Below are positions 1 to 28,043 of a stretch of DNA of 28,043 nt, piece after piece; within the stretch, counting starts at the first letter, position 1; the number at the start of each line of letters is the position of its first letter. The stretch spans positions 64,001-92,043 of the IMG/VR virus record IMGVR_UViG_3300033552_000003. One strand, given 5' to 3'. A program made the position numbers and the translations under genes. A model generated the notes under the pieces. It did not search any database. It was not told the DNA's origin and saw only the letters and a list, made by a program, of their open reading frames with translations. The stretch is from a virus.

Positions 1-19
1 TGTTTTTCTGTTCTGTCAT
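1..19 (-). CDS. 5' end of a gene cut by the window edge
   Basis: A minus-strand ATG at 19 opens MTEQKN and runs off the window. It starts 2 nt after the stop of the preceding 34-aa peptide, the same tight spacing as the other genes here. Too little remains to name it. Confidence 0.5.
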
Positions 20-21
20 AA

Positions 22-126
22 TTAAATATTATTTGGATATTGATTATTGTCGTTTTTATTGTATTCTACTCCTACTATATATCCTAATAAGAATCCTATA
101 GCTAAACATATAATAATAGTTGTCAT
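22..126 (-). CDS. 34-aa single-span membrane peptide
   Basis: ATG at 126, stop TAA at 22-24. The peptide begins MTTIIICLAIGFLLGYIVG, a hydrophobic segment long enough to cross a membrane once, followed by a short polar tail rich in Asn and Asp. It lies 4 nt after the 80-aa gene upstream and 2 nt before the next start, so it fits the operon. It resembles the other tiny membrane peptides at 378-464 and 22286-22366. Function unknown. Confidence 0.6.
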   Translation of the reverse strand: MTTIIICLAIGFLLGYIVGVEYNKNDNNQYPNNI

Positions 127-130
127 AATT

Positions 131-373
131 TTAATCGTTAGTGTTTATGTAATTAATAGCTTCTTCAGATAATTCTTGCTTCATTAGTTGTTGATTACCT
201 CGATCAAACATTCTATAACACGTCATTACATTATCTGCGTAATTAGTAATAGCGTTTATTCTCTGTAGTTTTTCATCAACATATCCGTAAGTATTATCTT
301 TTGTATTCCATACTTTTATAGCAGATTCTTTAATCTCATTAAAGATTCTTTCATTTGGTGTTTGATGTTCCAT
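131..373 (-). CDS. Conserved hypothetical phage protein, 80 aa
   Basis: A soluble, mostly helical 80-residue protein that opens MEHQTPNERIFNEIKESAI. The pattern of an N-terminal helix, then DNTYGYVDEKL and a later MFDRGNQ, resembles a small hypothetical protein I associate with many tailed phages; that resemblance is from memory, not from a search. No catalytic motif or membrane segment is visible. It follows the 28-aa membrane peptide by 4 nt. Function unknown. Confidence 0.75.
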   Translation of the reverse strand: MEHQTPNERIFNEIKESAIKVWNTKDNTYGYVDEKLQRINAITNYADNVMTCYRMFDRGNQQLMKQELSEEAINYINTND

Positions 374-377
374 TAAT

Positions 378-464
378 TTATTTTTTTTTATTTACATTTT
401 CTATTACTAGTGCAATTAAAATAGTTACACATACAATTACTACTGTTATATTAAAATATATCAT
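378..464 (-). CDS. 28-aa single-span membrane peptide
   Basis: ATG at 464, stop at 378-380. The peptide starts MIYFNITVVIVCVTILIALV and ends in a short Lys-rich tail, so it is a single hydrophobic span with a positive C-terminal end. It sits 4 nt before the start of the 80-aa gene. The size is near the limit of what can be called; support comes from its fit between neighbours and its likeness to other tiny membrane peptides in the window. Confidence 0.45.
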   Translation of the reverse strand: MIYFNITVVIVCVTILIALVIENVNKKK

Positions 465-583
465 TTTGTTTATTTCTTAAATAGTTATTAATTTCTATTT
501 TAATACAGTCTTTTATAAATCTTATATATAACCTTTTAGAAAAGTACTGTTGTCTTTTATATTTAATTTCTACAGGTTTCATA
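451..583 (-). pseudogene. Small basic ORF broken by one base in a T5 run
   Basis: ATG at 583 opens MKPVEIKYKRQQYFF and then stops. If one T is removed from the five-T run in the CTTTTTC stretch, the frame continues to a 43-residue basic peptide ending RNKQNDIF at 451. The restored frame fills the space between 595 and 464, as a real gene would. It may be decayed, a sequence indel, or a frameshifted gene; the run is not a classic X XXY YYZ slippery heptamer. Confidence 0.4.
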
Positions 584-594
584 TAATATTATAT

Positions 595-795
595 TTATTC
601 TCTGAGATACTTAATGAGTCCTTGTAGTTTATCAACTTCATCTATTAATTTACAATTTTCAGATATAAGAGCATCAAGCTGTTCTTCTAAACTTTTATTT
701 CTAAATTCTAAATCATCTTTTAAAGTGTTTAGTTCATCAAACGTAGAATTTAATTGACCTATTGAATAATTAAAATTTTTAGTTAAATTACTCAT
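595..795 (-). CDS. Small coiled-coil protein, 66 aa
   Basis: A 66-residue acidic and helical protein. From about residue 15 onward, Leu and Ile recur with heptad-like spacing (FDELNTLKDDLEF, then LEEQLDAL and VDKLQGLIKYL), so a coiled coil over most of the length is likely. It begins 1 nt after the stop of the membrane protein at 797. No enzymatic motif is seen; it could be an assembly or oligomerising factor. Function unknown. Confidence 0.7.
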   Translation of the reverse strand: MSNLTKNFNYSIGQLNSTFDELNTLKDDLEFRNKSLEEQLDALISENCKLIDEVDKLQGLIKYLRE

Positions 796-796
796 A

Positions 797-991
797 TTAT
801 TTATCTTCTATATTTATGTATCCTATAATACATCCTGCACCTGTAAATGTTCCAACTGTATAAAATATTTCAGCTTTACCTATTGGTTCCCAATTACAAG
901 TACACATTTTATAAATACAACATACTTCTCCTATTAATGCTGCTGCAGATAATAAAAAAGTAATTAATATAACTGTTATTGATTTCTTCAT
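797..991 (-). CDS. Small membrane protein, two spans, Cys-rich
   Basis: 64 residues. The N-terminus MKKSITVILITFLLSAAALI is a hydrophobic span or uncleaved signal; a second apolar stretch (VGTFTGAGCIIGYI) lies near residues 46-59. Between them is a cysteine cluster, CCIYKMCTC. The start overlaps the stop of the 53-aa gene upstream by 4 nt (ATGA), which argues for translational coupling. Likely an inner-membrane protein of unknown role. Confidence 0.7.
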   Translation of the reverse strand: MKKSITVILITFLLSAAALIGEVCCIYKMCTCNWEPIGKAEIFYTVGTFTGAGCIIGYINIEDK

Positions 992-1149
992 ATGTTAATT
1001 TTAATAAATGAAATTCTTAATGAAGTAAGTACCATAAAAAAGACAAGTGATGTTTGCCAAGTATCTGTATGAGTAAACCATAATGAAATTACAGTTACAA
1101 TAGTTGCTATTGCAACTAATAAATCAATAATATTTGTGAATAATGCCAT
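988..1149 (-). CDS. Small membrane protein, 53 aa
   Basis: ATG at 1149 shares its A with the TGA stop of the RusA-like gene, and its own TGA stop overlaps the next ATG, so it is coupled on both sides. The protein begins MALFTNIIDLLVAIATIVTV and continues with a second hydrophobic stretch (SLVFFMVLTSL), giving two probable membrane spans. No homologue is recognised. The double overlap is the best evidence that this short ORF is real. Confidence 0.7.
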   Translation of the reverse strand: MALFTNIIDLLVAIATIVTVISLWFTHTDTWQTSLVFFMVLTSLRISFIKINI

Positions 1150-1874
1150 CATTTCTTTTTTGGAATTTTAGTTTTAACTTTTTTAACTTTTGGTTTAATT
1201 TCTTTTCTTACATAAGATGCTCTTAAAGACATATATTCATCGTTGTTAATTATCCTAGGATCTGTTTCAGCTTCTAAAATAATAACAAGTTTTCTTTCTA
1301 TGTCTTTATGTATAGGAATATGTAAATAAGCACAAGGTCTAGGAATAAAAAGAGTATTATCATCTTTAATTATTCCTAAATTAGTAAGAGTATCTTCAAA
1401 TGCTTTTACATATAACCATCCTCTATTACCAGCATCCCAATAAGAATTATCGTCTACTTTAATTGTATCATGTATTTCAAGAGACATTCTAAGTGGACTT
1501 ATTTCAGATAAAGCTTTTATAGCTCTACATGTTTTTTCTTTATTAGATAATTCAAACTTAAAATAATTATGTAAGAAAGTAACTATTTTAGCTCTTGTAA
1601 AACTAGTCATATGTTGATTATAAAGTTTTTGAGCATTTATAATTTCATATGAAGGAGTTCCTGCAGCTTTAGGGTTAGCAATTATTTTTAGATTAGTAGA
1701 TATTTCATATAAAAAAAGACTTTTATCTCCAGGTTTACATAAATATTGATATTTACTTCTATCATTATATTTAACTGCTTTAGCAGGCTTATCTGGAGTA
1801 AAATATTTAATTCTTCTAGCTTTAGCTATTTCTACTTTTCTAGGATAATTAGGGAATTCAATTGTTATTTTCAT
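1149..1874 (-). CDS. RusA-like Holliday junction endonuclease (probable)
   Basis: 241 residues. The C-terminal half carries the layout expected of RusA-type resolvases, small dimeric Mg-dependent nucleases that cut four-way DNA junctions: Asp147, Asn150 and Lys157 in a DAGN...K stretch, FEDTL at 159-163, then GIIKDD with Asp171 and Asp172, followed by a beta strand (ERKLVIIL). The N-terminal 120 residues are longer than in typical RusA (about 120 aa in total) and the tail is a Lys/Pro-rich basic run suited to DNA binding. It would act on replication or recombination intermediates made by the module at 5-16 kb. The ATG lies in an ATTTAAAAAATATGAA leader just after a terminator, so it probably starts a unit. 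The family call rests on motif spacing only. Confidence 0.55.
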   Translation of the reverse strand: MKITIEFPNYPRKVEIAKARRIKYFTPDKPAKAVKYNDRSKYQYLCKPGDKSLFLYEISTNLKIIANPKAAGTPSYEIINAQKLYNQHMTSFTRAKIVTFLHNYFKFELSNKEKTCRAIKALSEISPLRMSLEIHDTIKVDDNSYWDAGNRGWLYVKAFEDTLTNLGIIKDDNTLFIPRPCAYLHIPIHKDIERKLVIILEAETDPRIINNDEYMSLRASYVRKEIKPKVKKVKTKIPKKK

Positions 1875-1887
1875 ATTTTTTAAATAA

Positions 1888-1914
1888 AGTAAGGTAGAAT
1901 AAATCTACCTTACT
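1888..1914 (-). terminator. Intrinsic terminator after the amidotransferase gene
   Basis: An 11-bp perfect stem (core GTAAGGTAGA / TCTACCTTAC, loop of 5 nt) lies 9 nt after the stop of the gene at 1923. On the minus strand it is followed by TTTATTT, giving a U-rich tail. The next gene starts 14 nt further on. Confidence 0.8.
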
Positions 1915-1922
1915 GTTAAAAT

Positions 1923-2756
1923 TTAATAATGATCAGCATAAGTTACTAAACAAGAATCACAAATTTTTGTAAAACCTCTATCTAAAACATTTACTTCTGA
2001 TATTACTAAACAGGTATCACAAGTATCTATTACTTTAGTAACTTCTTTTTCTACAGTTATAGATATAGCTTTGTTTTTTGTATGATATTCATCCCAACTT
2101 CCTGACCATCTACTTTCTTCATCCCACCAAGTCTTTTCAGAATAATCTTGTTTTTCTTGACTAACTAAATTAGTATGAACTGTATTTTTATCTTTTTTAA
2201 TATTACCATAATAAACATAACTATTAAGTTCTTTATAAGAATCATTTGAAAACCAATCATCTCCAGACCACGAACCTTTTTCTTCTCCTACAATAGATAC
2301 TTCATTATTAGTATTAAGAAATATTAATTTAGAATAACCAATAGTTTCTTGAATAAGAAATAATGTAGCTTCATTTTGTTCAAATCCTTTAGGTAATTTA
2401 GAAAGAATAGTTAAATTAAATTCATTTGTATCTGAAATTAAAACGTTACCCCAACCAGAAATTATACCATTATGTACAAAACCAACATGTTCTGAACATA
2501 TAAAAGGATGTAGATTATCTACATTTTTCTTACCATGAGTACCTATTCTAAAATGTAATACAATTGGTGTTTTTATTTTACTTCTTATTTCTAAATATTT
2601 ATGATAAAATACAATAAAAGAGTTTAATTCTTTAAACGTTTTTAATTTACCTTTTTCAACCCAAAGTAAACCTGCTCCATCATCATTGTTTTCCCATGAA
2701 TTTTTAAGATGTTTTTTACTTAATGTTTTTTTGTTGTTCAATATACCGATACACAT
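1923..2756 (-). CDS. Class II glutamine amidotransferase (Ntn hydrolase)
   Basis: 277 residues. Met-Cys at the very N-terminus places the catalytic Cys at position 2, as in class II amidotransferases that hydrolyse glutamine and pass on ammonia. Supporting motifs in order are HFRIGTHG (Arg70, His74), NLHPF (81-85), HNGII (95-99) and SDTNEF (108-113), the standard Gn_AT_II pocket. The C-terminus adds a pair of CxxC motifs (CDTC and CDSC), a probable zinc ribbon not found in the basic fold. The amidoligase at 3444-5075 would be its natural partner, and a homing endonuclease now separates them. The first codons (ATG TGT ATC GGT ATA) are matched by a stub at 3430 on the far side of that endonuclease, suggesting the start was replaced on insertion. 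The acceptor substrate is unknown. Confidence 0.85.
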   Translation of the reverse strand: MCIGILNNKKTLSKKHLKNSWENNDDGAGLLWVEKGKLKTFKELNSFIVFYHKYLEIRSKIKTPIVLHFRIGTHGKKNVDNLHPFICSEHVGFVHNGIISGWGNVLISDTNEFNLTILSKLPKGFEQNEATLFLIQETIGYSKLIFLNTNNEVSIVGEEKGSWSGDDWFSNDSYKELNSYVYYGNIKKDKNTVHTNLVSQEKQDYSEKTWWDEESRWSGSWDEYHTKNKAISITVEKEVTKVIDTCDTCLVISEVNVLDRGFTKICDSCLVTYADHY

Positions 2757-2770
2757 ATTTTAATTTTTTT

Positions 2771-3376
2771 TTATTTGTAAATCCACTTAAAATTATAAGC
2801 TTTTTTGTTTCTATTTTTTAAACAGTTTGTAATTGCATTTGCTGTTTTTATAACATTACGATCTTTTTGTAAATAAACAAGAGAAGATGCTGCTTCAGCA
2901 GTTGATATAAATTCTTTTATAAAGTTGTTTTCTAAATCTAATTGTATTATAGGAATTCTTTTTTTACCATTTAACTCTTCATAAAATTCTTTACCTAAAG
3001 GTTTTTCTTTATTTCTTTTTATTAATCTTAATTTTTGAGCTTCTTTCCATTCTTTAGTATGTTTATACCCTATAGATCCTCCTCCTTCACCGCCTTTAGA
3101 TATATTTGTTAACTTAGACCCCATACTTCTAAATAATGAAATATAAAATATTTCTTTTTCTTTCCATATATTTTCGTTTACTTCTTCTATTAATATTATT
3201 TCAGGTGTTAATCCTTTGTTATATAAAGAATTTATCCATTTATTTTTATAGGTTTTTTTATTACCATCTTTAAGATGTTCTTTAAAACGTTTTTCTAAGG
3301 TATATTCTGTTTTTCCTATATATTTTATATTTTTAGTTATAGGATCTAATAAAGCATAAATAAAAACTTTTTTCAT
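2771..3376 (-). CDS. GIY-YIG homing endonuclease with NUMOD motifs
   Basis: 201 residues. The N-terminal GIY-YIG nuclease domain shows FIYALLDP and IKYIGKT, then the catalytic Arg in EKRFKEHL, with the module ending near residue 90. A NUMOD3-type DNA-binding motif follows (GYKHTKEWKEAQ, about 103-114), and a NUMOD1-like helix-turn-helix region lies at the C-terminus (residues 135-200, IIQLDLENNFIKEFISTAEAA). Such enzymes nick or cut a specific site in a gene lacking them and spread by repair copying. It sits between the amidoligase and amidotransferase genes, with a stub of a start codon region on its upstream side. Its base composition is like its neighbours, so the insertion is not recent or came from a similar genome. 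Confidence 0.9.
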   Translation of the reverse strand: MKKVFIYALLDPITKNIKYIGKTEYTLEKRFKEHLKDGNKKTYKNKWINSLYNKGLTPEIILIEEVNENIWKEKEIFYISLFRSMGSKLTNISKGGEGGGSIGYKHTKEWKEAQKLRLIKRNKEKPLGKEFYEELNGKKRIPIIQLDLENNFIKEFISTAEAASSLVYLQKDRNVIKTANAITNCLKNRNKKAYNFKWIYK

Positions 3377-3394
3377 AAAACTACAGTATTTTTT

Positions 3395-3430
3395 TTACAA
3401 AGATACACATAATTTTATTGCGATGCACAT
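3395..3430 (-). pseudogene. Start-codon stub of the amidotransferase gene
   Basis: ATG at 3430 encodes MCIAIKLCVSL then stops. Its first five codons (ATG TGC ATC GCA ATA) match the start of the amidotransferase at 2756 (ATG TGT ATC GGT ATA, MCIGI) at 11 of 15 bases. It lies 14 nt after the amidoligase gene, where that gene would have begun before the endonuclease gene entered. I read it as the displaced original 5' end. A chance match is possible because the match is short. Confidence 0.5.
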
Positions 3431-3443
3431 GTGTTTTTATATT

Positions 3444-5075
3444 TTATAATATTATTGAATCTAAATCTGTTTCTGATAAATAATTTATACTACTACTACT
3501 ACTTGTAATAGTAATAGGTACATTACTTGCAGTTCTAGATCTAAGTGGTAAAGATAAACTTCCTAAAGTAATAACACTACCCGTATCTATACTATCCTTT
3601 TTTGGTATTTTTAAAGCAGTTTTAAGTTTTTTTAATTTTTTTGTAGCTTTTTCTATTTGATTAATAGTATAAATTCCTTCAAGGTCTCTTTCAAATTTAA
3701 TAGCAGTAGAAACTAGATTATTAAATTTCTCTAAATCTTTATAAATATCTTTTGTAAATAATTTATAAAGTTTATGTTTAGGATCAGTTGCTAACTGAAG
3801 CACTTCTAGAAAAGAAATACCTAAGTTTTCAAACATAATCTTAAATAGATTTATTCTAAATTCTAATTGTCCAAATTCTCTTACAGCAGATATAATTCTA
3901 AATTCTACTACACCATTGTTTTTAGTTCTTACACTTTGATATTTATCTGTATCATAAATAAGATCAGCTACTTTTTTAGCTTTACTATAAGTTCCATTAG
4001 CTCTTCCTTTGTATAAAGCATAAATTAACGGCAACCATCCATTTAAAGCAATTAAAGTTTCGTTAGCAGTTTTACCTTGAATAGATACATTTATATGACC
4101 TCCAGCATTATTAATATGAGGAATATCTATAAAATTTTTTACTTTTTCAAAATGAGATAATATTTTTTGATCATATAAATCTAAAATAGGAGATATTAAT
4201 TCAAATCCATCATCTACTGAACTATCTTTTTCTAAAACAAAACCTGTTGTGTTTAAAATATCATATTTATCAAAATCAAATTCAGGCATTTGTGATTTTT
4301 CAATTTCAAATCCTATTTTAAATTTACTATCGTTAGAAAAATCTTTTGTGTTATTAGAATGATAACAAAATAAACTATCTTCATCTTCTTCTTCTTCTGG
4401 TAAATCTTCATTTTCATGATACCATTCATTTGTTACATCTGACCAATTTGCGTCATCTCTAGAACAATATTCTCCATTATGTAACAAAACAATATAATGA
4501 TTACAATCACCTCTATCTACATAATATTTTATATAAGTATATTCACCATCTTCTAATGTTATAGTATTGTCAACATGTGTTATTTTAGTACTTAGTCTGT
4601 TATTACATCTTGCTTCAACAGAATCTTCTGCTAATATATAATCGCCTTTAAATTCATCGTTAGTTATTAGTTCTTCATCAATTTCTAAATGATACCATAC
4701 ATCTTCTATTTCACAACATTTGTATCTTAAACAAGTATATCCTTCATGATTGATAACTTCATCTTGTAATCCATTATAATCTTCTGGTAAATAATGTAAT
4801 TCTGGATATTCGTATTTTGGCATATTTTCTATTTCTTTTTGTGTTAATAATTTAAAATGATTGTGATGAGAATTCCATACCCAACCTCTTGCTCCAGCTA
4901 AATCGAATTTAATATTATATCCATTATTGTGATAATTTTTAAAACATTCCGTAATTTTTACAACCTTACCTACAAATCTATTCATTTCTGAAACCCAATC
5001 AGATGTACCTTGTGTTATAACTACTAAATCTCCTATTTTATATTCTACTATATTAGTATTAAGTTCTTCTGGCAT
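3444..5075 (-). CDS. Amidoligase (COOH-NH2 ligase family) with N-terminal SH3-like region
   Basis: 543 residues. The core from about 250 on shows features of the amidoligase family related to glutamine synthetase, which joins an amine to a carboxylate using ATP: KIGFEIEKSQ (conserved GxExE-like start), a FVLEKDSSV strand and FELISPI, AGGHINVSIQG (His in GGHIN), then VVEFRIISA and FEFRIN-like LEFRINLFK. The first 100 residues look like an SH3/KOW-type barrel (YKIGDLVVITQG, FVGKVVKI), perhaps a substrate- or protein-binding part, and an acidic linker (LPEEEEDEDS) joins the halves. In other phages and bacteria such ligases occur with class II amidotransferases, and here one follows. The target may be a peptide, protein or cell-wall carboxylate; this is not shown. 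It starts 1 nt after the primase stop. Confidence 0.75.
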   Translation of the reverse strand: MPEELNTNIVEYKIGDLVVITQGTSDWVSEMNRFVGKVVKITECFKNYHNNGYNIKFDLAGARGWVWNSHHNHFKLLTQKEIENMPKYEYPELHYLPEDYNGLQDEVINHEGYTCLRYKCCEIEDVWYHLEIDEELITNDEFKGDYILAEDSVEARCNNRLSTKITHVDNTITLEDGEYTYIKYYVDRGDCNHYIVLLHNGEYCSRDDANWSDVTNEWYHENEDLPEEEEDEDSLFCYHSNNTKDFSNDSKFKIGFEIEKSQMPEFDFDKYDILNTTGFVLEKDSSVDDGFELISPILDLYDQKILSHFEKVKNFIDIPHINNAGGHINVSIQGKTANETLIALNGWLPLIYALYKGRANGTYSKAKKVADLIYDTDKYQSVRTKNNGVVEFRIISAVREFGQLEFRINLFKIMFENLGISFLEVLQLATDPKHKLYKLFTKDIYKDLEKFNNLVSTAIKFERDLEGIYTINQIEKATKKLKKLKTALKIPKKDSIDTGSVITLGSLSLPLRSRTASNVPITITSSSSSINYLSETDLDSIIL

Positions 5076-5076
5076 A

Positions 5077-6057
5077 TTATATAAATTTTTGAGTAAACTT
5101 TTTTATAAGTTCATCTGTTTTATTTTTTCCTTTTATTTTTCTAAAATCTGTTAAATCTTTAGCTCCGTAGTTAATTGTGTTAAATTTACCTGTAGTCATA
5201 AACACAGGATCTATATTATATAATCTTTTCATTTTATTAGCTGATCTGATTCCTGCCAAATCAAAATCATAATTAGAAAATATATAAGTAAACCGTTTAC
5301 TTAAATCCTGATATTGTTCTAATGTAATAATAACAGATTCACTTTGTGGAGCTATAGCTGAAATACCATATTCATGTAATAACATAACTTCTTTATAGGA
5401 TTTAGTTATTATTAGTATTTCTCCTTCATAAGGTAATTGTAAATAACCTTGAAGTTTATTAGTATTACATCTAAATCTAAACTTTTTTCTGTTTGGAAAA
5501 TAAATCTTAAATTCATCTTCTAAAAAGTAATATGCATAAGCAGTATCAATATTATTAATTTTATTATATTGAACTACGTTCGTTATCCATAAAACTTTAA
5601 GAGGATATACATAAAATTCTTTTAGTGTATCTAAACTAATTCCGATACTGTTCCAATAGAACAAATCGTATTTTTCCCAATTTCTTACTTTTATTTGTAT
5701 TTTAGATTTAGATTTTACCTCATGTTCTTTCCACTCAATTTTCACAGGACTATATTTTTTATCTGTTGATATTAAGTTAAAATCTCTTGCAATAATATTA
5801 CATGCTTCATAAAAGTTTACTCTATAAATTAATTGTACAATTGCAAAACAATCTCCTTGAAAAGAACCAGACCAATCTTTAAACCAAATACAATTAGAAT
5901 ATCGTTTAATTGTAACTGTTGGGTTATTATCAGATCTTAAAGGATTACAGAGGAGTTTCTCGTATTCTATCTTAATATTAAGATAACGTTCAAGAATCTC
6001 CTCTTCACCCAACCTCTCAAGTATAAACTGTTTGTCTATCTTTTGAGATTCAAACAT
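5077..6057 (-). CDS. DNA primase, Toprim type
   Basis: 326 residues. The N-terminal part resembles a worn CHC2 zinc domain (Cys37 in CNPLRSDNNP, FKDWSGSFQGDCFAIVQLI with Cys70) in which the full zinc ligand set is not complete. The Toprim catalytic fold follows: ILIITKSYKEVMLL contributes the glutamate motif, and FSNYDFDLAGIRSANKM the DxD motif that binds metal. It would lay down RNA primers at the fork with the DnaB-type helicase at 7880-8941. There is no helicase fusion, unlike T7 gp4. It lies 25 nt after the SSB-like gene and 1 nt before the amidoligase, so the amidoligase may be expressed with replication genes. Confidence 0.85.
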   Translation of the reverse strand: MFESQKIDKQFILERLGEEEILERYLNIKIEYEKLLCNPLRSDNNPTVTIKRYSNCIWFKDWSGSFQGDCFAIVQLIYRVNFYEACNIIARDFNLISTDKKYSPVKIEWKEHEVKSKSKIQIKVRNWEKYDLFYWNSIGISLDTLKEFYVYPLKVLWITNVVQYNKINNIDTAYAYYFLEDEFKIYFPNRKKFRFRCNTNKLQGYLQLPYEGEILIITKSYKEVMLLHEYGISAIAPQSESVIITLEQYQDLSKRFTYIFSNYDFDLAGIRSANKMKRLYNIDPVFMTTGKFNTINYGAKDLTDFRKIKGKNKTDELIKKFTQKFI

Positions 6058-6082
6058 AAATTAAATTTTATTTTTAATTAGA

Positions 6083-6649
6083 TCAGAACGGTAAATCGCT
6101 ATTACCCTGGGACTTAGACATATCATCTGGAGTATCTGTAACAGTATCTACAGAATATTTATCATATCCTGGACTTGTAGTAAACTGTGTTGGAAACTTT
6201 TCTGATGATAAAAAGTTAGGGAACATTGGAAATTGATTATAAACTTTTCCTTCTGCTGTTACTCTAATTGTAATTTTAGCATTCAATGCACCAGCGTTTT
6301 TAATTACTGCAGGGCTAAAGAATTTAATTACATTATCTGCATATTTATCCCAACTATCACCTTTAAATGCTGCTCTAGCAGTTGCTTCATCTGCAAATCT
6401 AGCACCAATATGAAGAACACGAGCCATAGTTCTATCTTGACCTTCTTGTTTCCAACGCTCATCTGTAGGATCAATAGCAAACTCAGTATGTGTAAACACA
6501 CCTACATTTTTAGGATCTGTACCTTTAAAGGTAAATTTTAATTCTACTTTATCACCTTTTGTTACTGAAACTAGTGTTACTGGTACACTAGGACCTGCTT
6601 TAATTGGTGTATTATTATTTTGTGCTTGTACTGTATCTGAATTAAACAT
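6083..6649 (-). CDS. Single-stranded DNA-binding protein (SSB-like)
   Basis: 188 residues. The C-terminus is an acidic, flexible tail ending in SDLPF, the classic SSB tip that docks partner proteins. The body is beta-rich (VPVTLVSVTKGDKVELKFTF, then KITIRVTAEGKVYNQ) and fits an OB-like fold, but no standard SSB motif can be read, so this is the divergent phage type. Base composition and codon choice are less AT-biased than the neighbours (frequent GC-ending codons such as AAC and GCC equivalents), as expected of an abundantly made protein. It stands between the primase and a 135-aa gene that may be its accessory, each with its own 25-50 nt leader. Confidence 0.75.
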   Translation of the reverse strand: MFNSDTVQAQNNNTPIKAGPSVPVTLVSVTKGDKVELKFTFKGTDPKNVGVFTHTEFAIDPTDERWKQEGQDRTMARVLHIGARFADEATARAAFKGDSWDKYADNVIKFFSPAVIKNAGALNAKITIRVTAEGKVYNQFPMFPNFLSSEKFPTQFTTSPGYDKYSVDTVTDTPDDMSKSQGNSDLPF

Positions 6650-6700
6650 GTTATATTATTTTTAGTTATTTGATTAATTTATTTTTAATTATGAATTAGA

Positions 6701-7108
6701 CTAAACTTCTTCAGTTTCTTCTACTGTATCTAATACTTCTGTTTCTACTGAAATAGCGGTATTATTAACTAATTCTAATTCATACCAATCTAAACTATCA
6801 AATTCAACTACTTTATTTGTTATTGTATATGCTTTCCCTTTACCTCCTAATTCTAATGAAATTCTTTCGTGTGTAATTGAATTTTGTTTTGAAATACTTC
6901 TTCCTTCTGTTCCTACTCCTACATTAGCAACATAAAACTTTCCAGTTTCATCTGCTTTTAAAACATCAATTCTATCTTCGTCATTTAATTTTAATAAAGA
7001 CACAGCTTCTTGTGTAAACACAATACGGTTTGCTGCTTGAACTTTAATTACGGGTGTTCCTAATTCTACACCTTTTGGTACTCTTGTATTTGCTAATCTT
7101 GTAAACAT
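6701..7108 (-). CDS. Hypothetical protein next to SSB, 135 aa
   Basis: A beta-rich soluble protein: VPKGVELGTPVIKVQAANRIVFTQ at the start suggests a small barrel, and the last 20 residues are acidic (VETEVLDTVEETEEV), a tail like those used by DNA mimics and SSB partners. It sits between the RecA-like ATPase and the SSB-like gene with 50-60 nt leaders on both sides, so it may be strongly expressed as a single-strand DNA accessory. No family is recognised. Confidence 0.7.
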   Translation of the reverse strand: MFTRLANTRVPKGVELGTPVIKVQAANRIVFTQEAVSLLKLNDEDRIDVLKADETGKFYVANVGVGTEGRSISKQNSITHERISLELGGKGKAYTITNKVVEFDSLDWYELELVNNTAISVETEVLDTVEETEEV

Positions 7109-7167
7109 TTTGTTATTGTTAATTTGTACATCTTTCTGCTCTTATCTTTTCTGCTTTAGTCGATTTA

Positions 7168-7190
7168 GAATATTACATTTTGTAATATTC
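7168..7190 (-). other. 10-bp hairpin over the stop codon of the ATPase gene
   Basis: GAATATTACA and TGTAATATTC pair perfectly around a 3-nt loop; the stop codon TAA lies in the stem. No run of U follows on the minus strand, so it is not a normal terminator. It may protect or process the mRNA 3' end or lower readthrough. Confidence 0.5.
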
Positions 7191-7877
7191 TCTGATTTTA
7201 TCATCCACTAGTTTTAAACTATTTGGAATTAAAAATTCAGTAAACATTCCAATTGGAGTTTTACCTGTTGATTTACAGGACTTTGTCTCAAAGTAATGTT
7301 TGTTATCTCCATCAAATCCTCCTTCAACTCTTGTAAATAATACAATAGGAAGTAATGATTCTGGAAATATCTTTTTTAATTTCTTACCACTTGTAGCAAG
7401 TACTTTCTTTTCTTCTCCTGTTGCATCTGTAATCAGTTCAACGTGCCCAAATAAATAGAAAATTTGATCTGCTCTTAATTTAGAGTTTGCATAATCAATA
7501 ATTTCTACAATATCTAGTGCTAAATCTTTCCATTGATCGAAAGTCATTTTTTTACGATCATTAAATTCCTTAAAAGTAAGAAAGCTGTTGATTGTATCTA
7601 ATGCTATTGATTTAATCAATGTATTACCTGCACAATGGTCTAAACATTTTTTAATTGCATCAAAATCATAAGTAGATGCATAATTTTTATTTTCAATTGA
7701 CCACATTCCACCAGGAATAGGTAATTCTTTTTTATCACAGTTAATAATAAAGTGAGTTTTAGGATCAATTCCTTTATAATTTTCTTTACTTAAATCAACT
7801 GTACCGTCTGGATTTATAATAAATGATGTTGTTTTACCAGATCCTGATAAACCAAATATTCCTACGCTTTTACCCAT
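7173..7877 (-). CDS. RecA/Sak4-like P-loop ATPase
   Basis: 234 residues. GLSGSGKTTS at residues 9-18 is a Walker A motif, and a hydrophobic strand ending in Asp (SIALDTINSF, about 90-100) serves as Walker B. The size and motif order fit the Sak4/phage nucleotide-binding group, short RecA-like ATPases that act with SSB in strand annealing or replication-linked recombination; crAss-like phages carry an ATPase in this position. It is followed by the 135-aa gene and SSB, and preceded by 2 nt by the DnaB-type helicase. An AAA+ role in helicase loading is an alternative that motifs alone do not exclude. Confidence 0.7.
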   Translation of the reverse strand: MGKSVGIFGLSGSGKTTSFIINPDGTVDLSKENYKGIDPKTHFIINCDKKELPIPGGMWSIENKNYASTYDFDAIKKCLDHCAGNTLIKSIALDTINSFLTFKEFNDRKKMTFDQWKDLALDIVEIIDYANSKLRADQIFYLFGHVELITDATGEEKKVLATSGKKLKKIFPESLLPIVLFTRVEGGFDGDNKHYFETKSCKSTGKTPIGMFTEFLIPNSLKLVDDKIREYYKM

Positions 7878-7879
7878 TA

Positions 7880-8941
7880 TTATGGTTTTAAATATTGTGT
7901 ATAATCTTGTGCTGAAGTAAATTCTTCAGCTTTTGGTAAGTTAATCCACATACCTACTTCTCCAAAAAAACAAATACCTAAATTAACATTAGGTTCTCCG
8001 TCTCTGTTTTTAAGTACATGTAACATACGAAAACGATTACCAAACCCTCCTGCTTGTGGTGTAATTAAATAACCTCTATAGGTATCTACACCGTATGTTA
8101 TAGGATAAGCAATAGCAATAACTACATCTGCATCTTGTCCTATATCAGCACTGCCTGAGAAATCGTCTAACGTAGGCTCTTGTGAATCAAATCTTTTACG
8201 TTCCATAGAGCGTAAACCTCTATTAAATTGTTGAAGAATAACAGGAGATATTTCACACATATTTCTGTATTTAATAAGAATTTTAGAAACTTTATCCATT
8301 TTAATTTTACCATCACCGTTTGCTTCTGATTTAGTCAAACTCGCATGATCAAAAATTACAATAAAGTGTAAGTTTTTAAATTCTTCTTTTAATACATAAT
8401 ATTCTGATTCGTCTTCGTCTACTAAAAATTCTCCATATTTAGATAATTGATATCTTATTATTTTTTCAACTTGTAGAGGCGTTAGAGATACTTCGTAAAA
8501 AGCAATGTGATCTTCTAATTTATCAAAGTAAGGAAGGTATTCTTTTACTTTCTTATAACTTTCTTCTGATAACTTTCCTTTTCTTGATAAAAGATATTCA
8601 TTGCTAAACACTCTTTTTTCTTTCTTGTAAATTTCTCTACTTAAACCTCTTAAAAACTGTTTACGAGCTTGCATTTCAAAACTGAAATATATGTACTCCA
8701 CTCTAACTTTTTCAGGATGTTGTAAAGAATATTCATAAGGTTCAAATAAAGCTATTTGATTAGCTAAAGACGATTTTCCAGAACTTGTATCTCCACCAAA
8801 AACATAATAAGTAGATTTTTGAATTCCGTATATGATTCCATCTAATTTAGGTAAACCTGTAGGTAGACCCATATTAAGACCTTTTATACCTTTTTCAATA
8901 TCTTCTATTATCTGATCACTTATTCTTTTTTTTTTAGACAT
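7880..8941 (-). CDS. Replicative DNA helicase, DnaB/SF4 type
   Basis: 353 residues from the second Met (MSKKKRISDQ). An earlier in-frame ATG at 8968 would overlap the upstream gene by 35 nt instead of 8, so I prefer 8941. Motifs: GGDTSSGKSSLANQIA is Walker A (H1); YIYFSFEMQARKQ is H1a with the catalytic Glu; HFIVIFDHASL is Walker B (H2); VILQQFNRGLRS is H3 with Gln; SADIGQDADVVIAI and HVLKNRDGEPN complete H4. It lacks the N-terminal primase-binding domain of bacterial DnaB, as is common for phage forms. It unwinds DNA ahead of the family B polymerase and pairs with the primase at 5077. The gene before it may encode a loader or initiator. Confidence 0.88.
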   Translation of the reverse strand: MSKKKRISDQIIEDIEKGIKGLNMGLPTGLPKLDGIIYGIQKSTYYVFGGDTSSGKSSLANQIALFEPYEYSLQHPEKVRVEYIYFSFEMQARKQFLRGLSREIYKKEKRVFSNEYLLSRKGKLSEESYKKVKEYLPYFDKLEDHIAFYEVSLTPLQVEKIIRYQLSKYGEFLVDEDESEYYVLKEEFKNLHFIVIFDHASLTKSEANGDGKIKMDKVSKILIKYRNMCEISPVILQQFNRGLRSMERKRFDSQEPTLDDFSGSADIGQDADVVIAIAYPITYGVDTYRGYLITPQAGGFGNRFRMLHVLKNRDGEPNVNLGICFFGEVGMWINLPKAEEFTSAQDYTQYLKP

Positions 8942-9494
8942 CTCTACTAAATGATAAAAGTTTACCATTTGTTGTTTCTAATTCCCACTGTCTACATTCA
9001 GCCCACTTTTTTAATCCACACATTAGACTACCTTCTTTCTTTTGCTTTTCTAAAGCTTGTAGTACTTTTTGATGTGTTTCTGAATTATTTTTAATAGCTT
9101 TTATGTAAAGAGGTTCAAACTCTTCAAGAGAAATAGTTTTACTTGGAAAATTCTTACCATCTAAATTCAATACTCCTGGAAATGCTTCCCAGACTTCTTC
9201 TGCAGCATTTTCAAGTGAAAAAATCTTGTCTAAATTATTGTAGAATTTTTGTGTTATTACAACTTGATCTGGATAATATTGTCCACCTGCTAAAGTATTT
9301 TTGTCTACACAAAATCCTCTAGCTTGCAAACTTTTCATTCGATCTTGATTAGTACTAAATGCTTCTACTTGTGTTATATATTGATATACTAAAGGATAAT
9401 CCTTTTTATATAATAAATACAAGATAAAGAATTCATTAATACTTAATTTGTGTTTGCCACAGAATTCTACAATAATTTTTGAGTTAAAATACAT
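8934..9494 (-). CDS. Replication-associated protein with possible winged helix
   Basis: 186 residues. The N-terminal 65 residues look like a winged-helix domain (SINEFFILYLLYKKDYPLVY, then MKSLQARGFCV, a typical recognition helix plus wing). The rest is helical with charged stretches. It overlaps the helicase start by 8 nt and has a structured leader at 9519-9572, so it may be regulated and acts with the helicase, for example as an initiator or loader. No P-loop is present, so it is not a DnaC-type AAA+ loader. The role is inferred from position. Confidence 0.65.
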   Translation of the reverse strand: MYFNSKIIVEFCGKHKLSINEFFILYLLYKKDYPLVYQYITQVEAFSTNQDRMKSLQARGFCVDKNTLAGGQYYPDQVVITQKFYNNLDKIFSLENAAEEVWEAFPGVLNLDGKNFPSKTISLEEFEPLYIKAIKNNSETHQKVLQALEKQKKEGSLMCGLKKWAECRQWELETTNGKLLSFSRDV

Positions 9495-9518
9495 TTTAAT
9501 TTTTGTTTAAAAGTTGAT

Positions 9519-9572
9519 AATTAGATCCATAACCCTCTTCAGGTTTTCAACACTTTCTCTCTATATCTAATT
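9519..9572 (-). promoter_or_regulatory. Structured leader before the winged-helix gene
   Basis: AATTAGAT (9519-9526) pairs with ATCTAATT (9565-9572) over 8 bp, enclosing a smaller hairpin AACC/GGTT (9531-9534 with 9542-9545). It fills the 91-nt gap between two genes in a region otherwise without gaps. It may be an attenuator, mRNA processing site or riboswitch-like element; I do not recognise a known class. Confidence 0.4.
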
Positions 9573-9585
9573 TCAATTTTTAATT

Positions 9586-9804
9586 TTAATAATTCTCTGG
9601 TATTAATACTGTACTTTCTTCTCTGTTACTTCCTATAATATCTAATATTTCATCTTCTAACTCGTCAATTAGATAAAAACAATTAAATACTTCAGATATT
9701 TTACTTTGTATATCTGTTAAAGGAGATTCTATACTTAATCCTTGAGTTATAAGAATGCTCAACTGTGTTTTAAGTAATCTTGGTTTTGATAATTGTAGAC
9801 TCAT
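9586..9804 (-). CDS. Hypothetical protein, 72 aa
   Basis: A small acidic, mainly helical protein (SISITQGL-like helices, then FYLIDELEDEILDIIG). Its start overlaps the end of the upstream gene by 35 nt, which is long for this window, and no internal ATG near the N-terminus offers a shorter choice. Unknown function. Confidence 0.6.
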   Translation of the reverse strand: MSLQLSKPRLLKTQLSILITQGLSIESPLTDIQSKISEVFNCFYLIDELEDEILDIIGSNREESTVLIPENY

Positions 9805-9991
9805 CTTCTATTAGTTGGTTATATTTTTTAGTTGCTTTCTCTTTAATTTCTAATTCTTTCTCTTTATCTTTTATTTCAAAATCCCAATTCTCAATAGTTT
9901 CTCCTTCTAAAGTAACATGTTTTACTCTATAATAGTCTTTCTTTTCTATTCTAATTTTAACAGGCTGTACGTAATTATTAGTATCTATCAT
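9770..9991 (-). CDS. Hypothetical protein, 73 aa
   Basis: Begins MIDTNNYVQPVKIRIEKKDY, a beta-rich N-terminal half followed by a long charged helix (KDKEKELEIKEKATKKYNQL). Its start overlaps the upstream stop by 4 nt (ATGA type), implying coupled translation. No family recognised. Confidence 0.65.
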   Translation of the reverse strand: MIDTNNYVQPVKIRIEKKDYYRVKHVTLEGETIENWDFEIKDKEKELEIKEKATKKYNQLIEDESTIIKTKIT

Positions 9992-10209
9992 AATAATAAA
10001 TTATTAGTATCAACATCAGCAATAACTTCTAAATTTATAATAGTTTTTACAACTTTAAGTTTAGTATTTTTAAAAGTATGTTTTTTTGCTTTATAAAATG
10101 CTTCAGGTAAGTCTTTAGCAATTACAATAAATACTTTTTTTTTATTTAATTCTGTTATACCTGTTACTTTTACACAAATAGTATTTTCATTAGTTTCTTT
10201 TTCTATCAT
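9988..10209 (-). CDS. Hypothetical protein, 73 aa
   Basis: Alternating strands and one helix: TICVKVTGITELNKKKVFIVIAKDLPEAFYKAKKH. The beta-alpha-beta order and KDLPEAFYKAK helix suggest a small ferredoxin-like or swapped-barrel fold. It is one of four consecutive small genes of 70-85 aa between the phosphatase and the helicase. Function unknown. Confidence 0.65.
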   Translation of the reverse strand: MIEKETNENTICVKVTGITELNKKKVFIVIAKDLPEAFYKAKKHTFKNTKLKVVKTIINLEVIADVDTNNLLL

Positions 10210-10210
10210 A

Positions 10211-10465
10211 TTAATATAAAGCGATATAAGTTAATATAAAATCTCTTGTATGTTTTTCTCCATTATCTAACACTAATGTTGCTGTCACTTTATAAGAATT
10301 ATTTAATTCTGTTAATTTTACTGATTCAACATCTTCCATATACTCATCTTGTACAGATTGTTTTATTTTAGATTTTAAAAGATCGTTACTAGATCCTTCT
10401 TTTTGTTCTAAAATAGAAATAATAATTTCATTATCTGTATCTTTTAATACTAAATATCTTGTCAT
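10211..10465 (-). CDS. Hypothetical protein, 84 aa
   Basis: Mixed alpha/beta sequence (RYLVLKDTDNEIIISILEQ, a central acidic helix, and a C-terminal strand pair YKVTATLVLDNGEKHTRDFIL). Start overlaps the upstream stop by 4 nt. It resembles the gene at 9988-10209 in size and strand-helix-strand order, so the two may be distant duplicates, but I cannot show this by eye. Function unknown. Confidence 0.65.
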   Translation of the reverse strand: MTRYLVLKDTDNEIIISILEQKEGSSNDLLKSKIKQSVQDEYMEDVESVKLTELNNSYKVTATLVLDNGEKHTRDFILTYIALY

Positions 10466-10719
10466 ACTGTTATTAATTCGTTAACTTCTTCTTCTACTTC
10501 TATACCTGTATTTGTAGGTATAGCAAATCTATTGACTGCATATCCACCATAAGGTGCTCCAGGTTGTATTTCTTCTAATACAAAGAAAGGTATTCCTGAT
10601 ACTAAACTATTTTGTACTTTAACTACAGTATATTTTTCCCCTTCTTTTAACCAATCTTTTTGAAAAATATCATTTGGTTTTCCTTTTGAGTTGATACAAG
10701 TGATTCTATTGTCTTTCAT
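10462..10719 (-). CDS. SH3-like hypothetical protein, start replaced by endonuclease insertion
   Basis: 85 residues. WLKEGEKYTVVKVQ followed by FFVLEEIQPGAPYGGYAV looks like a short SH3-type barrel, a fold frequent in this window. The 5' end (MKDNRITCINSKGKP) contains a 23-bp stretch that is repeated exactly at 11563-11585 on the other side of the GIY-YIG gene, where a stub reads MIVICINSKGKPR. The current start codon lies inside the 3' end of the endonuclease gene (14-nt overlap), so the endonuclease unit appears to have supplied a new start to this gene. Function unknown. Confidence 0.7.
   Translation of the reverse strand: MKDNRITCINSKGKPNDIFQKDWLKEGEKYTVVKVQNSLVSGIPFFVLEEIQPGAPYGGYAVNRFAIPTNTGIEVEEEVNELITV
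10676..10698. repeat. 23-bp direct repeat, copy 1
   Basis: Identical to 11563-11585. It encodes CINSKGKP within the 85-aa gene. The two copies flank the GIY-YIG gene with its leader, as expected if the endonuclease gene moved in with duplication of part of its target. Confidence 0.9.
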
Positions 10720-11524
10720 AAGTTGTAAATTTATAATGATTTTTAAATATATTTTCTTTATTCAAATATTTAAACAAACTACTTCTTTTTAATCCTGTAT
10801 ATTTAAAAGCTGCAGTACTACTATTAAATACAATAAATTCATTTAGAATTATATCATATACAAGTAAAGGATTACGAAAACCGAGTTTAGGTTTTACATC
10901 TATTTTAAGTGGTATATAATCTTGTTTGTATCTCCAAAAAGAATTGTTAGCTTTTATATTATCAGATTTTGCAGATTTAGAAATAGTAGTAGGATATATA
11001 TCATAAAATTTAGAAGCTTCTGTTATAGATTGCCATTCTTCTATAAAATTACCACTTATATCATACTCTATAACAGATTTTGAAAGTTTTTTAGAAATGA
11101 ATTTAGCTTGTTCATTTTTTGTCATACATATTTTTTTTTCTACATATTTATGATTTTCAAATCTTTTAATAGCAATAGACTTCATTCTTTCTTTTGCTTC
11201 ATTAGTATGTTTATATCCTAAAGAACCTTCTCCTCCATAAGTTTCATTTACTAAATTAAATCCCCATGTTTTAAATTGATAAATCCAATAACTTTCTAAA
11301 TTAAAATAATCTTCTTTATTATCTGTACTATCTAATAATAATATAATAGGTTTTAAATCTTTTTTATATAAAGAATTTATCCAATGACATCTGTGATTTT
11401 TAAATTTTTTTCTTTCATAAACATGTTTAGCTAATCTACTAGATAAAAGGTCAATAGTTCTACCAATATATCTTATTTCGTGAGATATTGGACAACTTAA
11501 TGTGTAAATTTTATATTTTTGCAT
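10706..11524 (-). CDS. GIY-YIG homing endonuclease with NUMOD3 and NUMOD1 motifs
   Basis: 272 residues. The nuclease domain has YTLSCPISHEIRYIGRT with the catalytic Arg in SSRLAKHV and a later conserved Glu in NLESYWIYQF. GEGSLGYKHTNEAKERMKS (about 95-114) is NUMOD3. Two NUMOD1-type segments follow: VIEYDISGNFIEEWQSITEA with a helix-turn-helix, and a second LLVYDIILNEFIVFNSSTAA near the end, one more than in the enzyme at 2771. It is free-standing (no intron) and inserted at the 5' end of the small gene 10462-10719, flanked by a 23-bp direct repeat and by a stub of the original start. It would drive copying of the inserted segment into related phages that lack it. Confidence 0.9.
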   Translation of the reverse strand: MQKYKIYTLSCPISHEIRYIGRTIDLLSSRLAKHVYERKKFKNHRCHWINSLYKKDLKPIILLLDSTDNKEDYFNLESYWIYQFKTWGFNLVNETYGGEGSLGYKHTNEAKERMKSIAIKRFENHKYVEKKICMTKNEQAKFISKKLSKSVIEYDISGNFIEEWQSITEASKFYDIYPTTISKSAKSDNIKANNSFWRYKQDYIPLKIDVKPKLGFRNPLLVYDIILNEFIVFNSSTAAFKYTGLKRSSLFKYLNKENIFKNHYKFTTYERQ

Positions 11525-11555
11525 TTTTATTTAAATATACAAAATATAACCTAAA

Positions 11556-11597
11556 TTATCTCGGTTTTCCTTTTGAGTTGATACATATAACAATCAT
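11556..11597 (-). pseudogene. Start stub displaced by the endonuclease gene
   Basis: ATG at 11597, 2 nt after the phosphatase stop, encodes MIVICINSKGKPR then TAA. CINSKGKP is identical to residues 8-15 of the gene at 10462-10719, and the DNA matches over 23 bp. This is best read as the original 5' end of that gene, cut off when the endonuclease gene inserted. It may still be translated as a 13-aa peptide. Confidence 0.75.
11563..11585. repeat. 23-bp direct repeat, copy 2
   Basis: Exact copy of 10676-10698, here in the 5' stub. Flanking bases differ at once on both sides, so the repeat has sharp ends. Confidence 0.9.
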
Positions 11598-11599
11598 AA

Positions 11600-12367
11600 T
11601 TAATTTCTTCCTTTTTCATTAATATATAAAGTTTCTACACTATCTGATTGAAAATACTTATGTGTATCTACATTCATGATTGTAAGTTTACCTTTAAAAC
11701 CAGCTCCTGTGTCTAAATTAGTAACAATATCTGCATTCATTGGTGTATCTGTATTTTTCCAATTCATAGTTGTTGTATGACCTATAAATATTTCAGATAA
11801 AGGTTCTTTAATATTTAATTTAGTTTTTGATCCTTTTGTTGATAAAGCAGAATACCATAAATCTCTATCCCACCAAAATTTATTACTGTCTTGTTCTGTT
11901 AATAAATAATGTCTATTAAATCCTCCATGAACAAATAATCTATTTTGATCGTCTTTATAGTATTTAACTTGTTTATGAAAGAATTCTCTATGTGTTATAG
12001 GAATATCAGTATCTAATAAATCAGTAATATACCCCTTATTAAATCTTTCAGTATAAGTTTTATCTAACTGATTGCAATAAGATTTAAGTGTTCCTAGACC
12101 GCCTTGTTGCCATCCTACTGGATGTGTACTAAACTTTAAGAATTCATTAAACCAATCATCATGATTACCTTTAATATCTATTCTATTTTTAATAGTTAAT
12201 AATTCTTCAACTACTTTATATACTTCAGACCAACCATCACATATATCTCCAAGAGTAATGAGTAAATCATTTTCTTTATCAAATCCAGATCTTTCTAATA
12301 CTTGAACTAAAGCTTTATATGCACCATGACTATCACCTATTACCCAAGTTTTTCCTTTATGATTCAT
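11600..12367 (-). CDS. Calcineurin-like metallophosphatase (PPP type)
   Basis: 255 residues. All signature blocks are present: GDSHG at 11-15, LGDICDG near 40-45, GNHDDWF near 70, FVHGGF near 150 and GHTT near 200, giving the two-metal active site of PPP-type phosphatases such as the lambda enzyme and Ap4A hydrolases. Substrates could be phosphoproteins or dinucleotides; sequence does not decide. In crAss-like phages a phosphatase of this type often lies in the replication region, as here, directly after the SF2 helicase (2-nt gap). The downstream gene was interrupted by the endonuclease at 10706. Confidence 0.88.
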   Translation of the reverse strand: MNHKGKTWVIGDSHGAYKALVQVLERSGFDKENDLLITLGDICDGWSEVYKVVEELLTIKNRIDIKGNHDDWFNEFLKFSTHPVGWQQGGLGTLKSYCNQLDKTYTERFNKGYITDLLDTDIPITHREFFHKQVKYYKDDQNRLFVHGGFNRHYLLTEQDSNKFWWDRDLWYSALSTKGSKTKLNIKEPLSEIFIGHTTTMNWKNTDTPMNADIVTNLDTGAGFKGKLTIMNVDTHKYFQSDSVETLYINEKGRN

Positions 12368-12369
12368 AA

Positions 12370-13746
12370 TTATTCAAATTTAATTTCATCTATACTTTTT
12401 ATGAAAATCACGTCAGGATTTTTTTGAGCTTTCATAAGCCATTTTTCATCCTGACTCTTAGGTACATAAATATTAATAATAACTCCTCTTTTCATAGTAC
12501 CATCTTTACGTTTGTATTTACGACAGATACGCCCTGATTCCTGTACAGAATCAATACTACTAGATGTTCTTGCACCGATTATACCTAACTCTATATCTGG
12601 AATATCAGTTCCTTGATTAAGAGCTTTGGCAGTACAAATCGCATTTATTTTATATCTATTATCTGAAAATTTAGTAAGTGCTTCTTTAAGAAGTTTAGTT
12701 TTTCCAAACTTAGAAATTTTAGAATACTTTTTTTCAAGATCAGAAAAAGATATTGGGTTATAGTTAACATCTTGACATACAGTTGTTTTTCCTTCCTTTA
12801 CTAAATATCCTATAGTTTTGTTATTACTACGTAACTCAGTATCTAAATAACTATGATAAGCTACTGCCTTGTCACCTAATTGTTTAGCTACCTCGTTTGC
12901 AAATACTTTAGATTCAGAAAACACTATAGTTTTTACATTAAATCTTTTTATTATTTCAACAGTAAGATCAATCTTTCCTTGAGTGTTGTAAAGCCATTCT
13001 TTACGTTCTTTCATGAAAAACCCCCATCTATTAGCAAAGAATGTTACTTGTTTATGATCCCAACCCATTTGATCAGCATATAACTTTGCTTCAGAACTCT
13101 TTCTACACTTCATTGCTAAATTAAAATCAAAATTAAAATAAGAAAAATACTTATTAAATTCTTTATTTAACTTAGTGTAAGTCTCTTTGTCTTCTTCAGT
13201 TAATTCAACAGGTAAGTTGTATTCTATGTAATCAGATATCCAATTATTATCTTTAGCTTCTTTTTGTGTTATAGTATCTACAACTTTAGCATAAGGTTCT
13301 AATTTCTTTCTAAGTTCATCAGATAAAGTTGCTGTTAAACCTAATAGTAATTTGTAATTTATCTTATTAAATACTTGTGAGAACTTTAATCCTTTTGGAT
13401 ACAAATGTACTTCATCAAGTATTAATAGATCACACTTATATTTCTTATCACCTAACGCTACTGTATTTATAACATAAACTTTTGCTTTAAGATTTTCATC
13501 TTTTAATATCTTTTCCCACTGACCTTTTAATTGTGTTGTAGGTACTATTACAATACACTCACAGTTTATCCACTTTATTAATATCTTTTTAAATATTATT
13601 ATAGATACAAATGTTTTACCAAATCCAGTTGCATATTCAAGAATAGCACCTTTGGGCCAATCTACTAAAGATTTTATATGCTGAATATATTTTACACAAC
13701 CTCTTAATTGTCTAACTAACTTTAATTTATCAATTACTTTAGACAT
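12370..13746 (-). CDS. SF2 helicase (DEAD/H, UvrB/Res-like)
   Basis: 458 residues. Motifs in order: LEYATGFGKTFVSI (Walker A, about 36-49), IVIVPTTQLKGQWE (motif Ia), LLILDEVHLYP (DEVH box), LLGLTATLSD (motif III), IVFSESKVFANEV (start of the second RecA domain), ICTAKALNQGTDIPDI (motif V) and SVQESGRICRKYKR (motif VI with arginine finger). It has no nuclease domain. Likely roles are fork remodelling, D-loop unwinding or origin melting along with the polymerase at 13947. It is 2 nt before the phosphatase gene and 3 nt after a 64-aa gene. Confidence 0.9.
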   Translation of the reverse strand: MSKVIDKLKLVRQLRGCVKYIQHIKSLVDWPKGAILEYATGFGKTFVSIIIFKKILIKWINCECIVIVPTTQLKGQWEKILKDENLKAKVYVINTVALGDKKYKCDLLILDEVHLYPKGLKFSQVFNKINYKLLLGLTATLSDELRKKLEPYAKVVDTITQKEAKDNNWISDYIEYNLPVELTEEDKETYTKLNKEFNKYFSYFNFDFNLAMKCRKSSEAKLYADQMGWDHKQVTFFANRWGFFMKERKEWLYNTQGKIDLTVEIIKRFNVKTIVFSESKVFANEVAKQLGDKAVAYHSYLDTELRSNNKTIGYLVKEGKTTVCQDVNYNPISFSDLEKKYSKISKFGKTKLLKEALTKFSDNRYKINAICTAKALNQGTDIPDIELGIIGARTSSSIDSVQESGRICRKYKRKDGTMKRGVIINIYVPKSQDEKWLMKAQKNPDVIFIKSIDEIKFE

Positions 13747-13749
13747 AAT

Positions 13750-13944
13750 TTATTTTAATAAAGGTTCTAAGTATTCAATTAAATATTTTGCATATCCTAT
13801 AATAAAGTATTTATCATAGAACACAAACATAAGTTGTGAATCTTTTACTGCTTTATTGTATTCAACTTTAAATTCTTCTAATAATTCTTTATCAAAAGTA
13901 ATTTCAGTTGAACTTTCAGGTATTGTTACTGTTTTAGTTGTCAT
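13750..13944 (-). CDS. Small acidic hypothetical protein, 64 aa
   Basis: 64 residues, beta start (KTVTIPESSTEITFDKELLEE) then helical, with an aromatic middle (LMFVFYDKYFIIGYAKYL) that could be buried or membrane-associated. It is wedged between polymerase and SF2 helicase with gaps of 2-3 nt and may serve either. No family recognised. Confidence 0.65.
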   Translation of the reverse strand: MTTKTVTIPESSTEITFDKELLEEFKVEYNKAVKDSQLMFVFYDKYFIIGYAKYLIEYLEPLLK

Positions 13945-13946
13945 AT

Positions 13947-15818
13947 TTAAAATAATGAAATTTGTTCTTTTTCAAATAATTTAATTATATTTCTTGCAGA
14001 TTTAATATAGAATTGATTATCAATATCTGTAGGAAACTCTTCAGGAATATTATTTATTATTTGTATTCCTGATTCTTTAAATACATGTTCTAGTGTATTT
14101 TTACCTTCTTTTTTCTTATATAAATAACCACCTTTTTTACTTACATAAAATCTATTAAGCTGTTGTTGTTGTGTTTCCATATGATAAACTTTGTATTTTT
14201 TATCAATTTTCTTAGCAGCACAAAAGTTGAATATATTTTTATGATTATTAATAGTAATTTCTACAGGTATATTATTTACAAAATATTCTTTAACAGCTAT
14301 AGGTATAATTAAGAACTCATTAGATTTATCAATTTCTTTCTCATATAAGAACTCACCTTTAACTTTAATTTTATTAGATGTAGTAATTGCTATATAATCA
14401 TTAACTGTTTTATATCTAATAGATTTATATTGATCATGTTCAAATTCAATATTAAACTCTTTTTCTATAGTTTTGATAACTTGTAAATAAGCTTTTTCTT
14501 TACCAACTGGAATTATAACTTCAGCTCCATCAGTATTCATCGAAATTACTGAAAAAGAACTAAGGTTACATTCTTCAAGTAATCTAGTAAGAATAAGCTG
14601 ACCTGTAAGACGTAATCCCATAATAGGACCAGGAGAATATAACCATGAATAACTATTATCTAACAATCCAGTTGTACTATTAAGAACTAACTTTAAAGTT
14701 TCATTTATAACAGTCCACTTATTACGCTTAGCTTCAATACGCTCTTTCTTTTTCTGTGAATAAATATCTAAAACCTCATGTATTTTAGGATTTATAAATT
14801 TATAATTTTCTAATAAAGTCGGATACAAACTAGATACATCTGAAGTCCAAAGAGTTGATTTAGAATTACTTAAATATTCTTCATTCTTATGTACAGTATG
14901 AATACCACCTGATCCGTAAGATATCTTTACCCTACTTCCATTAAATTTCTTATGAATAATTTCCTTTTCAAAACCATTCTTAGAATTACATATTTCAATA
15001 TATAAATCTTGAAATTCTTTAGTTTTAAACTCTATTTTAGGAAGATATTCTTTGTTAATAAAATCATATCCATCTGGTTTAGTATTTCTTATTGTTTTTT
15101 TATAATCATAGAAATTTGTATAATCTGCAGGAGTCTCTCCATTAGCAAATTCCTTTTCAAATGTTAATTTACAATAACTATCTAGTAATAATTCACTTGC
15201 AATTTTAGGAGCATCCCAACTAATAGCATCTAAATTGTAAGTTTGTTTAATACCTACTCTTAGATTAATCTGTTCATTAAGTTTTTTAGCTAAAGCTTTT
15301 GTAACTAAACAATCATTATAATTATAAGATAATACTTCTAGTATTTCATATGGTTTAAATTCTTTTTTACTATGCGACATCGGCATCTCTTGTACTACCA
15401 TATCAAGATTAACAGCAAAATACTTTAATGACATTTTCTTACTTAATCTTAACATTTTAGACCAATACATAAATAGATCTACATTAATCCAAGGACTATT
15501 GTATTTGTATTTACTGTATTGTCTGTATTTATTATAATTATCATCTTGTTCTATAACTGTTTGAGCAACATTATAGATCTTTTCTGGAGTTGTTTCTTTC
15601 TGGTTAATTAACCAGTTACAAATAATACTATCAAAATGGATATTGTTGAATCCTATAAAATAATTTACTCTTTTTAATTTTTCTTTAATCTCTTGTATTT
15701 GATTTATCCTTTCTGAAATAACATATTGTTCATAGTTATCAGAATCATAATCCAGAAAAGTAATTGTGAAACAACCTAACAAGGTTTCCACGTCAATAGT
15801 ACTTCTCTGATATGACAT
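13947..15818 (-). CDS. Family B DNA polymerase with 3'-5' exonuclease
   Basis: 623 residues, short for the family. Exo I is Asp9-Val-Glu11 (TIDVETLLG), Exo II GFNNIHFDS (Asn58 to Asp63) and Exo III YNYNDCLVTKAL, so proofreading should be active. Polymerase motif A is DVSSLYPTLL, motif B KLVLNSTTGLLDN (Lys...Asn-Ser, Tyr replaced by Thr) and motif C MNTDGAEV. Motif C has NTDG in place of DTDS; the metal-binding second Asp is kept, and NTDG is usual in phage enzymes of this type. The fingers and palm are compact and there is no terminal-protein region visible. It copies the genome with the helicase, primase and SSB of the same strand. The start follows a 62-aa gene by 2 nt. Confidence 0.93.
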   Translation of the reverse strand: MSYQRSTIDVETLLGCFTITFLDYDSDNYEQYVISERINQIQEIKEKLKRVNYFIGFNNIHFDSIICNWLINQKETTPEKIYNVAQTVIEQDDNYNKYRQYSKYKYNSPWINVDLFMYWSKMLRLSKKMSLKYFAVNLDMVVQEMPMSHSKKEFKPYEILEVLSYNYNDCLVTKALAKKLNEQINLRVGIKQTYNLDAISWDAPKIASELLLDSYCKLTFEKEFANGETPADYTNFYDYKKTIRNTKPDGYDFINKEYLPKIEFKTKEFQDLYIEICNSKNGFEKEIIHKKFNGSRVKISYGSGGIHTVHKNEEYLSNSKSTLWTSDVSSLYPTLLENYKFINPKIHEVLDIYSQKKKERIEAKRNKWTVINETLKLVLNSTTGLLDNSYSWLYSPGPIMGLRLTGQLILTRLLEECNLSSFSVISMNTDGAEVIIPVGKEKAYLQVIKTIEKEFNIEFEHDQYKSIRYKTVNDYIAITTSNKIKVKGEFLYEKEIDKSNEFLIIPIAVKEYFVNNIPVEITINNHKNIFNFCAAKKIDKKYKVYHMETQQQQLNRFYVSKKGGYLYKKKEGKNTLEHVFKESGIQIINNIPEEFPTDIDNQFYIKSARNIIKLFEKEQISLF

Positions 15819-15820
15819 AT

Positions 15821-16009
15821 TTATAATTTATTAATTTGATCTTCAATTAATTCTTCATCTATCCAATTGATAGTTCCTAATTCTTTTATTTTGTTTATTA
15901 CAGCATGTTTTGTTATAATAACACCAGTAGTAGCAGATAAAAGCGGACCTTGATGATACGCTTTTATCCATACTTGTACTTCATCTAAGAATATTTGTTC
16001 TCCGTACAT
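15821..16009 (-). CDS. Hypothetical protein before the polymerase, 62 aa
   Basis: 62 residues; a hydrophobic core (QVWIKAYHQGPLLSATTGVIITKHAV) and an acidic helical end (WIDEELIEDQINKL). Gaps of 2 nt to the polymerase and 8 nt to the gene before suggest one operon. No motif recognised. Confidence 0.65.
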   Translation of the reverse strand: MYGEQIFLDEVQVWIKAYHQGPLLSATTGVIITKHAVINKIKELGTINWIDEELIEDQINKL

Positions 16010-16017
16010 TTTAATTT

Positions 16018-16308
16018 TTATTTTACTTGAAGTATTCTTTTATTTCTAAAATAATCTCCCATTTGTTTTAATTCATCCAGTTCTGTAAGTTTTAAACTTC
16101 TACGTTCACCTTCTTCAAGTAAGGCTTCAGTAGCTTTAGAAAAGAAAGTTGCTTTATTATGATAATATAATTCAGATTTTTGAGAAGTAATTAACGCTTT
16201 TTGTAGATGATCATCATCCATATCAGTAACAGATTTTAATTCTGTTTTACTCTGCCATTTGAAAACTTCTTTAATAGGTTTAACTGGTATTGCAATTCTC
16301 TTTTCCAT
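16018..16308 (-). CDS. Hypothetical helical protein, 96 aa
   Basis: 96 residues, almost all helical and charged after a short N-terminal strand (RIAIPVKPIKEVFKW). A leader of about 19 nt (TTAAATAATAAAAAACATG) separates it from the gene upstream. No motif recognised; possibly a small DNA-transaction accessory by position. Confidence 0.65.
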   Translation of the reverse strand: MEKRIAIPVKPIKEVFKWQSKTELKSVTDMDDDHLQKALITSQKSELYYHNKATFFSKATEALLEEGERRSLKLTELDELKQMGDYFRNKRILQVK

Positions 16309-16327
16309 GTTTTTTATTATTTAAGTA

Positions 16328-16675
16328 TTATAAATTCTTTTCAATCCAATTAGCTATTTGCTTAAATGAGTGTTTTTCTAAATCATTCATAGCAGCAAGT
16401 TTTTGAATTAAGCTATTTTCTCTATCACCTTTTAATAATTTTGGAACTTTTTTAGCATTTTTTGCAATTTCGTCTTCAATAAAATAATGTGATTCAATAT
16501 CTAATTTTGGGTGTTGTATTTTACAAGCTACACCCAAACAACAATAAGTAGTTTTATTATCTAAAGTCCTTTGTAAATAATTATTTCCTTTTATGTAATC
16601 ACCACTTCTTAAAGCTGCTAACCATTTAGCTTTAAATACAGGAGGTAATTTAGGATATTCTATTTTCTTAGCCAT
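16328..16675 (-). CDS. Conserved phage protein with YCCLGV motif, 115 aa
   Basis: 115 residues. KAKWLAALRSGDYIKGNNYL followed by TTYCCLGVACKI is a recurrent layout in small phage and bacterial hypotheticals (KWxxALRSGxY...YCCLGVLC). The two adjacent Cys and the C-terminal helices (LIQKLAAMNDLEKHSFKQIA) are family features. The biochemical role of this group is not known to me. It precedes the lipoprotein gene in transcription order by the reverse: the lipoprotein is transcribed first and ends 4 nt before it. Confidence 0.75.
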   Translation of the reverse strand: MAKKIEYPKLPPVFKAKWLAALRSGDYIKGNNYLQRTLDNKTTYCCLGVACKIQHPKLDIESHYFIEDEIAKNAKKVPKLLKGDRENSLIQKLAAMNDLEKHSFKQIANWIEKNL

Positions 16676-16679
16676 TTAT

Positions 16680-17111
16680 TTATTGTTTTAAATATTTTTG
16701 ATATTCACCAGAACTATTTGTTTGATACATTATATTACCTTGTATATTATATTGTAATCCAAATGGAACAAAAGTACTATTAGCTGTTTTAGGATTATAA
16801 TAATAATATAACCAACTATTACTATCTAAATAATATGTAGCTGTCCAAGATGTATTAGTACCATCCATTTTAAATATTAATGTACTATCTTTATAAGATA
16901 AAGTAGATTTATTTATAGATTGATTAATATAATTAGGTTTAGTAACATAATATGATCCATTATTATCTCCTTGATCAACAAACAACCATGTTGTATTATG
17001 TAACACAGACATAGAAGAATTTGTACTATTAGCTTTAGGAGAAGGTGTTTTTTCAGTATTTTTACAACTTACAACACTTAGTATTATAAGAAATATTATT
17101 ATCTTTTTCAT
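16680..17111 (-). CDS. Probable lipoprotein, 143 aa
   Basis: Starting at the internal Met (MKKIIIFLIILSVVSCKN) gives a clean lipoprotein signal: two Lys, a hydrophobic run and a lipobox LSVVSC, so Cys16 would be lipidated and the mature protein held in a host membrane. An in-frame ATG 30 nt upstream (17141) would add ten residues ahead of the signal and overlap the previous gene, so 17111 is chosen; it also has the AAAAAAGATATGAAA leader seen elsewhere. The mature part is Asn/Ser/Tyr-rich and beta-like (TWLFVDQG, STLSYKDSTLIFKM), like lipocalin-type host lipoproteins. It may alter the host surface, for example superinfection exclusion; this is inference. Confidence 0.75.
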   Translation of the reverse strand: MKKIIIFLIILSVVSCKNTEKTPSPKANSTNSSMSVLHNTTWLFVDQGDNNGSYYVTKPNYINQSINKSTLSYKDSTLIFKMDGTNTSWTATYYLDSNSWLYYYYNPKTANSTFVPFGLQYNIQGNIMYQTNSSGEYQKYLKQ

Positions 17112-17124
17112 ATCTTTTTTAAGT

Positions 17125-17514
17125 TTAAGAAATCCAATCATTTGTAATTAAAACCATGTTTTCTGATAGTTTTCCACCAAAATCACATGATCCTGAATAA
17201 TATCCATTAGAGCTATTTCTATATATAATATCAACAACTCCTTTAATAGTAGTTATCTTAATACCATAAAATTCATCACTGTCTTGTCTACTTCTACCAT
17301 CTTGTATATCTTCAAGATTTATATCTTCAACATTTGTAACTTCTTGGTTTATTAGATTTTCAATTCCTAAGATATCTGCAAACCATGTTTCAGAACAACA
17401 ATCTCCCCAACAAGTGTATATTAATGTTTCATCTTCTGTGAAAAAAGCTAATACATCATTGTATGTTTTATCTATTGAAACACCTATTATTTTTTTACCT
17501 ATTAATTCTTTCAT
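17125..17514 (-). CDS. Hypothetical acidic protein, 129 aa
   Basis: 129 residues, very acidic. It holds CWGDCCSETWFADILGIENL, a Cys-rich turn of the kind seen in a widespread small family whose members share the phrase GDCCSxTWF; the rest is beta-rich (GIKITTIKGVVDIIYRNSS). That comparison is from memory. The start lies just behind a terminator in an ATTTAAAAAATATGAAA leader, so transcription probably restarts here. Function unknown. Confidence 0.7.
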   Translation of the reverse strand: MKELIGKKIIGVSIDKTYNDVLAFFTEDETLIYTCWGDCCSETWFADILGIENLINQEVTNVEDINLEDIQDGRSRQDSDEFYGIKITTIKGVVDIIYRNSSNGYYSGSCDFGGKLSENMVLITNDWIS

Positions 17515-17529
17515 ATTTTTTAAATAAAA

Positions 17530-17554
17530 ATAGAGTAGGATATACCTACTCTAT
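17530..17554 (-). terminator. Intrinsic terminator with TAGAGTAGG stem
   Basis: TAGAGTAGG (17531-17539) pairs with CCTACTCTA (17545-17553), extended by one A-T pair, around a 5-nt loop. On the minus strand TTTTTATTT follows. It lies 10 nt after the stop of the coiled-coil gene at 17564. Confidence 0.85.
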
Positions 17555-17563
17555 CTAGTTTGT

Positions 17564-17929
17564 TTAAGCATCTACTTCTTCATCAAGAGCAAGTAACTCT
17601 GATTTCAAAAATGTAATTTTTTCTTTGTGTAATTCAAGATTTTCTTCAGCTTCTGTTACTGCATTTTTAGCACGTAATAGATTAGCAATATAATCTTGAC
17701 GATTATCAATTGATCTACCACTGTTAATACGAGCAAGAGCTTGTTTTTCTTTAGCTGATTCTAGATTATCTTCAAGACCAATAAGATCACCTTCTAAAGA
17801 AGGAATTTGAGATTTTAATGCTGAATCTGCTTGGCGCAATACTTTTTGTGCTTGAGCATCAACGTTGTCACCTTGAACTGTTGCTACAAATTGTTTAACA
17901 AATGATTTGATTTTTGTACTAGTTGTCAT
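17564..17929 (-). CDS. Coiled-coil protein, 121 aa
   Basis: 121 residues; from about residue 35 to the end it is a continuous helical region with heptad-like leucines (LEGDLIGLEDNLESAKEKQAL, then AEENLELHKEKITFLKSEL). A short basic N-terminus (MTTSTKIKSFVKQF) precedes it. It uses more GC-ending codons than its neighbours, often a sign of strong expression, and has its own terminator directly behind. It could be a structural or scaffold-type protein, but no family is recognised. Confidence 0.75.
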   Translation of the reverse strand: MTTSTKIKSFVKQFVATVQGDNVDAQAQKVLRQADSALKSQIPSLEGDLIGLEDNLESAKEKQALARINSGRSIDNRQDYIANLLRAKNAVTEAEENLELHKEKITFLKSELLALDEEVDA

Positions 17930-17936
17930 AACTTTT

Positions 17937-19631
17937 TTAAAATTTAATTAATTTACTTTTTTGTTTTAATTGTATTTTTACTGACTCAATTTTATTTACA
18001 GAGGTATTAAGTCGTTTATCCTCCTTGGTTTTTAACAATTGTATTTCTTTTATTTTAGAAACTGTTCCCCATATTATTTGAGTATCAAGAAACCCACAAG
18101 ATATTGAATTTCCATAAACTAATCCACTGTCAATAGTTCCTGGAAGAATTTGAGTTTCACCAATCATACTACCACCTACTTCACACTTAATTCCTGGTGT
18201 AATGCTAATAGTATTAGAAGCAGTAGATATTAACGTTAAATCTGATTCTAGAAAAAACCAATTATCTTCTCCTGTAGTAATTCTTTTATTACCATATTTA
18301 TCTACAATATTAATTCCACGAGCACCGTGTCCATGATTAATACCTTTAACAACTACTTGTGCTGAACCTGTTTCATTAAATCCAAAAACAATTCCTTCTC
18401 CTTTAAAAGTTAAAACTTTATCTCCTATTTCAAACTTGCTTTGCATTAACAATTTTTTAAATTCTTTAGGTATTTCATGATCTAGAGCTTTACGACAGTT
18501 TTCTAATAAAATTCCTGTAGACATACCTTGTTTAGGTCTTAAATAATAGTTTCCTTGATTTGAAATTTCTTCTATTTTAAATATATCTCCTATTTTTTTA
18601 TCTGTACAATTAGCTCGATCTATTATAATAATAGCATATTCACCTACTTTAGGTTCCCATATTTTATTAAATAATTTAAAACATTCAGGACATTGCTCAA
18701 TATATATAACATATCCTTCTTTACAAATGGCTAATATACCGTTAGAAACTTTTTCAAAACTTTCTATTTCAAGTAATTCTCCTATTTTTTCATATGATTT
18801 CTCATATTTCCTATGTCTAGTACTATTACCTCCTTCTTGTAATGTTGTAACAATACTTCCTATTTTATATTCATTAAAAGAAGTTATTACATTTACAGAT
18901 TGCTTTATTTTAAATATATTTCTTATACCACTTTTATAAGCATCTATTTCTTCTTTTGTAGCATGTCTAAAATCTGTTTTACTAGAACACCCATTACCAT
19001 CAGGATTTTTTACTGTTTTAGCTTTTAAATAATGAAAATCATTTACTTGTTCAATATTCCAATACGTTCCTCCTAAAATAGCTATTTCTCCTTTATTAAC
19101 CCATCCTCCTACTTCTTCATTACATACAATATAATCTTCTTTATTATATAAATATTTAACAGTAGGTTCAGATTTAACTATTTCTGCCCATTTACCATTA
19201 TAGTATATATTATTATTGTAATCTTCTTTTATACGGTTAGAATCTACTGTAATACTTTTATCAATATCCCAAAAGTTATAATTTAGGTTTCTAACTATAT
19301 TTATACCACTAGGATGTGTATGTGCAGGTATATATTGTGTGCCTATAGAATAATGAATTCTAGCATATTCTAATAACTCTTCTTCAGATAATTCTTTTTT
19401 AATAAAAGGATTTACATGTTTATATTCATCACACCATTGTTGAAAAGAATAAAATATAGTATTTATCATTGTTACATATTTATTTTTATTTTTAATAAAA
19501 GTAGAATCTCCAGGATTTTTTATATTTATACTATCTCCACATTTTTTATATGGTACATCACATGTTCTATTTAATTTTTTTACTGCAAAATCCCATTCTT
19601 CTTGAGTTTTACAATGTACATATTTGTTCAT
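17937..19631 (-). CDS. Large SH3-repeat hypothetical protein, 564 aa
   Basis: 564 residues, the third longest protein here. It opens MNKYVHCKTQEEWDFAVKKL and then carries several barrel-like segments with the pattern of a Gly-Asp or Gly-Glu turn and beta strands: GGWVNKGEIAILGG, YKIGSIVTTLQEGG, PKVGEYAIIIIDRA, FEIGDKVLTFKGEG. These suggest three or four SH3/KOW-like units linked by helices. The genes at 21192 and 22903 share this style and the phrase LPEKW, and probably belong to the same loose family of multi-domain adaptors. No catalytic residues are evident. Role unknown; binding of protein partners is a reasonable guess. Confidence 0.7.
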   Translation of the reverse strand: MNKYVHCKTQEEWDFAVKKLNRTCDVPYKKCGDSINIKNPGDSTFIKNKNKYVTMINTIFYSFQQWCDEYKHVNPFIKKELSEEELLEYARIHYSIGTQYIPAHTHPSGINIVRNLNYNFWDIDKSITVDSNRIKEDYNNNIYYNGKWAEIVKSEPTVKYLYNKEDYIVCNEEVGGWVNKGEIAILGGTYWNIEQVNDFHYLKAKTVKNPDGNGCSSKTDFRHATKEEIDAYKSGIRNIFKIKQSVNVITSFNEYKIGSIVTTLQEGGNSTRHRKYEKSYEKIGELLEIESFEKVSNGILAICKEGYVIYIEQCPECFKLFNKIWEPKVGEYAIIIIDRANCTDKKIGDIFKIEEISNQGNYYLRPKQGMSTGILLENCRKALDHEIPKEFKKLLMQSKFEIGDKVLTFKGEGIVFGFNETGSAQVVVKGINHGHGARGINIVDKYGNKRITTGEDNWFFLESDLTLISTASNTISITPGIKCEVGGSMIGETQILPGTIDSGLVYGNSISCGFLDTQIIWGTVSKIKEIQLLKTKEDKRLNTSVNKIESVKIQLKQKSKLIKF

Positions 19632-19639
19632 AATTTTTT

Positions 19640-19806
19640 AGTTTAAGTTTATTAGATAGATTAAGAAAGTGCTAGTATTATAGTATTAATTCTTATTATT
19701 ACTTGTCGACAAATTAAGCACTCTCTTTAAACCTATTATTTTTAATGTTTGAGAAGTAGACTATCTCGCAATAGTTTACGTAGACTTCTACCTACTCCTA
19801 TTAATA
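19640..19806 (-). ncRNA. Structured intergenic segment, possible small RNA or leader
   Basis: 170 nt with no ORF. It contains AGTGCT/AGCACT (19668-19673 with 19717-19722) around the palindrome TTGTCGACAA (19703-19712), and a nested hairpin AGAAGT/ACTTCT (19752-19757 with 19784-19789) enclosing ACTAT/ATAGT with a 6-nt loop (19760-19775). The nested hairpin region is much richer in G+C than the genes around it. It lies between a 42-aa gene and the 564-aa gene. It could be the leader of the latter or a separate small RNA. Confidence 0.45.
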
Positions 19807-19935
19807 TTAAGATTTTTTAGCTTTTTCTTTTAAAGCTTCAATTTTAAAATTAATTAATGTTACAACCTTATCAATAGATTGTCTGTTTTCTTTTTGATTT
19901 CTTAACGTACCAATTGTTAAACTTGACTTACTCAT
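19807..19935 (-). CDS. Small basic helical protein, 42 aa
   Basis: ATG at 19935 overlaps the TAA of the preceding gene by one base (TAATG), and the ORF ends at 19807. The product starts MSKSSLTIGTLRNQKENRQS and ends in an Ala/Lys-rich helix. The overlap and the A/T-rich third positions support it despite its size. No family recognised. Confidence 0.65.
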   Translation of the reverse strand: MSKSSLTIGTLRNQKENRQSIDKVVTLINFKIEALKEKAKKS

Positions 19936-20285
19936 TATTTGATTTTTAATTTAGTTAAAACTTCTTCAATTGTAGAACTATCAGCAGATGCTAATATAAT
20001 GTCTCTACGTGTGTTATCTGGTAGCCATTTTGGAGTTTTTGGTGTTAATTTCAAAAAAGAAATAGCTCTTTTTATCCAATAATCGTAACTAATGTTTACT
20101 ATATGTGTATTAATTATTTTTCTCATAGTTAAACTAATACCACAATATTCTGAATGTAAACTTTTAGCAAGTTTTTGTACTTTAGGATTAAGTTTAAAAT
20201 CCTCCAATTCTTTTTTGTATGCTAAACTTCTTTCTTCTTCAAGTTTAGATATTAATGCATCAATTTCTCTGTTTATTAATTTCAT
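19935..20285 (-). CDS. Hypothetical helical protein, 116 aa
   Basis: 116 residues; N-terminal long helix with coiled-coil character (REIDALISKLEEERSLAYKKEL), then SLHSEYCGISLTMRKI and an ordered C-terminal half ending in helices (RRDIILASADSSTIEEVLTKL). No motif recognised. It leads into the 42-aa gene through a TAATG overlap. Confidence 0.65.
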   Translation of the reverse strand: MKLINREIDALISKLEEERSLAYKKELEDFKLNPKVQKLAKSLHSEYCGISLTMRKIINTHIVNISYDYWIKRAISFLKLTPKTPKWLPDNTRRDIILASADSSTIEEVLTKLKIK

Positions 20286-20293
20286 AATTTTAT

Positions 20294-20593
20294 TTATTTT
20301 TTGTTTAATTCAAATCCTAAAGAATCATCTTCTTCAGAATGTATATAATATTCTCCTGTTAAGTCTATATAAGCATTATTAGTTGATACTCTTATTGTAT
20401 CATCTTCTCTTATTTTATGTTCTAAACAAGTATTATATGAAGGTTTAAATAAAATAATAGTATTTTCTCCGGTAAATTTTACTTCAACTTTTTTTACATT
20501 AAGTATTTCCAAACATGATTTATCAAGTTTAAATATGTATACATTTGTACCTTCTGCTTTTGGTTGCTGATAAATTTTAATATGGCCTATCAT
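20294..20593 (-). CDS. Hypothetical beta-rich protein, 99 aa
   Basis: 99 residues, mainly beta strands (IGHIKIYQQPKAEGTNVYIFKL, VEVKFTGENTIILFKPSY, AYIDLTGEYYIHSEE). The start overlaps the upstream stop by 4 nt. Could be a small barrel or sandwich; no family recognised. Confidence 0.65.
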   Translation of the reverse strand: MIGHIKIYQQPKAEGTNVYIFKLDKSCLEILNVKKVEVKFTGENTIILFKPSYNTCLEHKIREDDTIRVSTNNAYIDLTGEYYIHSEEDDSLGFELNKK

Positions 20594-20781
20594 AATTCAT
20601 TTTCTTTCATAATAAAACGTACAGAAGATTTATATGCTTTTCGTATATCTCTACAGATTTGTCGTTTAGAAACTTTATTTAGTTCTTTTAAAACACTTAA
20701 TGCTTTACCTTTATTTTCAGGGGCTATTAATAATAAAATTTCTTCTTGTAATTTTTCTAATTGCAATTCTTCTTTTCCCAT
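20590..20781 (-). CDS. Hypothetical helical protein, 63 aa
   Basis: 63 residues. A heptad-rich N-terminus (EELQLEKLQEEILLLI) is followed by a basic helix (KVSKRQICRDIRKAYKSSVRF). Starts and stops overlap both neighbours (4 nt and 1 nt). An acidic-then-basic helical pair could bind nucleic acid; this is a guess. Confidence 0.65.
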   Translation of the reverse strand: MGKEELQLEKLQEEILLLIAPENKGKALSVLKELNKVSKRQICRDIRKAYKSSVRFIMKENEL

Positions 20782-20975
20782 TATTTAAGTGGTTTTGGTA
20801 TATTAAATATAGTATTTTCTCTTATCGGAATTGCTTCTGGAAATTCACGTCTATCTACAATATTTCCATTTGCTATTGTTCCAGCATAACCACTTATTAA
20901 TATTTCATTTATCACAAGACGAGCATTTAATATTTTTTGTAATTCATATTCAGATATTATTTTTTCTTTTTCCAT
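20781..20975 (-). CDS. Hypothetical protein, 64 aa
   Basis: 64 residues: a charged helix (EKIISEYELQKILNARLVIN) then a turn-rich region with Gly (ISGYAGTIANGNIVDRREFP). Stop overlaps the next ATG by one base. No motif recognised. Confidence 0.6.
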   Translation of the reverse strand: MEKEKIISEYELQKILNARLVINEILISGYAGTIANGNIVDRREFPEAIPIRENTIFNIPKPLK

Positions 20976-20991
20976 AATTTACAATATATTT

Positions 20992-21189
20992 TCATTTGTT
21001 TTCTTTCCTTAATATTTCAATTGCTAGTTTGTAAGATAAAATATTTGATTTACATATTAATATAAGTTTATTTCTTTCCGCTGTTTGATCCAAAGATAGT
21101 GCTCTGTTTTTAAGATAATGAATCCAATTGTTTATATTTATATTCTCATACCTTATGCAACTTTTTAGTGCTTTTATTGCTACGTCCAT
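20992..21189 (-). CDS. Hypothetical helical protein, 65 aa
   Basis: 65 residues, nearly all helical (MDVAIKALKSCIRYENININ, then RALSLDQTAERNKLILICKS). Starts 2 nt after the stop of the 304-aa gene. No family recognised. Confidence 0.6.
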   Translation of the reverse strand: MDVAIKALKSCIRYENININNWIHYLKNRALSLDQTAERNKLILICKSNILSYKLAIEILRKENK

Positions 21190-21191
21190 AA

Positions 21192-22106
21192 TTATTGATT
21201 AATAAATTTAGATAACTCATAAAGCTCTTTATACCATTCTGTTGGAATTTCTAGTTCCGCTTCATCAAATCTTTGAATTGCGTTAATTATATCTTTTATT
21301 CTAATTTCTGAATGCGTTATTCTGTTAAGTAACCCAATAGTAGGTTTTTCAACAAAGTCGCTTTCTGTTGTTTCTTGTACGACTGGTACGGGAGATTCGC
21401 AACGCTCGAATTTCATAGTATTGGCTGTTACGCCACGATATCCATTTACATCTCCAGAGTTGTCTTCAATTATATCAAAATCGGATCCATAAAAAAAATC
21501 TGTTTTTAACTGGTAGGGTTTATTTATAGAAAATATCTCTTCACGATGCAAACATATGCCCCATTCAACAATCTTTACCCATTCCCCAGCCTTAGCTATT
21601 ATAACGGGTTCGATTGGCTTTAACTGGTTACTTTCAAAAATTTCTTTTACTTTTTCGGCTGTTTCTTTTGAAACATTAATTACTTTCGGTTCTTCTTTCT
21701 TAAATTCATTTTCCCATACGTGAGCAAAAAACTGATCTTGGGTTATTTCGGTGTAACCTATTGGAATTTCTTTTAAAGAAATAACATTCCACCCTTTTTT
21801 ACCATTAAATTCTGAAAGTATATACATGTAAGAGTATTTTATTTTGTGTTCCCTCCAATCATATATGTCTTTATCTCTCGTGTTATCCGATTTGAAATAC
21901 CACTTTTCAGGCAATACAAATTTCTTTTCTTCCTGCTCCGTGTCGGCTAAAATAACGGTACAGTCGGATTTATTTATAAGATATTCCGTATCTCCAAATG
22001 AATACTTACCATCAAATCCAGTTTCCCTAACATGTAATTCTGATCCTACTTGGTCAGTATACCATGAAAGAATACTACTACATTTATTTATTCTTACTTT
22101 TATCAT
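21192..22106 (-). CDS. SH3-like hypothetical protein with unusual composition, 304 aa
   Basis: 304 residues. It contains FVLPEKWYFKSDN, close to ILPEKWCTQHTQ in the gene at 22903, and an SH3-like unit (IIAKAGEWVKIVEWG ... FDIIEDNSGDVNGYRGV). The C-terminal 60 residues are helical. Codons such as GCG, GGG, CGC and TCG equivalents and a visibly higher G+C, strongest around 21340-21660, set it apart from the neighbours, suggesting later arrival from a less AT-rich genome. It starts a unit after the terminator at 22150. Function unknown. Confidence 0.7.
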   Translation of the reverse strand: MIKVRINKCSSILSWYTDQVGSELHVRETGFDGKYSFGDTEYLINKSDCTVILADTEQEEKKFVLPEKWYFKSDNTRDKDIYDWREHKIKYSYMYILSEFNGKKGWNVISLKEIPIGYTEITQDQFFAHVWENEFKKEEPKVINVSKETAEKVKEIFESNQLKPIEPVIIAKAGEWVKIVEWGICLHREEIFSINKPYQLKTDFFYGSDFDIIEDNSGDVNGYRGVTANTMKFERCESPVPVVQETTESDFVEKPTIGLLNRITHSEIRIKDIINAIQRFDEAELEIPTEWYKELYELSKFINQ

Positions 22107-22149
22107 TGTTGTATTTGTTTATGTGTTAAAAATTATATCTTAAATAAAT

Positions 22150-22179
22150 AAACCTCTATACAATTAAGTATAGAGGTTT
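22150..22179 (-). terminator. Intrinsic terminator, 12-bp stem
   Basis: AACCTCTATAC pairs with GTATAGAGGTT around AATTAA, extended by one pair. The minus strand continues TATTTATTT. It would end transcripts coming from the AP2 gene and the hairpin region at 22219. Confidence 0.85.
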
Positions 22180-22218
22180 TAATAACCCTAACAGGATCGC
22201 TATTAGTACAAGTTATTT

Positions 22219-22281
22219 ATTAATTAAACAACGATTAATTACCCTTTAATTTAATTTATCGTTATATAATGTTTAATTAAT
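22219..22281 (-). ncRNA. Long hairpin RNA between small membrane gene and terminator
   Basis: ATTAATTAAACA (22219-22230) pairs with TGTTTAATTAAT (22270-22281) over 12 bp, and directly inside ACGAT (22231-22235) pairs with ATCGT (22258-22262), leaving a 7-nt bulge on one side and a 22-nt loop. With the terminator at 22150 downstream this could be a small RNA of about 130 nt, or a 3' UTR of the 26-aa gene. Confidence 0.5.
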
Positions 22282-22285
22282 GTTT

Positions 22286-22366
22286 TTAAGAATATTTAAT
22301 AATTATAGCAAGTATAAACATTAACAATATAAATGTTAATACATCTTTAGCAAATATTTTACTCAT
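22286..22366 (-). CDS. 26-aa membrane peptide
   Basis: ATG at 22366 overlaps the AP2-domain gene by 8 nt; stop at 22286-22288. The peptide is MSKIFAKDVLTFILLMFILA plus a short end, a single hydrophobic span. Similar in style to the peptides at 22-126 and 378-464. At this length the call rests on hydrophobic pattern and overlap. Confidence 0.45.
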   Translation of the reverse strand: MSKIFAKDVLTFILLMFILAIIIKYS

Positions 22367-22544
22367 AATCTTTAAAGTAAAGTTCTTTATATTTATTTTT
22401 AAATGCTGTGTGAGCATCTTGTTCAAGATTAAAATAACCTAACGAAATTGTTCTTTCATTAAAGAATATTTTAGCTCTCCACTTACATAATTTAGCTACC
22501 CAAGTAGTTCCAGGTAAATTTGATTTAATTCCTTTTGTACTCAT
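22359..22544 (-). CDS. Stand-alone AP2 DNA-binding domain, 61 aa
   Basis: 61 residues that are all AP2 fold: LPGTTWVAKLCKWRAKIFFNERTISLGYFNLEQDAHTAFK gives, in pieces, the W of strand 1, the CKWRAKI strand, the LGYFNLEQDAHTAF helix, the usual AP2 core. In phages AP2 domains are normally the C-terminal DNA-binding part of HNH homing endonucleases. No HNH part lies beside it, so it is either a remnant of such an enzyme or a domesticated small DNA-binding protein. It lies next to the tRNA unit and begins just behind its terminator. Confidence 0.75.
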   Translation of the reverse strand: MSTKGIKSNLPGTTWVAKLCKWRAKIFFNERTISLGYFNLEQDAHTAFKNKYKELYFKDYE

Positions 22545-22566
22545 TGTAAATTTAATTTAATAATAA

Positions 22567-22604
22567 ATAGAGTAGGATGGTTTTATTCGTATCTCCTACT
22601 CTAT
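22567..22604 (-). terminator. Intrinsic terminator of the tRNA unit
   Basis: TAGAGTAGGA (22568-22577) pairs with TCCTACTCTA (22594-22603), plus one closing pair, around a 16-nt loop. The minus strand continues TTTATTATT. The stem sequence is shared with the terminator at 17530. Confidence 0.8.
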
Positions 22605-22621
22605 AATCTCCTTTCACCATT

Positions 22622-22700
22622 TACAACGTAACGTGGGAATTGAACCCATCAGAGGACTTTACCATAATCTCGATCAGCGAGCGGCAATGATCCGCATTCG
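22622..22700 (-). tRNA. tRNA-like segment, probably degenerate (anticodon-like GGT)
   Basis: On the minus strand the T arm is clear: TGGG TTCAATT CCCA. Upstream is a 7-nt loop ATGGTAA held by a 4-bp stem (GATT/AGTC), which would read as anticodon GGT (Thr). However, the sequence that should be the 5' acceptor strand does not pair with the 3' side (GTTACGT), and the D arm is not normal; instead a GCGG/CCGC hairpin occupies the 5' part. It may be a decayed tRNA or another tRNA-like structure. Confidence 0.3.
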
Positions 22701-22773
22701 GACATATAAAAGGATTTGAACCGATAACCTTTAACATAAAATGTTAATGCTCTACCAATTGAGCTATATATGT
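22701..22773 (-). tRNA. tRNA-Lys (UUU)
   Basis: Cloverleaf on the minus strand: acceptor ACATATA/TATATGT (7 bp), T8-A9, D arm GCTC-AATTGGTA-GAGC, anticodon arm TTAAC-ATTTTAT-GTTAA with anticodon TTT, and T loop TTCAAAT. The T stem is weak: only three of five pairs form (ATCGG against CCTTT). No CCA is encoded. Lys AAA codons are very frequent in this genome, so the tRNA suits its own codon use. The T-stem defect leaves some doubt about function. Confidence 0.7.
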
Positions 22774-22781
22774 CTTTGTTT

Positions 22782-23072
22782 TTAGAACTTACGTTCTTTT
22801 TGAATTCTTTTTAATTCTGAAATTTCTTCTTTAATAGTAAACATTTTACCACCATTTAATAAAACATTTGCATCTTGAGATTCAATAAACTTTTTAACTC
22901 GTTTATCTTCGTCTGCTTCCAGTTTCCGCAATTCCAATTCTTTGTCTTCGATAGCTCTTTTCAAAGCCATAGTTGAATCTTCTAAGTTCCTCTCTTGTTG
23001 AACTAATTCCGCTGATTCTGTTGATTGATTCAGTAATTCTTTTGCTGTTAATATTTTCTTTATTTGTGTCAT
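22782..23072 (-). CDS. Coiled-coil protein, 96 aa, overlapping the upstream gene
   Basis: 96 residues, a long charged helix with heptad spacing (LEDSTMALKRAIEDKELELR, then EEISELKRIQKERKF). Its first 57 codons overlap the end of the gene at 22903-23808 in another frame. It has the better coding look of the two frames in the overlap (typical helical composition) and uses a normal ATG. No family recognised. Confidence 0.65.
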   Translation of the reverse strand: MTQIKKILTAKELLNQSTESAELVQQERNLEDSTMALKRAIEDKELELRKLEADEDKRVKKFIESQDANVLLNGGKMFTIKEEISELKRIQKERKF

Positions 23073-23808
23073 TTTCTATTGTATTTAATTGTTTATTTAA
23101 TTGATTAATTGTTATTAGTTGTTTAAGAACGTATTTTTTAAATTGTTCTGTTGTTACAAATGTAAAACCATCTTTTATTTCATTTTTAACAGGTGCGGGT
23201 ACTCGTGTTAAACCTGTAAAATGTGTAAATAATTTTGGATATGCTTTCCAAGCATTTAGATTATTACCGTCTATTTTTATAAGCCAATCTACAACTTCTT
23301 GTGTATGTTGAGTACACCATTTCTCAGGTAATATAAAATTATCTTGAATATCTGATTGAACAGTTGAAGCTCTTTTTACTAATTTAAAAAATGTGTTAAA
23401 ATCAAATGTGTCAGTATATCCTTTAAAATAAATATAACGTGTATCGTTATTAATTATTTTATCTATAACAACTCGTTGTCCTTTTTTTAAAGCATGTCCT
23501 AGATCTACTATTCTTTCAACAGTATCTCCAACTTTCCATTCAGTATAAGGAACTTTAGATAAATCTTCTTCATCAAATAAATCTGATAAGAAAATTTCTT
23601 TATAAGAATCATTATTATTAAAAAATGTTTTACCATTTGCGTATGTTAATGAAAAACTTGTTTCTATAAAAATAGACTTACATTCTATAATGGTTTTTTC
23701 TAAACAATTACCCCAACCATATCCTAATTCAAATAATTTTTTTTGTATTTTTTCTGATAATTCTGAATCGCCACCTATCCAAATTTTAGTGCGTAATAAA
23801 TTTTTCAT
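22903..23808 (-). CDS. SH3-like hypothetical protein, 301 aa, with overlapped tail
   Basis: 301 residues. An N-terminal domain (LRTKIWIGGDSELSEKIQKK) is followed by an SH3-like unit, EWKVGDTVERIVDLGHALKKGQRVVIDKI, then ILPEKWCTQHTQEVVDWLIK, a motif shared with the gene at 21192, and a DGFTFVTTEQFKKYVLKQL segment near 220 that corresponds to TEITQDQFFAHVW there. The last 56 residues are Arg/Ser-rich and run through the coiled-coil gene in another frame, so this tail may come from loss of an original stop near 23072. Function unknown. Confidence 0.7.
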   Translation of the reverse strand: MKNLLRTKIWIGGDSELSEKIQKKLFELGYGWGNCLEKTIIECKSIFIETSFSLTYANGKTFFNNNDSYKEIFLSDLFDEEDLSKVPYTEWKVGDTVERIVDLGHALKKGQRVVIDKIINNDTRYIYFKGYTDTFDFNTFFKLVKRASTVQSDIQDNFILPEKWCTQHTQEVVDWLIKIDGNNLNAWKAYPKLFTHFTGLTRVPAPVKNEIKDGFTFVTTEQFKKYVLKQLITINQLNKQLNTIENDTNKENINSKRITESINRISGISSTREELRRFNYGFEKSYRRQRIGIAETGSRRR

Positions 23809-23819
23809 GTTTTCATATT

Positions 23820-25133
23820 TTAATATGTATTATTACCTATAGAATAAATATTTGTACATCTTAAAATTACTGTAGGTTGAAATGTAAATCCATTTAAAGT
23901 AATATTATTTGTAAATATTGTATTATTTGTAAAATTAATTTTGTTCATGTCGTTTAATGAAATAACTTGAACTGATCTTTTTAATTGTATTTCTTCAACA
24001 GTTATTTGATTACCTGTTATAATAGTGTTAGATACTGAATTACCTACTGTTCCTCTAATTAATATAGCATACGTCATGTTGTAGTTAGATCCTTTAGGTG
24101 AGAACATTGTGTTATTTTGTATAGTATATCCAAATTGTTTTGCTGTTGGATATTGACTTTGTAATATTAATATACCTGTTGTATAATCAAAGAATATGTT
24201 ATTACTTATAACTACGTTGCTTATGTCTGTACGTATTCCATAATTTGACTGTATAGGAACTCCTGGGCTTCTCATGCAACTTGTAGGTAATCCTTGATAA
24301 AACATATTATTAGTAATTAACACAGGATAATTAAGATTAGGGTACATAACATTAGGACTTACTGCTATGTGTTCTTCACACAAATTTCTAGTTATATTAC
24401 CAGAAACAAGTATACCATACCCTGATCCATATACAAATCCATCCATAGGACGTTTTGTCACAGTAGCATTTATGTCTGTTCCAGTAAATCCGTTAGCAAC
24501 ATTGTTAACTACTCTAATATCATAACATTGTCCATTAGCATTGTCTGCCATCCATATAAATACTGCTGGAGCTGTATTGTCTTGAGCATTATCATGGCCA
24601 AGCGGAGCATTAAATACATTATTTTCTATAAGTACATTTTTACAACCACTTAAAGATAGGGCAGTACTAAATCCCTCAAACTTACAGTTGCTAAATATAA
24701 CATCTTCTATTCCATTGCCAGAAAGACCTTGTAAATAAACTGCGTTGGTTTGATTCTGCGTAATAGGGTGTGTGCTTTGAAAGAATATGTTTTCTATAAT
24801 TACATCTTTTGCCTTGTTAAAAACTTGCAATATGCAGCCAGATGTTAACGATGTTGTTAATCTAGTGCCAGCCTCTCCGTATATTTTAATTGACTTAACA
24901 CCGTATTGATTAAGTACAATAGAGCCTTTTGATGAAGGCGCTATAGAATTACATAAATACACACCAGCAGGAATAAATAAATCTTGTCCTGTTGACAATG
25001 CAGATGCAATTGCTAAATTAATAAATGGTGCATCTTCTTGTATTCCATCTCCTTTAGCTCCAAATGATTTAACATCAATTACAGCAAATAATAAATTTGG
25101 TATTAATAAAGATAATAATAATAGTTTTTTCAT
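23820..25133 (-). CDS. Secreted right-handed beta-helix protein (pectate lyase 3-like)
   Basis: 437 residues. MKKLLLLSLLIPNLLFA is a signal peptide with cleavage likely after residue 17. The mature N-terminus IDVKSFGAKGDGIQEDAPFI is the standard entry of pectate-lyase-3 type beta helices, followed by repeating short strands with Asn ladders (VIIENIFFQ, VIFSNCKFEG, VLIENNVFNA, VVISNNIFFD, TIITGNQITV), the stacked coils of such a helix. Tail-spike depolymerases use the same fold but lack signal peptides, so this one is exported by the host and may digest surface polysaccharide from outside or in the periplasm. Codons in the first 170 residues are less AT-rich than the neighbours, hinting at later acquisition. 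No clear catalytic set can be assigned. Confidence 0.8.
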   Translation of the reverse strand: MKKLLLLSLLIPNLLFAVIDVKSFGAKGDGIQEDAPFINLAIASALSTGQDLFIPAGVYLCNSIAPSSKGSIVLNQYGVKSIKIYGEAGTRLTTSLTSGCILQVFNKAKDVIIENIFFQSTHPITQNQTNAVYLQGLSGNGIEDVIFSNCKFEGFSTALSLSGCKNVLIENNVFNAPLGHDNAQDNTAPAVFIWMADNANGQCYDIRVVNNVANGFTGTDINATVTKRPMDGFVYGSGYGILVSGNITRNLCEEHIAVSPNVMYPNLNYPVLITNNMFYQGLPTSCMRSPGVPIQSNYGIRTDISNVVISNNIFFDYTTGILILQSQYPTAKQFGYTIQNNTMFSPKGSNYNMTYAILIRGTVGNSVSNTIITGNQITVEEIQLKRSVQVISLNDMNKINFTNNTIFTNNITLNGFTFQPTVILRCTNIYSIGNNTY

Positions 25134-25135
25134 GA

Positions 25136-25150
25136 TAGTTTGTTTAGTTT
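25136..25150 (-). promoter_or_regulatory. Repeated 15-nt leader, copy 1
   Basis: TAGTTTGTTTAGTTT on the plus strand (AAACTAAACAAACTA on the coding strand), 2 nt before the start codon of the beta-helix gene. The same 15 nt occurs at 26435-26449 before another gene. Possibly a translation enhancer or promoter part. Confidence 0.45.
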
Positions 25151-25161
25151 TTGTTAAAGTT

Positions 25162-25359
25162 TTAAATATCTTTTATTAATATAAATGCTGTTAACATTGT
25201 AAGTAATGATCCTACTACTATAATTGTAGTAAATCTAAAGAATCCGCTCCAGTGTAGTGGATTTATATCTAATAATAAATAAGATATTGATATCCAATAT
25301 ATTAATAACAATATAATACATATTAATATACCTAATAATAATTTTATTAATTTATTCAT
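25162..25359 (-). CDS. Membrane protein with two spans, 65 aa
   Basis: 65 residues. Two hydrophobic segments: KLLLGILICIILLLIYWISI (about 6-25) and TTIIVVGSLLTMLTAFILI (about 44-62), joined by a short loop. Likely an inner-membrane protein. It starts 4 nt after the zinc-ribbon peptide stop. Function unknown. Confidence 0.7.
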   Translation of the reverse strand: MNKLIKLLLGILICIILLLIYWISISYLLLDINPLHWSGFFRFTTIIVVGSLLTMLTAFILIKDI

Positions 25360-25363
25360 TATT

Positions 25364-25474
25364 TTAATTGTTAAATAAACATTCTAAACACAATTGTGTT
25401 ACTACTGTATTTTCTTTAGTACAACCACAAGAATTACAAGTAGATTTTGCTAGTTTTAAGTTTTTATATTTCAT
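25364..25474 (-). CDS. 36-aa zinc-ribbon peptide
   Basis: ATG at 25474, 2 nt after the stop of the 122-aa gene; stop at 25364. MKYKNLKLAKSTCNSCGC leads into a second pair, CLEC, giving CxxC-x16-CxxC, a minimal zinc ribbon. The pattern of four Cys in a 36-residue peptide is unlikely by chance. It may bind nucleic acid or a host protein. Confidence 0.65.
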   Translation of the reverse strand: MKYKNLKLAKSTCNSCGCTKENTVVTQLCLECLFNN

Positions 25475-25476
25475 TG

Positions 25477-25845
25477 TTAGTATAATTCTTTTAATTGATT
25501 TTTTAAATAAATAGTTTCTTCTAATACTTTTTCATAAGGCCATTTTTCTAATGTATCAGTATAGTGACAAGTGTCAAATCCAAATACCCAATAATCACCA
25601 TGTAATTCAGCATATGTTATTCCTCCATGTACATCTACAGGAACATCATCATATGATTTACCATAACAAGGATGATTTTTATTTACTCCTACATATCCAT
25701 TACCATAACCAAAATCAAAAGGAGCATCTCTTGATAACCAAGTAATTTTTTTTACAGTGTAGTATGTGGATTTATCTTTTTCTTTTAATGAATAATGTAA
25801 TATTATACATCCCATTAAAATTATTAGTATTATTATTGTTTCCAT
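25477..25845 (-). CDS. Membrane-anchored conserved hypothetical, 122 aa
   Basis: 122 residues. The first 18 residues (METIIILIILMGCIILHY) form a membrane anchor. The rest is a compact soluble domain with APFDFGYGNGYVGVNKNHP, HGGITYAELHGDYWVFGFD and DTCHYTD, rich in Gly, Tyr and His. This domain occurs, as far as I recall, in small phage proteins of unknown function. His and Cys placement could hold a metal, but this is not shown. Confidence 0.7.
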   Translation of the reverse strand: METIIILIILMGCIILHYSLKEKDKSTYYTVKKITWLSRDAPFDFGYGNGYVGVNKNHPCYGKSYDDVPVDVHGGITYAELHGDYWVFGFDTCHYTDTLEKWPYEKVLEETIYLKNQLKELY

Positions 25846-25879
25846 TTGTTTGTTGTTTTAATTCTAAAAAAGAATAAGG

Positions 25880-26116
25880 TTATAATGTTTTAAGTAATAA
25901 TGTTTTAGTTTTAAACAACCAGCATTCTGGTATATCTGAATTACTTTTAAATGTATTACATTTTAACCTATAAGTAAAACTAGTTTGTTGTAATTCTTTT
26001 TTAGTGTTTTTCCAGTATGTAGGGAAACATATACAAGTAATCGTTGATTTACATATTTTATTATCCTGCATAAAATAAACAGTTTCTCCTAAAGAATATT
26101 TTGATTCTGATATCAT
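25880..26116 (-). CDS. Hypothetical SH3-like protein, 78 aa
   Basis: 78 residues; SKYSLGETVYFMQDNKICKSTI at the start is the opening of an SH3-like barrel, again a style common in this window, and the C-terminus has aromatic and Cys residues (DIPECWLFKTKTLLL). No further assignment. Confidence 0.65.
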   Translation of the reverse strand: MISESKYSLGETVYFMQDNKICKSTITCICFPTYWKNTKKELQQTSFTYRLKCNTFKSNSDIPECWLFKTKTLLLKTL

Positions 26117-26124
26117 AATATTAT

Positions 26125-26427
26125 TTATTTAAAGTATACAATTAATTCATCTTCAGTAGAATCTTCATCTATTTCAAATACTCCTAAGGGAATGTTTTCA
26201 TCATATATTAAAAAATTATGGTTATTATTTGAAGGACTATGATTTCCTGGAGTAACTGTTTTACCTCTATATTCAGAAAAAACATGTTTAAATATTAAAC
26301 AATTATATTCTACTTTATATGTAATAGGTTTTAAAAAAAAATCACTTTTGCTTTTTATTGATCTACCATTAAATCTTGATTTAAACTGGGTTATTATAAT
26401 TTCATTTTCTTTATTTTTATGTTTCAT
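26125..26427 (-). CDS. Hypothetical basic protein, 100 aa
   Basis: 100 residues. Basic N-terminal half (MKHKNKENEIIITQFKSRFN) and a beta-rich, acidic C-terminal end (VFEIDEDSTEDELIVYF). It starts in the AAAAAGATATGAAA leader preceded by the repeated 15-nt element, directly behind the terminator of the long non-coding region, so it likely begins a new transcript or receives readthrough. Function unknown. Confidence 0.65.
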   Translation of the reverse strand: MKHKNKENEIIITQFKSRFNGRSIKSKSDFFLKPITYKVEYNCLIFKHVFSEYRGKTVTPGNHSPSNNNHNFLIYDENIPLGVFEIDEDSTEDELIVYFK

Positions 26428-26434
26428 ATCTTTT

Positions 26435-26449
26435 TAGTTTGTTTAGTTT
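26435..26449 (-). promoter_or_regulatory. Repeated 15-nt leader, copy 2
   Basis: Exact copy of 25136-25150, placed between the terminator at 26458 and the start codon at 26427. Shared position just before a gene start supports a role in starting expression. Confidence 0.45.
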
Positions 26450-26457
26450 AAAATAAA

Positions 26458-26490
26458 AACTCTCCCAAGAATTTAATCTTGAAGAGAGTT
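26458..26490 (-). terminator. Intrinsic terminator of the 1-kb RNA
   Basis: AACTCTC (26458-26464) pairs with GAGAGTT (26484-26490); after a small internal loop AAGA pairs with TCTT around a 6-nt loop. On the minus strand the stem is followed by TTTTATTTT. It marks a 3' end for transcripts crossing the gene-free region. Confidence 0.85.
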
Positions 26491-27467
26491 AATAGCTACT
26501 TACGATTAGCATAGGACTGGTACGTTTTATAATACGAAGAAAAGAGTCATCCAAACTTAATATTATACTTACGTTCCTAGGATACGATCTACATGGTAGC
26601 CATTGTTTACAATAACAGTATTTCCATTTCCTGTTATTATTACTGGTAAATTTAAGTTAGCATCCTTAGCCGAACTATTAGGATCACTGTAATTAAATAC
26701 CTCCTTGCTGTGTGTTACGGAGGAATACTGAATTCACACACGTTTAATTACATTGCTGAGAACTCATTTGTACATTGGCAGCATACATGCCTCACTATTG
26801 CGTATCTTTCTCAAGGATTCTGTACATCTAGCTTTACAGCCTGAATCACATTACAAACTCGATGTTGTATACAATATCCAGATCCTTTTCAGGATTAGTA
26901 TCTTTTGTGTAAATTACTATCCTTCTAAACTACTCGGTAGCACGGACTCAGTCTATTTACACACGGTATTTAATGTTTAACCGTTTACTATTCATTCAAA
27001 TATTTGGTCACGTCTCTTTTTATAATAGATGTTAGTCTGGGTATACTCTACGTAACTTATAACCACTCCAATTATCTATAACCATATCAATTTGAAAACC
27101 ATAGTTGGTATTTTTAATATTTAAAACTATCTGTCCATTTCTAAGTGGAATATACTTCTTATGAGCCTATTTATGGAATGGCAATCACACTGTATTTAAT
27201 ACTGTATATCTTACAATGAAAAACGTATCTTAGCATACTATTACGTCACACTCTCTTGTAGTAAATATTTCATCTTCAGCAGATAGTTTTTTACCAGACT
27301 CATGTAATAAGAAAACTATACTTATCTGGTAATATTTTAATTAAACACACAAAAGTTACATTTCAAATCCACTTACTCTTGATGTATATTTCATATTAAA
27401 ATAGTGTCGTAGGATTATCCACCTATTTCTAGAAACCCTTGGCTACAAGACATTTTGTGTGTTTAAT
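26458..27467 (-). ncRNA. Candidate large structured non-coding RNA, about 1 kb
   Basis: No ORF with good support exists between the stop of the gene at 27463 and the terminator at 26458, although the rest of the window is packed with genes. Hand counts of 60-nt lines give 33-42% G+C at 26701-26940 against about 20% in typical coding lines. Visible structure on the minus strand: a 15-bp stem (27453-27467 with 27340-27354) stacked on an 8-bp bulged stem (27443-27452 with 27405-27412); an H-type pseudoknot at 27283-27330; a hairpin ACGTA/TACGT (27223-27246); a 9-bp stem (26906-26914 with 26955-26963); a GAAA tetraloop hairpin ATCCT/AGGAT (26882-26895); and a 10-bp stem enclosing a second pseudoknot (26688-26752). 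Size, phage setting and complexity recall the giant RNA classes GOLLD and ROOL, but no class signature is recognised. A leftover of decayed genes is the alternative. Confidence 0.65.
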
Positions 27468-28017
27468 AATTTTTATCAAACCAAGTTTCAAAATCAAATC
27501 TATTTTTAAATCCTGCATTATATGATTTCTTCATATCTTCTTTAGTATATACTTCTTGAAGTCTATGAATAATTATAGTACCATCTGGACGGAGTTTTGG
27601 TTTATCTACATTTGGAAGTTGTTTATTAAACATTCCTGTACCATACATTTCTGGATTATTTTCAAATTGTAAAATAGAGTCATATTCAACATTCACTTTT
27701 TTAAGAATATTACCATTATTATATTCAAATATGTAATCATCAATAAAAGAAAATCCAATTTTATCTACACCATCTTTGATAAGTTCTGTATTAGTAGAAG
27801 CAATGATTTTATTATGTTTATAATGTTTATGATCTGATTGAGAATTTACTTTAATAATAGTATTATCAAATTCTCTAATTACCCAATCACCTTCTTTTAT
27901 TTCATCAGATGAAGTGATATAAAGATGTTGGTGATTGTAAGATAATTTATGACCTTTATATAGCCATTTATTTTTTATATCTAAAGCAATTTCACTTGGA
28001 TTTTCAGTAGTTAACAT
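27463..28017 (-). CDS. Conserved hypothetical phage protein, 184 aa
   Basis: 184 residues. The middle has strand-rich parts (HQHLYITSSDEIKEGDWVIR, an SH3-like turn with GDWV) and the C-terminus VYTKEDMKKSYNAGFKNRFD then WFDKNY, an ending I recall from many Bacteroidetes phage hypotheticals. No catalytic motif. Its stop codon lies in one arm of the 15-bp stem that opens the non-coding region, so that hairpin may also act on its mRNA end. The A/T-rich 26 nt upstream hold no clear promoter. Confidence 0.75.
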   Translation of the reverse strand: MLTTENPSEIALDIKNKWLYKGHKLSYNHQHLYITSSDEIKEGDWVIREFDNTIIKVNSQSDHKHYKHNKIIASTNTELIKDGVDKIGFSFIDDYIFEYNNGNILKKVNVEYDSILQFENNPEMYGTGMFNKQLPNVDKPKLRPDGTIIIHRLQEVYTKEDMKKSYNAGFKNRFDFETWFDKNY

Positions 28018-28043
28018 AACTACATTACATTTAATATTTTTCA

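Follow-up and report, generated by a model that had tools for sequence, protein, structure and literature searches.

A gene-free kilobase in crAss-like phage DNA

What is encoded in about 1 kb of phage DNA for which no gene is called? The question arises close to the end of the window, i.e., the whole stretch of 28,043 nucleotides analyzed here, which covers positions 64001-92043 and thereby the end of a 92-kb viral record. The window is crAss-like phage DNA, and the record encodes a capsid protein that matches its counterpart in phi14:2, a crAss-like phage (E 1e-31). Between two minus-strand genes, one ending at 27463 and one starting at 26427, no genes were called (26428-27462); the program-made ORF list contains no same-strand ORF of at least 50 aa there and its sole entry for the gap is a 75-aa frame with a TTG start on the opposite strand, in agreement with an earlier, sequence-only reading that had described a gene-free kilobase. 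This reading had also taken the gap to be the only one above 300 nt; it is the longest in the window by the ORF caller used, but the second gap (19632-19934) measures 303 nt. The raised G+C content was confirmed with 0.32 for 26458-27467 compared to 0.262 for the whole window and 0.22-0.25 for the flanks, though some genes of the window reach 0.34.

Folding of the 1010 nt of the minus strand yielded -224.8 kcal/mol vs. -209.3 +/- 7.0 kcal/mol for dinucleotide shuffles (z -2.2, reached by 0 of 60), a stability above that of the shuffles that is only mildly unusual. By part, z was -4.2 for 26458-26656 (0 of 200 shuffles), -2.2 for 27288-27463, and -1.2 and -0.5 for the two units termed RNA-1 and RNA-2 below; neither RNA-1 nor RNA-2 folds more stably than shuffles, and the decisive evidence for structured RNA is covariation, not stability. 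A GNRA tetraloop is present as had been noticed before (AUCCU-GAAA-AGGAU). The proposed intrinsic terminator was recovered in part, as a terminator-like hairpin followed by five U (26490-26455, minus strand) is seen by inspection of the sequence and in the fold (-16 kcal/mol) but is absent from the list of a consensus terminator scanner. No Bacteroidota-type promoter was found in the window. At the 5' side, a domain closed by AACACACAAAA/UUUUGUGUGUU (27345-27463, minus strand) is a possible further RNA, and the strongly folded 3' segment (26458-26656, minus strand) is possibly a further RNA or an extension of RNA-1. As both are folded and no convincing relatives of 27463-27288 or 26656-26458 were found, these segments may be further RNAs special to the phage of the window.

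Identification of RNA-1 and RNA-2 and their members

A search for relatives of P0001, the protein encoded upstream, yielded 26 viral loci, and comparison of the region with these records revealed short collinear matches in one of them (L013). These collinear matches include RNA-1, and RNA-2 was first seen as a block upstream of it that is common to the window and L013. The block ACAAATGAGTTCTCAGCAA, the invariant core motif of RNA-1 (26753-26771, minus strand), was used to scan a viral collection by its 17-nt core, which is present exactly in 112 viral stretches, nearly all of them sharing the same neighboring motifs. A second anchor, GATGTGTTGNNNCCTTGAGAAAG, was found in 101 stretches, of which roughly half had not been picked up before, and both anchors are present in approximately 117 distinct viral sequences, with a few spurious rows left out. 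As the members were gathered by exact motifs, motif conservation is exaggerated and co-occurrence counts are biased. For RNA-2, ATTCCACTTAGAAATGG gave 21 exact matches; two of these (L184, L191) were excluded as long open frames run across the match, and most of the others have a second RNA-2 motif. Profiles of RNA-1 and RNA-2 built without the window recover it with E 1.2e-11 and 4e-18, respectively, while the reversed window as control gives no profile match below E 0.2. The covariance models, which included the window, score its RNA-1 with 64.5 bits and its RNA-2 with 123.6 bits.

A scan of bacterial and archaeal genomes revealed RNA-1 in one record, a Sphingobacteriales MAG contig, and plasmids gave no match. 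One cultured phage carries RNA-1, i.e., Cellulophaga phage phi14:2 (Crassvirales; L149, NC_021806); at this site GenBank shows small ORFs that were later removed by RefSeq, and the RNA would end near GGGUGCUAA, at about 3359. Matches in Lak megaphages were judged to be due to chance, with DNA that looks coding and the other RNA-1 motifs absent. L015 and L005 were left out as RNA-1 members because they show weak matches only; the record of L005 (G004) contains RNA-2.

RNA-1: conserved core in covarying helices

RNA-1 (26657-26985, minus strand) is composed of helix P1, the arm P2, P3, P4 with the hairpin P4a, the core motif, P5, P6 and a GCUAA end, as delineated by homologues and covariation. 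The loop of the P1 hairpin is entered as UAAACAUU in the feature list and has the consensus UAAACAUUGA. P1 is followed by the variable arm P2, by AUAAAGAUACUA and by P3, whose loop AGUAAU holds an inserted branch in many members. P4 (UGUGUUG/CAACACA) encloses a variable hairpin and P4a (26804-26818, minus strand), a hairpin with the loop UUGAGAA that is kept in 107 of 121 rows and the helix of which covaries. Thereafter follow the consensus motif CAAAUGAGUUCUCAGCAAG and P5 (GUAGUUA/UAACUAC), which has a variable insert and is absent in some members, and finally P6 (ACCCUA.../...AGGGU), which precedes GCUAA. The invariant core of UAAACAUUGA, CCUUGAGAAAG and ACAAAUGAGUUCUCAGCAA sits in covarying helices with variable inserts.

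For 33 sequences with the inserts trimmed, 95.8% of the pair cells hold standard pairs and double changes occur in 21 of 29 pairs, as judged on this trimmed alignment by counts and shuffles and not by R-scape; 0 of 500 shuffles reach any of the covariation measures and slid versions pair in 35-49%. P1, which is outside this pair count, is also compensated in several members (CGCU/AGCG, GUGG/CCAC, AAGC/GCUU). An R-scape-like test of the untrimmed MAFFT alignment placed the top pairs mostly in the expected helices, with E-values that are not firm owing to a heavy null tail and a loose alignment. UUCUCA of the core motif can pair with the P4a loop UUGAGAA, and a pseudoknot between the two is proposed; it is unproven as both sides are nearly invariant.

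Several copies of RNA-1 per phage, in tandem or not, are found in L074 (3864-4670), also in L092 and L141, and in G069 (17911-18284 and 38135-39117). The variable arms of RNA-1 in L038, L047 and L069 contain inserts that resemble a tRNA T-arm, such as GAGTTTGAATCTC and CAGGTTTGAATCCTG. About 50 nt upstream of RNA-1, an element ATAGCTAAGCTGTGTAAAGC...GAAGCTA is present in a dozen loci (L013:9277, L064:8790, L076:459 and L109:6699 among them); it stands before a tRNA in L103, is preceded by TATATTTGCATAAT in L061 and may mark a transcript start. In L121, transcription from a predicted Bacteroidota-type promoter would begin immediately upstream of P1.

RNA-2: a separately closed RNA with a covarying kissing loop

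RNA-2 (27126-27287, minus strand), identified by profile, model match and covariation, is closed by ACUAUCUG/CAGAUAGU. The closing helix varies from phage to phage, yet in 16 of 18 rows its two strands remain complementary for 8-12 bp; the 8 bp found in L199 may be a chance match, and for L193 the alignment uses a corrected 5' boundary in place of the faulty automatic one. Among 16 sequences, 94.5% of the pair cells are standard, double changes occur in 20 of 26 pairs and 0 of 500 shuffles match these values. The hairpin loop GCUAAG (27229-27234, minus strand) is complementary to the loop CUUAGAAA, with CUUAG at 27141-27145 (minus strand), and the two sides change together to GCCAAG/CUUGG in L021 and L202 and to GCCAUG/CAUGG in L204, yielding the covariant pairs CUAAG/CUUAG, CCAAG/CUUGG and CCAUG/CAUGG. 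GCUAAG and CUUAGAAA form a kissing loop, either within one chain or between chains. Two pseudoknots had been noticed earlier in the region; found here are this kissing loop, which covaries, and the proposed pseudoknot of RNA-1 with the nearly invariant sides described above. A diverged second RNA-2 copy was seen by eye upstream of the first in L013 (about 8690-8830).

These data bear on the explanation that the gap is plain spacer or the remains of a protein gene. The translations do contain some short stretches that look protein-like and both units have ordinary fold energies, as would be expected in this case; the covariation refutes it, as changes are compensated in many relatives and the homologues do not code for protein, leaving this explanation with next to no probability. 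A gene interrupted or decayed at this place was likewise rejected, as some frames are protein-like yet the homologues are non-coding and covary. Covariation is strong and the homologues that were examined are not protein genes there.

Linkage of the two RNAs

In the window, RNA-2 and RNA-1 lie 140 nt apart on the minus strand with RNA-2 first. Application of the covariance models to 47 records, which were picked for holding one motif or for kinship so that the counts are not natural frequencies, revealed RNA-1 in 34, RNA-2 in 22 and both in 12. In 8 of these 12 (window, G012, G033, G046, G053, G055, G067 and G069) they are at most 400 nt apart on the same strand; in G053 their order is reversed and in other records they are 4-47 kb apart. 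RNA-1 and RNA-2 are linked but separate units, because they are close together in these 8 of 12 records and elsewhere alone, reversed or far apart. The single 1-kb RNA that had been suggested for the region therefore gives way to two separately closed RNAs. They could still be domains of one larger RNA that functions as a whole in the phage of the window, to which their adjacency on one strand in 8 of the 12 records and the position of the whole kilobase before a single terminator-like hairpin would fit. Many records with one of them only, the reversed order in G053, the distances of 4-47 kb in others and the closing helix that RNA-2 has of its own stand against it, and we give this reading a minor, though not negligible, chance.

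Genomic surroundings and carriers

A preference for the strand of tRNA and tmRNA genes was observed: of 94 RNA-1 loci, 27 have a tRNA or tmRNA gene on the same strand at a distance of up to 1.2 kb, and no locus has one on the opposite strand. The sole tRNA of the window lies approximately 3.9 kb from the region. In L192, RNA-2 occupies exactly the interval between two tRNAs, and in L186 it stands before a permuted tmRNA. The next feature after RNA-1, sometimes within a few bases, is a tRNA, a tmRNA or an unrelated ORF, and the most frequent neighboring protein family is found in no more than 22 of 109 loci. This is of importance for the question if the RNAs act in cis, as leaders or riboswitches of a downstream gene. 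An ATG 25-40 nt past RNA-1 in several phages would suit such a role; as the downstream feature differs from phage to phage (tRNA, tmRNA, unrelated ORFs) and no neighbor family exceeds 22 of 109 loci, a cis-regulator of one gene is very improbable. For the downstream gene P0002 of the window no relatives were found. The upstream gene P0001 (27463-28043) belongs to phrog_15656, of unknown function; a homologue stands directly before RNA-1 in phi14:2 and homologues occur within 5.5 kb of RNA-1 in 15 of 109 loci at varied positions.

Carriers of the RNAs encode crAss-type capsid proteins in 19 of 50 records (two weakly) and T4-type Gp23 in 12 of 30 of the other records, the latter with up to 373 kb. 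The known hosts are Bacteroidota, i.e., Cellulophaga for phi14:2, and RNA-1 is also carried by the Sphingobacteriales MAG contig. This spread over crAss-type and T4-type carriers implies transfer of the RNAs between unrelated phages or their persistence in them. With unrelated carriers, scattered positions, tandem copies and a sharp 3' end, it might be asked if they are selfish mobile RNAs, intron-like or of the guide-RNA type, and not genes for phage functions. There is no Rfam match to an intron, HEARO or another mobile-element RNA, the common neighbors are listed without a shared nuclease or transposase family (one six-locus family appears endonuclease-like by eye), and interrupted genes are not the location, which makes a selfish origin improbable. 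Elsewhere in the window, the 272-aa protein encoded at 10706-11524 has a match to the NUMOD1 domain, and its gene is possibly of the homing-endonuclease type.

Relation to known RNA families

The whole of Rfam 15 was searched with the region (E<=10) and with 35 related loci (E<=1), and no family matched over the cores of RNA-1 and RNA-2 in the window or in these loci. This includes the GOLLD and ROOL covariance models as well as OLE, HEARO, self-splicing introns, RNase P and other Rfam models; SpF11 and rliF on the region were rejected as their scores are far below the cut-off. Matches that reach the curated scores are tRNA and tmRNA and mostly adjoin the units, whose cores are neither tRNA nor tmRNA by ARAGORN or Infernal; in L193 and L028, variable inserts give weak or below-threshold tRNA-like matches. 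The units share location and strand with phage tRNA and tmRNA genes, and some of their variable inserts are T-arm-like. A literature search found RNA-1 and RNA-2 undescribed within a coverage that mostly excluded subscription papers and preprints, so that a prior report is possible. With homologues, covariation and zero Rfam matches, the earlier proposal of a structured RNA of a new class holds: RNA-1 and RNA-2 are families absent from Rfam that are akin to the structured phage RNAs of tRNA islands.

The assignment to the GOLLD or ROOL kind, which had been offered as well, was not borne out, and RNA-1 and RNA-2 are not members of either. GOLLD is likewise a structured phage RNA, often close to tRNA genes, with conserved and variable parts and kissing loops (PMC12286853), and some RNA-1 loci contain tRNA-like stretches in their inserts. 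Phage-encoded RNA genes near tRNA islands are found here too (27 of 94 RNA-1 loci), whereas one RNA with many members above 800 nt and a universally conserved 3' region is not: the conserved units measure 162 and about 330 nt and are separately distributed, and they occur in crAss-like and T4-type phages, whose known hosts are Bacteroidota. ROOL, whose function is unknown, is also a pseudoknot-rich RNA of phages or prophages and lies near tRNA islands (PMC12286853); RNA-1 and RNA-2 are smaller and differ in sequence and helices. Both GOLLD, with 14 chains, and ROOL, with several, form RNA cages. A divergent GOLLD or ROOL, i.e., one large cage-building RNA, would agree with the phage location, the tRNA islands in relatives, the large gap and the kissing loop (PMC12286853); in view of the unmatched covariance models and of two units closed and distributed separately, we regard it as highly improbable.

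Possible mode of action

The conserved RNA structure, the location and the linkage argue for selection on RNA and not on protein. The gap is probably a minus-strand array of stable, trans-acting non-coding RNAs with at least two conserved families outside Rfam. The RNAs would be made from a phage transcript, cut out in the manner of the neighboring tRNAs from tRNA-type transcripts, and would act in trans as compact folded molecules during infection of mainly Bacteroidota hosts. GOLLD and ROOL multimers use kissing loops between chains (PMC12286853), which makes multimers an attractive possibility here as well; by this analogy, a scaffold or multimer similar to GOLLD and ROOL is a tentative suggestion for the mode of action, with the odds somewhat against it. 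It is more speculative, and rather unlikely, that RNA-1 and RNA-2 constitute one RNA-based phage machine, a movable RNA island together with tRNAs and tmRNA in unrelated Bacteroidota phages, in which the kissing loops of RNA-2 would join chains into an ordered multimer acting on host translation or defense.

To our knowledge, only a small number of large structured phage RNAs have been described, and a settled function is lacking for all of them. RNA-1 and RNA-2 recur in dozens of unrelated phages, often adjoining tRNA or tmRNA genes, and may help to show why phages keep such RNAs beside tRNA genes; they also explain blank or wrongly annotated stretches of crAss-like phage genomes. With two new families that are well supported and widespread, one of them in the cultured phage phi14:2 on Cellulophaga baltica, a bench-ready system is available. 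In phi14:2, a tmRNA was moreover found at 4031-4500 by ARAGORN and Infernal (46 bits, E 4e-15, just below the cut-off), which is unannotated in the GenBank and RefSeq records. A possible third RNA family, AAGGTTGAAATTCCAAGAGATTAA ... TTAATCTCTAAAATCTACTACATAATACAA ... GTAGTAG, is present in non-coding DNA of phi14:2 (3390-3560) and of L015 (about 3800-3960), and L030 contains two below-threshold matches to the twister-P1 ribozyme (87-140 and 1083-1138; 44 and 39 bits, cut-off 67).
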